Part shown: positions 1 to 64,000 of the stretch, one piece after another
Position numbering within the stretch: the stretch's first letter is position 1
Layout: each line of letters starts with the position of its first letter
Made by a program: the position numbers and the translations under genes
The notes under the pieces: model-generated
Told to the model about the DNA's origin: nothing
Seen by the model: only the letters and a program-made list of their open reading frames with translations
The model's database searches: none
From: Desulfotignum sp.
Lineage (GTDB): Bacteria > Desulfobacterota > Desulfobacteria > Desulfobacterales > Desulfobacteraceae
NCBI GenBank assembly: GCA_021737695.1
Contig: JAIPDL010000002.1
Span: forward strand, 62,001 to 126,000
Direction of reading: 5' to 3'
DNA: 64,000 nucleotides

Positions 1-4
1 CCTT

Positions 5-37
5 GCAGGCGCAGCCATTTTTTTAAACTGCGCCTGC
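5..37. terminator. Inverted repeat, probable terminator of an upstream gene
   Basis: A perfect 10-bp inverted repeat (GCAGGCGCAG at 5-14, CTGCGCCTGC at 28-37) encloses a 13-base T/A-rich loop. There is no long T-run after the right arm, so it is only a candidate terminator, probably for a gene outside the window or for the broken gene that follows on the - strand. Confidence 0.4.
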
Positions 38-82
38 TTCGGTCTGATAAAGACGTCACCTTTTTTCAGGTGGGGCTGCTCT

Positions 83-395
83 TCAGGGCACCAACATGGC
101 AAACCCGGTGACCTCATCTGTTTTGCGCACCCCCCTGGCACCGGTCAGTTCATAAAGTATCACCTCCATCATCTGCCATACCGTCACTCCTTTGCGAACA
201 CACCCGGTCACAGTTGTATCTCCCCTGCCGCAGGCCAGGTGCATGTGCAGCACCGGATTTGCCGGCTTCATCCGGGAACAGGGTCCCGGTGCCGGTCACT
301 TCATGGACCTCCTCCAGGACATGGGTCTGTGGCGTGACCGGGAACCGACGGCCCTGCTTTGGTCCGGTCACCAGTTCGCTGCCTTTGTCAGCCAT
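83..395 (-). pseudogene. Broken PCC/DUF296-domain gene (frameshift, N-terminus missing)
   Basis: Two - strand frames together spell a PCC/DUF296 domain. The first (from 395) reads ADKGSELVTGP then EVTGTGTLFPDEAGK. The second (ending at the stop at 83) reads NPVLHMHLACGR, TVTGCVRKGVTVWQ and MMEVILYELTG. Dropping one base near position 257 (the A of GGATTTG on the + strand) joins them as FPDEAGKPVLHMHL, which is what the family shows. The roughly 50 residues normally preceding ADKGS cannot be found: the in-frame codons upstream of 395 do not look like the family. I therefore read it as an N-terminally eroded pseudogene with a +1 frameshift. A single sequencing error would explain the frameshift but not the missing start. 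Confidence 0.75.
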
Positions 396-459
396 TGCTG
401 TGGTATCCCTGTTTCTCTTTCCGTCTGTCGATCGACTCTGAAGTCCTGATTGCAGGAAT

Positions 460-1272
460 TCAGCTCGGATTCATTTTTCCGGTGTGATACCCGTCCAGGT
501 CCAGACTTACAAAAGTGAACCCGATCGTTTTGAGGGCCACTGAGATCTGTCTGCGATGCGCCACCATGGCTGCAATGTCAGCTGTATCGGTTTCGATGCG
601 GGCCACGGTGCCATGACTTCGCACCCGGACATGAAAAAAACCCAGGGACCGAATAAATTGTTCGGCCTGGTCAATGCGAACCAGGGCCTTTTTTGTAATC
701 ACATCAAAAAAAGGAATCCGGGTGGCCAGACAGGACTGGGCCGGCAGATCCCAGGTCGCCAGACCCATCTGCCTGGAACAGGTACGAATCAGGTGTTTGG
801 AAAACCCGGCCTCCATCAGGGGGGCACGGACTCCCAGTTCTTCGGCTGCTTTTAAACCGGGCCGGAAATCGCCCAGATCATCGGTATTCACCCCGTGCAG
901 CACATGGGTGATCCCATTTTTGACCGCCACCCTGCGGATCACAGAGAATATCACGGTTTTACAATGATAACAGCGTGCCAGTGTATTTGCCGTCACCTGT
1001 TCATGACTCAGAATATCAAGTTTTACCACCTGATGGGCAACCCCGAGATCTTTGGCAATCTGCCGGGCCTGGCAGATCTCCTGGTTGGTTACAAACGCGG
1101 ATTCCACAGTCACTGCCAGCAGATTCTCCAACCCGGATTCAGCGGCCACTGCCAGCAGAAAAGCGGAATCCACCCCGCCGGAAAATGCCACAACCGCAGT
1201 CTTCATTTTTTTCAATCCGGCTTTAAGCGTCCATATGTTTTCATCACACACAGGAGTTGATTCATCTGCCAT
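460..1272 (-). CDS. larE: LarE-like ATP-dependent sacrificial sulfur transferase
   Basis: A 270-residue PP-loop protein. In the LarE family, AMP is transferred to the carboxylates of the pyridinium cofactor and sulfur is then inserted to make the nickel-pincer nucleotide of lactate racemase and related enzymes. Visible marks are the PP-loop SGGVDS at residues 31-36, RCYHCK, the GVNTDDLGDFRPG motif and AQSCLATRIP, which carries the family's sacrificial-cysteine position. The length is normal. No larB, larC or Ni-pincer racemase gene lies nearby, so the client enzyme is unknown. The neighbour downstream is the broken DUF296 gene. No strong Shine-Dalgarno sequence supports the ATG at 1272. Confidence 0.9.
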   Translation of the reverse strand: MADESTPVCDENIWTLKAGLKKMKTAVVAFSGGVDSAFLLAVAAESGLENLLAVTVESAFVTNQEICQARQIAKDLGVAHQVVKLDILSHEQVTANTLARCYHCKTVIFSVIRRVAVKNGITHVLHGVNTDDLGDFRPGLKAAEELGVRAPLMEAGFSKHLIRTCSRQMGLATWDLPAQSCLATRIPFFDVITKKALVRIDQAEQFIRSLGFFHVRVRSHGTVARIETDTADIAAMVAHRRQISVALKTIGFTFVSLDLDGYHTGKMNPS

Positions 1273-1348
1273 CTTTCATTGCTTTCATTCAATTTATCCG
1301 CTTAAAGGTAATGATGATTTTTCGATCCCGGCAAACACCAGAAAGTCC

Positions 1349-1377
1349 TTGACACGGCCGGGTCTTTGGTGTATAAA
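1349..1377 (+). promoter_or_regulatory. Sigma-70 promoter of tRNA-Gln
   Basis: TTGACA (1349-1354), a 17-bp spacer and TATAAA (1372-1377) lie about 20 bases before the mature tRNA 5' end. This is a near-consensus promoter at the expected distance. Confidence 0.85.
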
Positions 1378-1397
1378 CCCCGGACATTCAGCACTGG

Positions 1398-1471
1398 TGG
1401 GTGATCGTCCAATGGCAGGACTACGGACTCTGACTCCGTCAATTAAGGTTCGAATCCTTATCACCCAGCCA
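1398..1471 (+). tRNA. tRNA-Gln (anticodon CTG)
   Basis: A complete cloverleaf can be drawn: acceptor TGGGTGA/TCACCCA, D stem GTCC/GGAC, anticodon stem ACGGA/TCCGT with loop CTCTGAC (anticodon CTG at 1430-1432), T stem TAAGG/CCTTA with loop TTCGAAT, discriminator G and an encoded CCA (1469-1471). The weak U1-A72 pair is characteristic of tRNA-Gln. It is a single-gene unit with its own promoter and terminator. Confidence 0.95.
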
Positions 1472-1481
1472 TTAAATTCAT

Positions 1482-1517
1482 AAGGATTTCAGCGTAAGTT
1501 GAAATCCTTTTTTGTTT
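1482..1517 (+). terminator. Rho-independent terminator of tRNA-Gln
   Basis: A 10-bp stem (AAGGATTTCA at 1482-1491, TGAAATCCTT at 1500-1509) with an 8-base loop is followed by a T-rich run, starting 10 bases after the tRNA CCA end. Confidence 0.9.
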
Positions 1518-1734
1518 TTTATTGATTCTCTATATTTTCTCATTTTACCCCCAATAAAAAACGGTGCTCCCTTTGGTCAATTTTTCTGATATCCAGTTAT
1601 TGTTTCTTCAGTTATAATAATTCAAAATACATGCAAATACAACGCTGTTTCCTTTTCAACCCGTTGCTTGAAACAACGGCCCGGAAATGATAGCCTGTAT
1701 CAAAGATCCCAACTTTTTTGGTGAAGGAAACATC

Positions 1735-2472
1735 ATGACCCCTGTCCTGAATCTTTTGCGTGTCCACCGTTCTATACGGAAATTCACTGCAAAATCCGTG
1801 GATGAAACCCTGCTCACATCATTGATTTCCGCGGCCCAGTGCACCAGTACCTCCCATCATGTTCAGGCATACACCATCATCCAGGTGACTGATCCGGATA
1901 CTCGGCAGAAAATCGCCGACATGGCCGGTCCCCAGCCCTGGGTGGCCCAGGCCCCGGTGTTTCTGGTGTTCTGTGCCGATCTGACCCGGCTGGTGCATGC
2001 CTGCCGCCGTCATAACACCGCCCCGGAAACCGGATGGGCCGAGCAGCTGCTGGTGGCCACCGTGGATACGGCCCTGATGGCCCAGAGCCTGATGCTGGGA
2101 GCCGAATCTGTAGGCCTTGGCGGGGTGTTTATCGGCGGAATCCGCAACGACCCGGATCTGGTGAGTGACCTGCTGAATATCCCTGAACACGCCTATCCGG
2201 TGTTCGGCATGTGCCTGGGATATCCGGACGACGATCCCGCCCCCAAATCCCGGCTGCCGGTGGATGCGGTGTTTCATATGGACCGGTTCCCTTCGGCCCC
2301 GGAGCAGAAACCTTTGACAGACTATGACCAGAAGATCCAGACCTATTATGAAAAACGGTCACCCACCCTCAAAGAGCGGACCTGGACCCGGCAGATGGCG
2401 GATTTCACCGGCCAGGTGATCCGACCCCATATGAAAGCCTTTCTGGAAAAACAAGGATTTTTCAGGCAATAG
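1735..2472 (+). CDS. NfsA/FRP-type NADPH-dependent nitroreductase
   Basis: A 245-residue FMN-binding nitroreductase. Family members reduce nitroaromatics, quinones or flavins by two-electron steps using NAD(P)H in the cytosol. The N-terminal RVHRSIRKFT is the FMN-phosphate-binding start typical of NfsA. Other marks are SAAQCTSTSHHVQAY, QPWVAQAPVFLVF, the GLGGVFIGGIRN loop and the MCLGYP segment followed by PKSRLP. The ATG at 1735 has GAAGGA just upstream; a longer frame from 1687 lacks a ribosome site and the family's start. The helicase gene follows after 16 bases. The physiological substrate cannot be told from sequence. Confidence 0.88.
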   Translation: MTPVLNLLRVHRSIRKFTAKSVDETLLTSLISAAQCTSTSHHVQAYTIIQVTDPDTRQKIADMAGPQPWVAQAPVFLVFCADLTRLVHACRRHNTAPETGWAEQLLVATVDTALMAQSLMLGAESVGLGGVFIGGIRNDPDLVSDLLNIPEHAYPVFGMCLGYPDDDPAPKSRLPVDAVFHMDRFPSAPEQKPLTDYDQKIQTYYEKRSPTLKERTWTRQMADFTGQVIRPHMKAFLEKQGFFRQ

Positions 2473-2488
2473 TCCTGTCCGGTCACCC

Positions 2489-3943
2489 ATGATACACCCC
2501 ACCGCCGAGCAGCAGCAGATCATTGACACGGACCCGGTTCCCGGACAGATTCTCAAAATCCTGGCCTTTGCCGGTACCGGCAAGACCACCACTCTGGTGG
2601 CATATGCCCGAAAAAGGCCCGGACTGCGGTTTCTGTATCTGGCGTTCAACAAAAGCGTACAGCAGGAAGCCGCCAGAAAATTCCCAGCCAATGTCATGGC
2701 CCGCACGGCCCATTCCTTAGGCTTCCGGGTCAAGGGGATTCCACACAAAAACCGGCTGGTGCAGCGGTTCCGGGCCAATCAGGTCATGGATGCCCTGAAT
2801 CTGGATAACTATGAAACCGCACGGTTCACCATGGAAACCCTGCACCAGTATCTGGTGTCCTCCGATCCGGTGGTGGGTTTTTCCCATGTTCCTGCTTCGG
2901 CCCGGGGTCATTATCAGCGTCAGGGCTTAAAAATGCCGGACCTGGTGGCCCAGGCCAATCGTCTGGGGCGGCTGATGTGTACCGGGGATCATCCGGATAT
3001 CGGTATGCTTCATGACGGGTATCTCAAGCTGTATCAGCTGTCCGGCCCGGTTTTAGATTTCGACTGCATTCTGCTGGACGAAGCCCAGGACATCAACCCG
3101 GTGGTAAGTGCCATTGTCCTGTCCCAGGTCAAATCGGACCGGCCTGAAAAAAAACCGGCCATTATCGTGGTAGGAGACAACCATCAGCAGATCTACAGCT
3201 TCCGGGGTGCCAAAGATACCCTGAAAACACTTGCGGCTCACCAGACCTGTTATCTGACCCAGAGTTTCCGGTTTGACAACAACATTGCCAAAGCCGCCAA
3301 CATGGTGTTGTCTGTCTTTAAAAAGGAGACCCGACGGCTCCGGGGTACGGCTAACCCGAGTAAAAAATCTCCCTGGGATCCCCATGGCCATACGATTATC
3401 GCCCGCACCAATGCCGTGCTGTTTGACCGGGCAGTACAGCTTTACAAAACACATGATATCGGGTTTGCCGGCGGGATCCAGGGATACCGCCTGGATCTGC
3501 TCACATCAGTATCCTTTCTATATGACAAGACCATGGCCCGGGTTCAGGATCCCTTCATCAAAGGGTTTTCCAATTTTGGGGATCTCAAATCCTATGCCGC
3601 GGCCGTGGAGGATCTGGAACTGTCATCCGTGTGTGCAGTGGTGGAAAAATACGGCCCTGCCCTGCGAACCCATGTGGAGCGGATCAAGCAAACGGCCCGG
3701 CCCCCAGACCAGGCCGGAATTCTTTTGACAACAGCCCACAAGGCCAAGGGTCTGGAATGGAACAATGTCCTGATCATGGATGATTTTGTTTTCCTGGTCA
3801 AAGACGGCCGGGTCATTGATCCCGCCGGGGTGGACCCGGACGAGTTCAACCTGATCTATGTGGCCATGACCCGGGCCCGGGTCCATTTGCGGTTCCACAA
3901 AAAAAGCAGCATTCCCGAGTTTATTCGGCTGCTTCGTCCTTAA
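2489..3943 (+). CDS. UvrD/REP-family helicase, FBH1-like
   Basis: A 484-residue superfamily 1A helicase, shorter than UvrD or Rep (about 700 residues) and closer in plan to the helicase part of FBH1. Motifs in order: Walker A FAGTGKTTT (about residue 30), motif Ia LAFNKSVQ, Walker B LLDEAQDINP, motif III VVGDNHQQIYSFRGA, motif IV LTQSFRF, motif V TTAHKAKGLEW and motif VI IYVAMTRAR. It probably unwinds DNA or removes recombinase filaments in repair, as family members do. Its 3' end overlaps the 3' end of the convergent RecD2-like gene by 23 bases, so two helicases lie tail to tail. Confidence 0.85.
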   Translation: MIHPTAEQQQIIDTDPVPGQILKILAFAGTGKTTTLVAYARKRPGLRFLYLAFNKSVQQEAARKFPANVMARTAHSLGFRVKGIPHKNRLVQRFRANQVMDALNLDNYETARFTMETLHQYLVSSDPVVGFSHVPASARGHYQRQGLKMPDLVAQANRLGRLMCTGDHPDIGMLHDGYLKLYQLSGPVLDFDCILLDEAQDINPVVSAIVLSQVKSDRPEKKPAIIVVGDNHQQIYSFRGAKDTLKTLAAHQTCYLTQSFRFDNNIAKAANMVLSVFKKETRRLRGTANPSKKSPWDPHGHTIIARTNAVLFDRAVQLYKTHDIGFAGGIQGYRLDLLTSVSFLYDKTMARVQDPFIKGFSNFGDLKSYAAAVEDLELSSVCAVVEKYGPALRTHVERIKQTARPPDQAGILLTTAHKAKGLEWNNVLIMDDFVFLVKDGRVIDPAGVDPDEFNLIYVAMTRARVHLRFHKKSSIPEFIRLLRP

Positions 3944-6470
3944 GCAGCTGGGCCAGGGCGGTCTGGCGTTTTGAGATATCCTCATTTTTCACAGCCATGG
4001 CCAGGGCCCGCCTGGTGCCCACAAACACAGCCAGTTTCTTTGCTCGGGTGATCCCGGTATAGATCAGGTTGCGGAACAGCATCTTGAAATGCTGGGTCAT
4101 CACCGGGATGATCACGGCCTCGAATTCCGATCCTTGAGATTTATGGATGGTCACGGCATAGGCCAGGTCCAGTTCCAGGATATCGGCCTGACGGTACTGC
4201 ACCGGCGGTGTATCAGAAGAAAACGCCACGGACAGGGTCAGATCCGCAGCATCAATGGCGGTGATGGTGCCGATATCCCCGTTGAATACGTTCAATTCAT
4301 AATTGTTTTTCCGGTGGATGACCCGGTCCCCTTTCCGGAACACCCGCTGACCCACGGTAATCTGGGCTTTGCCGGGCGACTGGGGGTTGGCGGTTTCCTG
4401 GATCACCCGATTCAGGTTCACCGTGCCCAAAGATCCCCTTGTCATGGGGGAAAGGATCTGGATTTCCATAGACGGCCCATGATATCTGGGAATCCATTCC
4501 ATGAACAGTTTCTGGATCACATCCACGGCTGTCAGCCCATAATGCAAAGAGGACCAGGGGTGGACCTTTTTGAGCACAGCCAAAAGCTCCTCCACCCGGG
4601 TGCCGGCAGCAGCCACCTCATCCAGGTTGACATGGGCGAATTTTTCAGGAATCTGTATCTCGGTTTCGTAGGGCCGCACCGGTTCTTTCACCCGAAACTC
4701 AAACAGATCCGGATCATCGAGATCTTTGGTCACCTTTTTTTTGTCCACATCTGTCAGGGCCTTGATCCGCCGGATGAATTGCAGCTGTTCAGCGGTAGCT
4801 TCATCCGCGTCCAGAAACAGACAGTCTGTTTTTTTATGCCACACGGACGGGTCTTTGAACGGAGATGCGATCCAGGGCATATTCCCGCTGTTGATCTGAT
4901 GGGCATACTGAATAATCAATGACTGGGCTGCCTGGCGGAAAATCTGCATCAACCGGAAACAGGAAACAATGCCCGACCCGATCAGATCTTTGAGCACATT
5001 GCCCGCCCCCACGGACGGCAGCTGGTCATAATCCCCGATAAACACCACCTGGCACCCTGCAGGCACGGCTTTGAGCAAAGAAGCGGTCAGGCTGATATCC
5101 AGCATGGAGCTTTCATCCACCACCAGAAAATCGGCCTCCAGCGGGGTGTCCTGATTTTTCTTGAACTGACCGTTGGCCCACCCCAAAAGCCGGTGAATGG
5201 TTTTGGCGTCTCTGCCGATCACCTCCCCCATGCGCTGGGCGGCCCGGCCCGTGGGGGCCGCCAGCACCACCCGGCGCTTCATGGCCTCCAGAAGCGCCAC
5301 CAAAACCCGGGTGGCGGTGGTCTTGCCGCAGCCCGGTCCGCCCGTGAGAATGGAAACCCCTTTGCCGGTGATTCCCTGGATCGCGCCGGCCTGTTCATCA
5401 CTCAATTGCAGATGCCTGGACTTGGTAAATAGCTGGACCCACCGGCGGATCCGGGTTGTATCCACATCCGGCGGATCGGTCATATGTGCCATGCGCCGGG
5501 CCACATACAGCTCGTCAAAATACAGAGATCTGGCATAATAACATGCCTGGCTGGGTTCTCCGGGTGCCGGCACCAGGGTCCGTCGCATGAGCAGCCGGTC
5601 AGCTTCCATGGTTTCCAGCACCCCGTCCAGGCCCCGGGACAGATCCAGGCCCAGCAGCTCTTCCACCTGCGTTTTAATTTGAGAAAAGGTCAGAAAACAA
5701 TGACCGAAATTTCTGGCCGCAGACAGCACATGGCGGATGCCCGCAACAATACGCCGGGGGCTGTCGGTTGCCAGACCGATGCTCAACGCCACCTTGTCCG
5801 CGGAAAAAAATCCGATGCCATAAAAATCATCCGCCAGGCAATAGGGGTCGGCCATAACCCGGGCAATGGCCTCATCCCCATAGGCCTTGTAAATGCGCAC
5901 GGAAAACAGCGTGGAAATACCATGGGACTGCAAAAACATCATCACATCACGGATGGCCCGGTGTTCGGTCCAGGCGGCGGAGATCATCTCCAGTTTTTTT
6001 TCGGCAATGCCCGGGACCTCCACAAGCCGGTGAATCTGATTTTCAAACACCTCCAGGGTCTGGTCCTTGAAATGCCGAACAATTTTCTTCGCCGTTTTGG
6101 GCCCCACTCCTTTGATAAGGCCGGATCCGATATATTTTTCCAGGGCACCGGCGGACGCGGGTTTTTTTTCTTCAGCCCGGGTGGCGGAAAACTGGCGCCC
6201 ATACCTGGGATGCGTCTGCCAGGCCCCTTCAAAACTCATGGTGGCCCCGGCAAATACCTTTGTCTGATGCACCAGCACGGTTTCCCGCCGGCCCGGCGCA
6301 TCAAAGGGCAACACCTGGAGCACAGACCACCCGTTGTCCGGATTGTGATAGGTCACCCGGTCCACCACACCGCGCAACTGTTCCCGGATCATTCCCTGAT
6401 TCGCCGGGATATCGGATCGTTTGTCCGGCGGGGCCTGAACCGCTGGATATGAAAATTTGCGGTCTGCCAT
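3921..6470 (-). CDS. recD2: RecD2-type ATP-dependent DNA helicase
   Basis: An 849-residue superfamily 1B 5'-3' helicase of the RecBC-independent RecD2/RecD-like family. An OB-fold N-terminus and a helix-hairpin-helix (LIKGVGPKTAKKIVRHF, around residue 120) precede the motor: Walker A GGPGCGKTTATR (about residue 377), GRAAQRMGE, DESSMLD, GDYDQLPSVGAGNVL, QIFRQA, the SH3-like insert and C-terminal AVTIHKSQGSEF and YTGITRAKK. The frame stays open to 6671, but that would run into the divergent gene. I chose MADRKF at 6470; MVTVMADRK at 6482 is equally possible because neither has a good ribosome site. Confidence 0.9.
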   Translation of the reverse strand: MADRKFSYPAVQAPPDKRSDIPANQGMIREQLRGVVDRVTYHNPDNGWSVLQVLPFDAPGRRETVLVHQTKVFAGATMSFEGAWQTHPRYGRQFSATRAEEKKPASAGALEKYIGSGLIKGVGPKTAKKIVRHFKDQTLEVFENQIHRLVEVPGIAEKKLEMISAAWTEHRAIRDVMMFLQSHGISTLFSVRIYKAYGDEAIARVMADPYCLADDFYGIGFFSADKVALSIGLATDSPRRIVAGIRHVLSAARNFGHCFLTFSQIKTQVEELLGLDLSRGLDGVLETMEADRLLMRRTLVPAPGEPSQACYYARSLYFDELYVARRMAHMTDPPDVDTTRIRRWVQLFTKSRHLQLSDEQAGAIQGITGKGVSILTGGPGCGKTTATRVLVALLEAMKRRVVLAAPTGRAAQRMGEVIGRDAKTIHRLLGWANGQFKKNQDTPLEADFLVVDESSMLDISLTASLLKAVPAGCQVVFIGDYDQLPSVGAGNVLKDLIGSGIVSCFRLMQIFRQAAQSLIIQYAHQINSGNMPWIASPFKDPSVWHKKTDCLFLDADEATAEQLQFIRRIKALTDVDKKKVTKDLDDPDLFEFRVKEPVRPYETEIQIPEKFAHVNLDEVAAAGTRVEELLAVLKKVHPWSSLHYGLTAVDVIQKLFMEWIPRYHGPSMEIQILSPMTRGSLGTVNLNRVIQETANPQSPGKAQITVGQRVFRKGDRVIHRKNNYELNVFNGDIGTITAIDAADLTLSVAFSSDTPPVQYRQADILELDLAYAVTIHKSQGSEFEAVIIPVMTQHFKMLFRNLIYTGITRAKKLAVFVGTRRALAMAVKNEDISKRQTALAQLLKDEAAE

Positions 6471-6581
6471 GACTGTCACCATATCCCAAACCAGGGGTAA
6501 AGGACAAGTCCCGGCGTGCACTCTTTTTTTCCAGCCCCCCACCCCAGAAGCGGGATACCTGGCACACCGTTCGTTTAATCC

Positions 6582-6609
6582 TTGACAGATTTTCCAGGTA
6601 AATGATACC
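6582..6609 (+). promoter_or_regulatory. Candidate promoter of the unidentified 595-residue gene
   Basis: TTGACA at 6582-6587 is followed after 16 bases by GATACC (6604-6609), a consensus -35 with a weak -10. A start codon at 6602 would fall inside this element, which favours the later ATG at 6662. Confidence 0.35.
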
Positions 6610-6661
6610 TGTTTGTCTGATAAACCCGATGACACCGCAATTTCATACATGGGGGCAGACC

Positions 6662-8449
6662 ATGGACACACACCCGATGAAACAGAAAAATCTTGTGGCC
6701 CAGTGGGCCTTTGACTGCCGGCCTATTTTGGGCAGGCTCCACCTGTGGCTGGAAAATGTGCACATTGAATGGCTCCGGGGAAAACCGGCCGATGACCTGC
6801 TGGACAGCATTTCGTTCACTGATCCGCGCACCGAAAAAATGCTGGCCATGACCCTGGCGGTGACAGCGTTGGGCACCCGGCTGTTCGGCCGGTATGGCCA
6901 GGGCGCCGGGCTGGATAAAACCGGGCTGAACATTATCAAAAAAGACGCGGATGCCATTTCCGCCTATGCCATGAGTGAAAGTCTGTGGTACCTGACCCGG
7001 ACCCTGCCGGAAAACCATGCCATCATGGTCTGCCTGGGGGAAGGCCTGATGCCCAAGGCCGGGGAAACATCGGAAATGGGGGCCAATCCGCTGCTGGGAT
7101 TCGGCCGGATTTATGCCCGGCCCCAGGTGGCCAAATTTCTGGAAACCTGGGTCAACCGGCTCATCAATGATCGGGCTTTTTCCTGGGAAGATTTCAAGAA
7201 GACCATCGCCCGGGAGGGGGTCACCATCTGGGGCGCGGCCATCGATACCCTGGAAAACACCTCCCGGTTTGCCAAAGGAGAAGAGGCCGGTCCATTGACC
7301 GTGCTGCATCTGTTTGATCAGCCTCTGGCCATCTCAGATCAGTACGAAGGATATATCGGCAACCTGGTAATCCCCAAAAAAGTGGTGGACCGGGCGGCGG
7401 AGGATTCCATTCTCATTGATTTCTTCACCCCCCGCCACCGGGTGGTTGAAGCGATTCAGAAAGCCTATCCCGGGATTGAGCCCGGTCACATCCATGTGTG
7501 GACCCTGAAAGGCGACAGCCGGGCCGGCCGCATCGGTTACTTATGGGAACAATGGGAAGCGGCCGGAGCCCATCTGGTGGATGACGACTGGATACTGCCC
7601 AACGGATGGACGCCGTTCACCGATTCCGGCACCTATGCCCCGACCCTGACCATCGGGGACTGGCAGGACGAAAATAACGCCACGCACCTGTTTATTGTGG
7701 ACGGATATGCGGCATCGGCCGAAGCCATTCAGGCCGCCAGCCTGGCCCCGATCCTGGATCTGTCCGCATCCCTGGCCGTGCTGTCTTCCCGGTTCCGGTT
7801 CACCGCACCTCTGGATGCGGCAGCCATGAAACTGGATCCGGACAGTGATACGTTTGCAGACCAGCTCCGGGATCGGGTGAATGATCCGGACCTGGATCCG
7901 GATATTGTCCAGAAGTATAGAGACAGCATCCTGGCCGCACAAAAAGCCGGTATCCCCCTGCACTCCCGGACCATTACCGCGGATGATCTGATTTCTGAAA
8001 AAAAATGGCAGGCCCTGGCCGGGGCCGGATATATGCTGCCCGATCCCTACACCGGGGCCCCGGGGGTCACACAGATTGACGATGACACGTATGAGGTGAC
8101 AGTCCGCATCACCACGGCTGCCGGAGACAAGCGGATCACCGTCGCCCTTCGCCTGCTGGAAAATTTCAACGAAAGCAAACTGGTATTCAGCCCTTTATTG
8201 AACCGGTTTCTCAAGGGTGAGGACTTCAGGCACCGGGCCGTGAAAATTTCCGATTCCGGCAGGATCCGAAATGAATTGCAGACCCTGTGTTCAGAAGCAT
8301 TGCGCTTTTACGATACCAAAATGATCCTGACCTTTGACAAAATTCCCGAAGCCACCATTTCCCGAGAAGACCAGAAACTGCTGCGGCAGGTCCTTGCCTG
8401 GTACAAAGAGAATCATCCCATCTGGTTTGACTGGCTGGAGCTGAGATGA
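6662..8449 (+). CDS. Unidentified conserved-looking 595-residue protein
   Basis: I do not recognise a family. The frame is long and clean with normal codon use. It has no signal peptide or obvious membrane segment and is rich in W, D and charged residues, so it looks like a soluble cytosolic protein. Notable segments are SESLWYLTRTLPENHAIMV, MGANPLLGFGRIYARP, LVIPKKVVDRAAEDS, a central DYxxA-like acidic stretch, and a C-terminus with HRAVKISDSGRIRNELQTL and WYKENHPIWFDW. No P-loop, helix-turn-helix or cysteine metal cluster was seen. The start at 6662 has a G-rich stretch (GGGGGCAG) upstream. It is divergent from recD2 and convergent with the GntR gene (4-base gap). Cofactor and role are unknown. 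Confidence 0.75.
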   Translation: MDTHPMKQKNLVAQWAFDCRPILGRLHLWLENVHIEWLRGKPADDLLDSISFTDPRTEKMLAMTLAVTALGTRLFGRYGQGAGLDKTGLNIIKKDADAISAYAMSESLWYLTRTLPENHAIMVCLGEGLMPKAGETSEMGANPLLGFGRIYARPQVAKFLETWVNRLINDRAFSWEDFKKTIAREGVTIWGAAIDTLENTSRFAKGEEAGPLTVLHLFDQPLAISDQYEGYIGNLVIPKKVVDRAAEDSILIDFFTPRHRVVEAIQKAYPGIEPGHIHVWTLKGDSRAGRIGYLWEQWEAAGAHLVDDDWILPNGWTPFTDSGTYAPTLTIGDWQDENNATHLFIVDGYAASAEAIQAASLAPILDLSASLAVLSSRFRFTAPLDAAAMKLDPDSDTFADQLRDRVNDPDLDPDIVQKYRDSILAAQKAGIPLHSRTITADDLISEKKWQALAGAGYMLPDPYTGAPGVTQIDDDTYEVTVRITTAAGDKRITVALRLLENFNESKLVFSPLLNRFLKGEDFRHRAVKISDSGRIRNELQTLCSEALRFYDTKMILTFDKIPEATISREDQKLLRQVLAWYKENHPIWFDWLELR

Positions 8450-8453
8450 TGTG

Positions 8454-9155
8454 TCACACCATCTTGATGCGCTTTTCCTGCAATGCCCGTCTGGTACTTT
8501 CAATGGCATGCTTTTTCACGTTGGCGATATGGCGGGACAGCACGGCACGGGCCTGGGCCAGGTCTTTGTTTTCAATGGCTTCATACAGTTGAATATGCTC
8601 GTTGTCCACCCGGTCCATGGGCGTGACAAATAAAATATTGCCCCGGTATTTGAGATACAGCAGATCAAACAGGTATTTCAGGGTGTTGAACTGGATCTGG
8701 TTGCCGGAGAGCTGGGCCAGTTTCAGATGAAACTCCATGTCCTTGAGCAACCGTTCCTTGAGATAAATATCCCTGACGGCAGCCAAGTGGCTGTCCAGGG
8801 CTTTTTTCAACTGGGTGATTCCGCGTTTGCCGATGTTCTCGATGATGGCGGACAGCAGGGACACCTCGATGAGTTCCCGGAACTCATAGATCTCGGTAAT
8901 CTCGGCCAGGCTCACGTTTTCAGTATAATATCCCCGGTTGGGTTCATGCCGGACCAGGCCCTGGAACTCCAGATGCTTCAGCGCCTGGATCACCGGGGTG
9001 GTGCTCATGTTCAGCCGTTTGGCCAGATCTCCATATGATACTTTCTGGCCCGGGATAATCTCGTTGTGAAAAAACATCCGGCGGATGCCCATGTAGGCTT
9101 CCCGGGTGAAATCTTCCTTGGTTTTTCTGGGCACGGTCTTTTTTGGTTGTTTCAT
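8454..9155 (-). CDS. GntR-family (FCD) transcriptional regulator
   Basis: A 233-residue regulator with an N-terminal winged helix (SYGDLAKRLNMSTTPVIQALKHLEFQGLV in pieces, about residues 40-70) followed by an all-helical FCD effector domain (EFRELIEVSLL, EFHLKLAQLSGN, NEHIQLYEAIENKD, ending in LSRHIANVKK). Members bind small organic acids through a metal held by Asp/His residues. The ATG at 9155 has AAGGA about 8 bases upstream; an ATG at 9164 would sit directly against that site, so 9155 is preferred. It is divergent from the 2-oxoacid oxidoreductase genes and the palindromes between them are its likely targets. Confidence 0.88.
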   Translation of the reverse strand: MKQPKKTVPRKTKEDFTREAYMGIRRMFFHNEIIPGQKVSYGDLAKRLNMSTTPVIQALKHLEFQGLVRHEPNRGYYTENVSLAEITEIYEFRELIEVSLLSAIIENIGKRGITQLKKALDSHLAAVRDIYLKERLLKDMEFHLKLAQLSGNQIQFNTLKYLFDLLYLKYRGNILFVTPMDRVDNEHIQLYEAIENKDLAQARAVLSRHIANVKKHAIESTRRALQEKRIKMV

Positions 9156-9214
9156 GAAGGTCATCCTTATATCAACACCCGGATAAAATCAATTAAAAAT
9201 ATGGCAATTACACC

Positions 9215-9243
9215 TTGACATGTTTTAGCAAACCCTTTAAAAT
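9215..9243 (+). promoter_or_regulatory. Promoter of the 2-oxoacid oxidoreductase operon
   Basis: TTGACA (9215-9220), a 17-bp spacer and TAAAAT (9238-9243) form a near-consensus sigma-70 promoter that would start transcription near 9250, about 70 bases before the first gene. Confidence 0.75.
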
Positions 9244-9264
9244 CCGTCAAATATTTAATCAAAT

Positions 9265-9298
9265 ATCTGATCAGATTTATATTGGATGAATCTGATCA
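9265..9298. promoter_or_regulatory. Palindromic operator candidate for the GntR regulator
   Basis: A perfect 12-bp palindrome ATCTGATCAGAT (9265-9276) is followed by a second copy of ATCTGATCA (9290-9298), 25 bases further on. Both lie downstream of the predicted start of transcription and just before the ribosome site of the first oxidoreductase gene, where a bound repressor would block elongation. Assignment to the divergent GntR protein rests on position only. Confidence 0.55.
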
Positions 9299-9318
9299 AT
9301 TTTTTGAAGGAGACCATT

Positions 9319-10437
9319 ATGGCATCTGTATTCATGGAAGGCAACGAAGCCGTTGCCAGGGGGGCCATGGCCGCCGGCTGCAATTTTTTTGCCGGTTATC
9401 CCATCACACCGGCCACCACCATATTCAATAATATGCTTAAAATGCTGCCGCCCAGAGACGGTGTCTGCATCCAGGGAGAAGACGAGATCGCTTCCATGGG
9501 ATACTGTATCGGTGCATCCATGGCCGGCAAAAAAGTGCTTACCGCCACTTCCGGCCCGGGTATCAGCCTGTACAGTGAACACATCTCTTTTGCCATCGGC
9601 AGTGAGATCCCGCTGGTGATCGCCAATGTTCAGCGGTTAGGGCCTTCCACCGGCTCCGCCACCCGAGGGGCAGATTCGGACATCCAGTTCATGCGCTGGG
9701 GATCCACATCCGGCGCGCCCGTGATTGTCCTGGCACCCAAAGATGCAAAAGATTGTTTAGAATTGACCGTGCATGCGTTCAACTTTGCCGAAGAATTCCG
9801 GTGTCCGGTGTTCATCGCCTCCAACAAGGAGATCGGCATGACCAAGGAAAGCTTTGACATGGACGACCTGAATCTGCCGCCCCTGGTGGAACGTACCCCA
9901 TACACCGGATCCGGACCCTATGTACCGTTTGCAGCCGACCCGGACAAGTCCCCGCCGTTTCTGCCCATCGGCGGTACAACCCTGGTGCGCCAGACCTCTT
10001 CCACCCACGGGCCGGATGGATACATCACCATCGATCCCCAGGTGATTGCCGCCATGCAGCAACGGCTGCACACCAAACTGACCGCTGCCATGGACCGCAT
10101 CACCCTGTATGAAGAAACCATGGTGCCTGACACCGACACCCTGGTCATCTCCTACGGCATCACCTCCCGGGCCGTGACAGATGCGGCAACCGCCCTGGCA
10201 GCAAAAGGCCGGCCCGTGTCCACCCTGTCTTTGAAAACCTTGTGGCCGGTTCCTGAAGCGCTGCTTGTAGAAAAAGCGGCTCGATTCAAAAAAATTGTGG
10301 TGATCGAGATGAACCTGGGCCAGTACGTCACTGAAATTAAACGCATACTGTGCGGCAAACCCGTGGAATTTTACGGCCAGATGAACGGCACGATGATCCC
10401 CCCGGCCAAGATTATGGAGACCATTGAAAATGAATAG
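9319..10437 (+). CDS. 2-oxoacid:ferredoxin oxidoreductase, alpha subunit
   Basis: A 372-residue alpha subunit of the KorA/VorB type. The complex decarboxylates a 2-oxoacid to the acyl-CoA and passes electrons to ferredoxin in the cytosol. Marks: MEGNEAVARGAMAAGCNFFAGYPITPATT (in parts, residues 6-35), QGEDEIASMGYCIGASMAG, TSGPGISLYSEH, QRLGPSTGSATRGADSD and the C-terminal transketolase-like fold from about residue 270. The ATG at 9319 has GAAGGAG 6 bases upstream. It overlaps the next gene by 8 bases. Whether the substrate is 2-oxoglutarate, a branched-chain or another 2-oxoacid cannot be decided. Confidence 0.88.
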   Translation: MASVFMEGNEAVARGAMAAGCNFFAGYPITPATTIFNNMLKMLPPRDGVCIQGEDEIASMGYCIGASMAGKKVLTATSGPGISLYSEHISFAIGSEIPLVIANVQRLGPSTGSATRGADSDIQFMRWGSTSGAPVIVLAPKDAKDCLELTVHAFNFAEEFRCPVFIASNKEIGMTKESFDMDDLNLPPLVERTPYTGSGPYVPFAADPDKSPPFLPIGGTTLVRQTSSTHGPDGYITIDPQVIAAMQQRLHTKLTAAMDRITLYEETMVPDTDTLVISYGITSRAVTDAATALAAKGRPVSTLSLKTLWPVPEALLVEKAARFKKIVVIEMNLGQYVTEIKRILCGKPVEFYGQMNGTMIPPAKIMETIENE

Positions 10438-11719
10438 CTTTTTAAATACCAGCCGCCCCCCGGTCTTCTGCCCGGGCTGCACCCATGAACGCATTACCAA
10501 AAGCCTGGATGCCGCGTTGATAAAGATGGGCATCCCGGATCATAAAACCGTGATCGTCACCGATATCGGGTGTTCCGGTTTATTTGACACATTTTTCAAT
10601 GTCCATGCCCTGCACGGGGTCCATGGCCGGGCATTGACCTATGCAGCCGGCCTGAAACTGGCTGATCCGTCCTTGAACGTCATCGTGACCATGGGAGACG
10701 GGGGCATGGGCATCGGTGGCGCCCATGTGCTGTCCGCCTGCCGGAAAAACATGGATTTAACCCTGATCATTTTGAACAACTTTAACTTCGGCATGACCGG
10801 GGGCCAGTATTCCGCCACCACACCCAGTGATGCCGTGGTGGGATCCGAATTTCTCAACCAGGCGGAAATTCCCATGGACATCTGCGGTGTGGTGGAAAGT
10901 GCCGGTGCCAGTTATGTGTCCCGGATCTCCGGGATGGATGACGGCCTGTCCGATGAACTGGTCCGGGCCATGGAACACGAGGGATTTTCTGTTGTGGAAA
11001 CCTTGGGCTTGTGCACGGGCCGGTACACCAAACGCAACCAGCTCACCCCCAAAGTGATTGATCAGATGATCGAACAAAGACCGTCTCCGGGCGGAGTGAT
11101 CGAAAAAAACCAGCGGCCCGAATATGGAAACAGATACCGGCAGCTGGCCAAGGAAAAAGGGAAATTCTCCGACCCCTTTGTGGTCAAAAAACTGTTTGAC
11201 ATGCCCGATGACAGACGGCACGAGGTGGTGATTCTGGGGTCTGCGGGCATGCGCATTGTCACTGCCGGGGATATGGTCTGTTTTGCCGGGATCTCCGGCG
11301 GGTTGAACGTGTCCATTAAAAACGACTACAATATCACCGTGCTTAGGGGCCAGTCTGTCTCGGAAATTTTGCTGTCTCCTGAAAAAATCGGATACACCGG
11401 CATCGAATCTCCCACTGTGGTGCTGGCGTTAAGTGATGAAGGCGTGGCCCGGCGGCAAAAGATTTTTGCCACCCTGTCCCCGGATACCTATGTGCTCAAG
11501 GAAGCCAGCGTGGCCATTCCCGACACCCCGGCACAGGTGGAGGAGATCGATTTCAAGGCCATGAAAATCAAAAAGACCGACTGGGCCCTGGCCTCTCTGG
11601 CCGTGCTGGCAAAACATGAAATCGTGCTCAACAAAGATATGCTTGTATTTGCCTTAAAATCCCGGTTTAATGAAAAAGTGTTCAATTTATCCATGGAAAC
11701 CGTGAATAAAATTTTGTAA
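10430..11719 (+). CDS. 2-oxoacid:ferredoxin oxidoreductase, fused beta-gamma subunit
   Basis: A 429-residue protein in which a thiamine-diphosphate beta subunit (N-terminal 240 or so residues; FCPGCTHERI, DIGCSGLFDTFF, GDGGMGIGGAHVLSACRKN, ILNNFNFGMTGGQYSATTP) is joined to a gamma domain (from about residue 260: HEVVILGSAGMRIVTAGDM, GGLNVSIKNDYN, RGQSVSEILLS, SPTVVLALSDEGVARR). The beta cysteines probably ligate a [4Fe-4S] cluster. Start at the ATG 10430 overlaps the alpha stop by 8 bases. No separate delta ferredoxin subunit is present, so the complex appears to be an alpha plus beta-gamma pair. Confidence 0.87.
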   Translation: MNSFLNTSRPPVFCPGCTHERITKSLDAALIKMGIPDHKTVIVTDIGCSGLFDTFFNVHALHGVHGRALTYAAGLKLADPSLNVIVTMGDGGMGIGGAHVLSACRKNMDLTLIILNNFNFGMTGGQYSATTPSDAVVGSEFLNQAEIPMDICGVVESAGASYVSRISGMDDGLSDELVRAMEHEGFSVVETLGLCTGRYTKRNQLTPKVIDQMIEQRPSPGGVIEKNQRPEYGNRYRQLAKEKGKFSDPFVVKKLFDMPDDRRHEVVILGSAGMRIVTAGDMVCFAGISGGLNVSIKNDYNITVLRGQSVSEILLSPEKIGYTGIESPTVVLALSDEGVARRQKIFATLSPDTYVLKEASVAIPDTPAQVEEIDFKAMKIKKTDWALASLAVLAKHEIVLNKDMLVFALKSRFNEKVFNLSMETVNKIL

Positions 11720-11766
11720 CCATGGACCAAACACCCGGATGCGGAAACAGGATCTTCAGGGGCGGC

Positions 11767-11954
11767 ATGACAAAACCTGACATCATGCCCAGAACAGCGG
11801 TGAAACCATCGATCATCCCCCTGGCGCCTGCCCTTCTGGTCCGGGTGTTTCTGCCGTGATCGCACCGGACCTGGCAGCGGATGTGGGGGTGGACACCTCA
11901 CAACAGTGCCTGGCCTGGTTTTTTATATCCCATCTGCTGCAAAAACGATCATAA
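11767..11954 (+). pseudogene. Decayed N-terminus of a transporter, possibly MFS type
   Basis: From an ATG at 11767 the frame reads MTKPDIMPRTAVKPS then IIPLAPALLVRVFLP and stops at 11857. The overlapping frame from 11856 continues VIAPDLAADVGVDTSQQCLAWFF and stops at 11954. Joined, they resemble the first helix and loop of a major facilitator transporter (hydrophobic run, then a P-x-L-A-x-D-x-G-V pattern). The rest of such a gene is absent. The similarity is by eye to a general pattern, so the call is weak. The 284-base gap between the oxidoreductase and mazF holds nothing else I can identify. Confidence 0.3.
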
Positions 11955-12003
11955 GGGCCGGCAGATAACTGCCGGTGATATCCGGTCCGAAACCTGTATT
12001 CAT

Positions 12004-12363
12004 TTATTCCGTTACGATAACTTTCACTTTTGCCAGCGCTTCGCTTACAACTGATTTCGGGGCTTTTTCTGCAAAATGCAAGCCCCGTTCAACAAAATCG
12101 ATCATCTTGATTTGATGACACAATATAACCCCGGATATCTTCTTTCCAGCGACTGCGACTTCAAATCCATGGCCCCGGACCCTGCTTGTCACCGGAGCAA
12201 CCAGGGCAAGCAACATTTTTTTATTGAATACGGCAGGAGAAAGGACCAGGGCTGGGCGCCGCCCCATCTGCTCATGACCGGCTGCCGGGTCAAAATCCGT
12301 CCAGACAAGATCACCTCGTTCAGGGATATACGGTTTATGTGTGGATTTTACCGCCATCACCAT
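12004..12363 (-). CDS. mazF: MazF/PemK-type endoribonuclease toxin
   Basis: A 119-residue MazF-family toxin; such proteins cut mRNA at short sequence motifs and are held inactive by the partner antitoxin. Typical marks are IPERGDLVWTDFDPAAGHEQMGRRPALVLSP (given in parts around residues 13-43), the conserved L-V-A-P-V-T-S-R strand and the basic-residue-rich centre, then GVILCHQIKMIDF before the C-terminal helix. Its ATG overlaps the mazE stop by 7 bases, so the two are translationally coupled with the antitoxin first, the usual order. All key segments look intact. Confidence 0.92.
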   Translation of the reverse strand: MVMAVKSTHKPYIPERGDLVWTDFDPAAGHEQMGRRPALVLSPAVFNKKMLLALVAPVTSRVRGHGFEVAVAGKKISGVILCHQIKMIDFVERGLHFAEKAPKSVVSEALAKVKVIVTE

Positions 12364-12617
12364 TCTCTTCCAACCGACTCAGCATTGATCCATTTTTTAT
12401 CATCTTCATCCAGGACAACTGCTTTGGGATCACATTGATTCAAAAGTTCATCCAGGGTATATTCTTTTTTTCCCTTGACCGGTGTAATAATAATCTTTCC
12501 GTCTTTTGCCTCTATGGTAACGGTTTGATCTTTTTCAAGATCAACCACGCTGGCAATGGCTCTCGGTATTCTTGCCGCCAGGCTGTTGCCCCATTTTCTG
12601 ATCACCAGTTCTGTCAT
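12357..12617 (-). CDS. mazE: MazE-type antitoxin (AbrB-like swapped-hairpin fold)
   Basis: An 86-residue antitoxin. The N-terminal half is a SpoVT/AbrB-type DNA-binding domain (IRKWGNSLAARIPRAI, then VDLEKDQTVTIEAKDGKIIITPV). The acidic, disordered-looking C-terminus (LDELLNQCDPKAVVLDEDDKKW) is the part that in this family wraps the toxin. It lies directly upstream of mazF and downstream of a palindrome it probably binds to repress its own promoter. Confidence 0.92.
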   Translation of the reverse strand: MTELVIRKWGNSLAARIPRAIASVVDLEKDQTVTIEAKDGKIIITPVKGKKEYTLDELLNQCDPKAVVLDEDDKKWINAESVGREW

Positions 12618-12632
12618 TTTTTCATCCCTTTA

Positions 12633-12679
12633 TTGATACATTGTATCAACATACTATAACGCAAAAGGGTTTGTGTCAA
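12633..12679 (-). promoter_or_regulatory. mazEF promoter and operator
   Basis: On the - strand TTGACA (12679-12674), 17 bases and TAGTAT (12656-12651) form a promoter. Immediately downstream is a perfect 17-bp palindrome TTGATACAATGTATCAA (12633-12649), with two related half-sites (GTTGATAC near 12684-12691 and GTGTCAAC near 12673-12680). This is a typical autoregulated toxin-antitoxin control region. Confidence 0.7.
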
Positions 12680-12784
12680 CACGGTTGATACTTTTGTTGC
12701 GAAGCGTCCAAAAAATCGGACCCGGCTGCATGGATTTAAAGTTCATGTGATCCCGTCCGATCCCCCCTTGTGCTTCAGCTCACA

Positions 12785-15250
12785 TCATCCTTTTACTCTT
12801 GTCATTTCCGGATCATATAACGGCGTCAGGGAAACCGCTGCCGGACAGATTTTTCCGGCAATATCGATCTCCCACCTGCCGTTTTTCACATATGCCGCAT
12901 CCACGGGCGCATCCGCCTCGATCATGAACAGCCCCACGGCTCCGCCCAGGGTGTATCCATAGGAACCGGACCGCACATACCCGGCGGGTTTCCCGTTACA
13001 GAAAATGACCTCACCATGATAGAGCAACGGTTCCGGATCCTTGACCAGGACCTGGGCCAGCCGCCGCTTCAAGGGACCGGCCGCTTTTTTGGCAATACAC
13101 GCTTCTTTTCCGATAAAGTCCCCCGGTTTGTCCAGCCGGACCGTGAAGCCGAGGCCTGCTTCATATGGATCATCCGTGTTGTCCATGTCATGGCCGTAAT
13201 CCCGGTATCCTTTTTCCAGGCGCAGGCTGCCCAGGGCCTTTAACCCGGCATGGGTCAGATCAAACGCCTTCCCTGCTTCCACCAGGGTGTCATACACATG
13301 CACGGCCTGTTCCGTCGGGATAAACAGTTCATACCCCAGTTCCCCCACATAGGTGATGCGCACACACAACACCCGGCCGTACCCGATGGCAATCTTTTGT
13401 GCATGCCGGAAGGGAAAAGCTTTATTGGACAAATCTGTGTCGGTCACCGACTGCAGCAGGTCCCTTGATTTTGGTCCCTGGATATTCACCTGGGCATAGG
13501 CCGAAGTCATGTCCGTCACAAAGGCATGGGCCGTGGAAGGGATATGTCTTTGGATCCAGGCCAGTGCATGGCGGTGAATGGTATCGGTCACCACCACGAA
13601 AAACCGGTCAGACGCAAGTTTGGTGACGGTCAGATCAGCCATCAGCTGACCCTCTTTGTTCAGACACGTGGTATAGGTGATCCGGCCCGCCGGGCCATCC
13701 ACCGCATTGGCGCAGATATAATCGAGTACCCGGCCGCTGTCTTTTCCCTGGACCAGGAATTTGGGCATGAATGACATGTCCATGAGCACCACGTTTTCCC
13801 GTGCAGCCCTGTGTTCCGCCTCCCAGAACCCAAACCAGGGTTCCCGGCCCCAGGCATGTTTTTCGATGACCGCCTGCTGCGGTGTCGGGGCAAACCAGTC
13901 CGCCCCTTCCCAGCCGGTGACATCCCTGAAATACGCGCCCTTTGCCTTCAATCGGTCATAAACAGCCGATCTTTTGGCCCCCCGGGCGGTTTTCATGGAC
14001 TGGTAGGGGTAGTGGCACTGGTACACCATGCCCAGGGATTCCACGGTGCGGTGCCGCCGGTATTCCGGATTGTTCTGAAAGGTATGCAGCCGGGCCATAT
14101 TGAACCCGGTGATGTCCGCCTGGGGATTTCCGGTCATGATCCACCGGGCCATCATCTGCCCGAGACCCGGCCCCATGATAATCCCCACCGAATTGAGTCC
14201 GGCCGTCACAAAATAATTTTTCAGCTCCGGGGCTTCACCGATGATGGCCTGAAGATCCGGGGTAAAGCTTTCCGGGCCGCAGAAAAACTTTTTCACGCCC
14301 AGCGCCATGGCCACGGGCACCCGGGACATGGCTTTTTCCAGAAACGGCCCCATGCGGTCCCAGTCCGGTGCAATCTCCCCGAAGGTGAAATTTTCCGGCA
14401 CCCGGCCGATCTTCCAGGGGGCGCACCTGGGCTCGAACAGCCCGATCATCAGCCCCCCGACTTCTTCTCTGTAATACCCGTAATGGGAAGGGTCTTCCAG
14501 CACCGGCATGTTTTTGGGAATATTGTCCAGCGCTTCGGTGATCAAATAATAATGCTCGGCCGCCTGGTTGGGAATATTGATGCCGTCCACTGCCCCGAGC
14601 TGCCTGGCCCACATGCCGGCGCAGTTGACCACCACTTCGGCCTGAATGTTGCCAAACGCCGTCTTCACACCGGCCACAGCCCCGTTCTTCTTGATCAGGC
14701 CGGTCACTGCCACCTTTTCATGTATTTTTACACCAAAATTCCTGGCCCCCCTGGCCAGGGCCATGGTGGCATCCACCGGATTGACCCGGCCGTCTTCCTT
14801 TACATAGAACCCGGCTGAAAGATCATCCACCCGGGCCAGGGGAAACAGGTCTTTGATTTCTTGGGGAGATATTTCATGGACATCCACCCCGCAGTACCGG
14901 TTGAAGGCCGCCACCCGGCGGTATTCTTCCAGCCGATCATGGTTGGCGGCCGCCTCGATGAACCCCATGGGCGTAAATCCGGTGGACAAGCCTGTTTCTT
15001 TTTCCAGCCGGGCATACAGGTTTCGGCCGTAAATCCGCATCTGTGTGGCGGTTTCAGACAGGGACCCGAACGTGACCATGAGTCCGGCCGCATGCCAGGT
15101 GGTGCCGCTGGTGAGTTCATCTTTCTCCAGGAGCACCACCTCTTTGCACCCCATCTGTCCCAGGTGATAGGCAATGGAACACCCGATAATTCCCCCGCCG
15201 ATAATGACCACCCGGGCATGTCCGGGCAGCGCAGTCTCTGATTTCTCCAT
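12785..15250 (-). CDS. Dimethylglycine/sarcosine-dehydrogenase-like flavoprotein (DAO + GcvT domains)
   Basis: An 821-residue two-part enzyme. The N-terminal FAD domain (VVIIGGGIIGCSIAYHLGQMG, residues 14-34) has the WHAAG motif at residues 52-56, whose histidine (H53) carries covalent FAD in dimethylglycine and sarcosine dehydrogenases. The C-terminal half (from about residue 430) is a GcvT-like tetrahydrofolate domain (TTCLNKEGQLMADLTVTKL in parts, VNIQGPKSRDLLQSVTD, GELGYELFIPTEQA, LGSLRLEKGYRDYGHDMD). It probably oxidises an N-methylated glycine derivative and passes the one-carbon unit to folate. The start has TAGGA 8 bases upstream. It is a single gene; no sarcosine operon surrounds it. 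Confidence 0.85.
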   Translation of the reverse strand: MEKSETALPGHARVVIIGGGIIGCSIAYHLGQMGCKEVVLLEKDELTSGTTWHAAGLMVTFGSLSETATQMRIYGRNLYARLEKETGLSTGFTPMGFIEAAANHDRLEEYRRVAAFNRYCGVDVHEISPQEIKDLFPLARVDDLSAGFYVKEDGRVNPVDATMALARGARNFGVKIHEKVAVTGLIKKNGAVAGVKTAFGNIQAEVVVNCAGMWARQLGAVDGINIPNQAAEHYYLITEALDNIPKNMPVLEDPSHYGYYREEVGGLMIGLFEPRCAPWKIGRVPENFTFGEIAPDWDRMGPFLEKAMSRVPVAMALGVKKFFCGPESFTPDLQAIIGEAPELKNYFVTAGLNSVGIIMGPGLGQMMARWIMTGNPQADITGFNMARLHTFQNNPEYRRHRTVESLGMVYQCHYPYQSMKTARGAKRSAVYDRLKAKGAYFRDVTGWEGADWFAPTPQQAVIEKHAWGREPWFGFWEAEHRAARENVVLMDMSFMPKFLVQGKDSGRVLDYICANAVDGPAGRITYTTCLNKEGQLMADLTVTKLASDRFFVVVTDTIHRHALAWIQRHIPSTAHAFVTDMTSAYAQVNIQGPKSRDLLQSVTDTDLSNKAFPFRHAQKIAIGYGRVLCVRITYVGELGYELFIPTEQAVHVYDTLVEAGKAFDLTHAGLKALGSLRLEKGYRDYGHDMDNTDDPYEAGLGFTVRLDKPGDFIGKEACIAKKAAGPLKRRLAQVLVKDPEPLLYHGEVIFCNGKPAGYVRSGSYGYTLGGAVGLFMIEADAPVDAAYVKNGRWEIDIAGKICPAAVSLTPLYDPEMTRVKG

Positions 15251-15484
15251 TTTCTTATCCTAAGGTTTCTACAATTATTATTTCCGATCCATATCCCGCA
15301 GTCAGGCATCGTTTATTTGTTGTCATCCTACAGCTGTCAGACTTATATTTTTTACAAAACCAGATCAACCATGAATGCTAAAAAATCTTTGGGATTGAAT
15401 TTTAATTTTGATATTTGTCCGGTTTAATGGTATGTGCCTGTATTGAAAATTCAAATCAACCCCATTTTGAGGAACTCATACAAG

Positions 15485-16330
15485 ATGCTTGCAATTATCG
15501 GCGGCACCGGCCTTTATCATATCCAGGGACTTGAAACCATTGAAACATTGCAGACCGACACCCCGTTCGGGTTCCCTTCTGCGCCGATTGTCAAAGCCGC
15601 ATATCAGAACACAAAAATGCTGTTTCTTCCCCGTCATGGCAACAACCATGAACGGCTGCCCCATGAAATCAACTACCCGGCCAACATTTTCGCGCTCAAA
15701 AAGCTGGGGGCCACCCGGATCATCAGCGTGTCTGCCACCGGAAGCCTACAGGAAGATATCCATCCCGGCGACATCGTTTTTCCGTCCCAGTATTTTGACT
15801 GGACCCGAGGCAGGCGGCAGTCCAGCTTTTTCGGCAGCGGGCTGTCGGCCCACATCTCTACGGCTGAACCGGTATGTGCCCGCCTGAACCGATGGATGGC
15901 AGACCATGCCGAAGAAATGGATCTGACCTTTCATTTCGGCAAAACCTATGCCTGTGTGGAAGGCCCCCGCCTGGGCACCAAAGCGGAAAGCCATTTTCTG
16001 CGCCTGGCCGGATGCGACTTGGTGGGCATGACCAATGTGCCGGAGGCGTTTCTGGCCAGAGAGGCCCAGATCTGCTATACCGCCATCTGCATTGTCACCG
16101 ATTATGACTGCTGGAAAGACGATCCGTCCCACCATGCCAGCCTGGCATCGGTGCTGGCCCTTTACAGTCAAAGCATTGAGTCTGTCCAGGATCTGCTGCG
16201 GCTGCTGATGGTATCTGAACCGCCACCGGCAGATTGCAGCTGTCGGACTTCTTTAAAAGACGCGGTGATCACCCCGGATGATCAGGTCCCGGCATCTTTC
16301 AAGGACATGCTGACAATCTTGCGCAAATAA
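15485..16330 (+). CDS. mtnP: S-methyl-5'-thioadenosine phosphorylase (PNP/MTAP family)
   Basis: A 281-residue trimeric-type nucleoside phosphorylase that would split methylthioadenosine into adenine and methylthioribose-1-phosphate in methionine salvage. Seen: AIIGGTGLYHIQGLE at the N-terminus, the phosphate-site segment LPRHGNNHERLPHEINY, SVSATGSLQEDIHPGDIV, CVEGPRLGTKAES, GMTNVPEAFLAREAQICY and IVTDYDCWKDD near the base pocket. The ATG at 15485 begins exactly at the family's N-terminal beta strand, although its GAGG is a little far upstream. Methylthioinosine phosphorylases share these motifs, so base specificity is not certain. Confidence 0.88.
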   Translation: MLAIIGGTGLYHIQGLETIETLQTDTPFGFPSAPIVKAAYQNTKMLFLPRHGNNHERLPHEINYPANIFALKKLGATRIISVSATGSLQEDIHPGDIVFPSQYFDWTRGRRQSSFFGSGLSAHISTAEPVCARLNRWMADHAEEMDLTFHFGKTYACVEGPRLGTKAESHFLRLAGCDLVGMTNVPEAFLAREAQICYTAICIVTDYDCWKDDPSHHASLASVLALYSQSIESVQDLLRLLMVSEPPPADCSCRTSLKDAVITPDDQVPASFKDMLTILRK

Positions 16331-16344
16331 GATAAAAACCAGCG

Positions 16345-16767
16345 TTATCTGTTCTTGAAAATTGGGAAAACAAAAGGCGGCCGCCCTTTTTTTCTGCGTA
16401 TCCAGTTCAAAGAGGTCTGTATGGTTTTCAGGCGGATCAAAAAACGGATCACCTTTCTTTTTCCTGGAAAATTCATAATCACCAGCCCCAGAAACAGGGT
16501 CAGCAGGCCCTGACCAGGCACGACCAGCATCACCAGGCCTAAACAGACCAATACGGCCCCTGCCATATTTTTGACTATCTGCACCCGGGGTCGAAACAAC
16601 CCTGAACCGGATGTCGGATTGTCAAACAGCATAAAATAATTGGACGGCAGCCAGCAAACCAGCCAGGAAACCCCCAGAATACTGAAAATAAAACCAGCCA
16701 CAGATATCATGGTCACCCCGGCCAGCACCGACGGATACTGCATGACCATTTCAAGCACCCGTTTCAC
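16345..16767 (-). CDS. PGPGW-type small membrane protein
   Basis: A 140-residue membrane protein with four predicted hydrophobic segments (about residues 12-33, 33-48, 68-85 and 80-100). The VVPGQGLLTLFLGLVIM stretch followed by FPGKRK and a basic amphipathic tail is the signature of the PGPGW family of putative transmembrane proteins. Function is unknown. It lies between mtnP (convergent) and surE (same strand, 25-base gap). Confidence 0.75.
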   Translation of the reverse strand: MKRVLEMVMQYPSVLAGVTMISVAGFIFSILGVSWLVCWLPSNYFMLFDNPTSGSGLFRPRVQIVKNMAGAVLVCLGLVMLVVPGQGLLTLFLGLVIMNFPGKRKVIRFLIRLKTIQTSLNWIRRKKGRPPFVFPIFKNR

Positions 16768-16792
16768 TTATGGACTCCTGGAAATGATAACT

Positions 16793-17545
16793 TCAGTCAA
16801 TGGAAAATCTGGGCATCTGGGCCAGGGTTTTGTAATCCGTTAGATCACACTGAATCGGGGTAATGGAAAGGCAATTCTGCGAAACAGCATTGACATCGGT
16901 ATCCGGTTTTCCGGATACCGGCTCCTGAGTACCATACCAGTAATAGTTGCGCTGCTTGGGATCCTGCCTTTTTTCAAACCGGCTGGACAGATTGTTCAAC
17001 GCCTGGCGGGTGATTCTAATCCCCTGAATTTGTGAAAAAGCGATCCCCGGTGCATTGATATTCAGGAATGTGCCGGATGGCAGGCCTTTTTCTCCGATGG
17101 CCTCAACCATATTCATCAAATACCGGGCCAGGTTATCATAATCCATGACCCGATCCAGCTTGATGGAGGCGGCCAGCCCGGAAATTCCGTTCAAAGCCCC
17201 TTCCCGGGCAGCGCCAACCGTTCCGGAATAGTTGATGTCAATGCCGATATTGCTTCCCGGGTTGATTCCGGCAATCACCCAGTCCGGCGGAGTCTTGAAA
17301 CATTCGGCCAGCCCGAGCTTGACACAGTCGGCCGGGGTGCCGTCCACAGCATAGATTTTTTTCCTGCTGCCCGATTCGATTCTGTACATCCGCACCGGGT
17401 GATGCAGGGTGATACTGTGACTCACCGCACTTCTTTCCCGGTCCGGTGCTACCATGACCACCTGGTGTTTTTGACCCAGTATCTTGAACAGCGACTGAAT
17501 ACCTACTGCCTGATATCCATCATCATTGGTGAGAAGAATTTTCAT
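16793..17545 (-). CDS. surE: 5'/3'-nucleotidase SurE
   Basis: A 250-residue SurE. The family dephosphorylates nucleoside monophosphates and short polyphosphates, with a divalent metal held by residues in the N-terminal LLTNDDG motif (residues 4-10) and by Ser and Asn further on. Also seen are VVMVAPDRERSAVSHS, DGTPADCVKLGL, WVIAGINPGSNIG and YSGTVGAAREGAL. The length is normal. Its ATG overlaps the stop of the DUF1847 gene by four bases (ATGA), so the two are coupled. Confidence 0.95.
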   Translation of the reverse strand: MKILLTNDDGYQAVGIQSLFKILGQKHQVVMVAPDRERSAVSHSITLHHPVRMYRIESGSRKKIYAVDGTPADCVKLGLAECFKTPPDWVIAGINPGSNIGIDINYSGTVGAAREGALNGISGLAASIKLDRVMDYDNLARYLMNMVEAIGEKGLPSGTFLNINAPGIAFSQIQGIRITRQALNNLSSRFEKRQDPKQRNYYWYGTQEPVSGKPDTDVNAVSQNCLSITPIQCDLTDYKTLAQMPRFSID

Positions 17546-18240
17546 AAATCAGGATGGCGAATTTTCCGATAATAGGAATCTGCCTGGTAAACAGCGGCCA
17601 GGGGGTTGTGTCCGGTGACCCGGTCCTTAACGGCCAGCACCGTGGTAGGTACTTCGGTATATTTAAAAAACAGGGAATCATGGCCCACGCACAACCCCAA
17701 TAGAATATTGAAATCCACATTTTCCTGGTTCAGCAGCATGGCCTGAAACACAGGATTACACATGGATTCGTCTGTTCCTTTGAAGATCTTGTCTTCCTCT
17801 TCAATGCCGATCAGGTCTTTAGACGACCTCCCGGCTTTACAGCAAACAGACACCACCTCAAACCCATGATCGGAGAAAATTTCTCCCACCGTTCCGGCCT
17901 CACTGGCCAATCCCAGGCAGAACGCCAGCCCAAGCCTTTGATATCCCATTTTTTTCGCAAATTCACACGTCTCCACAATCCGGGTTTTGCACGGCTGCAT
18001 CACATAGGGTTTCTGATCCCGATTGGCATAACACTGTGCCTCCTGCACCGATGCCATATGGGCGAACTGATTCACATCCGATGCTGCATAAGCCTGATTG
18101 GCCGCCTCCAGAATCGATGGATGAGACACAGTGGGACACCCTTTCGGGCCTTTGCCCTGGTCTGTAAAACAGATTTTCTGTTCCATGGGTATGTCACAGG
18201 CCGCACAAGCCGGAGAGGAATCTTTATTCTGATGGGCCAT
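17542..18240 (-). CDS. DUF1847 cysteine-rich protein
   Basis: A 232-residue protein with the DUF1847 pattern: an N-terminal metal-binding-like CAACDIPMEQKIC with later CPTVS, then a Rossmann-like body with MQPCKTRIVETCEFAKKMGY, GLAFCLGLASEAGTVGEIF, VVSVCCKAGR, MCNPVFQAMLLNQENVDFNILLGLCVGHDSLF (in parts). The many conserved cysteines suggest metal or cluster binding, but the function of the family is not known. Such proteins are common in strict anaerobes. It is coupled to surE and lies just downstream of tRNA-Arg on the same strand. Confidence 0.82.
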   Translation of the reverse strand: MAHQNKDSSPACAACDIPMEQKICFTDQGKGPKGCPTVSHPSILEAANQAYAASDVNQFAHMASVQEAQCYANRDQKPYVMQPCKTRIVETCEFAKKMGYQRLGLAFCLGLASEAGTVGEIFSDHGFEVVSVCCKAGRSSKDLIGIEEEDKIFKGTDESMCNPVFQAMLLNQENVDFNILLGLCVGHDSLFFKYTEVPTTVLAVKDRVTGHNPLAAVYQADSYYRKIRHPDL

Positions 18241-18267
18241 GGTTTCCTCCTGGAATTTCTAAGGATA

Positions 18268-18344
18268 TGGCACGCCCGGAGGGATTCGAACCCCCGACCC
18301 TTGGATTCGAAGTCCAATGCTCTATCCAGCTGAGCTACGGGCGC
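18268..18344 (-). tRNA. tRNA-Arg (anticodon TCG)
   Basis: On the - strand a 77-base cloverleaf runs from GCGCCCGTAGCTCAG to an encoded CCA (18268-18270). The anticodon stem TTGGA/TCCAA encloses CTTCGAA, giving anticodon TCG (18308-18310). The T arm has the standard GGTTCGAATCC core. The terminal pair is a G-U wobble. Confidence 0.95.
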
Positions 18345-18388
18345 GCAGATTACAAAACGGACCATGAATAACACAGTTACACAAACTT

Positions 18389-18406
18389 CGCAAGATCCTC
18401 CTTGCG
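18389..18406 (-). terminator. Hairpin downstream of the 59-residue gene
   Basis: CGCAAG and CTTGCG form a 6-bp stem with a 6-base loop, 11 bases past the stop of the small gene on the - strand and followed by a short T-rich stretch. A weak terminator candidate. Confidence 0.4.
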
Positions 18407-18416
18407 GGGGACAGAA

Positions 18417-18596
18417 TCAATCCTTTCCCACCTGATAGGTACCATCCAGCCGGCGCCACATATCAGCCAGTTGCCGGTCCAGTTCCGCCGCGGCCCGGTC
18501 ATATGCTTTTGGGTCCATTTTCCCTTGCTTGAACTTTGTGTCAATGATGAACAATTCATCATCATACCATTTGTCCGGATCGAAATTATATGTCAT
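18417..18596 (-). CDS. Small acidic 59-residue protein
   Basis: An intact small gene from ATG (18596-18594) to TGA (18419-18417). It begins MTYNFDPDKWYDDELFIID, continues with a KFKQGKMDPKAYDRAAAELD helix and ends MWRRLDGTYQVGKD. The amphipathic heptad-like pattern, aromatic-acidic N-terminus and codon use look like a real protein and not chance. AGAGG lies about 12 bases upstream of the ATG. It sits alone between tRNA-Arg and mtgA, and a hairpin follows it. I cannot name a family or function. Confidence 0.7.
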   Translation of the reverse strand: MTYNFDPDKWYDDELFIIDTKFKQGKMDPKAYDRAAAELDRQLADMWRRLDGTYQVGKD

Positions 18597-18723
18597 AAGA
18601 CGTTTGTTGCCTCTGGTCCTTCCAATTATGAGATCTTCTGGTTCATAACGGGTCTATATCATGGACAAACCGGATTGACAACCACCCGAATTGCCGATAC
18701 GATTCCCGACAAAAAGGAATCCC

Positions 18724-19428
18724 ATGAAAAAGAAAACACAACGCCACGCCATTGCTGCATGGGTGTTCAAAATCCTGGTCAAATTTTTTCTGGTCCTGGT
18801 CAGCCTGACCCTGCTACAGGTGGCGGTATTGAAATATGTCAACCCGCCGTTTACCGTCAACATGGTATGGGAGCGGCTGCGCCATCAATGGTTTGATGCG
18901 CCCTATGTGGTGCCTGCCTATGAATGGCGGAATCTGTCAGACATTTCGCCTCATTTGAAACAAGCGGTCATTGCCGCGGAAGACCAGCGCTTTCTCACCC
19001 ACCATGGATTTGATTTCCAGGAGATTAAAATCGTTTTGACCCAGGCAATGGAAGGAAAACCGCCCAGAGGCGCCAGTACCATTACCATGCAGGCCGCACG
19101 GTCCGTGTTTATGCCGGCCACGCGAAATTTTGCAAGAAAACTGGGAGAAGCCTGGTACACCCTGTTCATGGAACTGATATGGGATAAATCGCGAATTCTG
19201 GAAATGTATCTGAATACCGTGGACTGGGGCACGGGTATCGTAGGTGCCCAGGCCGGAGCCCATCGCTATTTCAAAACCACAGCGGCCGGTCTGACCCGGA
19301 ATCAGGCTGCATTGATGGCAGCCGTCCTGCCCAGCCCCCACAAGTGGTCCCCTGTAAATCCCACCCCCTACGTTAAAAAAAGACAGCAGCGAATTCTTGC
19401 ATACATGCCGAACATGCCTCTGCCTTAA
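18724..19428 (+). CDS. mtgA: Monofunctional biosynthetic peptidoglycan transglycosylase
   Basis: A 234-residue GT51 glycosyltransferase that polymerises lipid II glycan strands at the periplasmic face. One N-terminal membrane anchor (about residues 13-35) precedes the catalytic domain: AVIAAEDQRFLTHHGFD with the catalytic Glu, RGASTITMQAARSVF, then a KLGEAWYTLFMEL segment, MYLNTVDWGTGIVGAQAGAHRYF and LTRNQAALMAAVLPSPHKWSP. No transpeptidase domain follows, and the length is normal for MtgA. The ATG at 18724 has AAAAGGA upstream. Confidence 0.94.
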   Translation: MKKKTQRHAIAAWVFKILVKFFLVLVSLTLLQVAVLKYVNPPFTVNMVWERLRHQWFDAPYVVPAYEWRNLSDISPHLKQAVIAAEDQRFLTHHGFDFQEIKIVLTQAMEGKPPRGASTITMQAARSVFMPATRNFARKLGEAWYTLFMELIWDKSRILEMYLNTVDWGTGIVGAQAGAHRYFKTTAAGLTRNQAALMAAVLPSPHKWSPVNPTPYVKKRQQRILAYMPNMPLP

Positions 19429-19607
19429 ATTATTATGGCTTCGTGAACCTTAGACAGGGGGTTGTTTCTCAGTTTATTGGCTATATTCCATATCGACCAG
19501 GATTTTAATCATTTTACCAGATAATGATTAATTAAAATCAATTGATTGACAATAATATCTTTTATACTTATTCTGCCACATTGATAATCATTCTACGAGA
19601 AATTCTT

Positions 19608-21110
19608 ATGAAAGCAACCATTTTGGAACCCCGTCCTGCCGGCTATGCCTGTCTGATCGAAAATTTCGGATTAACAGGGATGCCTCACTGGCATACCTCA
19701 TTTGTGTCATCTTCCGGAACGTATCAATCGAAAATTCAGGATGGCATGGTTACAGACATATATCCGAAAAGATACTGGCCCGGAGATAAAATCGGAAATC
19801 ATCTTGAATTTGCGTTGAAATATGACGGGGTCAACCTGGGACTGCTCAATGAAATCTTTGCGCACGTTCCTCAGGAGGGGATCATCAGTTACATCAAATC
19901 CAGGCCAACCGGAAAGTACGCACGAAGGATCTGGTTTTTCTATGAGTTTTTAACCGGCAGAACGCTTCCCCTCGATGACACCACATCCGGCAACTATGTC
20001 GAAGCACTGGAAGCAAAAAAATATTACACTGTCCGCAATGGTGATAAATCCCCGCGTCACCGTATTCTGAACAACCTTTTCGGCCTCCGGACCTTCTGTC
20101 CGGTTGTCCGAAAAACAGAGACGCTTTCCCGGCTGGATTCCGAAGATCTGCGCAAAAAATGTGAAAAAATTGTTGCTGCATATCCTTCAGAGCTTCTTCG
20201 CCGGGCATTGATTTACCTTTACAACAAAGAAACAAAATCATCTTTTGAAATTGAGCACATAAAACCCAATGCCTCCCGAACTGAAAAATTCATATCTTCC
20301 CTGGAACTTGCAGAAAAAGAGGATTTCTGCGAGAAGAAACGGTTGCTGGCACTTCAAAACCGCATTGTTGATCCACGATTCAAAGACAGGGATTATCGGG
20401 GCACTCAGAATTATATCGGACAAACGGTCTCCTACCAGAATGAGGTTATCCATTTTGTCTGTCCAAAGCCGGATGATATTCCAAACCTGATGTCGGGGCT
20501 GATTGAATGCCACAACCGGATGAAAACGGGCCGTGTGTCTCCGGTTATCCATGCAGCCGCCATTGCCTATGGTTTTGTATTTCTGCACCCGTTTGAAGAT
20601 GGAAATGGCCGAATCCATCGGTTTCTGATACACAACATCCTTTCACTGCAGGGAATGGTTCCACCTGGACTCATGTTCCCGGTTTCGGCAGTCATGCTCA
20701 AGAATCCTGCAGATTATGATGCTTCGCTGGAGGCTTTCTCGCGGCCTTTACTGGGACTCATCGACTATCATCTGGATGAAACAGGACAAATGACCGTCGA
20801 AAACGATACAGCGTGCTGGTATCAATATATGGATATGACCCCTCAGGCTGAGGCGTTGTACGGATTTATAATCAAAACCATCGAACAAGAACTTGTGGCA
20901 GAACTTTCCTTTCTGGTCAAATATGACCATACCAGAAAGGCAATTCAGGATATCATCGATATGCCTGACCGCCTGATTGACTTGTTTATCCAGTTGTGCC
21001 TTCAGAACAACGGAAATCTTTCCGCCGGGAAAAGAGCCGCTCACTTTGATTTCCTGACCGATGAAGAACTCGCAGCAATGACACAGGCAGTCAGAAACGG
21101 CTTTGCCTAA
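19608..21110 (+). CDS. Fic-domain protein (probable AMP transferase or de-AMPylase)
   Basis: A 500-residue protein with a canonical Fic core HPFEDGNGRIHR (residues 327-338), which in the family transfers AMP or another phosphate group from a nucleotide to a protein hydroxyl. Upstream SSFEIEH (211-217) matches the N-terminal inhibitory helix pattern S-x-x-x-E, with E216 as candidate inhibitory Glu, but His replaces the usual Gly/Asn after it. The C-terminus (about 420-500) looks like a helical target or DNA-binding extension. Base use is visibly AT-richer than in neighbouring genes and it lies between two tRNA genes, suggesting acquisition by transfer. No antitoxin gene adjoins it. Confidence 0.87.
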   Translation: MKATILEPRPAGYACLIENFGLTGMPHWHTSFVSSSGTYQSKIQDGMVTDIYPKRYWPGDKIGNHLEFALKYDGVNLGLLNEIFAHVPQEGIISYIKSRPTGKYARRIWFFYEFLTGRTLPLDDTTSGNYVEALEAKKYYTVRNGDKSPRHRILNNLFGLRTFCPVVRKTETLSRLDSEDLRKKCEKIVAAYPSELLRRALIYLYNKETKSSFEIEHIKPNASRTEKFISSLELAEKEDFCEKKRLLALQNRIVDPRFKDRDYRGTQNYIGQTVSYQNEVIHFVCPKPDDIPNLMSGLIECHNRMKTGRVSPVIHAAAIAYGFVFLHPFEDGNGRIHRFLIHNILSLQGMVPPGLMFPVSAVMLKNPADYDASLEAFSRPLLGLIDYHLDETGQMTVENDTACWYQYMDMTPQAEALYGFIIKTIEQELVAELSFLVKYDHTRKAIQDIIDMPDRLIDLFIQLCLQNNGNLSAGKRAAHFDFLTDEELAAMTQAVRNGFA

Positions 21111-21126
21111 AAAAAAAGGGGGGGGG
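21109..21126. repeat. A9-G9 homopolymer tract with flanking inverted repeat
   Basis: Nine A residues are followed directly by nine G residues, beginning at the Fic stop codon. GGCTTTGCC before and GGCAAAGG after can pair, so a terminator-like hairpin is possible. Such a tract is prone to slippage and to assembly error. Confidence 0.6.
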
Positions 21127-21137
21127 CAAAGGAATAG

Positions 21138-21214
21138 TGGGGTGAGTGACGGGACTTGAACCCGCGACCACCAGGGCCACAACCTGGTGCTCTACCAACT
21201 GAGCTACACCCACC
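21138..21214 (-). tRNA. tRNA-His (anticodon GTG)
   Basis: On the - strand an 8-base acceptor arm GGTGGGTG pairs with CACTCACC, including the extra G(-1) that is diagnostic of tRNA-His, and CCA is encoded (21138-21140). The anticodon stem CCAGG/CCTGG encloses TTGTGGC, anticodon GTG (21178-21180). Confidence 0.96.
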
Positions 21215-21229
21215 GCAAAAAACCTTCAT

Positions 21230-21258
21230 AATATATCTGAACTGATTTTATTTTTCAA
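21230..21258 (-). promoter_or_regulatory. Promoter of tRNA-His
   Basis: On the - strand TTGAAA (21258-21253), a 17-bp spacer and TATATT (21235-21230) lie about 16 bases before the tRNA 5' end. Confidence 0.75.
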
Positions 21259-21304
21259 TAGTTTTTTAACAAACCCTACTGAAAAAAGGGGGTGACATTA
21301 AACA

Positions 21305-21333
21305 TTGACCTGGCACGGTTGTTTGACTATTAT
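21305..21333 (+). promoter_or_regulatory. Promoter of the small-protein/selB unit
   Basis: TTGACC (21305-21310), a 17-bp spacer and TATTAT (21328-21333) give a good sigma-70 promoter about 45 bases before the small membrane protein gene. Confidence 0.7.
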
Positions 21334-21385
21334 CTTTTGATACAAAAAAACTGAAACCAACCATACAAACAATTTAAGGAACGGC

Positions 21386-21568
21386 ATGAATACATTGCTC
21401 ATCTTTGTGATCCGGCTCATTCTCGGACTGGTGTTCGGCATTCTTCTGGTCCGGGTTTTCCGGCCGGAATGGGGGCTGTTTCACGGCGTTATCACGGGTC
21501 TGGTGCTGGTGGCTCTGGCCTATGCCATGCGATATTTTAAAACTTCCAACGCCGGTAAAAAAGGATAG
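21386..21568 (+). CDS. Small two-helix membrane protein
   Basis: A 60-residue protein made almost wholly of two hydrophobic helices (about residues 3-24 and 33-50, with RVFRPEW between them) and a short basic tail. AAGGA lies upstream of the ATG. It is 5 bases from selB and shares its promoter. No known family was recognised; a link to selenium metabolism is only suggested by position. Confidence 0.7.
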   Translation: MNTLLIFVIRLILGLVFGILLVRVFRPEWGLFHGVITGLVLVALAYAMRYFKTSNAGKKG

Positions 21569-21573
21569 ATTCA

Positions 21574-23487
21574 GTGGAAAACATCATACTCGGTACGGCC
21601 GGCCATATCGATCACGGCAAAACCAGCCTGGTCAAAGCGCTCACCGGCATCGAAACCGACCGTCTCAAAGAAGAAAAACAGCGGGGCATCACCATTGAAC
21701 TGGGATTTGCCTTTCTGGATCTGCCCGGCGGGACCCATATCGGAATTGTGGACATGCCCGGCCATGAAAAGTTCGTGAAAAATATGGTGGCCGGATCTTC
21801 CGGGATCGATGTGGTCACCATGGTCATTGCGGCGGACGAAGGCGTGATGCCCCAGACCCGGGAGCACATGGAGATCTGTCACCTCATGGGCATTGAACAC
21901 GGGCTGATCGCTCTGACCAAAACCGATTTGGTGGATGAGGATCTGCTGGAACTGGCCCTGGAAGATATTCATGATTTTGTGGACGGCACGTTTCTGGAAG
22001 ACCAGCCCGTCATTCCCGTGTCTTCGGCCACGGGTCAGGGGTTGGATGATTTTCTTGCGGCCCTGGAAAAGATCTGCCGCCAGCTGCCGGAACGCAGATT
22101 TTCCTCCATTTTCCGGTTGCCCGTGGACCGGGTGTTCAGCATGAAAGGATTCGGCACCGTGATCACCGGCACCCTGACCTCAGGCCAGATCCGGGTGGGA
22201 GAAGACATCATGGTTTATCCCAAACGGATCGTTTCCAAAGTCCGGGGAATTCAGGTGCATTCCAGCAGCGTGACTGAAGCCGGTCCCGGCACGCGCACAG
22301 CCATCAATTTCCAGGGACTGGACAAGGAATCGCTCGACCGGGGCGATATCCTTTCCACCCCGGACACGTTGATCGAAAGCTATATGATTGACGCAGGGTT
22401 TCATTATCTGAAATCCAATGCCAAACCGGCCAAAACAAGGACCCGGGTCCGGTTCCACTCCGGCACCAGTGAAATTCTAGGATATATGGTTTTGCTTGAC
22501 AGAGACGAACTGCTGCCCGGAGAAGATGCGCTGGTGCAGTTTCGGCTGGAATCTCCGGTGTGCTGCATCAAGGATGATCGGTATGTGATCCGGAGCTATT
22601 CACCGGTCAAAACCATTGGCGGCGGGGTCATTCTCAATCCTGTGGCCAGAAAATACCGGCACATGGATACCACCGTCATACAGGGTCTGACCGGCCTGGC
22701 AGCGGATGATCCGGAGCAGACCATTTTGTTTTTTCTGTCGTTGAACGGATTCAAGGGCTTGAGTTTCAATGATCTGCGGGTCATGACCAACCTGACGGAC
22801 AAAAAACTGTCTGCCACCCTTCAGAAACTGCTGGCCCAGCAGGCGGTCATCCAGACGGACAAGGAAAAGCAGATATTTGTCAGCGGGGCGTTTTTTGATG
22901 ACTTCAAAAAAAAGGTGCTGGAAAAAATTCAGCACTACCATACCGCCAATCCATTGAAAGAAGGCATGCCCACCCAGGAACTGAAATCCAAGTTCCGCTA
23001 CATCAAGGATCCCAGATTTTTCAACATCCTGTTTTCCCGCCTTGAAAAAGAAAATGCGGTCATCCAGGACAAAAACCTGGTGAAACTGGCGGATTTTAAA
23101 GTGGCATTACAGGTGGATCAGCACCAGATCAAAGAAGATATTCTGGGTATCTACCGGTCCGCCGGCCTGACCCCGCCCTTTTTCCGGACCGTGTGCCATG
23201 ACCTGGATCTGGACAAAAAAACCGCCATGGATGTGCTTCAGATGCTGATCGATGAAAAACAGATCATCAAAACAAAAGATGACCTGTACTTTGATGCAGA
23301 GGTGATGGCCCGGCTGGAGGCGGAGCTGGTGACATTTCTAAAGAAAAATGAATCCATCACCACCCCGGAATTCAAGGACATGACGGGCATCTCCCGCAAA
23401 TATGTGATTCCCTTGATCGAGTATTTCGATGCCATCCACCTGACCATCCGGGTGGGGGACACCCGGCAGCTGCGAAGGAAATCATGA
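21574..23487 (+). CDS. selB: Selenocysteine-specific elongation factor SelB
   Basis: A 637-residue GTPase that delivers selenocysteinyl-tRNA to the ribosome at UGA codons marked by a SECIS hairpin. G motifs: [10 protein letters not shown] (residues 10-19), the switch [30 protein letters not shown] and TKTDLV; EF-Tu-like domains 2 and 3 follow, then four winged-helix modules (from about residue 380, ending in [20 protein letters not shown]) that bind the SECIS RNA. The start is GTG at 21574 with AAGGATAG upstream. selA and tRNA-Sec are not in the window. A probable client, the HesB-like selenoprotein, lies 17 kb away. Confidence 0.95.
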
Positions 23488-23492
23488 AACGT

Positions 23493-24746
23493 TCATGTTA
23501 TCTTCCGGACGATGGCATCCACAATACCGTCCAGGCAAGTCAGCCCGGAACAGGTCAATCTGAAGCGTTTGGCCCTGGAATCTGTGTGGGGATGGTGAAA
23601 GAAAACACCTGACCCCTGGCCGGCCAGCCGGTCCATCAGGACCTGAATTTCCGGGTGAAGGCCATTGACATCCACCCCCATGTCTGTCCGCAGTCCCAGC
23701 ATCATCTGTTCCATTTTTTCCTGGGCCGGACTCAGAATTTCATGATCTGCCCAGGGCAGGCGGCCGGCGGTCACATGATCCAGCCAAACCTGAATATCCG
23801 TCTTGTTCCAGGCACGGACCGGACCGGAATTTTTGACAATACACGGCAGTGATCCCGGCAAAGGCCCCGGACCGGATCCGAAATCATGTCGTTGCCCGCC
23901 AGGGTCTGAAAACCCGTCGGGCAGAAACGAATGGGCTGACGGGCCGACTCCCAGATATGCCGCGCGTTCCCAGTAATGGGTGTTGTGAACGGATCGGAAC
24001 CGCCTGTTCTTTGCAAAATTGGACACTTCATAATGAGAATACCCGGCATGTTCCAGCACCCGGGAGGTGTGGACAAAAAAATCGGTGCGCTGATCCGGAT
24101 CGCAGGGGCTGAAATGCCCGCTTTTATATTGCCTGTAAAAAGGGGTGCCCGGCTCCAGGGTCAGCATATAGCAGGACAGGTGCGGCAGCTGCAAAGCCAG
24201 GGCCGTGTCCAGATCTGCCTGCCACACATCTGCAGTTTCCTGGGGCAGCGCATACATCAAATCCAGCCCGATATTGGAAAATCCGGCCCGGGCCGCCCCG
24301 GACAGGGTCTCAAACACCTGCTTTCTTGTATGGATCCGGGACAGAAACGACAGCTTGGCTGGATCAAACGACTGGGCCCCAATGCTGAGGCGGTTGATTC
24401 CCAATTGCCTGATACCAGACAGATATGCAGCATCCACAGTTCCTGGATTCACTTCCATGGTGATTTCCGCATTCGGTATCACACCCAATGCCTGATGCAC
24501 GGTTTCCAGAATCCGGGCCGCCTGGGACACGGACAGCACAGACGGGGTCCCGCCCCCCAGGTAAAGAGTATGCAAGGGAGTCTGAACCCGGCCGGTTGTC
24601 ATACCAGACCAGATCCGGATCTCTTTGCACACCCCATCCACATATGCCGGAATCAGGGACGGGTCCGTCACTGAAAAAAAATCACAATACGGACATTTTC
24701 TTCTGCAAAAAGGCACATGAATATATAATGACAATGGCTGACACAC
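23493..24746 (-). CDS. hemW: HemW-like radical SAM protein (coproporphyrinogen oxidase-like)
   Basis: A 417-residue radical SAM protein with the cluster motif CRRKCPYC (C14, C18, C21) and GGGTPSVL, MEVNPGT, GINRLSIGAQSF, IGLDLMYALPQET and GVGPSAHSF. It is HemW-like, a presumed haem chaperone, because the extended C-terminus and the start follow the HemW pattern and not HemN, which has a longer N-terminus. A glycine/proline-rich insertion (around residues 285-312) follows the GPSAHSF segment. It converges on selB with a 5-base gap. Confidence 0.9.
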   Translation of the reverse strand: MCQPLSLYIHVPFCRRKCPYCDFFSVTDPSLIPAYVDGVCKEIRIWSGMTTGRVQTPLHTLYLGGGTPSVLSVSQAARILETVHQALGVIPNAEITMEVNPGTVDAAYLSGIRQLGINRLSIGAQSFDPAKLSFLSRIHTRKQVFETLSGAARAGFSNIGLDLMYALPQETADVWQADLDTALALQLPHLSCYMLTLEPGTPFYRQYKSGHFSPCDPDQRTDFFVHTSRVLEHAGYSHYEVSNFAKNRRFRSVHNTHYWERAAYLGVGPSAHSFLPDGFSDPGGQRHDFGSGPGPLPGSLPCIVKNSGPVRAWNKTDIQVWLDHVTAGRLPWADHEILSPAQEKMEQMMLGLRTDMGVDVNGLHPEIQVLMDRLAGQGSGVFFHHPHTDSRAKRFRLTCSGLTCLDGIVDAIVRKIT

Positions 24747-24952
24747 GCTGTTTCATCCTGGTTTTTGATGCTTGGTGTTGAACACGGCATGATTTTTGCC
24801 GGTTCATTATAAGCAGGGCCGTGATCTCAGGTCAATGGCTTTTCACAGCCGGAATTCATGAACCATGCTTGAAACTTGCGCCAAGGATGTGATAGATATG
24901 CTTTATTTGATTATTTCAGTCAGATGTCTAAATGACATGATAGGAGTCTGCC

Positions 24953-27219
<2,267 letters not shown>

Positions 27220-27233
27220 GGGATTTTACCTTT

Positions 27234-27977
27234 ATGCCCATTGCCATTATCCCTTCCCGATTCGGCTCCAGCCGGCTTCAGGGAAAACCCCTTGTCCCCA
27301 TTGCCGGCAAACCCATGATCCAGCGGGTATATGAACAGGCCCAAAAATCTGTTGTGGTGACCGATGTCTGGGTGGCCACAGATGACCAGCGCATTGTTGC
27401 GGCGGTAGAAGCGTTCGGCGGCAATGCTCTCATGACATCGGACACCTGCCGGTCCGGCACCGACCGGGTGGCGGAAACCGCCAATATCCTCAAGCTGGCC
27501 CCGGATGATATTATCATCAATATCCAGGGGGACCAGCCTGTGTTCGATCCCCGGTCCTTAGAAGACCTGATCGCCCCGTTTGACAAAGACCCGGGCGTGG
27601 AAATGTCCACGCTGGCCTTTAAAATCCGGAATCCCAGAGAGATCACCGATCCCAAGGATGTCAAGGTGATCTTTGACACCCGGGGAAATGCCTTGTATTT
27701 TTCCCGGGCACAGATTCCGTTTCCCAGAGATCCGGGTACAGATACTGATTATTATAAACACCTGGGGTTTTACGCTTACAAAAAATCGTTTCTGGACCGG
27801 TTTGTCACCCTGCCCACAAGCCGGTGCGAAGCAGTGGAAAAACTGGAGCAGCTGCGGGCTTTGGAATACGGCTATCCCATTAAGGTGGCCGTAACCCGGT
27901 TTGATTCACCTGAAATCGATCTGCCCGAGGATATTGTCCGGGTGGAACACCTGCTGACAGGAATATCCAACTCATGA
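27234..27977 (+). CDS. kdsB: CMP-Kdo (or CMP-Kdo8N) synthetase
   Basis: A 247-residue cytidylyltransferase that activates Kdo, or here probably Kdo8N, with CTP before transfer to lipid A. Marks are IIPSRFGSSRLQGKPL at the N-terminus, VATDDQRI, the MTSDTCRSGTDRVAE segment, NIQGDQPVFDP, STLAFKI, YFSRAQIPFPRD and HLGFYAYKKSFL. Length is normal for KdsB. It shares the operon with kdnAB and its stop overlaps the following glycosyltransferase by four bases. Confidence 0.94.
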   Translation: MPIAIIPSRFGSSRLQGKPLVPIAGKPMIQRVYEQAQKSVVVTDVWVATDDQRIVAAVEAFGGNALMTSDTCRSGTDRVAETANILKLAPDDIIINIQGDQPVFDPRSLEDLIAPFDKDPGVEMSTLAFKIRNPREITDPKDVKVIFDTRGNALYFSRAQIPFPRDPGTDTDYYKHLGFYAYKKSFLDRFVTLPTSRCEAVEKLEQLRALEYGYPIKVAVTRFDSPEIDLPEDIVRVEHLLTGISNS

Positions 27978-29137
27978 ATTCCCATTATAAAATCATTCAC
28001 ACCACCTGCCACACCCAGTGGGGCGGGCTGGAAAAACGAATTTTCAACGAATCGGTGTGGATGCGGGATAACGGCCATCAGGTGCTGATTGCAGCGCCGA
28101 AAAACACGCCGCTGTATCTTCAATCCAAACAACACGGGTTTAAAACCTATGGGGTTGATTTCAAAAAATTACAGATGGTTACCGATTACAAATTTCTCAG
28201 ACATGTGTTTGCCATTGAACAGCCCGATATTGTCAATACCCATGGAAACGAAGATTCCCGCATTGCACTTCTGGCCGCTTTCCGGGAAAAGATTGGGTGC
28301 CGGATTCTGTCGCGGCACATCAGCGCACATATCAGAAAATCCTGGCACAACCGGTTGATTTATAAAAAATATGCCAATTATATCTTTACCACGGCCGATT
28401 ACACCACCCGCTATTTGAAAACGGTTTTCAAACTGACGGACAAACAGATATTTTCCATGCCCAGCGGCATTATTCCCCCCCAAAGCCTTGTGCCTCAAGA
28501 TGACGCAAGAAATCGGCTGATCCACGACTTGGGACTTGCCACAGATATCCGGTTTATCGGATTTGTGGGCCGGGTGTCAGAAGCCAAAGGCATTGTCACC
28601 CTTTTCAACGCGTTTGAAAAACTTGCCGATACCTTCCCTTTGCATCATCTGGTGCTCGTGGGAGACAGTAGTGAACCTTATTTTCAATACCTGAAAAAAA
28701 TGGCCCGGGACATGGCATTGGAAAAAAGAATCCATATACTGGGGCCTAAAAAAGATGTCTGGCCCCTTTACCGGGCTTTTGACTGTAAAGTGCTGGCTTC
28801 TAAAGATAAAAACGGCAGCCCGTTTGAAGGGGTTCCCCAGGCCCTTCTGGAGGCCATGTACTTTACCTGTCCGGTCATCGGGTCTTTCAGCGGCGGAATA
28901 CCGGATATCATACAGCATGGCAAAACCGGCCTGCTTTTCAGTAATGATGATGCCAATGCCCTGTCCCTGATGATTTTACAGACTTTGAGTGACAAAGATG
29001 CCACGCAGCAGCGGGTAAAAACCGCCAGAGAGCGGGTTGAAAAACATCATACCCTTGATGCCATGGGCAAAAAAATTCTTAGAATTTACGCGCTTCATCA
29101 TCAAAGGGCAGGCAATGACGGTGCTTTGATGAAATAA
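27974..29137 (+). CDS. GT4-family glycosyltransferase (GT-B fold)
   Basis: A 387-residue retaining glycosyltransferase. The N-terminal half begins IIHTTCHTQWGGLEKRI, the donor-binding half has IGFVGRVSEAKGIVTLF, VLVGDSSEPYF, ILGPKKDVWPLYRAFD and the E-x7-E segment SPFEGVPQALLEAMYFTCPVI with the downstream GGIPDIIQHGKTGLLF. Last gene of the kdn operon (4-base overlap with kdsB), so it probably adds a sugar to the Kdo region or outer core of LPS. Donor and acceptor cannot be predicted. Confidence 0.87.
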   Translation: MNSHYKIIHTTCHTQWGGLEKRIFNESVWMRDNGHQVLIAAPKNTPLYLQSKQHGFKTYGVDFKKLQMVTDYKFLRHVFAIEQPDIVNTHGNEDSRIALLAAFREKIGCRILSRHISAHIRKSWHNRLIYKKYANYIFTTADYTTRYLKTVFKLTDKQIFSMPSGIIPPQSLVPQDDARNRLIHDLGLATDIRFIGFVGRVSEAKGIVTLFNAFEKLADTFPLHHLVLVGDSSEPYFQYLKKMARDMALEKRIHILGPKKDVWPLYRAFDCKVLASKDKNGSPFEGVPQALLEAMYFTCPVIGSFSGGIPDIIQHGKTGLLFSNDDANALSLMILQTLSDKDATQQRVKTARERVEKHHTLDAMGKKILRIYALHHQRAGNDGALMK

Positions 29138-29160
29138 TCGGATGCAATCCCATCAAGTCG

Positions 29161-30015
29161 TTATGATTTTTGCAGGTAGACTTCCATTTCCTGTCCGTTT
29201 TCAGTGAGCTTGGCCGGCAGGTTGAGCAGTTCTGAAATAATTTTCATTCCCCGGTACCACATGGCGGACACCTGCGTTTTTTCACACAGCGTGACACTGT
29301 GTGTTTTAAATCGAACAACCTCAAAACCGGTTTTTGCTGCCAGCGCGGTCATGGAATGTCTGCAAAAAAAACTGATATGCCCCCCATGTCGCCGGATATC
29401 AAAATAATGCCATTCTCCCTTGATGGCCTGTACGGTCCAGGAGCGGGTATTGGCCGTCCGGATGACCAGAATCCCCCCTTTTTTTAACACCCGGTTGCAT
29501 TGCGTTAACAAGGCATTGGGATTTTTCACATGCTCAATCACCTCAAACAGGGTAATGACATCATAGGCGGCTTCCGGAAAATTCATCTCTTCCAAAAATC
29601 CGTGAAACACGTTCAAACCTGCCTGCTGTGCGGCAATGGCAGCATTTTTTGCCGGTTCAACCCCCTCACAGGTCATTCCCAGACGTTCGGCTGTAAAAAT
29701 GAACGCCCCATTGGAACAGCCCACATCCAGCAGTTTAAGGCGTGTCAGGTCTTTTTTTGTCACCTGACGGATATTTCTAAGGGTTTTTTTGGTACTGTGT
29801 TCCAGACTGGCCACATCTTCCGGTGAAGGCCAGGTGCCTTCGGCCCGGTCGAATTCAGCCATGGATTCATGGTATTCAGCTTCAGTGACCTGACTGAACA
29901 GATGGTTGCAGGCCGTGCATCTGAGAAGACATCCCTGTGTCAAAACAATATCTGTCTGTGTCAGAGGCGCGTCACACCCCATGGGGCAAAGATTCATATA
30001 CGTGTCTGATTTCAT
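29161..30015 (-). CDS. Class I SAM methyltransferase with N-terminal zinc-ribbon-like segment
   Basis: A 284-residue protein. The first 45 residues carry paired cysteines (CPMGCD and CLLRCTACNHLF) that look like a metal-binding ribbon. A Rossmann methyltransferase follows: LKLLDVGCSNGAFIFTAERLG (motif I), GVEPAKNA, FHGFLEEMNF, YDVITLFEVIEHVKNP and RVLKKGGILVIRTAN. Sugar-modifying methyltransferases in polysaccharide clusters share this plan. It is the last gene of the LPS operon running from lptF, 3 bases after the preceding glycosyltransferase, and converges with the kdn operon. Confidence 0.82.
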   Translation of the reverse strand: MKSDTYMNLCPMGCDAPLTQTDIVLTQGCLLRCTACNHLFSQVTEAEYHESMAEFDRAEGTWPSPEDVASLEHSTKKTLRNIRQVTKKDLTRLKLLDVGCSNGAFIFTAERLGMTCEGVEPAKNAAIAAQQAGLNVFHGFLEEMNFPEAAYDVITLFEVIEHVKNPNALLTQCNRVLKKGGILVIRTANTRSWTVQAIKGEWHYFDIRRHGGHISFFCRHSMTALAAKTGFEVVRFKTHSVTLCEKTQVSAMWYRGMKIISELLNLPAKLTENGQEMEVYLQKS

Positions 30016-30018
30016 ACG

Positions 30019-30810
30019 TTAATTTTCCGGCAAATTGGTATCCAGAAAGGATGCCAGGTTCTTTGACTGTAAATGACATTTTGCATATTTGTAAAACGTT
30101 CCTTCAAAATTACCTAAAGCGATGATAACACCGGGCCAGCCGTCCAGAAACCCCAGTTTCAACACATAAAGAGAAAATGCGGCCCATACCCCGTGGAGCA
30201 GGGCGCTGGCCATGCTGGGTCTTTTGCCTGCCGCATACATTTTCTGGGCGCCCAGCGTCGAATACCGGTTGGCCTTGTGGATGATCTCTTCCAGATTTTT
30301 AAACGGAATCTGATGAATAAATGATTTCAAGGTGCCGCAGGACTTTTCGCTCATCACTTCATACCGCTCGTGCACGGCATCGTTTTCAAACCAAAGCGCG
30401 CCTTTTCTGAATACCTGGGGCTGGCGGAAATCCGGGTAAAACCCCCCGTGGCGAATCCATTTTCCCATAAAATAGTTGCGCCGGGGCACATAATAGGCAT
30501 CTTTGCTGTCCGGGTCATGGATAATCCGGGAAATCTCCTCTCTGGCCGCCTTTGTACAGCGTTCATCCGCATCCAGGCTGAAAATCCAGTCATGGGTGCA
30601 GGCGGAAATGGCCTGGTTTCTCAAATCGCCAAATCCTTTGAACGGAATCTGGACTACCCGGGCCCCGAGGTCCTGGGCAATGGCTGCGGTGCGATCCGTG
30701 CTGAAGGAGTCCGCCACAATGATTTCATCCGCCCAGGCCACACTTTGGACCGCATCCGGGATTTTATCTTCTTCATTAAAAGCGATAATGTAAACCGATA
30801 GTTTTGCCAT
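30019..30810 (-). CDS. GT2-family glycosyltransferase, WaaE/KdtX-like
   Basis: A 263-residue GT-A enzyme similar to the LPS core beta-1,4-glucosyltransferase WaaE. Seen: LSVYIIAFNEEDKIPDAVQSVAWADEIIVADSFSTDRT (in parts, residues 4-42), IPFKGFGDLRNQAI, IFSLDADERC with the DxD-like acidic site, then RRNYFMGKWIRHGGFYPDFRQPQVFRKG and HERYEV, typical of the WaaE subgroup. It lies within the LPS operon; the sugar added is not certain. Confidence 0.85.
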   Translation of the reverse strand: MAKLSVYIIAFNEEDKIPDAVQSVAWADEIIVADSFSTDRTAAIAQDLGARVVQIPFKGFGDLRNQAISACTHDWIFSLDADERCTKAAREEISRIIHDPDSKDAYYVPRRNYFMGKWIRHGGFYPDFRQPQVFRKGALWFENDAVHERYEVMSEKSCGTLKSFIHQIPFKNLEEIIHKANRYSTLGAQKMYAAGKRPSMASALLHGVWAAFSLYVLKLGFLDGWPGVIIALGNFEGTFYKYAKCHLQSKNLASFLDTNLPEN

Positions 30811-30813
30811 ACA

Positions 30814-31653
30814 TCATCCTGCTGTGTCTGGTGAATTTAAATCATACAATGATCCATGTGCTTCCAGGCGGTTCAGCCCGTTTCTGCATACATGGGAATC
30901 CGCAGCCATGGCTTTTTCCAGCAGGCGATCATTGTCCGAAAGCCGGTTTCGGGGATTTTCCCGGTGCCACAGATGATAACACACGGCCCGGAAAGGGTGA
31001 TCCTTGCGAACCAGGCCGTGTTTGAACAACCGGACTGCAAATTCGGAATCCTCCCGGCCCCATCCCTCAAAATCATGGTTGAATCCGTTCACTGCAACCA
31101 CATCAGTTTTAAAAACCCCCATATTACAACTCCGGATGCCTGACAACCCATGGCTTTTTTTCAGACCCGGAAAAAACGGAATTCGAAAGATATGGTGGGC
31201 ATTGCCCAGATGCCCTGCCAGTGCATACAAAAGAAGACGGCCAAAAGCAAAACAATCGGTTATGTGAAACGCCGGAGATGTGCGTTCATCCACCAATACC
31301 CGTTTCCCCTGAAAAAAACATCCGGGCTCCGATAGAGCCAGGTGATCAGCCAGGAAATGGGGACCGGGGATACAATCGCCATCCAGAAACACCAGATAAT
31401 CTCCTGACGCGGCGGCAACGGCTTTGTTCCTTGCCCGGGCGGCCCGGAAACCCAGATCTTTTTGCCAGACATGAAAAACAGCCGGGCCGGGCCGGTGCCT
31501 GAAACCGGTCAGCATCACCCGGGTCTCAGGCCCGGAGCCGTCATCCGCCACCAGGATCTCATCCGGAAGCCGGGTCTGGGTATACAGGCCTTGCAGCACT
31601 TTTTTCAGCGCATCCGGCCGGTTATAGGTGGTGACGATGACAGACAGTTTCAT
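30814..31653 (-). CDS. GT2-family glycosyltransferase with GT27-like C-terminus
   Basis: A 279-residue GT-A enzyme: SVIVTTYNRPDALKKVLQGLYTQTRLPDEILVADDGS (in parts) at the N-terminus, a YLVFLDGDCIPGP metal-binding motif around residue 95, and FEGWGREDSEFAVRLFKHG, the galactosyltransferase-like C-terminal domain. The ATG overlaps the stop of the preceding heptosyltransferase gene by four bases. It probably builds the LPS core; donor unknown. Confidence 0.85.
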   Translation of the reverse strand: MKLSVIVTTYNRPDALKKVLQGLYTQTRLPDEILVADDGSGPETRVMLTGFRHRPGPAVFHVWQKDLGFRAARARNKAVAAASGDYLVFLDGDCIPGPHFLADHLALSEPGCFFQGKRVLVDERTSPAFHITDCFAFGRLLLYALAGHLGNAHHIFRIPFFPGLKKSHGLSGIRSCNMGVFKTDVVAVNGFNHDFEGWGREDSEFAVRLFKHGLVRKDHPFRAVCYHLWHRENPRNRLSDNDRLLEKAMAADSHVCRNGLNRLEAHGSLYDLNSPDTAG

Positions 31654-32666
31654 GGTGCCTCTGTTTTCCGGTAAATGGCATCATGCACCTGATCCACGGC
31701 CAGGTTTTTCATGCACCTGAAATCATACCGGGTGCAGGGAGATTTTGCATAACAGGGGGCACAGGGCAGATCCAGCTGAATCACCGTGTGAATGTCTCCA
31801 TAAGGACCGGTGCGCACCGGGTTGGCCGGACCGAAAATGGCAAACACCGGAATGTTCAGGGCGGCGGCCAGGTGCATGGGACCGGTGTCGTTGCACACAA
31901 AAAACGAACCACCCTTGATCACGGGGATCAGTTCCTTGAGCCGGGTCTTTCCGGCAATGGAAATAGCGTTTCCCTGTGAATGGGCCACCACGGTATCAGC
32001 AATACCCGCTTCATTGTCAGATGCGATGATCACACAGGGCAGAGCCAGGCGGGACGCCAGTTCTCCGAATTTTTCCGCCGGCCACTGGTTGGCCGGTTTA
32101 CCGGCGGACGGGGCCATGACCACATACTTTTCCGGCAGGGTCTGCAAAATGTCCGGGGCGGGATCATAGGGTGCCAGGGGATATTCAATGGAATTGATCT
32201 CGCACCCCATGTACCGGGCGATCTCAAGATACCGGTCAATGGCGTGAATTTTCATGCTGCCGTGAATCCTGTGGGTATAAAAAAACGGACTGCCTTCATC
32301 GGATTCCGCAAATCCCAGCCGGACCGGGGCTTTGGAAAACCAGGTGATCACCCCGGACCGGAACAGCCCGGACAGGTCAATGGTCACATCATACCCCACC
32401 CGGCCCAGCTGTTTTTTCAAAGACAGAATTTCTTTGACCGTGTCGTTCAGACGGGACCATTGTTTCCATTGGTCTTTTTTAATCACCCACAGGGTGTGGA
32501 TCAGGGGATGACCTTCCAGAAAGGGATGCAGCCCGTGTGCCACCACCCAGTCCACCCGGGCATGGGGAAACCGTTTTTTTGTCGCATCAAGGAACGGCAG
32601 TGAATGAATGATGTCTCCAAAGGCACTGGGCTTGATGATCAGAATTTTTTGAATGGATGAAAACAG
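31650..32666 (-). CDS. GT9 heptosyltransferase, WaaC-like, probable CTG start
   Basis: A GT9 enzyme that transfers heptose from ADP-heptose to the LPS inner core. The N-terminal ILIIKPSAFGDIIHSLPFL is the family's first strand and loop, but no ATG, GTG or TTG lies ahead of it after an in-frame TGA. The frame has AAGGAG, seven bases, then CTG (32666-32664), giving 338 residues; a GTG 37 codons later would delete the donor-site loop. Other marks: APSAGKPANQWPAEKFGELA, CNDTGPMHLAAALNIPVFAIFG and a four-Cys-like C-terminal CAPCYAKSPCTRYDFRCM. It overlaps the next gene by four bases. Confidence 0.85.
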   Translation of the reverse strand: MFSSIQKILIIKPSAFGDIIHSLPFLDATKKRFPHARVDWVVAHGLHPFLEGHPLIHTLWVIKKDQWKQWSRLNDTVKEILSLKKQLGRVGYDVTIDLSGLFRSGVITWFSKAPVRLGFAESDEGSPFFYTHRIHGSMKIHAIDRYLEIARYMGCEINSIEYPLAPYDPAPDILQTLPEKYVVMAPSAGKPANQWPAEKFGELASRLALPCVIIASDNEAGIADTVVAHSQGNAISIAGKTRLKELIPVIKGGSFFVCNDTGPMHLAAALNIPVFAIFGPANPVRTGPYGDIHTVIQLDLPCAPCYAKSPCTRYDFRCMKNLAVDQVHDAIYRKTEAP

Positions 32667-32697
32667 TTTTTTTCTCCTTGAAATTCAGGGTCCAGGC

Positions 32698-33744
32698 TTA
32701 TGAATCCAGAATCCGGCAACAGGTGTCAAACACCATGTCCACCGTGATCCGCTCCATGCAGGCATGATCCGTGGGACAATCATCTTTTAAACAGGGGGCA
32801 CAGGGAACCGGCATCCGGATCACGGTGCTGGCCGGGCTGTCCGGGGAAGTGGCCTTCGGATCGGTGGAACCGATAATGGCCACCTGGGAAATATTCAAGG
32901 CAGCGGCTGCGTGCATGAGTCCTGAATCATTGGTGACAAACAAATCACACTGGTGTATCAGGGCAAACGCCTGGCCCAGGGTGGTTTCACCGGCCAGGTT
33001 CACGCAGCACCCCGGTGCCATGGCACCAACCTGTTCGCCCAGGGCCCGGTCTTTAGGCCCCCCGAAAATCAGAATCCGCGTGTCATAGGTTTTGGCCAGT
33101 CGTTTGCACAAGGCGGCATATCGATCCGGAAACCAGCGTTTGGCGGTTCCACCCGTGGCCCCGGGGTTGATGCCCAGAACCGGCGTTGCCGCCATGGTGT
33201 TGATCTGTGCCAACCGATGGACAGCAGCATCCCGGTCGGATGATGACATATGCAGGTCCATGTTTCGGCCGTGGGTTGTCAGTCCGGCACCGGTGAGAAT
33301 CCCCAGATAATAATCGATCAGATGTGTTTTTTTCAGTGCCGGATCCAGCGGAATCGCCGGCTTGAGCAGCCAGGTTCTGGCATCGGTATTGTATCCCACC
33401 CGCACCGGAACCTGGGCCAGACTCACCAGCAGAGCGGCCTCAAAGGCATTCTGCATGAGAATCGCCAGGTCAAACTGCCGCTGCCGGATATCTGATGTCA
33501 GGCGCAGGGTTCCCCTACCCATTTTGTGGCGGCCTGCTGCGTCATACACCATCACGTCATCCACATATGGGTTGTTTTCATATACGGGAATCACCCAGGG
33601 TTTGGCCAGCACCGTGATATGCGCATCCGGAAAATTTTTGCGCACCGCCCGGATCACGGGTGTGGTCATAATGGCATCCCCCACCCAGTTGGCGGCCCGG
33701 ATCAGAATTCTGGGGCATGATGGAATGGATAAACTTTTCTTCAT
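32698..33744 (-). CDS. waaF: Lipopolysaccharide heptosyltransferase II
   Basis: A 348-residue GT9 enzyme that adds the second heptose to the LPS core. Seen: ILIRAANWVGDAIMTTPVIRAVRK at the N-terminus (in parts), LGINPGATGGTAKRWFPDRYAAL, LIFGGPKDRALGEQVG, FVTNDSGLMHAAAALNISQVAIIGSTDP (in parts) and the C-terminal cysteines CAPCLKDDC. The frame runs further upstream, but only the ATG at 33744 gives the family's start, and it is just 19 bases after the acyltransferase stop. Confidence 0.92.
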   Translation of the reverse strand: MKKSLSIPSCPRILIRAANWVGDAIMTTPVIRAVRKNFPDAHITVLAKPWVIPVYENNPYVDDVMVYDAAGRHKMGRGTLRLTSDIRQRQFDLAILMQNAFEAALLVSLAQVPVRVGYNTDARTWLLKPAIPLDPALKKTHLIDYYLGILTGAGLTTHGRNMDLHMSSSDRDAAVHRLAQINTMAATPVLGINPGATGGTAKRWFPDRYAALCKRLAKTYDTRILIFGGPKDRALGEQVGAMAPGCCVNLAGETTLGQAFALIHQCDLFVTNDSGLMHAAAALNISQVAIIGSTDPKATSPDSPASTVIRMPVPCAPCLKDDCPTDHACMERITVDMVFDTCCRILDS

Positions 33745-33763
33745 TGTTTTTCTAATCAAAAGG

Positions 33764-34669
33764 TTACCGGGATTCCTGTTTAGGCCACAGGCACCAGGGT
33801 TTGGTCTTCCACCGGTTGTGCACCCAGAAATACTGATCCGGATACTGGCGGACCATGGTTTCCACGGCCGTGACAAACCCCTGGGTATTGGCTTCAATAT
33901 CTGCGATGGCATCTCCAGTGACTGTCACAGGTACCTCCGGCAGAAACCGGATAAAAAAATGTCTGCCATGACGAACGGTATACAGAGGCACCACGGGCGC
34001 ATGGGTTTTCATGGCCAGCTTGGCCAGGCCGCTGTTGGTGCAGGCCGGCCGATCGAAAAACCGGACAAACACCCCTTTGTACCAGTCCACGTTCTGATCG
34101 ATCAGGGTCCCCACCACCCCGCCGGCTGCCAGGATGTCCTCCAGTTTTCTGGAGGCCCCCCGCATGGGGATCATGGTCACCCCGAACCGTTGCCGCAAGT
34201 CCCGCATCATTTTTTCCAGGGGTTCAAAATCCAGTTTGCGGTAGATGGCATATCCTTTTAATCCAGTACCTTCAATGGCCGGAAGCAGCATCTCAAAATT
34301 GCCCATGTGGCCGGAAATCACGAGTACGCCTTTACCTCTGGCATGGGCGTTTATCACATGTTCCAGACCCTGAATCGTGAAATGTGACAAAAACCGGGAT
34401 TTAGAGAGTTTCATCGACCAGGCCACTTCAAACAGCATGGATGCAATGTTGACAAACACCTGCCGGGCGGTTTGCTCGATTTTTTCTTCTGACCATTCAT
34501 GGCCGAATGCCCAGGTCAGGTTGTCCAGGGTGATGTTGCGATGGCGTTTATCCAGCCGGAACCATAATTGTCCCAGGATCCGGGCAAACAAATCTGCCAC
34601 AGGAACCGGTATATACCCCAGAACTGAAACAGCCCTTTTCAACAACCAGTATATCTGTTCATCTTTCAT
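33764..34669 (-). CDS. LpxL/HtrB-type lipid A late acyltransferase
   Basis: A 301-residue lysophospholipid-acyltransferase-family protein that would acylate Kdo-lipid A at the inner face of the inner membrane. The N-terminus has a membrane-associated segment (VLGYIPVPVADLFARILG). The catalytic HxxxxE motif is GHMGNFE. Further marks are RGASRKLEDILAAGGVVGTLIDQNVDWYKGVFV (in parts), FFDRPACTNSGLAKLAMKT and YFWVHNRWKTKP near the C-terminus. Whether it is the LpxL or LpxM equivalent is not resolved. Confidence 0.9.
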   Translation of the reverse strand: MKDEQIYWLLKRAVSVLGYIPVPVADLFARILGQLWFRLDKRHRNITLDNLTWAFGHEWSEEKIEQTARQVFVNIASMLFEVAWSMKLSKSRFLSHFTIQGLEHVINAHARGKGVLVISGHMGNFEMLLPAIEGTGLKGYAIYRKLDFEPLEKMMRDLRQRFGVTMIPMRGASRKLEDILAAGGVVGTLIDQNVDWYKGVFVRFFDRPACTNSGLAKLAMKTHAPVVPLYTVRHGRHFFIRFLPEVPVTVTGDAIADIEANTQGFVTAVETMVRQYPDQYFWVHNRWKTKPWCLWPKQESR

Positions 34670-34683
34670 TGCTTATAGATGTC

Positions 34684-35823
34684 TCACGTTTGAATGCGGG
34701 TTTCAACCAGACGGCAAAACCCGGATTCATTTTCAAGTGTCAGGGTGATTCCAATGACGGCCAGATCCAGAGGCCAGACAATATCTTTGTCCAGCCTGGC
34801 CCAGTCTTTCTGGGTGGTCACCAGCATGGCTGCATTCAAAGCCTTTGCCCGGTGCCGGATCTGTAAAATGTCAGCCCTCTTATACCGGTAATGATCCTCA
34901 AATTCAAGGTGATCCAGGACATTTGCGCCGACCCCCTGGATGGTGCGAAAAAACGCCCGGTTGTCGGCAATACCGGAAAACAGAACCGCGGACACGCCGT
35001 TAAGATTGTCTGACAACGGAGGTGTTTCTGATTTTTTTTGCGGGGTAAAAAACAATTGGCTGTTTCGGGAACCGGCCGGATAAACCCCCGCCAGAAACGG
35101 CTGGTGCCGGCTGTAGAACACGGGCAGATCCGGCGCAAGCGCTGAAACCGGATGGGACGAGTTCCCAAGGATTTCCGGACACCGGGTCAGAATCACGGCA
35201 TCGGCCCTGGCCAGGGCCTGGGCTGCGGGTTCCCTGAGGCGGCCGGCCGGCAGCATCCGCCCATTTCCCAATGGCACATCATGATCCATCAGGACCAGAT
35301 CCAGGTCGCGCTGCAGCTGCCTGTGCTGGAACCCGTCGTCCAGAACCACCACATCCACATCCAACTGGTCCAGGGCCATGCATCCGGCCCGGTACCTGTC
35401 TTTTCCCACCACCACGGGAAACCGTTTCAGGCAGGCCATCATATAGGGTTCATCCCCGGCCGCCCCCGCATCCAGAAACATTCGGGTGCCGTTGCTCACA
35501 ATGGCAGCCGAATGGTTCAGACTGCCTTTGTATCCCCGACTGATGACCACGGGTTTTTTGCCCGATTCACTCAACATCTTTGCCAGATACACAGTCATGG
35601 GTGTTTTCCCTGTTCCTCCGGCCATGATATTGCCCACGGAAATGACTGGACAGGGCAAATGTTTCCGGGGAATCCGACCGGATTGGTACCAGCGGTTCCG
35701 AAGAACTGCACCGGCCTGATATCCGTAAGACACCGCTTTGAGCAGGGTATCAAAGGACAGAAAAGGCACGGGATACTGTCGTTTGGATGCACGAATAATT
35801 CTTTTTTCCAGGGCCTTAAACAT
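34684..35823 (-). CDS. lpxK: Tetraacyldisaccharide 4'-kinase LpxK
   Basis: A 379-residue kinase that phosphorylates the 4' position of lipid A disaccharide. The Walker A motif is VGNIMAGGTGKTP (about residues 62-74), preceded by a hydrophobic N-terminal helix that docks on the membrane. Others are VISRGYKG, GDEPYMMA, VVVGKDRYRAG, VVLDDGFQHRQLQRDLDLVLMD (in parts) and LLPAGRLREP. The length is slightly above typical. It overlaps waaA by 8 bases. Confidence 0.95.
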   Translation of the reverse strand: MFKALEKRIIRASKRQYPVPFLSFDTLLKAVSYGYQAGAVLRNRWYQSGRIPRKHLPCPVISVGNIMAGGTGKTPMTVYLAKMLSESGKKPVVISRGYKGSLNHSAAIVSNGTRMFLDAGAAGDEPYMMACLKRFPVVVGKDRYRAGCMALDQLDVDVVVLDDGFQHRQLQRDLDLVLMDHDVPLGNGRMLPAGRLREPAAQALARADAVILTRCPEILGNSSHPVSALAPDLPVFYSRHQPFLAGVYPAGSRNSQLFFTPQKKSETPPLSDNLNGVSAVLFSGIADNRAFFRTIQGVGANVLDHLEFEDHYRYKRADILQIRHRAKALNAAMLVTTQKDWARLDKDIVWPLDLAVIGITLTLENESGFCRLVETRIQT

Positions 35824-37126
35824 ATTTCCCCCCGGTCTTCAGTGGTGACAGCATCGCCAATGTCCGGTCCACTGCACCGGCGTTTTCTTCCAACACGGTA
35901 AATGCGCGATGTCCCATTTGCACGGCATGATCCGGACACGCCAGTAGATCAGCCAGGGTATCGGCCAGGGCGGTTGCATCTTCCACCTGACAGGCCCCTG
36001 CCCGGGCCAGCAGCAGATCTGCCACTTCAGCAAAATCTTCCATGTGCGGACCGAACAATATCGGTTTTTTGAACATGGCCGGTTCCAGCGGATTATGGCC
36101 GCCGCAGGGCACCAGAGACCCGCCGATAAAGGCGGCATCACACACGGCATAAGCTTTTCCCAGCACGCCCAAACAGTCCAGAAGCATCACTGGTGCATCT
36201 TTGGGCCGGGTTCGGGTGGTAGAAAGCAATATCGATTCCCCTCCTTTTTTTGCCAGATCCCGGACCACCTGTTTGCACCGGCCCGGATCCCTGGGCGCGA
36301 TCATGAGTTTCAGGTCCGGCACCTGCTGGCGCACCTGCTGAAAAACCTCCCACATCATGGATTCTTCTTTGGGGTGGGTGGATCCAGCCACCCACAATGG
36401 TTGAGTATCATCCATATAAAACCAGCTTTTTAACTCGTTTTTCTCTGTGTCGGTCATGGTTTTCAGCGGATAATCAAATTTGATGTTCCCGGCCAGAGTC
36501 AACCGGGACATGGGAACCCCGAGGGAATTGAACCGTTCCAGATCACGACGGGTCTGCACCGCCACATGGGTCAACCTGGAAAAAAAAAGCGACCCGGCCG
36601 GCCCCAGCCGGCGGTACCCGTGAAAAGACCGGCGTGACAGCCTGGCATTCACCAGAACCACTGGAATTTGCTTCCGGTCCATGGCATGAAGAAATCCCGG
36701 CCACAGGTCGGTTTCCACCAGACAGACCCAAGCCGGATCAATCTTTTTCCGGACCCTTGCAACGGCCCAGGGCAGATCAAAAGGAAAATACGCCAGTTGG
36801 GAAACCAGGGGGGGATCCGCCCGGCAGAACAGGGTGCGGGCCGTATCATAACCGGTCCGGGTGGATGCCGTAAAAACGATCGGCGTCTGTGGAAAATGAT
36901 CATGAACCGCCATAACAAGGGGCAGGGCCGATTTAACTTCCCCCACGGAAAGGGCGTGAATCCAGACCGGTTTTCGAAGACCGGTCTGTTTTTTTATTCC
37001 GGTACTCAGCCCTAAACGCTGCAGCAGATTGGCCCGCCTTTTTTTCGACACCAGCCACACAATCGGCAAAAAAGGCAGCACCAATATGAATCCCGTAATT
37101 CCCAGGATGTGATAACACCAGATCAT
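35816..37126 (-). CDS. waaA: 3-deoxy-D-manno-octulosonic acid transferase
   Basis: A 436-residue GT30 enzyme that transfers Kdo (or Kdo8N, given the kdn genes) from its CMP form to lipid A at the cytoplasmic face. One N-terminal membrane helix precedes HALSVGEVKSALPLV with the catalytic Glu, TASTRTGYDTAR, YFPFDLPWAVARVRKKI, VLVNARLSRRSFHGY, VWVAGSTHPKEE, AAFIGGSLVPCGGHNPLEPAMFKKPILFGPHMEDF (in parts). Only one domain is present; the number of Kdo residues added cannot be told. Confidence 0.94.
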   Translation of the reverse strand: MIWCYHILGITGFILVLPFLPIVWLVSKKRRANLLQRLGLSTGIKKQTGLRKPVWIHALSVGEVKSALPLVMAVHDHFPQTPIVFTASTRTGYDTARTLFCRADPPLVSQLAYFPFDLPWAVARVRKKIDPAWVCLVETDLWPGFLHAMDRKQIPVVLVNARLSRRSFHGYRRLGPAGSLFFSRLTHVAVQTRRDLERFNSLGVPMSRLTLAGNIKFDYPLKTMTDTEKNELKSWFYMDDTQPLWVAGSTHPKEESMMWEVFQQVRQQVPDLKLMIAPRDPGRCKQVVRDLAKKGGESILLSTTRTRPKDAPVMLLDCLGVLGKAYAVCDAAFIGGSLVPCGGHNPLEPAMFKKPILFGPHMEDFAEVADLLLARAGACQVEDATALADTLADLLACPDHAVQMGHRAFTVLEENAGAVDRTLAMLSPLKTGGKYV

Positions 37127-37132
37127 GGCCGT

Positions 37133-38209
37133 TTATTCCGTGTTGATAAGAAAAATGATGCCGCCGCACAAAAACAACGCATTGGCCACCCAGGGCGCCA
37201 CCATTGCGGGGAGCACCCCGGCATACCCCATGGACAGGCAGATGCCGTACACCACCCAGTAAAAAAAAGAGATGGCCACCCCCAGTCCGATGGCTCCGGG
37301 CAGGTTCACCCGGGCAAAAGACCGCATACCTGCTGCCGCTCCGGTCAGGGCCATGATGACACAGATAAAGGGAAATGCGATTTTCCCGTGCATGTCCACT
37401 TCATACGTGGTGGCATCATACCCTTCATCCCGGACTTTTTCCACATAGGCTTTCAGCTCGAAAAATCCCATTTCATCGGATTTTTTCACCCATTGGCCCA
37501 GGTCTTCCGGCACCAGGCCCAGATCCGACAGTCTCATATCCGACAGAGTCACATCATAATCGTGGGTGTCCGGGTTATAGGTCTGTTCCACCACATCCTC
37601 CAGAAGCCACTGCCCCAGCTCATATCTGCCAAAACGGGCATCGATGCGGGAAATCAGAGAAAAATCTTCCCCCAGAGTCGTGGCGCAGACACCGGCCACG
37701 GTTTTCTGGACCGGGTCAAAAAAACGGATGTGCACCAGCCGGTTGTCGGATTTGATCCAGATATTGTTCTGATTCTGGGTCATCTGATTTTGTTTCCGGA
37801 TCTCATACTGCCGGATATCATTGGATTTTGCCATGGACAACGGCACCAGGGATTCACCTAAAACAAACATTCCCCCGGCCATAATCAGACTGATGCCCAC
37901 TGCCGGTCTGATCAGAAAATACACGGAGATGCCTGACGATTTCACTGCGGTCAGTTCATTGTTCCGGTTCATCAGCCCGAACACGGTGATGGTGGCCAGC
38001 AGCACGGCGGCCGGAGTCAGTTGAACAAACATGAACGGCAGCTTGAGAACCACATACCAGAACGCATACACCAGTGAAATACTGGATTCCAGAAATTTGT
38101 CCATGCGGGACAGATAATCGATGATCACGAACAGCACCAGAATCAGGGCCTGAATCACCCCGAAAAAGGTCAGAAATTCTTTGAGCCAGTATCTATGCAG
38201 ACAGGTCAT
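37133..38209 (-). CDS. lptG: LPS export permease LptG
   Basis: A 358-residue inner-membrane component of the LptB2FG transporter that pulls LPS from the inner membrane. Six hydrophobic segments (three N-terminal, three C-terminal) enclose a periplasmic beta-jellyroll (about residues 110-260). Marks: YWLKEFLTFFGVIQALILVL at the N-terminus, LTPAAVLLATITVFGLMNRNNELTAVKSSGIS (in parts) and the C-terminal AIGLGVAISFFYWVVYGI. Its start overlaps the lptF stop by 17 bases. No lptB in the window. Confidence 0.93.
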   Translation of the reverse strand: MTCLHRYWLKEFLTFFGVIQALILVLFVIIDYLSRMDKFLESSISLVYAFWYVVLKLPFMFVQLTPAAVLLATITVFGLMNRNNELTAVKSSGISVYFLIRPAVGISLIMAGGMFVLGESLVPLSMAKSNDIRQYEIRKQNQMTQNQNNIWIKSDNRLVHIRFFDPVQKTVAGVCATTLGEDFSLISRIDARFGRYELGQWLLEDVVEQTYNPDTHDYDVTLSDMRLSDLGLVPEDLGQWVKKSDEMGFFELKAYVEKVRDEGYDATTYEVDMHGKIAFPFICVIMALTGAAAGMRSFARVNLPGAIGLGVAISFFYWVVYGICLSMGYAGVLPAMVAPWVANALFLCGGIIFLINTE

Positions 38210-39395
38210 GGCGAGTCAGTTTCGTGTAAATATGTTTAATCCAGGCCCCGGCCCGGGATATCTGTGCCGGCATCTTTACCGGATTTTCATCCGCATTTCG
38301 CTTGAGCAGATATATTGCCGCCGTGCCCATGACCAGGTTGGGAAGCCACATGCCCAGAACCGGGGGAAATCGACCGGTTTCTCCGGCAGACCATCCTGCG
38401 GCCAGAAAAATATAATAAACCAGCAGAAAAAACACCCCGAACCCCAGGCCGGAAGACCGTCCCGCCACCAGAGACTGAACCCCCAAAGGGAATGCCAGCA
38501 ATCCCAGAAACAGGCAGGCAAACGGCACGGAAAATTTTTCATGCAACACCATTCTGGCCTCGCTCATTCTGCTTTTGTCTCCTGCCTGGGTACGGATAAA
38601 CGTCACCAGTTCCCGGATATCGTACTCGTCCAGATCCTTTTGAACAGCGGTGCCGTTTTTCTGCTGAATTTCATCCAGGTCGATATTGATATCATAATGT
38701 CCGAACCGGATGTTGGACACGGTTTTTTCCTTGATGTCCACCTGATTGATCATCCCCTTGAACAGCCGGATAGTATACACATCCTTGTCCGGTGAATGAA
38801 TCAACCGTCCTTCCGGGGCAATGGAAATCCGGGTCATGCCCTTCACCGATCGGTCTTCAATAAACACATCTGTCAGGTCTTTTGTTTTCATGTCTACGTG
38901 TGACACATAGATCATGATACCTTCAAGCCGGGAGTTGAACTGCCGTTCTTCTATGGCCAGATCCATGCTGGACCGGGCCATATCCAGGGTTTTTTCCTTG
39001 ATGGACAGTTTGCCCCAGGGAACGGCGAACACGGTGACAAAAAGGGTCAGCCCGGTCCCCAGCAGGCAGAAGATCAGCACCGGCGTCAGCAGCCGATATA
39101 ATGACAGACCCGCCCCTTTCATGGCGGTCATTTCATTTTCTCCGGACATGCGCATAAATGTCAGCAGCACCGCCACCATCACGGACATGGGAATGGTGAA
39201 TTCCATAAATCTGGGCAAGGTGAACACAATCATCATGATCACAGCCAGCATGTCTGCATTGTAATTGACCACCAGGTTCATGATTTCCGGAATCCGGGTC
39301 ATCAGAAACACAAAGGTCAGAAAACACAGGCTGATCCCGAAAGGCGGGAAAAATTCCCTGAAAATATACCGGTGTATGGTGGTGGCGGCACGCAT
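38193..39395 (-). CDS. lptF: LPS export permease LptF
   Basis: A 400-residue partner of LptG with the same plan: transmembrane helices at both ends, a periplasmic domain between about residues 130 and 270, IHRYIFREFFPPFGISLCFL at the N-terminus and SGENEMTAMKGAGLSLYRLL as the coupling helix, then FSVPFACLFLGLLAFPLGVQS in the C-terminal half. It heads the LPS operon. The ATG at 39395 has no ribosome site and lies only 10 bases after a TATAAT, so the transcript may be nearly leaderless. Confidence 0.92.
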   Translation of the reverse strand: MRAATTIHRYIFREFFPPFGISLCFLTFVFLMTRIPEIMNLVVNYNADMLAVIMMIVFTLPRFMEFTIPMSVMVAVLLTFMRMSGENEMTAMKGAGLSLYRLLTPVLIFCLLGTGLTLFVTVFAVPWGKLSIKEKTLDMARSSMDLAIEERQFNSRLEGIMIYVSHVDMKTKDLTDVFIEDRSVKGMTRISIAPEGRLIHSPDKDVYTIRLFKGMINQVDIKEKTVSNIRFGHYDINIDLDEIQQKNGTAVQKDLDEYDIRELVTFIRTQAGDKSRMSEARMVLHEKFSVPFACLFLGLLAFPLGVQSLVAGRSSGLGFGVFFLLVYYIFLAAGWSAGETGRFPPVLGMWLPNLVMGTAAIYLLKRNADENPVKMPAQISRAGAWIKHIYTKLTRHDLSA

Positions 39396-39405
39396 AAGCA
39401 AGGAA

Positions 39406-39432
39406 ATTATAAGTTTGGACTCCCGGTGTCAA
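39406..39432 (-). promoter_or_regulatory. Promoter of the LPS operon
   Basis: On the - strand TTGACA (39432-39427) and TATAAT (39411-39406) are both consensus, with a short 15-bp spacer. The -10 ends 10 bases before the lptF ATG, which predicts a 5' leader of only a few bases. Confidence 0.6.
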
Positions 39433-39475
39433 GGCATGATGCAAATACCGGTTTTCAAACCCGGTATTTCATGGT

Positions 39476-40141
39476 ATGAACACCTTCATGAACTGCATTG
39501 TCATCGCCGGGGGCCGCCTGGATCCGGCCCGGACCCGAACCTGGCACCGGCACATCCACCGTCTTCTGACAACCGCGGATCTGATTATTGCTGCGGACAG
39601 CGGGGCCGGACATCTGAAAAAAACCGGAATCCTGCCCCATGTGATCGTCGGGGATCTGGACTCCATTGACCCGGACACGCTGAGCTTTTTCAAAAAAAAC
39701 AAGATCCCGGTCCAACCTTATCCCCGCCGGAAAAACAGCACCGATATGGAACTGTGCCTGGATTATGCAAAAAACCGGGGTGCCACCCATATCAGCATGC
39801 TGGCTGCCACCGGTACCCGGCTGGATCATACACTGGCCAATGTACTGCTGCTGGTTCCCCTGGCCGATGCCGGTATCCGTGTCAGAATCATGGATGCGCA
39901 CAATGAGATCTGCCTGGTGAAAGACCGATTGAAACTGTCGGGAAATCCCGGAGATCTGGTATCGCTCATCCCTTTGACCGCCACGGTCACCGGGGTCACC
40001 CTCACGGGCCTGTCCTATCCGCTCCGGGATCAAACATTGAGAATAGGCACCACCCTGGGCATCAGCAATTATTTTTCTGAATCTGCGGCACAGATTTCCA
40101 TCAGGTCCGGCACGCTTCTGGTGATCCGGTCCATGGATTGA
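39476..40141 (+). CDS. thiN: Thiamine pyrophosphokinase
   Basis: A 221-residue thiamine pyrophosphokinase that makes thiamine diphosphate from thiamine and ATP. Typical segments: CIVIAGGRLDP, LIIAADSGAGHLKKTGILPHVIVGDLDSID (in parts), the acidic site NSTDMELCLDYAKNRGATHI, TGTRLDHTLANVLLL and the C-terminal sugar-binding-like GLSYPLRDQTL and ISNYF. Two ATG codons (39476 and 39488) are possible; neither has a clear ribosome site. No TPP riboswitch is visible in the short upstream gap. Confidence 0.9.
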   Translation: MNTFMNCIVIAGGRLDPARTRTWHRHIHRLLTTADLIIAADSGAGHLKKTGILPHVIVGDLDSIDPDTLSFFKKNKIPVQPYPRRKNSTDMELCLDYAKNRGATHISMLAATGTRLDHTLANVLLLVPLADAGIRVRIMDAHNEICLVKDRLKLSGNPGDLVSLIPLTATVTGVTLTGLSYPLRDQTLRIGTTLGISNYFSESAAQISIRSGTLLVIRSMD

Positions 40142-40143
40142 AT

Positions 40144-40179
40144 AAAAAAAGGTGCGCTTTTTACAGCACACCTTTTTTT
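40144..40179. terminator. Bidirectional terminator between thiN and the HesB-like gene
   Basis: A-run, GGTGcGC, loop, GCaCACC, T-run: a stem with one mismatch, flanked by A7 and T7 (40144-40150 and 40173-40179). It can terminate transcription in both directions between the convergent genes. Confidence 0.85.
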
Positions 40180-40198
40180 ACAATTTATCAATATATGA

Positions 40199-40507
40199 TC
40201 AGCTGCAGGATCCGCCGCATCCGCCACAATCCGGTGCCCCGAGATCCATGTTGGAATCCAGATGAAATCCCATTCCCGTGAAATCGATTTTAATCTGTTC
40301 CGCTTTTTGCATAAATTCTTTGTCCACAACAAATTTGTGGCCTTTTACTTCAAAACTGTCATCCGAATTTTTAGGCTCATCCAGAGCCATGGCAAGGGAA
40401 GGTCCCCCTCAGCCGCCGGAATTCAGAAAAATACGAATCGGGGTCGGTTCCTTCCCCTGAAAGTAGTTGTCGATCTGCTCCTTTGCAGGATCTGTCAATT
40501 CAATCAT
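40199..40507 (-). CDS. HesB/IscA-like selenoprotein (Sec at codon 33, TGA)
   Basis: Reading through one in-frame TGA (40411-40409) gives a 102-residue HesB/IscA-like protein: MIELTDPAKEQIDNYFQG, then PIRIFLNSGGUGGPSLAMAL, ending GAPDCGGCGGSCS. The Sec sits exactly where IscA/HesB proteins have the first cluster-binding Cys (SGGC), and HesB-like selenoproteins are a known family in deltaproteobacteria. The ATG at 40507 has AAGGAG upstream; starting after the TGA at Met40 would delete the family's conserved N-terminus. A SECIS-like hairpin follows the TGA. It probably handles Fe-S clusters or acts as a redox protein; the role of the Sec form is not known. Confidence 0.92.
40374..40388 (-). promoter_or_regulatory. 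SECIS-like hairpin of the HesB-like selenoprotein
   Basis: In the mRNA, GGCTC-TGGAT-GAGCC forms a perfect 5-bp stem with a 5-base loop, beginning 20 bases after the UGA. A G lies within the first two loop positions. Distance, stem and loop fit the bacterial SECIS pattern that SelB recognises. Confidence 0.6.
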
Positions 40508-40534
40508 TGGTAAACTCTCCTTATGGTTTATTGA

Positions 40535-40593
40535 ATTCAGGTTGTGCCCGCCTGAATGACCCATAGTTTAATCACCGTCCCATGGCCTGTCAA
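40535..40593 (-). promoter_or_regulatory. Promoter and inverted repeat upstream of the HesB-like gene
   Basis: On the - strand TTGACA (40593-40588), 17 bases and TAAACT (40570-40565) form a strong promoter. An inverted repeat ATTCAGG-N9-CCTGAAT (40535-40557) begins at about the predicted transcript start, which suits an operator or a 5' leader hairpin. Confidence 0.65.
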
Positions 40594-40643
40594 TGTCAGG
40601 CGCCCTTTTTTTATCCTCCGGTCATCAAAGTGGTATTCACGCG

Positions 40644-40671
40644 TTGCCAAATTTGAAAAATTCTATATAAC
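40644..40671 (+). promoter_or_regulatory. Promoter of the U32-like/galE unit
   Basis: TTGCCA (40644-40649), 16 bases and TATAAC (40666-40671). The -10 ends 8 bases before the ATG at 40680, which has no ribosome site, so a leaderless transcript is predicted. Confidence 0.5.
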
Positions 40672-40679
40672 ATATATCT

Positions 40680-41744
40680 ATGAAATTGTCCGTTCCTTTT
40701 ATTGCTGATGGCCTCTATATCGATTTTCTGATTAAAAACAAATCGTTACTGTCATCTGTGTATTTTGCGTTGCCAGACGGTCCGGTTCTCGATGCCCGGG
40801 TTCAGTTTGGATCTTCGGACCTGCATTTTTTACAAAAGCATCTGCCCCGCCTGGGCACAATCAAAACCTATTGTCTTTTCAACACCCGCTTTATCACCCC
40901 GGACCGGTATTTTGACACCCGGTTTCTGAACCGGATACTGGACCGGCTCCAGGCCCTGGATTCGATTGGCAGCATCAGCGGTATCGTGTTCTCGGATATG
41001 TATCTGCTCACGGCCCTGTCAAAAACCGGGCACAAACAGGTGAAATTCCTGGAAGCCGTACCCGGAATCAACATGATGCTGGACAATGCCCCCAAAGCAT
41101 TTTCCATGCTGGCAGCTATCCGGGAAACCTGTTTTAAAATGCCTGAAAAACTGGTGATAGACCGATCTTTGAACCGGGATTTCAACGGCTTGGAAAAAAT
41201 GGTGTCCGCCATCCGGCAGGCCTGCCCGGATGTGGGCATTGAACTGATGGCCAATGAAGGGTGTCTGAGTCACTGCCCCTTCAAATTCACCCATGATGCC
41301 CAGGTCTCTTTGTCCAATACCAGACTGGTCCCGGAGATGACCCACCGGATCAGTCAGGTGCATGGGTGTCATGATTTTTTTTATCGTCATCCACATTATT
41401 TTTTCAGCAGTCCGTTTATCCGACCCGAGGATCTTGCCGCCTATTCGCATCTGGCCGACACGGTCAAAATCAGCGGCCGAACCCTGGGATCACGCTTTTT
41501 AATTCAGGCCGTCAATGCATACATCCACAAATCATTTGACGGCAACCTGCTGGAATTGATGGATGCCACCCGGTTTTTAGCTGATGCTTATCACGTGGAC
41601 AACAAACAGCTGGGACCTGATTTTTTATTCACCCTTGCCGGGTGCAATCACTTGTGTGTAAACTGCACCCGATGCCGGGACCTGTTCAACCGAACCGCCC
41701 GGCAACAGACACGAATACTCAAACCTTACAAGGACAGACCATGA
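40680..41744 (+). CDS. U32-like cysteine-cluster protein
   Basis: A 354-residue protein with the look of the U32 "peptidase"/UbiU-UbiV superfamily, whose members hold a [4Fe-4S] cluster and help hydroxylate or modify substrates. Support: a TIM-barrel-like series of strands, the NEGCLSHCPFKFTHD motif (about residues 192-206) with two of the presumed cluster cysteines, an HGCHDFF segment, SPFIRPEDLAAYSHLADTVKISGRTLGS (in parts) and a cysteine-rich C-terminus CNHLCVNCTRC. The assignment is by pattern, so a different cysteine-cluster family is possible. Its stop overlaps the galE start by four bases. Confidence 0.5.
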   Translation: MKLSVPFIADGLYIDFLIKNKSLLSSVYFALPDGPVLDARVQFGSSDLHFLQKHLPRLGTIKTYCLFNTRFITPDRYFDTRFLNRILDRLQALDSIGSISGIVFSDMYLLTALSKTGHKQVKFLEAVPGINMMLDNAPKAFSMLAAIRETCFKMPEKLVIDRSLNRDFNGLEKMVSAIRQACPDVGIELMANEGCLSHCPFKFTHDAQVSLSNTRLVPEMTHRISQVHGCHDFFYRHPHYFFSSPFIRPEDLAAYSHLADTVKISGRTLGSRFLIQAVNAYIHKSFDGNLLELMDATRFLADAYHVDNKQLGPDFLFTLAGCNHLCVNCTRCRDLFNRTARQQTRILKPYKDRP

Positions 41745-42757
41745 AAATACTGGTGACCGGTGGTGCCGGCTATATCGGCAGCCACACCTGCTTGGCCCTT
41801 CTCGAACAGAACATGGATGTGATGGTGGTGGACAATCTGTGCAACAGTACGGAAGCCTCCTTGACCCGGGTGGAACAGATCACCGGCAAATCCGTTGATT
41901 TCTTTAACAGGGATCTGCTGGACAAAGACGCACTCAGCCGGATCTTTGAACGGTCCCGGCCCGATGCCGTGATCCATTTTGCCGGGCTCAAAGCCGTGGG
42001 GGAATCCATCACCATGCCGTTGACCTATTTTCACAACAATATCACCGGCATCTTGAACCTGTTGTCGGTCATGGCTGAATCAGACGTCAAAAAAATTATT
42101 TTCTCCTCCTCGGCCACCGTGTATGGAGATCCCGCCACCCTGCCCATCACGGAAACGTTTCCATTGTCTGTCACCAACCCCTACGGCCGGACCAAATTGA
42201 TGATCGAACAGATTCTTGGGGACCTGTTTGTATCCGATCCTGCATGGCATATCGCCCGGCTCCGGTATTTCAATCCCGTGGGAGCCCATCCCAGCGGTCT
42301 GATCGGAGAAGATCCCTTAGGAATTCCCAACAACCTGGTGCCGTATATCGCCCGGGTGGCCATTGGTTCCCTGGACCGGGTCCGGGTGTTCGGCAATGAT
42401 TACCCCACCCCGGACGGCACCGGGGTCCGGGATTATATTCATGTGTGTGATCTGGCGGAAGGTCATGTCAAAACGCTGCCCAGACTGCTGGCCGCCCCCG
42501 GTGTTCTTACCTACAACCTAGGCACGGGAAAAGGATATTCAGTACTGGAAATGATCCAGGGATTTGAACGGGCCTGCGGCCGCCCCATCCCCTATGACAC
42601 AGTTCCCCGGCGGCCGGGTGATATTGCAACCTGCTGGGCCGACCCTGGCAAAGCCGAAAAAGAACTGGGGTGGAAAGCCACTCGCACCTTAGACGACATG
42701 TGTGCAGACGCCTGGCACTGGCAGCAGAAAAATCCCCATGGCTATGACCGATCCTAG
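41741..42757 (+). CDS. galE: UDP-glucose 4-epimerase
   Basis: A 338-residue short-chain dehydrogenase-type epimerase that interconverts UDP-glucose and UDP-galactose for LPS and polysaccharide. Seen: ILVTGGAGYIGSHTCLALLE (NAD site, residues 3-22), VIHFAGLKAVGES, the IIFSSSATVYG strand with catalytic Ser/Thr, YGRTKLMIEQIL with the YxxxK, RYFNPVGAHPSGLIGEDP and DGTGVRDYIHVCDLAEGH. AAGGA precedes the ATG; a longer frame from 41642 lacks family similarity. Confidence 0.96.
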   Translation: MKILVTGGAGYIGSHTCLALLEQNMDVMVVDNLCNSTEASLTRVEQITGKSVDFFNRDLLDKDALSRIFERSRPDAVIHFAGLKAVGESITMPLTYFHNNITGILNLLSVMAESDVKKIIFSSSATVYGDPATLPITETFPLSVTNPYGRTKLMIEQILGDLFVSDPAWHIARLRYFNPVGAHPSGLIGEDPLGIPNNLVPYIARVAIGSLDRVRVFGNDYPTPDGTGVRDYIHVCDLAEGHVKTLPRLLAAPGVLTYNLGTGKGYSVLEMIQGFERACGRPIPYDTVPRRPGDIATCWADPGKAEKELGWKATRTLDDMCADAWHWQQKNPHGYDRS

Positions 42758-43547
42758 CCTTTGCCCGGCCAATTCAGGCCTGGTGGCCATCGGGGCCCGA
42801 CTCAAGCACTGTTCCCGGATCACGACACTGGGATTCAGGCCCAATTTTAGTGACTATTCCCTTAAACAACAGCAGCAGCTGATCTCGGCCCGGCGCATCC
42901 TCTACCCCACCGCGTTTTATGCAAGTCTGTTCAATGCCATGGGAAAACCCACGTTTCCCAGTGTTCACACCTACACCTTTGCCATGGACAAAATCCGGCA
43001 GACCGCCATGTTTCAGATGCTGGGCGTTCCACATCCCAAAACCCGGGTATATTACGGCCCCCGCCAGAAACAGACCATTCTGTCAGAGTTTTCTTTTCCG
43101 TTTATTGCCAAAATTCCCCGGGGCTCAGCCCGGGGCCAGGGAGTTTTTCTCATCAAAAACCCGGATGATCTGTCCGCATACCTGACCCGGAAAACCCCGG
43201 CCTATATCCAGGAATACCTGGCTTTAGACCGGGACATGCGGATTATCATCATCGGCCGGGACGTGGTGCTGGCCTACTGGCGGGTCGCCCCGGCAGATAC
43301 GTTCAAAACCAATATTTCCCAGGGAGGCCACATCTGTTTTGATCCGGTGCCGGCCGCTGCCCTGGATCTGGCGCTTTGGACGGCAAAAAAATGCGGATGG
43401 AACGATGTGGGCATTGATATTGTGGAATCCCAGGGCCGGTTTCTGGTGCTGGAAGGCAATATGAAATACGGTACCAAAGGCTTTAAAACCGTGGGAATCA
43501 ACTACAAGCAGATGCTGTGCGACAAAATTCTAAACAATGAGGTTTGA
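42738..43547 (+). CDS. ATP-grasp ligase, RimK-like
   Basis: A 269-residue ATP-grasp enzyme. It has the MDKIRQTAMFQMLGVPHPKTRVYYG entry (in parts), the Lys-containing FPFIAKIPRGSARGQGVFLI loop, YIQEYLALDRDMRIIIIGRDVVLAYWR, and the metal-binding end VGIDIVESQGRFLVLEGNMKYGTKGF. RimK-type enzymes ligate amino acids or other amines to carboxylates; the substrate here is unknown. It overlaps the galE stop by 20 bases from the chosen ATG, and an ATG two codons later is an equal choice. Confidence 0.82.
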   Translation: MAMTDPSLCPANSGLVAIGARLKHCSRITTLGFRPNFSDYSLKQQQQLISARRILYPTAFYASLFNAMGKPTFPSVHTYTFAMDKIRQTAMFQMLGVPHPKTRVYYGPRQKQTILSEFSFPFIAKIPRGSARGQGVFLIKNPDDLSAYLTRKTPAYIQEYLALDRDMRIIIIGRDVVLAYWRVAPADTFKTNISQGGHICFDPVPAAALDLALWTAKKCGWNDVGIDIVESQGRFLVLEGNMKYGTKGFKTVGINYKQMLCDKILNNEV

Positions 43548-43557
43548 CCCGGGACAG

Positions 43558-44121
43558 CTAGATCAACCCGGCATCTTTTTCATCTTTTTCCCATTCCGAC
43601 AGATACGCCTGGATGGCAGCATACCTGGCATTTTCCCGGGGCCTTAACCACACATATCCCATGGCCTCCAGATGATTTTCCAGCAGACTGAAAAATGCGG
43701 CCGCCACCTGGTGCACATCATCGCCAGGCACAGACACCGCATTCATCCGGTCCGCCACCGCCCGGGTCAGGTGCCCTTCAGGGACAAAAAAATCACACAC
43801 CACATGATTCCATTCTTCGGGAAAATCCTGGATTTTCCATGGAATCAAGTGGGTTGGCCTCAGAATCCGGGTATTTTTCACATTGAAATCCGACCGGACA
43901 ATCTTTGTTTTTCCCGGGGCAAATCCCATCAATGCTTCGAGCACATCCCGGGCCGTATGCCCGAAAATCCACTCCTCAGGTCCCAGCAGCACCGGGGGGA
44001 ATTCCGCACTGGTCAACGCGAATTCAAACGGACCGGTCTGTTTCCAGAACCGCCTGAAATCGGATACATGGGGCAACACCTGTCTGACTACCTGCATGTT
44101 ATGTTTTTCCTTTTCACTCAT
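43558..44121 (-). CDS. Hypothetical 187-residue protein
   Basis: No family recognised. The ATG at 44121 gives a protein starting MSEKEKHNMQVVRQVLPHVSD; the frame upstream of this shows no conserved features and would overlap the birA control region. Internal segments include FWKQTGPFEFALTSAEFPPVLLG, EEWIFGHTARDVLEALMGFAPG and a C-terminal amphipathic stretch AIQAYLSEWEKDEKDA. The protein is soluble-looking with several Trp and no motif I can name. It converges on the ATP-grasp gene with a 10-base gap and is divergent from birA. Confidence 0.65.
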   Translation of the reverse strand: MSEKEKHNMQVVRQVLPHVSDFRRFWKQTGPFEFALTSAEFPPVLLGPEEWIFGHTARDVLEALMGFAPGKTKIVRSDFNVKNTRILRPTHLIPWKIQDFPEEWNHVVCDFFVPEGHLTRAVADRMNAVSVPGDDVHQVAAAFFSLLENHLEAMGYVWLRPRENARYAAIQAYLSEWEKDEKDAGLI

Positions 44122-44214
44122 GTTTCTTATATAAACCACATGGGCGGTCCGGTTCAAGCAAAACCGAAAACCCGAACCCGACGGATCTATTTTCTTGACT
44201 AGGTGTGATTTTTC

Positions 44215-44245
44215 TGTTAACCATTCTTTTCTGTTATGGTTAACG
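44215..44245. promoter_or_regulatory. BirA-type biotin operator overlapping the birA start
   Basis: TGTTAACC (44215-44222), 15 bases and GGTTAACG (44238-44245) form an inverted repeat of the kind bound by BirA (arms near GTAAAC/GTTAAC, spacer 14-16). The right arm lies on codons 1-4 of birA, with the ATG at 44236-44238. A TTGACT (44195-44200) lies just upstream as a possible -35. Confidence 0.75.
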
Positions 44246-45183
44246 AAACACAGCATATCCGCCAGATCATCCTGGAACGGTTGTACAGGGAAAAAGGCCG
44301 CACCATTTCCGGGGTCAGGCTCAGTGATCTGACCGGCATCTCCCGGGTGGCCATATGGAAACATATTCATGCCCTGAAACAAGACGGGTTCCAGATCGAA
44401 TCCAGCCCTAAAGGGTATTTTCTGACAGACCCGGGCAACCTGCTGCTGCCGGTCTGCTTTGACCCGCCTTTATCCGAGCGGATCCATTATTTTCCCCGGG
44501 TGACCACCACCATGGACACGGCAAGAGAACTGGCCCGGCAGGGTGTGCCTCATATTAGCTGTGTGGTGGCGGAACATCAGACAAAAGCCCGGGGCCGGCT
44601 CAACCGCAAATGGGAATCAGACCCGGGCGGGCTGTGGATCACCCTGATCTTGACTCCGGACACCCCGCCGGCCCTGGCCTATCTATACAATTTTGCCGCA
44701 TCCCTGAGTCTGTCTTTGACTTTGGAAACCCTGTTCAAACTGGATGTGTGGGTCAAATGGCCCAATGACCTTCTGCTGGAAGGAAAAAAACTGGCAGGGC
44801 TTTTGTCTGAGATCGAAACCCGGGCGGATATGATCCGGTTTCTGCTGGTGGGTATTGGTATCAATGTCAACAACGACCCCTCTTCCAGTGCATTTGAGGC
44901 CATCTCCATTGGCCAGGCCCTGGGCGGACCGGTGTCCAGACAAAAAATCCTGGCACAATTTCTCCCGTGTTTCTTTGACCGGATCCAGGATTTGAATGCC
45001 CAAAACATCATGGCGGCATGGAAGCAACGCACCAGTACCATTGGTACCCGGGTCCGGGTGGAAACCCGGAATCAGATCATTGAAGGCCTGGCCCAAGATG
45101 TGGATAACGCCGGCACCCTGTGGGTGAAAGATTCAAAAGGACAGGATCATCCCATTATTTACGGGGACTGTTTTCATGCCTGA
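44236..45183 (+). CDS. birA: Bifunctional biotin ligase and biotin-operon repressor
   Basis: A 315-residue bifunctional BirA. An N-terminal winged helix (ISGVRLSDLTGISRVAIWKHIHALKQDGFQ in parts, residues 24-52) precedes the ligase domain, which activates biotin to biotinyl-AMP and attaches it to carrier proteins: VVAEHQTKARGRLNRKW, GLWITLIL, VWVKWPNDLLLEGKKLAGLLSE and GIGINVN. A C-terminal SH3-like domain ends the protein. It heads the biotin uptake genes, and a BirA-like operator covers its start, which suggests autoregulation. No ribosome site precedes the ATG. Confidence 0.95.
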   Translation: MVNETQHIRQIILERLYREKGRTISGVRLSDLTGISRVAIWKHIHALKQDGFQIESSPKGYFLTDPGNLLLPVCFDPPLSERIHYFPRVTTTMDTARELARQGVPHISCVVAEHQTKARGRLNRKWESDPGGLWITLILTPDTPPALAYLYNFAASLSLSLTLETLFKLDVWVKWPNDLLLEGKKLAGLLSEIETRADMIRFLLVGIGINVNNDPSSSAFEAISIGQALGGPVSRQKILAQFLPCFFDRIQDLNAQNIMAAWKQRTSTIGTRVRVETRNQIIEGLAQDVDNAGTLWVKDSKGQDHPIIYGDCFHA

Positions 45184-45196
45184 AAGGAAATATACG

Positions 45197-45727
45197 ATGA
45201 CTCAGACAGACAGTTTGCGGCCCATGGTTCATGCGGCATTGTTTGTGGCTTTGATATGTGTGGGTGCATTTATCGCCATTCCCATTGGACCGGTTCCCAT
45301 AGTGCTTCAGAACATGTTTGTTCTGCTGGCCGGGCTCATTCTGGGACCGGCCTGGGGAACCGCCTGCGTTGCCGTGTATCTGCTGATCGGCCTGGCCGGT
45401 TTGCCGGTATTTGCCGGCGGTACGTCAGGAATCGGAAAGATATTCGGCCCCACAGGCGGATATCTTTTGGGATACCTGCCTGCGGTCCTGGTGACCGGGG
45501 CGATATCCAGGTTTCTGGGCCAAACACCGTTCCGGGACATCCTGGCCATGATCGGAGGTTCCATCATGCTTTACGGGGTGGGGGTCCCATGGTTGAAGCT
45601 GGCGTTTTCCCTGTCCTGGGGCCAGGCCCTGGCGCTGGGCCTGGTTCCGTTTCTTTTGGGGGATGCCGTGAAAATCGCGGGCGCTGTGGTCATGGCCCGA
45701 AAAATCCGGCCCCTGCTCAAGGAATAA
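45197..45727 (+). CDS. bioY: Biotin transporter BioY
   Basis: A 176-residue integral membrane S component of the energy-coupling-factor biotin transporter. Six hydrophobic helices; AALFVALICVGAFIAIPIGPVPIVLQNMFVLLAGLILGP (in parts) at the N-terminus, GLPVFAGGTSGIGKIFGPTGGYLLGYLPA (in parts) and FLLGDAVKIAGA are typical of BioY. The ATG at 45197 follows AAGGA; an ATG at 45176 overlaps birA and lacks a ribosome site. Confidence 0.95.
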   Translation: MTQTDSLRPMVHAALFVALICVGAFIAIPIGPVPIVLQNMFVLLAGLILGPAWGTACVAVYLLIGLAGLPVFAGGTSGIGKIFGPTGGYLLGYLPAVLVTGAISRFLGQTPFRDILAMIGGSIMLYGVGVPWLKLAFSLSWGQALALGLVPFLLGDAVKIAGAVVMARKIRPLLKE

Positions 45728-45733
45728 TTTATC

Positions 45734-46489
45734 ATGCCCCGGCCCATTATGGAAATCGATCATTTAACCCATGCATTTTTCAATGGTACAGGGATTCATG
45801 ATATCTGCGCCCGGATCTTTCCCGGAGAATTTATTCTTCTGGCCGGACCCAACGGATCCGGAAAAACCACGCTGATAAGGCATCTCAATGCCCTGGTCCG
45901 GCCGACATCCGGTGAAATCCGCCTCCATGGCCGATCCGTGACGGCAGACCTGGTTGTTACCCGGAAAACCATCGGCATGGTATTCCAGGATGCAGACACC
46001 CAGATTGTTGCAGACACGGTAGCAGATGAGGTGGCATTCGGCCTGGAAAACCTGAATACACCCCGGGTCCGGATTCTTGAAAAAGTCAATCAGACCCTGG
46101 CATACATGAATCTGATCCATTTAAAAGACCGGAACCCTTCCACCCTGTCCGGCGGTGAGAAAAGACGGCTGGCCATTGCCGGTATTCTGGTCATGGATCC
46201 GGAAATTATCGTGCTGGATGAGCCCTTTGCCAACCTGGATCATCCCGCTTCCCGGGACCTGGTGGAGATCATCCGCCGGTTGAACCGGGAAGGACAAACC
46301 ATTATCATGGCGACCCACGAAGTGGAGGAAGTGATCACTTACGCGTCCCGAATGCTCATCATGGACGGTCAGGGCCGTCTGGTGAAAGATGGCCCGCCCA
46401 ACAATCTGCTGGGGAATCTGGAACGCTTCGGCATCAGAGAACCCTGTTTTTCCCGAATGGGATATTCGGCCCCGCCATGGCAGACCTGA
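45734..46489 (+). CDS. bioM: Biotin ECF transporter ATPase (BioM/EcfA)
   Basis: A 251-residue ABC ATPase. Walker A GPNGSGKTTL (about residues 39-48), Q-loop VFQDADTQIV, signature LSGGEKRRLAIAG, Walker B ILVMDPEIIVLDEP and the H-loop THEVEEV. Position between bioY and the T component gives the substrate. It starts 6 bases after bioY. Confidence 0.92.
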   Translation: MPRPIMEIDHLTHAFFNGTGIHDICARIFPGEFILLAGPNGSGKTTLIRHLNALVRPTSGEIRLHGRSVTADLVVTRKTIGMVFQDADTQIVADTVADEVAFGLENLNTPRVRILEKVNQTLAYMNLIHLKDRNPSTLSGGEKRRLAIAGILVMDPEIIVLDEPFANLDHPASRDLVEIIRRLNREGQTIIMATHEVEEVITYASRMLIMDGQGRLVKDGPPNNLLGNLERFGIREPCFSRMGYSAPPWQT

Positions 46490-47262
46490 CCCTGTTTTCT
46501 TTTCAGGCCGGCACCACGATCCTGCATCACCTGGATGTCCGGGCCAAGACCGTTCTGGTATGCATGCTGAGCATGGTGCTGTTCACCGCCGGATTCAGCG
46601 CATGCCTGATCTGTTTTCTGGTGGTGTATCCATTAATGTGTGCCATCGGCATGACCATGTACCGCTTAATCATCCGATTAAAGGGATTTATCCTGCTTCT
46701 GGCCATAATGGCAGCCACCCGGGCGGTCACAGTTCCGGGAGAACCGATTTTATCTGTTTCAGGGATTGAGATCACCCGGCAGGGCCTGGCCCAGGGATCT
46801 TTGGTAGGGGGGCGGTTTTTTCTGGTCATGGTGATCGGCATGCTCTTTGCCGCCACCACCCGGCCGGCTGCTTTGAAAAGCGCGGCCCAATGGTTTTTGG
46901 CACCCGTTCCGTTTGTGCCGGAAATGCGGGTGGCCATCATGATCAGCCTGTGCCTGAAATTTTTTCCCCTGATCCTTTCCCGGGCCGGACAGACGGCAGA
47001 CGCAGTGAATGCACGGTGCGGCAGTTTCAAAAAAAATCCGGTCCGGCGGATCCGATTTCTGACCCTGCCCCTGCTCAAAAAAACCATTATAAGTGCCGAC
47101 CATTTGTGTCTGGCCATGGATGCCCGGTGTTACACGGAACGCCGCACGGATCCCGCATTTGAATCCAACGGCCGAGAACGTCTCTTTCTGGGGGCCGGCA
47201 TCGGGCTGTGCATAGCAATGGTAATTCTTTCCCAAGAATCCTTCTGGATGATATTTTGGTAA
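46477..47262 (+). CDS. bioN: Biotin ECF transporter transmembrane protein (BioN/EcfT)
   Basis: A 261-residue T component with about five to six hydrophobic segments. It has the coupling motif ARCGSFKK in the C-terminal half and a second similar MDARCYTERR (the A-R-x pair of EcfT), and VRAKTVLVCMLSMVLF at the N-terminus. Starts 13 bases inside bioM. It would couple BioM ATP hydrolysis to BioY toppling. Confidence 0.9.
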   Translation: MADLTLFSFQAGTTILHHLDVRAKTVLVCMLSMVLFTAGFSACLICFLVVYPLMCAIGMTMYRLIIRLKGFILLLAIMAATRAVTVPGEPILSVSGIEITRQGLAQGSLVGGRFFLVMVIGMLFAATTRPAALKSAAQWFLAPVPFVPEMRVAIMISLCLKFFPLILSRAGQTADAVNARCGSFKKNPVRRIRFLTLPLLKKTIISADHLCLAMDARCYTERRTDPAFESNGRERLFLGAGIGLCIAMVILSQESFWMIFW

Positions 47263-47321
47263 TCTGCCACATTTGTGGTTGATCCGAGTTTCAATTTGTT
47301 GTACAGTTTTTGGTCACGATA

Positions 47322-47343
47322 ATTCATCATTACTTTTATGAAT
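47322..47343. promoter_or_regulatory. Inverted repeat upstream of the RHH-like gene
   Basis: ATTCAT (47322-47327) and ATGAAT (47338-47343) with a 10-base spacer lie about 45 bases before the following gene. If the protein binds DNA, this is the nearest candidate operator. Short arms make it uncertain. Confidence 0.3.
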
Positions 47344-47387
47344 GACCTGATAAAATAATACAGGCATTATAAAAGGAGGTATCCATT

Positions 47388-47963
47388 ATGACATCCCCCA
47401 GGGAGCCTGTTTCAGGCCCTTCCGTGCTGGATCTGCGGGGAAGGCAGTCTGTCCGGGCGACATTTAAACTATCCCAGAAAGCCATTGATGCCATCGGGCT
47501 GGTGGCGGTTCACATGGGCATCAAGCAGAAATCCCTGTTTGATCACATCATTGAAGACATGGATGCCATGGAAAAACTGGCCCGGTCCATCCGGTTGCCT
47601 CAGTTTGAAAAAATCCACCGGCGGCAGAAAACTTATGTCATGAGCCGCCGGACCATTGATGCCTTGAGCACGGTGTCACGGGCCCATGACATGCCAAGGG
47701 ATGCCCTGGTGGAATACGCGGTGCAGAAACTGGAATCTGTGATACAAAGTGAAAAACTGCGTCATGAAGAACGCAAAAAATTGGCAGTTGAAGTGATGGC
47801 CCACTTTGAAAAAGGAGAACAACTGTACCGGTCGATCACCCGGAATCTGGGCAAGGATGACCCTTTTTGCCGGCACCTGGGCAAAGCGGTTCAGGCGGCC
47901 AGAAAAACAGCGGAAGAACTTCAGACATTTCTGAATAAAAGTCGGGTACTGGAAGATTTTTAA
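47388..47963 (+). CDS. Protein with two tandem ribbon-helix-helix-like repeats
   Basis: A 191-residue protein with an internal duplication: residues 25-61 align without gaps to 82-118 (T25/T82, S29/S86, I-D-A at 33-35 and 90-92, L50/L107). Each copy has the strand-helix-helix pattern of CopG/Arc-type DNA-binding domains (TFKLSQKAIDAIGLVAVHMG and TYVMSRRTIDALSTVSRAHD). The C-terminal third is a long amphipathic helix with charged residues. AAAAGGAGG precedes the ATG. It heads the ABC transporter operon with a 14-base gap, so it may regulate it. I know of no named family. Confidence 0.7.
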   Translation: MTSPREPVSGPSVLDLRGRQSVRATFKLSQKAIDAIGLVAVHMGIKQKSLFDHIIEDMDAMEKLARSIRLPQFEKIHRRQKTYVMSRRTIDALSTVSRAHDMPRDALVEYAVQKLESVIQSEKLRHEERKKLAVEVMAHFEKGEQLYRSITRNLGKDDPFCRHLGKAVQAARKTAEELQTFLNKSRVLEDF

Positions 47964-47977
47964 CCAAGGAGGTTGCA

Positions 47978-48922
47978 TTGATAGAGATTCAAGATCTGAC
48001 CAAATACTATAATGATTTCTGCGCGGTGGATCATATCAGCCTGTCGGTTCGACCCGGAGAGATTCTGGGGCTGCTCGGGCCTAACGGCGCAGGAAAGACC
48101 ACTACACTGCGAATGCTCACCGGATATTTCAAACCCACATCCGGACAGATCTTGGTCAAAGATCTTCACATGCCTGAGCATACCCTGACCATCAAAGCCC
48201 TGATGGGATATCTGCCGGAATCGGCTCCGTTGTACCACAACATGCTGGTGTATGATTATCTGTCATATGTGGCCCGGCTCAAAGGATTGAAGGACCCGGC
48301 CCGCCAACTGGAACGGCTTCACACCCTGGCCGATCTGTGTGGCTTGTCCGGCATCATGCACAAACCCATCGTTACCCTGTCCAAAGGACTCAAACAACGG
48401 GTGGGGCTGGCCCATGCCATGATGACGGACCCGGAAATCCTGATACTGGATGAACCCACCTCCGGCCTGGATCCCAATCAGATCGCCGAGATCCGGAGCA
48501 TCATCCGGCAGATCGGCCAAAGAAAAACCGTAATTTTTTCCACCCATATCCTCAGTGAAGCAGAAGCCACCTGCGACCGCATTGTGATCATCAACAAAGG
48601 CAAAGTCGTGGCCGACGACACCACCACCCGGCTCAAACAGGGCGCGCTTCAGAACAATCTGATCCGCCTGGCCCTGAAGGGACCGGATGTGAAAACTGCG
48701 TGCCAGTTTCTGGCGGACATGAATTTAAATCTGTCTGTCAGCGCCCTGACCCCGGACATGGAAGACCAGGTTCGCGTTGAAATCCAGGGGCCGCCGGACC
48801 GGGATGTCCGGTCCGACATCTACCTGAAAATCAAGGAAACCGACTGGATTATCATGGAGCTGACCAAAGAAACCCAGGCACTTGAACATATATTCCAGAA
48901 ACTGACCCGGGAGAATACCTGA
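47978..48922 (+). CDS. ABC transporter ATP-binding protein, Gld-type (GldA-like)
   Basis: A 314-residue ABC-2 ATPase. Walker A GPNGAGKTTTLRML (about residues 36-49), ALMGYLPESAPLYHNM Q-loop region, TLSKGLKQRVGLAHAM signature, Walker B ILILDEPTSGLDP and STHILSEAEATCDR, then a C-terminal extension typical of ABC-2 exporters. Start is TTG at 47978 with AAGGAGG upstream. The partner genes that follow (permease, GldG-like, DUF4340) match the gliding-type ABC systems, but gliding itself is not implied. Confidence 0.88.
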   Translation: MIEIQDLTKYYNDFCAVDHISLSVRPGEILGLLGPNGAGKTTTLRMLTGYFKPTSGQILVKDLHMPEHTLTIKALMGYLPESAPLYHNMLVYDYLSYVARLKGLKDPARQLERLHTLADLCGLSGIMHKPIVTLSKGLKQRVGLAHAMMTDPEILILDEPTSGLDPNQIAEIRSIIRQIGQRKTVIFSTHILSEAEATCDRIVIINKGKVVADDTTTRLKQGALQNNLIRLALKGPDVKTACQFLADMNLNLSVSALTPDMEDQVRVEIQGPPDRDVRSDIYLKIKETDWIIMELTKETQALEHIFQKLTRENT

Positions 48923-48924
48923 TC

Positions 48925-49629
48925 ATGTCACAAATCAAAATCATTGCATTAAAAGAGTTCAAGGATTATTTCATATCCCCCATCGCCTATATTGTGATCG
49001 CCCTGTTTCTGATCGTGGTAGGCTGGTTTTTCTTTTCCACTTTTTTCATTTACAGCCGGGCCGATCTGCGGGATTTTTTCGCGCTGCTGCCCATGGTGTT
49101 CTCGTTTTTTGTTCCTGCGCTGACCATGCGGTTGTTTGCAGAAGAAAAAAACGTGGGATCCTATGAAACTCTGTTGACCATGCCGGTGTCCTTTGTCCAC
49201 ATCGCTTTAGGAAAATTTTTTGCCGCCACCCTGTTTACCTGCACCATGCTGGTGCCCACCCTGTCCTACCCCATATTCATTTCTTTGATCGGGGACCTGG
49301 ACTGGGGACCGGTGGCCGGCGGATATATCGGGGCCGTGTTCCTGGCCGGGGCATACTGTGCCATTGGATTGTTTGCATCCGCTCTGACCCGCAATCAGAT
49401 CATCGCGTTTATCATCGGATGCGCCCTGTGCTTTACGTTGACCATCATCAACCGGATGCTGTTTTTCATGCCGTCGGAAATTGTGGCGGTGATTGAATAT
49501 TTCGGGGCCAACACCCATTTTGCCAATTTTTCCAAAGGTATCCTGGATACCCGGGACATTCTGTATTTTATCAGCCTGATATCCATTTTTCTCTTTTCCA
49601 CCCATCTTGTGATGCAGGAAAAAAATTAA
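48925..49629 (+). CDS. ABC-2 permease, GldF-like
   Basis: A 234-residue integral membrane protein with six hydrophobic segments. It starts IIALKEFKDYFISPIAYIVIALFLIVVGWFF (in parts), with the LTMRLFAEEKNVGSYETLLTMPV cytoplasmic loop and SYPIFISLIGDLDWGPVAGGYIGAVFLAGAYCAIGLFASALTRNQIIAFIIG (in parts) typical of this permease group. Two bases after the ATPase gene, so probably one complex. Confidence 0.88.
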   Translation: MSQIKIIALKEFKDYFISPIAYIVIALFLIVVGWFFFSTFFIYSRADLRDFFALLPMVFSFFVPALTMRLFAEEKNVGSYETLLTMPVSFVHIALGKFFAATLFTCTMLVPTLSYPIFISLIGDLDWGPVAGGYIGAVFLAGAYCAIGLFASALTRNQIIAFIIGCALCFTLTIINRMLFFMPSEIVAVIEYFGANTHFANFSKGILDTRDILYFISLISIFLFSTHLVMQEKN

Positions 49630-49638
49630 GGAGGCTTC

Positions 49639-51843
49639 ATGGGATTTTTCAAAGAACATTATATTAAGTTTGTTTTATATATGGCCGTGATTGTGCTGGT
49701 GAACATCGTCGGGCTGACTCTTTTTTTCAGGGCCGACCTGACAGCCAATAAAATTTTTTCATTGTCCGATGCCAGTAAAAAAGCTGTGGCCACCTTGTCT
49801 GAACCGTTGAGCATCAAGGTGTTTTTCTCCAACAACCTGCCAGCGCCCCACAACAACACCCAAAGGTATCTCAAAGATCTGCTGGATGAATACGCGGCCC
49901 GGGCCGGCCGCCTGTTCAACTATCAGTTCTACAATGTCTCTTCTGCAGAAGGGGATTTGAGCGCAACCGCGGTGGAAAACCGGGAATTGGCCCAAAGCTA
50001 CGGCATTTCTCCCATCCAGATCCGGATGATGGAAAACGATGAACTCAAATTCACAAACGCTTACATGGGTCTGGTGCTCATCCATGGGGATCTCATTGAA
50101 AAAATTAATGCTGTTACCTCCACGGACGGTCTGGAATACCAGTTAACCACTGCCATCCAGAAACTCAACAACAAGGTCTCCGCCCTGTTGCGTTTGAAGG
50201 ACAAGGTCCAGGCCACCCTGTATTTATCCTCTTCATTGAAAGACATTGCCCCGCTAATCGGACTGGACAACCTGCCCGGCTTGAAAGAGACCGTGAAAAA
50301 GACCATTGACGGCATCAATGCCAAGAGTCTGGACATCCTGTCATTTGATCATCAGGATATCACAGACAAACAAGCCTTGAACGATATCGGCAAAAAATAT
50401 GATCTCCTGGCTTTGTCCTGGCCCGACATTCAGGACCAGAATATTCCGGCCGGCCAGGGAGCTGCCGGTCTGGTGCTGACATACCAGGACCAGGCAGCCA
50501 GCCTGCCGCTCATCACAGCCGTTGATCTGCCCATCATCGGCACCACCTACCAGATGGCGGACCCGGACACACTGGAACAGGATATCATGGGCATTATCGA
50601 AAAAATGATCGGTATCAACCAGGATATCGGATTTCTGGCGGATCACGGCACACCGGCTTTGGTTCCGGACCGCAGGGCCATGATGCAGGGAAGATCCGGG
50701 GGTGACATGCAGGTGTTCAACGACCTGTTGTCCCACCGGTACAATATCAGACAGATCGCTCTCAAAGATCAGACCATTCCCGACGGTCTCACCTGCCTGA
50801 TCATTACCAAACCCACGGAACCGTTTTCCGATTACGAGCTGTTCCAGATCGACCAGGCCCTGATGAAAGGCACCAACATCGCTTTTTTCGGGGATGCATT
50901 CAATGAAATCGCTCCCCGGGGCGGTATGGGCATGCCCCAGTATTTTCCCATCGACACGGGACTGGAAAAGCTGCTGACCCACTACGGCATCACCCTGACC
51001 CCCGCGTTTGTAATGGACAAAACCGCGTATAAACATCAGCCCAGAGAGGGGGGGGAACAGATCATCTATTTTGCGCCCATGCTCAAGGAAGACACCATCA
51101 ACAATACGCCGGCGTTCATGCGCAACATCAAAGGCATCATTGCCATGCAGGCCTCTCCGTTGTCTCTTGTATCAGACAATCTGACATCCGCCGGTGTGAC
51201 AGCCACCCGGCTGCTGAGCACCTCTAAAGAATCCTGGCTCATGAAAGATGAGATCAACCTGAATCCCATGTTCATCTCTCCGCCGGAATCTTCTGAAGAG
51301 ATGGACAACTATGACCTGGCCTATCTGCTGGAAGGCACTTTTACCAGTTATTTCAAAGACAAGCCTGTGCCTGAAAAACCCATGGGAGAAGAGGATATTC
51401 CGGAATCCGACATTCCGGTAGACGCGGTTGAAACAGCAGATCCGGTAGCAACGACTGAATCCGACCCAGCGGCACCAGAGGGCGATACCCAGGAAGTGGT
51501 GGCACAAAACCGGATTCTGGAAACATCCCGACCGGCCAAAATCTTTGTGCTCGGGTGTTCCCAGATGCTGATGGACAACATGCTGGACCCGGAAGGCCGC
51601 ACCACCAATGCCACATTCATTCTGAACACCATCGACCATTTGAACGGCAAGGATGAAATTGCGGCCATGCGAAGTAAACAGCAGATGCTCAATCCATTGG
51701 CCACCACCACTTCGTTTGTCCGGACAATGATCAAGGCGTTGAACATTGCCGGACTGCCCGTGCTGGTGTTTGTTTTCGGAATCGGTCTCTGGGGAACCGG
51801 AAAAATCCGCCGGAAAAAAATTGCCAAGCAGTTCAACGCATAA
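49639..51843 (+). CDS. GldG-like ABC transporter auxiliary protein
   Basis: A 734-residue protein with an N-terminal membrane helix (about residues 7-29) and a second at the C-terminus (about residues 700-722, ending KIRRKKIAKQF). The large periplasmic part begins ADLTANKIFSLSDASKKAVATLSEPLSIKVFFSNNLPAPHNN (in parts), the usual GldG start, and includes DHGTPALVPDRRAMM and SLVSDNLTSAGVTATRLLSTSKESWL. A Pro/Glu-rich linker lies near residues 575-625. Role: extracytoplasmic partner of the ABC-2 transporter; substrate unknown. Confidence 0.87.
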   Translation: MGFFKEHYIKFVLYMAVIVLVNIVGLTLFFRADLTANKIFSLSDASKKAVATLSEPLSIKVFFSNNLPAPHNNTQRYLKDLLDEYAARAGRLFNYQFYNVSSAEGDLSATAVENRELAQSYGISPIQIRMMENDELKFTNAYMGLVLIHGDLIEKINAVTSTDGLEYQLTTAIQKLNNKVSALLRLKDKVQATLYLSSSLKDIAPLIGLDNLPGLKETVKKTIDGINAKSLDILSFDHQDITDKQALNDIGKKYDLLALSWPDIQDQNIPAGQGAAGLVLTYQDQAASLPLITAVDLPIIGTTYQMADPDTLEQDIMGIIEKMIGINQDIGFLADHGTPALVPDRRAMMQGRSGGDMQVFNDLLSHRYNIRQIALKDQTIPDGLTCLIITKPTEPFSDYELFQIDQALMKGTNIAFFGDAFNEIAPRGGMGMPQYFPIDTGLEKLLTHYGITLTPAFVMDKTAYKHQPREGGEQIIYFAPMLKEDTINNTPAFMRNIKGIIAMQASPLSLVSDNLTSAGVTATRLLSTSKESWLMKDEINLNPMFISPPESSEEMDNYDLAYLLEGTFTSYFKDKPVPEKPMGEEDIPESDIPVDAVETADPVATTESDPAAPEGDTQEVVAQNRILETSRPAKIFVLGCSQMLMDNMLDPEGRTTNATFILNTIDHLNGKDEIAAMRSKQQMLNPLATTTSFVRTMIKALNIAGLPVLVFVFGIGLWGTGKIRRKKIAKQFNA

Positions 51844-51856
51844 AGGATATATTGCC

Positions 51857-52807
51857 ATGAAAAAAGAATATCTGATTCTGATATTGATCATAGTGATTCT
51901 GGTCGGCTATCTGGTCCTGAAAAAAGAAGACGGCCGTCATTATACCCTGCCGGAACCCCCATCCGTGGATACAGAAAAAATCGACCGTTTGACTGTGGCG
52001 CAAACAGATCAAACCCTTGATTTTGTCCGAACGGAATCAGGATGGACGGTGACATCGCACGCCTATCCGGCAGATGACGGCGCTGTCAAAAAAATGCTGG
52101 ATGTCATGTCCGGGCTGACCCTGTCTGCACTGGTTTCCGAAAAACAGGATGTGGTCCGGTATGAACTGGACCCGTCCCGGGTCCTGACCGTCACCGCCTT
52201 TCAGGGGGAAACCCCTGTCATGTCTTTTAAAATCGGCAAAACCGCCCCCACTTTTAACCACACGTTTGTGATGCTGGAAAACGATCCCAATATCTATCAT
52301 GCCAATGACAGTTTTCGAACCCATTTCAACAAATCCGTGGATGAATTCAGAGACCAGCTGGTTCTGTCATTTCAGGAAAAAGACATTGAAAAAATCACCC
52401 TCCAAACCCCTGAAAAACAAGTGGTGCTGACCGCCCGAAAACCGGCGGAGGATGAAGGGCAGGACTCAACACCTGTTTTTGATTATCCGGACGGCACCTC
52501 ACCGGATCCGAAAACTGTGTCCAACCTGCTGTATTCCTTATCCGCTCTGACCTGTGACCGGTTTGCGACAAACACAAACAAAACCGATCTGAAAGCTTTA
52601 TCCCCGCGTCTGACCGTGATTCTGGACAATGGTACATCCCGGGTGCTGACATTGTTTGAGCCGGATGGGGATGTATCCGTACCGGCCACCTCATCCATGA
52701 ACGACTATGTATTTTTTTTAAAACCCCATGTTGCTGAAGATATCACATCCTATGCCCTTGATTTGGCCGGGCTCACCCCGCCGGAAGCAGAGGAAACCAA
52801 GGAATAA
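51857..52807 (+). CDS. DUF4340-domain protein
   Basis: A 316-residue protein with an N-terminal membrane segment (residues 4-18, EYLILILIIVILVGYLVLKK in parts) and a soluble periplasmic-facing body of the DUF4340 type: IDRLTVAQTDQTLDFVRTESGWTVTSHAYPADDGAVKKMLDVMSGLTL (in parts), and DRFATN with FLKPHVAEDITS near the end. DUF4340 proteins accompany GldG-type ABC systems, as here. The ATG at 51857 follows AAGGATAT. Confidence 0.85.
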   Translation: MKKEYLILILIIVILVGYLVLKKEDGRHYTLPEPPSVDTEKIDRLTVAQTDQTLDFVRTESGWTVTSHAYPADDGAVKKMLDVMSGLTLSALVSEKQDVVRYELDPSRVLTVTAFQGETPVMSFKIGKTAPTFNHTFVMLENDPNIYHANDSFRTHFNKSVDEFRDQLVLSFQEKDIEKITLQTPEKQVVLTARKPAEDEGQDSTPVFDYPDGTSPDPKTVSNLLYSLSALTCDRFATNTNKTDLKALSPRLTVILDNGTSRVLTLFEPDGDVSVPATSSMNDYVFFLKPHVAEDITSYALDLAGLTPPEAEETKE

Positions 52808-52815
52808 ATCAGCCT

Positions 52816-53544
52816 GTGAACCGACTTTTAAAATGGATTTATCAGCCGTATAAATGGGTGATTGTTATGCCTTTCATGGTGATCAACACCCTTGTTTTAG
52901 GAATGATCTGTATTGTTGTGGGTGCTTTTTTTTCCCGGGATGCCACCAATGCACTGGCCGTGGTATGGTCCCGCCTGGCCTGCGGCATCGTGCCTGTCAA
53001 GGTGAAATTGTCCGGCAAAAAAAACTGTCATCAGCGGCATGCTTATGTGGTGGTAGCCAACCACCAGTCCATGGTGGATATCCCGGTGATCCACGGGTTT
53101 ATGGGACTGCATATCAAATGGGTGATGAAACAGGAACTGAGAAAAATTCCCGTTTTCGGTACGGCCTGCCATTACCTGGGGTGCATCTTCATTGACCGGT
53201 CCCATCACGATGCAGCGATCCAATCCATTCGTCAGGCCAAAAAACGCATGTCTGCCAAAGCATCGGTGCTGTTTTTCGCCGAAGGTACCCGGAGCCGGGA
53301 CGGACACGTGCAGCCCTTTAAAAAAGGCGCGTTTGTATTTGCCAGAGAAACCGGGCTGCCCGTTCTGCCGATCACCATCAAACACTCCCGGGAGGTGCTG
53401 CCCCCGGACTCCCTGAACCTGATCCCCGGGCCGGTGGAAATTATTGTGCACCGGCCCGTGTATGTGCTGCCCGGAGATGCGGGGCGGCTGGCAGACACCA
53501 TCGAAGCTGTCCGAACCACCATTGCAGGACCTCTGACCGACTGA
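52816..53544 (+). CDS. plsC: 1-acyl-sn-glycerol-3-phosphate acyltransferase (PlsC family)
   Basis: A 242-residue membrane-associated acyltransferase that would make phosphatidic acid. One or two N-terminal membrane segments (about residues 14-42), the catalytic NHQSMVD (H-x4-D), KWVMKQEL, GTACHYLGCIFIDR, FAEGTRSRDG and the FVFARETGLPVLPITI end segment. Start is GTG at 52816, 8 bases after the DUF4340 gene. Its stop codon lies in the first copy of a 23-base tandem repeat. Confidence 0.9.
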   Translation: MNRLLKWIYQPYKWVIVMPFMVINTLVLGMICIVVGAFFSRDATNALAVVWSRLACGIVPVKVKLSGKKNCHQRHAYVVVANHQSMVDIPVIHGFMGLHIKWVMKQELRKIPVFGTACHYLGCIFIDRSHHDAAIQSIRQAKKRMSAKASVLFFAEGTRSRDGHVQPFKKGAFVFARETGLPVLPITIKHSREVLPPDSLNLIPGPVEIIVHRPVYVLPGDAGRLADTIEAVRTTIAGPLTD

Positions 53545-53597
53545 TTGCCGGATCTTTGACCGGCTGATTCCCGGATCTTTGACCGGCTGATTCCCGG
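53535..53597. repeat. Tandem 23-bp repeat (2.7 copies) at the plsC 3' end
   Basis: The unit GACCGGCTGATTCCCGGATCTTT occurs at 53535-53557 (two mismatches, covering the plsC stop), exactly at 53558-53580, and as a 17-base partial copy at 53581-53597. It looks like recent slippage duplication. The rest of the gap to mraZ (about 53598-53764) is pyrimidine-rich and holds no gene I can see; a TTGACT at 53736-53741 may be a -35. Confidence 0.85.
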
Positions 53598-53774
53598 CCC
53601 GTCCCACCTGCCCCCTTTTGCTCCACTATTTAATCCACTTTGCTCCCCGCTACTTGCCTGCCTGTATTCCATCAAAAATTTTAATTATTTTCTGACCGGT
53701 ATCCCGTATTTTTTACATAGATCTGATTTTTTTTCTTGACTTATGCCGGATTTTTAGCAAAAGTGTGTTAAATG

Positions 53775-53789
53775 GTGGAGGAAAGTGGA
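53775..53789 (+). promoter_or_regulatory. MraZ-binding repeat upstream of mraZ
   Basis: Two direct repeats GTGGA (53775-53779 and 53785-53789) spaced by 5 bases give the 10-bp periodicity that MraZ binds. They lie about 35 bases before the mraZ start, as expected for autoregulation of the division and cell-wall cluster. Confidence 0.6.
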
Positions 53790-53824
53790 CCTTTTACCCA
53801 AAACCAGGAAAGCAGGCAACACAC

Positions 53825-54265
53825 GTGTTTCGATCAAGCTCCTTTCATACCATCGACCCAAAGGGCAGAATTATCATTCCGGCACGGTTCCGGGACGTGC
53901 TCAAGGCCGATAATGAATACGGGGTGGTGGTTTCCATCAAGGATGGGTGCCTGTATGCCTACACTTTCAATGAATGGAAGCAGCTGGAGAAAAAAATCCT
54001 GGCCGCCAAAAGCGCGGCCATGGAAAAATTCAAACGGTTTTTTCTGGGCAATGCCTGCCCGTTGAAATGTGACAAACAGGACCGGATTTTAATTCCCCCC
54101 AGCCTGCGCACTTATGCAGGCATTGAAAAGGACATTGTCTTAGTGGGGGTTTTGGACCGGTTTGAAATATGGGCCCGGGAAAGATGGGACCAGGAAAATA
54201 TGAAAATGGAGCAGGAACTTGAAAAAGAGGAAGTAAGGGAGGAAATTGCTTCCCTGGGGCTGTAG
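53825..54265 (+). CDS. mraZ: MraZ transcriptional regulator
   Basis: A 146-residue protein with two AbrB-like swapped-hairpin repeats: FRSSSFHTIDPKGRIIIPARFRDVL and the second CDKQDRILIPPSLRTYAGIEKDIVLVG (in parts). Family members control the dcw cluster. The start is GTG at 53825, where the family begins, with a GC-poor AGG-type site upstream; an ATG at 53765 would add 20 residues not seen in relatives. It is 2 bases before rsmH. Confidence 0.92.
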   Translation: MFRSSSFHTIDPKGRIIIPARFRDVLKADNEYGVVVSIKDGCLYAYTFNEWKQLEKKILAAKSAAMEKFKRFFLGNACPLKCDKQDRILIPPSLRTYAGIEKDIVLVGVLDRFEIWARERWDQENMKMEQELEKEEVREEIASLGL

Positions 54266-54267
54266 CC

Positions 54268-55206
54268 ATGGGATTTGATCACACGACCGTGATGCCGGCG
54301 GAAGTCTTTGCGTACCAGAACCTGAAACCCGGAGATATCTGTGTGGACGGGACCCTGGGAGGGGCTGGACACGCCCGTGCGACCATACAGGCCATTCTCC
54401 CGGACGGCCTGTTCATCGGAATCGATCAGGATCTGGATGCCATCGCCCACGCCCGAAATGTGCTGCACCCGTTCAAACAGAACATCATTCTGGTTCATGA
54501 CAATTTCTCGCACCTTTCAGCGATCCTGGGTCAGCATGATATCACCCAGGTCAACGCCATTGTGCTGGACTTAGGCTTTTCATTCAATCAGATCACCCGG
54601 GCACACCGGGGATTCAGTTTCAACCGGGATGAACCTTTAGACATGCGGATGGATACCCGACAGAACATGACTGCTGAAATGATTGTAAATACGTTTTCTC
54701 AGCAAGCCCTGGTGGACCTGTTTTTTTCTTTTGGGGAAGAAAAATTTTCCCGCCGCATTGCCGGAGTCATTGTCCGGGAACGGGCCATTCATCCAGTTAA
54801 AACCACCGGACAATTGAGCCAGATCATTGTGGACACCGTCCCTAAAGCCCGGGCCGCCGCATCGAAAATACATCCGGCCACCCGAGTATTCCAGGCATTG
54901 CGCATTGCCGTGAACCGGGAACTGGATCATCTGACCCGGTTTATGGAACAGCTCCCGGACCTGCTGACCCAAGGCGGCCGAATCTGTATCATCAGTTTTC
55001 ACTCTCTGGAGGACCGCATTGTCAAGCAGCATTTAAAAACCTATGAATCTGGGTGTACCTGCCCCAAAACGCTGCCCCGGTGCGTGTGCCACAAACAACC
55101 GGTCATGAGATCGAGTGTAAAAAAAATAGTCACCCCCACACCCGAGGAAATTGCTGCAAATCCCATGGCCCGAAGCGCCCGGCTCAGAGTGGCGGAAAGG
55201 CTATGA
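54268..55206 (+). CDS. rsmH: 16S rRNA m4C1402 methyltransferase RsmH
   Basis: A 312-residue SAM-dependent methyltransferase that modifies the N4 of C1402 in 16S rRNA. Seen: CVDGTLGGAGHARAI-like motif I (CVDGTLGGAGHARATI), IGIDQDLDAI, VNAIVLDLGFSFNQIT, RGFSFNRDEPLDMRMD, AARVFQALRIAVNRELD-like (TRVFQALRIAVNRELDHL) and FHSLEDRIVKQHL. Second gene of the dcw cluster. Confidence 0.96.
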   Translation: MGFDHTTVMPAEVFAYQNLKPGDICVDGTLGGAGHARATIQAILPDGLFIGIDQDLDAIAHARNVLHPFKQNIILVHDNFSHLSAILGQHDITQVNAIVLDLGFSFNQITRAHRGFSFNRDEPLDMRMDTRQNMTAEMIVNTFSQQALVDLFFSFGEEKFSRRIAGVIVRERAIHPVKTTGQLSQIIVDTVPKARAAASKIHPATRVFQALRIAVNRELDHLTRFMEQLPDLLTQGGRICIISFHSLEDRIVKQHLKTYESGCTCPKTLPRCVCHKQPVMRSSVKKIVTPTPEEIAANPMARSARLRVAERL

Positions 55207-55207
55207 A

Positions 55208-55486
55208 ATGAATGACTCCGCTTTGAAATGGGTGGTGATTCTCTCTGTTCTGTTTGGCGAGATGCTGCTTCATGCCTGGGTGAGAACCGGCGCCACCCAG
55301 GTAACCCTTGAAATATCTTTGGCCCAGTCCCGGTTGTCTGACCTGTTATCTTATCAAAGGGAACTCACTCTGGAGAGAGACCGGCTCAAATCCGACACCC
55401 GCATCATCGGTATTGCCCGCACCCAGCTGGGCCTGACTGAAGATGTGTTCAATCAGACCCTTTTTCTTGAAAAGGGGAATGACTGA
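55208..55486 (+). CDS. ftsL: FtsL-like septal membrane protein
   Basis: A 92-residue bitopic protein: a membrane helix (about residues 7-25), then a periplasmic coiled coil (QSRLSDLLSYQRELTLERDRLKSD, in parts) that would join FtsB/FtsQ to the septal FtsW-FtsI synthase. Sequence of FtsL is poorly conserved; position between rsmH and ftsI and the helix plan identify it. One base separates it from rsmH and its stop shares one base with the ftsI start. Confidence 0.8.
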   Translation: MNDSALKWVVILSVLFGEMLLHAWVRTGATQVTLEISLAQSRLSDLLSYQRELTLERDRLKSDTRIIGIARTQLGLTEDVFNQTLFLEKGND

Positions 55487-57219
55487 TGTCGGACCCGGCT
55501 CAAAAAAAAATTGCCAATCGGATCCGGTTCATCCAGGTGGTTCTGATACTCATTTTAGCAGGACTGGGTATCAAGTCCTTTGACATTCAGATCCTTAAAG
55601 CCGACGAATATGCCCGCCGGGCGGAAAACGGGTATTCCCGGGAACTGACCATCAAAGGGGAACGGGGCCGAATTCTGGACCGGCACTGGAACAAACTGGG
55701 TGCTACTCTGGATGCATTGACCGTCACCGCAGACCCGTTACGCATCGAAGCCCCGGTGAAAACCGCCCGGGCACTGGCACCGCTGCTGGAGATGGATCTC
55801 AAAGATCTGATGCAGAAATTTTCCAGAAAGAGCCGATACGCACTGATCGCGGAAAACATCTCTCCGGATCTGGCGTTGAAGGTGAGAGCCCTGAATCTGC
55901 CGGGCATCTATTTCCAGAAAAGCTTTAAGCGGTTTTATCCCAACCGGGATCTGGCAGCTCAGGTCTTAGGGTTTACCGGAAAACAGGACGTGGGGCTGGA
56001 AGGCCTGGAATTCAAATACAATGATGTTTTAGAAGGTCACGCTGTCACCATCCGGGTCCGGCGGGACGGCACCGGTCGAATCCTGGACATCGACAGACAA
56101 AAACAGGCGGAACTGCGGGGAAACGATATCGTGCTGACCCTGGACAAAAAAATTCAGTTGTTCACGGAAACAGCCCTGGAAGAGACAGTCCGAAACCATC
56201 AGGCCAAATCCGGCATGGCTTTGGTCATGCGCCCGACCACCGGTGAATTGCTGGCCATGGCCCATTATCCCCGGTTCAACCCCAACAATTATCAAGAGTT
56301 CGATCCGGCCCTGTTCCGAAACCGCATCGTCACGGACTCATTTGAACCCGGCTCCACCATGAAAGTTTTTACAGCGGCGGCAGCCCTGGAAAATGGCATG
56401 GCTCCGAACACCCTCTTTTTTTGTGAAAACGGCCGGTACCGAATCGGAAAATACACAATCCGGGATACCCACCCCCATGACTGGCTGACCATCAATCATA
56501 TCATTGCTTATTCCAGCAATATCGGTGCGGTCAAGATTGCGGAAAAAATGGGCAGACAGTCGCTGCATGATTATTTAAGCCGATTTGGTTTCGGCAATAT
56601 AACACAGATAGACAGCCCGGGAGAAACCACGGGAACCTTGATGCCGCCTGAGCGATGGACAAAGATCGACACAGGTGCCATTTCCTTTGGTCAGGGCATT
56701 TCCGTGTCAGCCATCCAGCTGGTTTCAGGCATCAGCACCATTGCCAACAACGGCCAGGTCATGGAACCTATGCTGGTGAAAAAAATTGTTTCCAACACTG
56801 GGGAAGATCTCAAAATATTTCATCCAACCCCGGTACGTCAGGCAGTCTCCCCCCGGACGGCGGCCCGGGTCAAACACATGATGGCGCTGGCTGTCCAGGA
56901 AAACGGAACCGGCACCAAGGCGGCGCTGGCAGGATACAATGTCTGCGGAAAAACCGGCACTGCCCAGAAAGTAGTCCAGGGCCAGAAAGGGTATGCCAAA
57001 AACATCTACACATCGGTTTTTGCCGGATTTGCCCCGCTTCAAAATCCCCAGCTGGCCGTGCTGGTGGTGGTGGATGAACCCCGTAACAAATATTACGGCG
57101 GGGATGTGGCAGCACCGGCTTTTAAAAATATTCTGGCTCAGGCTTTTAATTACCTGAGTATTCCCCCGGCTGCCGGCAGCATGGTGGCTGCAGTGACGGA
57201 TCAAGGAGAGTCATTATGA
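55486..57219 (+). CDS. ftsI: Penicillin-binding protein 3 (septal transpeptidase FtsI)
   Basis: A 577-residue class B PBP. An N-terminal membrane anchor (about residues 12-33) precedes the PBP dimerisation domain (with RGRILDRHWNKLG) and the transpeptidase domain. The active-site serine is S290 in GSTMK (289-293), followed by SSN (343-345) and KTGT (489-492). No PASTA domain follows. It cross-links septal peptidoglycan. Its TGA overlaps the next start by four bases. Confidence 0.95.
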   Translation: MSDPAQKKIANRIRFIQVVLILILAGLGIKSFDIQILKADEYARRAENGYSRELTIKGERGRILDRHWNKLGATLDALTVTADPLRIEAPVKTARALAPLLEMDLKDLMQKFSRKSRYALIAENISPDLALKVRALNLPGIYFQKSFKRFYPNRDLAAQVLGFTGKQDVGLEGLEFKYNDVLEGHAVTIRVRRDGTGRILDIDRQKQAELRGNDIVLTLDKKIQLFTETALEETVRNHQAKSGMALVMRPTTGELLAMAHYPRFNPNNYQEFDPALFRNRIVTDSFEPGSTMKVFTAAAALENGMAPNTLFFCENGRYRIGKYTIRDTHPHDWLTINHIIAYSSNIGAVKIAEKMGRQSLHDYLSRFGFGNITQIDSPGETTGTLMPPERWTKIDTGAISFGQGISVSAIQLVSGISTIANNGQVMEPMLVKKIVSNTGEDLKIFHPTPVRQAVSPRTAARVKHMMALAVQENGTGTKAALAGYNVCGKTGTAQKVVQGQKGYAKNIYTSVFAGFAPLQNPQLAVLVVVDEPRNKYYGGDVAAPAFKNILAQAFNYLSIPPAAGSMVAAVTDQGESL

Positions 57220-60200
57220 AATTATCCGTATTGCTGCAAGACATCGTCCCTTCGTTGCCGCAAACAGACGTGGAGATCACCGGCATCCAGACCCGGGCCC
57301 AGAACATCCAGCCGGGCCAATTGTTTCTGGCCATCAAAGGATATGCCGCCGACGGTCACGATTACATCAAAATTGCCCTGGACAAAGGGGCGAGCGCCGT
57401 GGTGGCCCAGAACAATCCCGGCCGTCTGAACCGGGTTATTCAAGTGGAAAATTCCCGCCGGGCCGCTGGAATCATTGCCGCCAGATTCTTTGGAAACCCG
57501 TCCCAGGACCTGTTTCTGGTGGGCGTGACCGGCACCAACGGAAAAACCACCATCACCTATCTGATGGAACAGATGTTTCTGGCGGCCGGTTTCCGCTGCG
57601 GGGTCATGGGCACCATCAATATCCGTTACAACAGCAGGCATGTGGATGCCCCCACCACCACCCCGGATGCGTTGACGATCCAGAAAACCCTGGCTGAAAT
57701 GAAACAGGCCGGCATCACCCATGTCATCATGGAAGTGTCTTCCCACGGCCTGGATCAGTTCCGGGTGGACGGGTGTCATTTTGATATGGGAATTTTCACC
57801 AACCTGACCCAGGATCACCTGGATTATCATCCGGACATGACCGCGTATTACCAATGCAAAAAACGGTTTTTCACTGATTTTCTCAGGCCTGGTGTCAACG
57901 CACCCCGGTTGTCAGCCGTCATCAACATGGATGACCCCTGGGGTGCCCGGCTGGCAGGCGAACTGGATTTTCCGGCCATGCGTGTCAGCGCTGAAACTGC
58001 CGAAAACAACAGGGATTTGGAAATCCGGGTCCAGGATATCATGGACTCGATCCAGGGCATCTTCGGGCGTATGCATCTGGGCAGCGACACCATGGCGTTT
58101 TCCTCTTCCCTCACCGGCCGGTTCAATCTGGAAAATATCTTATGTGCGGCCGGGGCCGCCTATGGCGCAGGGGTAGACCCCATACAAATCCAACAGGGAC
58201 TGGCGGCCTGCACCGGTGTGCCCGGCCGGCTGGAAAAGGTTGCCAATCCGTTGAACCGGTATCTGTTTGTGGATTACGCCCACACACCCGACGCTCTGGA
58301 ATCGGTCCTCAAAACTTTGAAACAGCGCGCCACCCGCCGCCTGGTCACTGTTTTCGGATGCGGCGGGGACCGGGACCGCACCAAGCGGCCGTTGATGGGA
58401 AAAATTGCCTGCCGTTACAGTGATGTGACCATTGTCACATCCGATAACCCCAGGACTGAAAATCCGGACCAGATCATTGAAGATATCCTGACAGGTATCC
58501 GGGAAACCGGAACCGTGGTAACCCCATGTCCTGATCTGTCCGCCGCCGTTGAATCCTCAACATATGCGGATTTTTCCGGGACGATCTGTCACCCAGACCG
58601 GAAATATGCCCTGAATGCGGCTGTGCGGATTTCCCGGCCCGGAGACATCATCCTGGCAGCAGGGAAAGGCCATGAAACCTACCAGATCACCAATACCGGC
58701 ACCATCCATTTCGATGACCGGGAGCAGCTGGCCGCCGCCTGTAAAGCCATGGCAGAACGATTCGTTCCCATCGCCTGGACCCGAAACGATATCGCTGCTG
58801 CCCTGGGAACATCCCCCACAGCAGACACCTTGGATGATGCATTTGTATTCACAGGTATCAGTACGGACTCCAGAACCATTCTTTCCCATGAAATATTTCT
58901 GGCTTTGACCGGGGATACGTTTGACGGCCACGGCTTTATTCCGGATCTGGTCTCACGCGGTATCCGGGGATTTGTGGTGAAAACCGGCACCCGGATCAAT
59001 TCAAAAGAAAAAAACATCGCCCCCGCCCCTGAATCAGGACCGGTGGTGTATGAAGTGCAAGACACCCTCGAGGCTCTGGGAAGACTGGGACATTTCCAGC
59101 GGACACGATCCCGGGCAAACGTGCTGGCCATAACCGGTTCCAACGGAAAAACCTCCACTTGCCGTATGGCCCGGGCCATTTTTCAAACCACGTTTGACAC
59201 TTTGGCCACCCAGAAGAACTTTAACAACGAAATCGGGGTTCCCCGGACACTGCTGTCATTGTCTTCTGCCCACCAGTGGGCTGTGGTGGAAATGGGCATG
59301 AACCAGCCCGGAGAGATGAACCGCCTGTCCGGCATTGCCAGGCCGGATATCTGTGTTGTCACCAACACCACCGGGGCCCACCTGGAAGGATTAAAAACCG
59401 CTGACAATGTGGCCCGGGAAAAAGCGCGGATTTTTGATCATGCCGCTCCCGGCAGTGTGGCCGTAATTTTCAACGATGACCCCAGAGCCCGGATTTTAAA
59501 AGATCATGCCCGAAACACTCAGGCAATTGAAAGAATCGTGACATTTGGCAGCGATGACACGGCAGATGTGTATGCCACAGATATCCGTTCCTCCGGTGGG
59601 ATGACCCGGTTTCTGGGTCATATTCAGGGAGAAGCCGCCCGCTTTCATCTGCAATCTCCGGCCCGGTTCATGATATTCAACGCCCTGGCCGCCCTGGCGG
59701 CAGCAGCAGTGGCCGGCATCCGCGTACCAGACATGCAGGCCGGCATGGCCGCATTCACCCCGGTTTCGGGACGGCTCGACATCCAGACACTCCCCGGCGG
59801 TATTCATCTGATCGATGATACGTATAATGCCAATCCCGCTTCTATGACCCTGGCATTGATGACCCTGGCTGAGATGGCAAAAGATCCGGCCGCATCGGGA
59901 ACCGGCCGGACTGTGGCGATTTTAGGAGATATGCGGGAACTGGGTCCTGACAGCGAACACCTCCATCGGTCTATGGGACAAACCGCTGCAACACTGGGGA
60001 TTACCCGGTTATATCTGTACGGCCCGCTGAGCAGCCACATTCTGGCAGGGGCTCTGGCAGAGGGAATGGCCAAAGATGCCGTGTTTCACGGCACCAAACA
60101 GGAAATCGAAGACCGGGTTCAGGCATTTATACATGCCGGTGACTGGATTCTGGTCAAGGGCTCCCGGAGCATGGCCATGGAAACCCTCATTGCCCGGATG

Positions 60201-60245
60201 CAGACACGTCTGCATGACACGGTTTCAAAACAGGGAAAGGATTGA
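57216..60245 (+). CDS. murE-murF: MurE-MurF fusion (Dap ligase and D-Ala-D-Ala ligase)
   Basis: A 1009-residue single frame joining two Mur ligases. Residues 1 to about 510 are MurE: ITGIQTRAQNIQPGQLFLAI, GVTGTNGKTTITYLMEQ and DNPR at 410-413, the motif that selects meso-diaminopimelate. Residues about 515-1009 are MurF: VFTGISTDSRTI, ITGSNGKTSTCRMARAIF, NFNNEIGVPRTLL and IDDTYNANPASM. No internal stop or ribosome site was seen at the junction. The fused protein would add Dap and then D-Ala-D-Ala to the UDP-MurNAc peptide. It overlaps ftsI by four bases and precedes mraY by three. Confidence 0.95.
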   Translation: MKLSVLLQDIVPSLPQTDVEITGIQTRAQNIQPGQLFLAIKGYAADGHDYIKIALDKGASAVVAQNNPGRLNRVIQVENSRRAAGIIAARFFGNPSQDLFLVGVTGTNGKTTITYLMEQMFLAAGFRCGVMGTINIRYNSRHVDAPTTTPDALTIQKTLAEMKQAGITHVIMEVSSHGLDQFRVDGCHFDMGIFTNLTQDHLDYHPDMTAYYQCKKRFFTDFLRPGVNAPRLSAVINMDDPWGARLAGELDFPAMRVSAETAENNRDLEIRVQDIMDSIQGIFGRMHLGSDTMAFSSSLTGRFNLENILCAAGAAYGAGVDPIQIQQGLAACTGVPGRLEKVANPLNRYLFVDYAHTPDALESVLKTLKQRATRRLVTVFGCGGDRDRTKRPLMGKIACRYSDVTIVTSDNPRTENPDQIIEDILTGIRETGTVVTPCPDLSAAVESSTYADFSGTICHPDRKYALNAAVRISRPGDIILAAGKGHETYQITNTGTIHFDDREQLAAACKAMAERFVPIAWTRNDIAAALGTSPTADTLDDAFVFTGISTDSRTILSHEIFLALTGDTFDGHGFIPDLVSRGIRGFVVKTGTRINSKEKNIAPAPESGPVVYEVQDTLEALGRLGHFQRTRSRANVLAITGSNGKTSTCRMARAIFQTTFDTLATQKNFNNEIGVPRTLLSLSSAHQWAVVEMGMNQPGEMNRLSGIARPDICVVTNTTGAHLEGLKTADNVAREKARIFDHAAPGSVAVIFNDDPRARILKDHARNTQAIERIVTFGSDDTADVYATDIRSSGGMTRFLGHIQGEAARFHLQSPARFMIFNALAALAAAAVAGIRVPDMQAGMAAFTPVSGRLDIQTLPGGIHLIDDTYNANPASMTLALMTLAEMAKDPAASGTGRTVAILGDMRELGPDSEHLHRSMGQTAATLGITRLYLYGPLSSHILAGALAEGMAKDAVFHGTKQEIEDRVQAFIHAGDWILVKGSRSMAMETLIARMQTRLHDTVSKQGKD

Positions 60246-60248
60246 TTC

Positions 60249-61328
60249 ATGTTTTACGAATTTTTATACCCCCTTCATGACCAGTTATCCTTTCTCAATA
60301 TTTTCCGGTATATCACGTTCCGATCAATTTACGGGGGGGTGAGCGCATTTTTGATCTGTTTTTTTCTGGGTCCAGCAGTGATCCGAAAGCTGGCGGCCAT
60401 GCAGATCGGACAGGTGATCCAGACGGACGGTCCCCAAACCCATCTGGGCAAACAGGGTACCCCTACCATGGGGGGCAGTCTGATTCTGTTTTCAGTGTTC
60501 ACCACCACTATTTTCTGGGGCAATCTGACCAACCATTACATTTTTATTTTACTGCTCACGCTGCTGCTGTTCGGGGCCATCGGATTTGTGGATGATTTTC
60601 TCATGCAGGTCAAAAAACGGAACATGGGATTCACAGCCAAAGGCAAATTCATCATTCAGATCGCCTGTGGACTGGTAATCAGTCTGCTGATTTTTATCAG
60701 CCCGGACTTTACCACCACCTTGACCGTGCCGTTTTTCAAAGATTTTTCACCGGACTTAGGCATCTGGTACATCCCGTTCGCCTGCCTGGTCATTGTCGGT
60801 GCTTCCAACGCCGTGAACCTGACCGACGGACTGGACGGACTGGCCATCGGTCCGGTGATCGTGGCCTCGGTCACATATATGTTTTTTGCCTATGTGGCCG
60901 GACATATCCAGATTGCCGAATACCTGCATGTGCGCCATATCACCTCTGCCGGAGAAATCTCAGTAATCTGCGCCATTCTGGCCGGAGCCGGCATGGGATT
61001 TTTATGGTTCAACGCCCACCCGGCCCAGATTTTCATGGGGGATTCCGGTTCCCTGCCTTTGGGCGCGATTCTGGGTGCCATTGCCGTGGTGGTGAAACAG
61101 GAAATACTGCTGCTCATTGTGGGTGGGCTGTTCGTCATGGAAGCCCTGTCCGTGATTATTCAGGTCGGGTATTTCAAACTGACCAAAGGAAAACGGATCT
61201 TTAGAATGGCCCCTTTACATCACCATTTTGAACTCAAAGGCTGGCATGAATCCAAAGTCATCGTCCGGTTCTGGATCATTGCCATCACCCTGGCTATTTT
61301 ATCTTTAGGTACGTTGAAAATAAGGTGA
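60249..61328 (+). CDS. mraY: Phospho-N-acetylmuramoyl-pentapeptide transferase MraY
   Basis: A 359-residue polytopic membrane enzyme that makes lipid I. About ten hydrophobic segments. Conserved loops: GTPTMGGSLIL, GFVDDFLMQVKKRNMG with the Mg-binding Asp pair, NAVNLTDGLDGLAIGPV, GFLWFNAHPAQIFMGDSGSL and RMAPLHHHFELKGW with the HHH motif. It begins 3 bases after murEF. Confidence 0.97.
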   Translation: MFYEFLYPLHDQLSFLNIFRYITFRSIYGGVSAFLICFFLGPAVIRKLAAMQIGQVIQTDGPQTHLGKQGTPTMGGSLILFSVFTTTIFWGNLTNHYIFILLLTLLLFGAIGFVDDFLMQVKKRNMGFTAKGKFIIQIACGLVISLLIFISPDFTTTLTVPFFKDFSPDLGIWYIPFACLVIVGASNAVNLTDGLDGLAIGPVIVASVTYMFFAYVAGHIQIAEYLHVRHITSAGEISVICAILAGAGMGFLWFNAHPAQIFMGDSGSLPLGAILGAIAVVVKQEILLLIVGGLFVMEALSVIIQVGYFKLTKGKRIFRMAPLHHHFELKGWHESKVIVRFWIIAITLAILSLGTLKIR

Positions 61329-62713
61329 ACAAAATCATGCATTTGCCCCGGACATCCTACATACTGATCTGCGGTTTGGGCCGATCCGGCCTGGCCATGG
61401 CACGGTTTCTGGCGGCCAGAGGATACACGGTCAAAGCCACGGACTTAGATGCCGCCAAAAATGTCCATGCATCTGAACTGCACGCACTGGGCATTGACAC
61501 CCGGATCGGATCTCATGATTCAGACACCTTTATTCGGGCCGGGGCCATTGTGGTAAGCCCGGGGGTTCCCCTGAATATCCCGCATCTGGTACAGGCAAAA
61601 GCCGCCGGTGTGCCGCTGTTCGGGGATCTGGACATCTTCTCACAGTACAACACCACCCCGGTGGTGGCCGTTACCGGCACCAACGGCAAAACCACGGTCA
61701 CCACCCTGGTGCGGGATATGCTGGAAGCTTCAGGCATATCCACGTTCACAGGCGGCAATATCGGCACACCATTGGTGGAATATCTCATGTCTGACACACC
61801 GGCCCGGGTCGTGGTGGCAGAAATTTCCAGTTTCCAACTGGATCTGGCCCGAAGCTTTGCACCTGAAACCGCCGTGCTGCTCAATATTTCTCCGGACCAT
61901 CTGGATCGATATGCGGACATGGCTGATTACTGCCGGTCCAAATGGTCGATTTTCAAAAATCAGGCACCTGACCATGCGGCCATAATCAATGCAGACATAG
62001 ATGACACCTGCCTTGCCCGTCCAAACCTATCCGCCCGATTATATAAATTTTCATCCACTCCGGACACCTGGGTTCACCGGGGGGCCAAAGTGGATAACCA
62101 GACCATTCATCTAATTCTGCCGGAAACTGCATCTGATCCTCCCAGACAGATTGAATGTGAGAACCGGGTCCGAATTCCCGGCATACACAACCTGGAAAAC
62201 ATTGCCGCCGCCGCTCTGGCAACCCTGTGTGCCGGAGGAACTCTTTCGGGGATCCAACAGGCGGTCAATGCCTTTAATGGACTGCCCCACCGCTTGACAT
62301 TCGTCACTGAAATACAAGGGGTTGGATTTTATAACGATTCCAAAGCCACCAACACGGATGCGGTGATTCGTGCCCTGGCCTGCTTTACAAAACCCGTGGT
62401 TCTGATCCTGGGGGGCCGGGAAAAAGACACGGATTTCACCCGGCTGGAACCGGCCATCTCACATGTCCGGCAGATCATTGCCATGGGTGAAGCCGCCCAT
62501 CATATTCATGACGTGTTCTCTCCCATTCGGCAGGTGAACGTGGTATCGAATATGAAAGCAGCGGTAATTGAAGCCCATAGGGCTTGCCGGCCCGGGGACG
62601 TGGTGCTGCTGTCTCCGGCCTGCGCCAGTTTTGATCTGTTTGAAAATTACGCGGCAAGGGGAGATGCCTTTATCCGTCATGTTCAGGATCTGGAGGCAAA
62701 AAACCATGGATAA
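61325..62713 (+). CDS. murD: UDP-N-acetylmuramoylalanine--D-glutamate ligase MurD
   Basis: A 462-residue Mur ligase that adds D-Glu. The N-terminal UDP-binding domain has LICGLGRSGLAMARFLAARG. The central domain has AVTGTNGKTTVTTLVRDML (P-loop), GGNIGTPLVEYL and SSFQLDLARSFAPETAVLLNISPDHLDRY (in parts). The C-terminal domain starts at about residue 320 with NDSKATNTDA, LGGREKDTDF and LLSPACASFDLFENYAARGDAF. Start is GTG at 61325, overlapping mraY by four bases; an ATG at 61337 is also possible. Its stop overlaps ftsW by 8 bases. Confidence 0.96.
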   Translation: MNKIMHLPRTSYILICGLGRSGLAMARFLAARGYTVKATDLDAAKNVHASELHALGIDTRIGSHDSDTFIRAGAIVVSPGVPLNIPHLVQAKAAGVPLFGDLDIFSQYNTTPVVAVTGTNGKTTVTTLVRDMLEASGISTFTGGNIGTPLVEYLMSDTPARVVVAEISSFQLDLARSFAPETAVLLNISPDHLDRYADMADYCRSKWSIFKNQAPDHAAIINADIDDTCLARPNLSARLYKFSSTPDTWVHRGAKVDNQTIHLILPETASDPPRQIECENRVRIPGIHNLENIAAAALATLCAGGTLSGIQQAVNAFNGLPHRLTFVTEIQGVGFYNDSKATNTDAVIRALACFTKPVVLILGGREKDTDFTRLEPAISHVRQIIAMGEAAHHIHDVFSPIRQVNVVSNMKAAVIEAHRACRPGDVVLLSPACASFDLFENYAARGDAFIRHVQDLEAKNHG

Positions 62714-63842
62714 CGTCCGGTCCGTGCATCCGATTTTCAAGGAAAGACTACTGCTTTTTCCGGCATTGATGTTGTGCGGTATCGGCATTGTTATGGTCTA
62801 TTCCGCATCCTCGGCCATTTCCATGCAGCACCATTTCACACTTTTTTATTATCTCCAGCGCCAGATCATATTTTTTGGCATCGGTCTGGGCGTGTTGTTT
62901 GTGGCCGCCTCGTTTCCCTACCGGTTTTACAACTACCTGGCTTATGTGATTTTAATCACGGCCCTGATCTGTCTGACCGCGGTTCTCATCCCGGGGCTGG
63001 GGGTTGAAGCCAATGGGGCGCACCGGTGGCTGGATCTGGGCATGTTCCGATTCCAGCCCGCGGAATTTGCCAAGCTGGCCCTGATTTTGTTTCTGGGATA
63101 CAGTCTGGCTAAAAAACAGCCCATGATCACGGATTTTTCCGTTGGATTCATGCCTCATATCATGGTCTTTGCCGTGTTTGCCACATTGATTATTTTTCAG
63201 CCGGATTTCGGTACCCTCGTGGTTTTGGGTCTGATCTGCTGGGGGATGATGTTTGTGGCCGGGGTCAAAATATGGCATCTGTTATGCCCGCTGCCTTTTA
63301 TCATTCCCGTGGTATATTTTCTGATTTTCAAAGTGGAATACCGGCTCACCCGGATTCTGACCTTTCTGGACCCCTGGGAAGATCCCTATAATGCCGGATA
63401 CCAGATCACCCATTCATTGAAAGCCTTTGGATCCGGCGGACTTTTCGGTCAGGGCATCGGCATGGGCATGCAGAAAATGCATTATCTGCCCGAACCCCAT
63501 ACGGATTTTATTTTTTCCATTATCGGCGAGGAACTGGGCTTGATCGGGGTGCTGGCCATCTTGACCCTGTATGCCATCATCCTGGTCCGGGGCTGTGCCA
63601 TTGCCAGGAATGCCGACACGGTGTTCGGCGCCATTACCGCCACCGGGCTCACCCTGTATCTGGCCATACAAATCATTATCAACATCGGCGTGTCATTGAG
63701 CGTGTTCCCCACCAAAGGGCTGACCCTGCCTTTTATCAGTTATGGCGGCACCTCTTTGATCATCAACATGGCGGTAATGGGCATTTTAATGAACATCGGG
63801 GCTACCCGTTCCCCATCGCCTGAAAAGGAAGACCCGTCATGA
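62706..63842 (+). CDS. ftsW: Lipid II glycosyltransferase FtsW (SEDS family)
   Basis: A 378-residue SEDS protein with about ten membrane segments that polymerises septal peptidoglycan with FtsI. Seen: VMVYSASSA, GVEANGAHRWLDLGMFRFQPAEFAKLALILFLGY (in parts), QPDFGTLVVLGLI, DPWEDPYNAGYQITHSLKAFGSGGLFGQGIGMG (in parts), PEPHTDFIFSIIGEELG and PTKGLTLPFISYGGTSL. The ATG at 62706 is the family start. It overlaps both neighbours, murD by 8 and murG by 4 bases. Confidence 0.96.
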   Translation: MDNVRSVHPIFKERLLLFPALMLCGIGIVMVYSASSAISMQHHFTLFYYLQRQIIFFGIGLGVLFVAASFPYRFYNYLAYVILITALICLTAVLIPGLGVEANGAHRWLDLGMFRFQPAEFAKLALILFLGYSLAKKQPMITDFSVGFMPHIMVFAVFATLIIFQPDFGTLVVLGLICWGMMFVAGVKIWHLLCPLPFIIPVVYFLIFKVEYRLTRILTFLDPWEDPYNAGYQITHSLKAFGSGGLFGQGIGMGMQKMHYLPEPHTDFIFSIIGEELGLIGVLAILTLYAIILVRGCAIARNADTVFGAITATGLTLYLAIQIIINIGVSLSVFPTKGLTLPFISYGGTSLIINMAVMGILMNIGATRSPSPEKEDPS

Positions 63843-64000
63843 CTGACCACTTTCATGTCATCATTGCCGGCGGAAAAACAGGCGGACACCTGTTTCCGGG
63901 TATTGCCGTGGCCCAGGCCCTTCAGCGCAGGCATCCAGGGGTTCGGATTCGGTTTGTGGGCACCAGTGCTTTGTTTGAAACCACCACGTTGAATGCGTAC
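63839..64000 (+). CDS. murG: N-terminus of MurG (cut by the window end)
   Basis: The first 54 codons: MTDHFHVIIAGGKTGGHLFPGIAVA with the GGxxGGHxxP motif that binds the lipid I side, then ALQRRHPGVRVRFVGTS. This matches MurG, which adds GlcNAc to lipid I to make lipid II. The rest lies beyond the window. ATGA overlap with ftsW. Confidence 0.93.
   Translation, partial: MTDHFHVIIAGGKTGGHLFPGIAVAQALQRRHPGVRIRFVGTSALFETTTLNAY

Follow-up and report, generated by a model that had tools for sequence, protein, structure and literature searches.

A HesB/IscA-family gene of Desulfotignum whose in-frame UGA very probably encodes selenocysteine

HesB-like selenoproteins were counted among the known selenoproteins in a readthrough survey of 2005 (PMC1242214), and by 2006 the bacterial family comprised 11 members, with hosts including Syntrophobacter, Syntrophus, Desulfovibrio, Geobacter, and Desulfuromonas (PMC1794560). 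The UxGP motif of the family was given in a 2026 review (PMC13188914). In Methanococcus maripaludis, a HesB-like selenoprotein (MMJJ_08070) was found through mutagenesis and 75Se labelling, and its function was stated as unclear (PMC11097638). The gene described here lies in a window of 64,000 nucleotides, the whole stretch of DNA that was analysed, from a genome placed in the genus Desulfotignum by its nearest named relatives and represented by an assembly that is 88% complete. A sequence-only reading of the window had proposed a HesB/IscA-like selenoprotein at this locus and had remarked that such proteins are known, as they have been since 2005-2006; we regard the gene as a further well-supported member of the described family. 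It shares with the HesB-like family of the 2006 survey (PMC1794560) and the UxGP family of the review (PMC13188914) the UxGP motif (UGGP here), the A-type fold, and deltaproteobacterial hosts. By description it is also like MMJJ_08070, a HesB/IscA-related selenoprotein, although that protein is archaeal and the present gene is bacterial.

When TGA is translated as selenocysteine (Sec, U), the minus strand yields a complete HesB/IscA protein of 102 residues (MIELTDPAKEQIDNYFQGKEPTPIRIFLNSGGUGGPSLAMALDEPK...APDCGGCGGSCS), and the second TGA of the frame is its true end (40507-40199; Table 1). The position of the first TGA and the completeness of the readthrough product were exactly as the sequence-only reading had given them, and so was the outcome of standard gene finding: ordinary gene callers cut the HesB selenoprotein gene at the UGA, and without readthrough the residual open reading frame is the 63-residue fragment from Met40 to Ser102. 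An internal start at Met40, the gene finder's choice, is disfavoured because Leu takes the place of Met at codon 40 in 25 of the 128 Sec copies. The Cys-rich tail that ends the product also closes the full-length relatives among those listed.

Table 1. Features of the HesB/IscA-like selenoprotein locus and of selB in the window
Feature	Coordinates	Strand	Basis and remarks
Sigma-70 type promoter TTGACA-17-TAAACT	40565..40593	-	10/12 matches; TTGACA kept in 13/13 aligned loci of the genus
Leader hairpin/palindrome ATTCAGG-N9-CCTGAAT	40535..40557	-	Between promoter and ribosome-binding site; covarying versions in L070 and L082
Shine-Dalgarno AAGGAG	40517..40522	-	9 nt upstream of ATG; kept in 13/13 aligned loci
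HesB/IscA-like selenoprotein gene	40199..40507	-	102 codons + stop; Sec (UGA) at codon 33; TGA=U translation, NF038090, PF01521, IscA fold
Sec UGA codon	40409..40411	-	Codon 33, aligned with Cys35 of E. coli IscA; TGA in Sec loci, Cys codon in paralogues
bSECIS hairpin GGCUC-UGGAU-GAGCC	40374..40388	-	5 bp; stem starts 20 nt after UGA, loop 25 nt after; RNA fold and comparison
Cys-rich C-terminal tail DCGGCGGSC (C94, C97, C101)	40202..40228	-	Presumed further cluster/metal ligands; from sequence
selB, selenocysteine-specific elongation factor, 637 aa	21574..23487	+	TIGR00475, 344 bits vs cut-off 242

The stop that standard gene finding places at the UGA would also fit a nonsense mutation or a sequencing error in an ordinary Cys-type HesB gene, leaving either the short fragment or no product at all. 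The relatives refute this explanation: members of the family were found in 57 of the 59 related genomes, and 55 of the 57 hold a copy with TGA at codon 33 (the remaining two have Cys copies only). Of 297 genomes sampled across the phylum, 165 had a match, 125 of them above the cut-off; TGA occupied the codon-33 column in 81 distinct Sec loci of a first set and in 108 of a larger one, and the Cys homologues that had been sought at this column were found as 22 paralogues in the first set and 28 distinct copies in the larger. On the 3' side of the UGA, dN was 0.02-0.18 and dS mostly about 0.7-3 against all relatives except the two closest (two of the dS values being saturated), and purifying selection persists downstream of the UGA; coding sequence is conserved on either side of the in-frame codon. 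The early judgement that a nonsense mutation was unlikely holds in light of the shared TGA column and this selection, and with the TGA-dependent hairpin and the sel genes considered below, mutation or error is left with a negligible probability.

On a tree built with the Sec/Cys column masked, which rests on few columns and is weakly supported at many forks, at least 7 switches between Sec and Cys are required, 4 of them forced by supported branches. Most Cys copies form one paralogue clade, and their genomes have usually kept a Sec copy as well. Given the near-universal Sec form in the Desulfobacteraceae and the Cys paralogue in several close relatives, the Desulfobacteraceae are a good place to study why an IscA-like protein uses selenium. 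In more distant relatives (L141, L142, L143, L149, L156, L159, L162), one Sec and one Cys copy stand in tandem a few hundred bases apart, the Cys partner being without the SECIS stem. These tandem pairs are a new observation, and might point to a heteromeric pair or to selenium-dependent switching.

Archaeal SECIS elements lie as a rule in the 3' UTR. In the present gene, the hairpin follows the UGA within the coding sequence, and the UGGAU loop carries G at positions 2 and 3. The bacterial (bSECIS) model calls for a small apical loop that lies 16-37 nt from the UGA and has a G in its first two positions (PMC13188914), and the hairpin agrees with it in both its loop distance (25 nt) and the G at loop position 2. 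The five base pairs, their offset, and the G near the loop start had been described exactly by the sequence-only reading, but as evidence the hairpin was weak until compared across species: a loose scan of the window returned 27 readthrough frames that carry hairpins of SECIS-like form, an abundance of chance candidates that a proponent of nonsense mutation could cite. The hairpin alone was accordingly rejected as evidence for Sec, and it is the comparative data that bear the weight. All 5 stem pairs are formed in 103/108 distinct Sec loci vs 0/28 distinct Cys loci (a pair is broken in the other 5 Sec loci), four sequences show compensatory stem changes (GGUUC-GAACC in three and UGCUC-GAGCA in one), and no comparable stem occurred at any other offset. 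The codons that make up the hairpin are frozen in the 81 Sec loci of the first set (Ala GCT in 79/80, Leu CTG in 81/81, Glu GAG in 77/80) and vary in the 22 Cys loci, and the four-fold codons that adjoin them change freely in the Sec loci. The shared TGA column, the selection downstream of it, and a hairpin and synonymous codons kept only in TGA copies cannot be chance, and the conservation of the hairpin is the strongest evidence for Sec decoding. The locus also offers a clean comparative test of the bacterial SECIS, with three hairpin codons frozen solely where the UGA is present. In one Sec relative (L158, in genome G160), the SECIS loop is a natural variant, UGGCU; the Asp that follows the frozen Leu is replaced by Ala, and the stem is complete.

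The genome holds the complete selenocysteine machinery, namely selA, selB, selC (tRNA-Sec), and selD. The selB gene that had been noted 17 kb from the locus is present (Table 1); its proximity, to which weight had also been given, is incidental, because selA, selC, and selD, all found as the reading needed them to be elsewhere in the genome, sit on contigs other than that of the window. Under the proposed mechanism, a complex of SelB, GTP, and Sec-tRNA(Sec) would dock on the hairpin 20 nt downstream and decode UGA codon 33 as Sec, and insertion by SelB at this codon is, judged from the sequence, strongly supported. Reading of the UGA by near-cognate suppression (e.g., as Trp) has nothing specific in its favour; the paralogues carry Cys at the UGA column, the SECIS is conserved, and tRNA-Sec and SelB are present, all of which make suppression exceedingly improbable. 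From the sequence comparisons as a whole, we hold it almost certain that UGA codon 33 of this HesB-family gene encodes selenocysteine. The selD gene of the same genome (G000:C122:12239-13165; L137) has an in-frame TGA inside it, so that SelD is probably itself a selenoprotein.

A family search with the 102-residue readthrough product led, as expected of a HesB-like selenoprotein, to a HesB family already known to be of selenoprotein type: NF038090 (NCBIfam IscA_HesB_Se) matched over its full length (model positions 1-101 of 101) with 112.8 bits vs a cut-off of 85, with Sec or Cys at the same column; nothing notable sets the protein apart from this family, inside which the spacing of the C-terminal Cys residues varies. 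The Pfam domain Fe-S_biosyn (PF01521) was found at 33.4 bits vs a cut-off of 26.3. The UxGP family of the 2026 review is listed under TIGR01911 (PMC13188914), whereas the present protein scored 30.1 bits with that model (HesB_rel_seleno), below the cut-off of 66.35, and fits NF038090 instead; with the IscA/SufA/ErpA equivalog models (TIGR02011, TIGR01997, NF010147) it reached 28-32 bits vs cut-offs of 117-151. An AlphaFold2 model (mean pLDDT 86, with the C-terminal tail disordered from residue 92) matches the folds of E. coli IscA (1s98, TM 0.72-0.75), SufA, and DsrR of Allochromatium. Sequence alignment with 1s98 puts Sec33 on IscA Cys35, and alignment and predicted fold together show Sec33 at the position that the first cluster cysteine occupies in IscA, where the sequence-only reading had put it; in the folded protein, Sec33 would replace that cysteine. 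The protein thus has three features of an A-type carrier, namely the Fe-S_biosyn domain, the IscA fold, and a filled first ligand position. It is like E. coli IscA and SufA (1s98, 2d2a) also in its Cys-containing C-terminus, but differs from them in having Sec for Cys, the UxGP motif, and a C-x2-C-x3-C tail in which the C-terminal CxC of A-type carriers is absent, with 23-29% identity in structural alignment. Its assignment to the HesB/IscA (A-type iron-sulfur carrier-like) superfamily, as a Desulfotignum selenoprotein of the NF038090 subfamily, is well supported.

As to role, Sec33 and the Cys-rich tail, judged from the sequence, probably act together as ligands for an iron-sulfur cluster, for iron, or for a different soft metal, or take part in thiol/selenol redox chemistry during cluster transfer. 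Against the tail completing a metal site are its disorder in the model and its spacing (C-x2-C-x3-C vs CxC in IscA). Homology inclines us modestly towards an Fe-S carrier role. With Sec accepted, the HesB fold might instead have been reused in a protein for selenol-based redox catalysis or for the handling of metal(loid)s, Sec33 and the Cys tail forming a redox pair or a soft-metal trap. The UxGP motif and the Cys-rich tail, which departs from the CxC of IscA, are compatible with such a protein, as are the redox roles supposed for most uncharacterised selenoproteins (PMC13188914), the unimpaired nitrogen fixation of the M. maripaludis HesB-like mutant (PMC11097638), and the absence of syntenic Fe-S assembly genes; the fold and ligand position are nevertheless those of IscA, and no other A-type carrier was found when the 88%-complete assembly was searched with NF038090, PF01521, and TIGR00049. 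We therefore rate a redox or metal-handling role as a real but lesser prospect than the carrier role. Since no other carrier was found, the HesB selenoprotein may serve the cell as its principal A-type protein, a suggestion to be read with the 12% of the genome that is absent and with the failure of the six-frame PF01521 search to detect the present gene too, which means that weak A-type homologues could have escaped. The bolder proposal that a selenolate-ligated A-type protein is the lineage's sole A-type Fe-S carrier, replacing IscA/SufA/ErpA, with its expression under the control of a conserved 5'-terminal leader hairpin, is improbable; if it were true, Fe-S delivery would depend on selenium supply.

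Upstream of the gene, the consensus promoter and the AAGGAG that had been claimed for it were both located (Table 1). Between the -10 box and the ribosome-binding site, some 30 Desulfotignum and Desulfobacula loci (L022, L044-L082) carry a palindrome, TTCAGG-N(4-11)-CCTGAA, with loops that vary, and two covarying forms were seen (TTCAAAC..GTTTGAA in L070 and TTCAGAC..GTCTGAA in L082). In some of the more distant relatives (L033, L083, L091, L093, L118), hairpins of other sequence lie at a similar position upstream of hesB. The conserved 5'-leader hairpin is a new observation, and is possibly a 5'-terminal stabiliser of the mRNA or a regulator site. Folding z-scores of the leader (mean -1.38 in Sec vs -0.78 in Cys loci) hardly separate the two kinds of loci and were set aside as proof.

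The neighbours of the gene are thiamine diphosphokinase, LptFG, and galE genes, an arrangement confined to its close relatives (Desulfotignum, Desulfobacula, and kin). Neither Fe-S nor selenium genes occur in its flanks in the window and the relatives, and synteny was rejected as a functional clue on that account. A divergently oriented 354-aa protein encoded in the window (40680-41744, plus strand), which has no Pfam or NCBIfam match, is conserved in Desulfotignum and Desulfobacula and has a Cys-rich C-terminus (CNHLCVNCTRC). In a relative of the same genus (G011; L097:13-2818), the Cys paralogue follows genes for iron-sulfur and flavin/NAD-binding subunits that by eye resemble AsrA/AsrB or the beta and gamma subunits of sulfhydrogenase.
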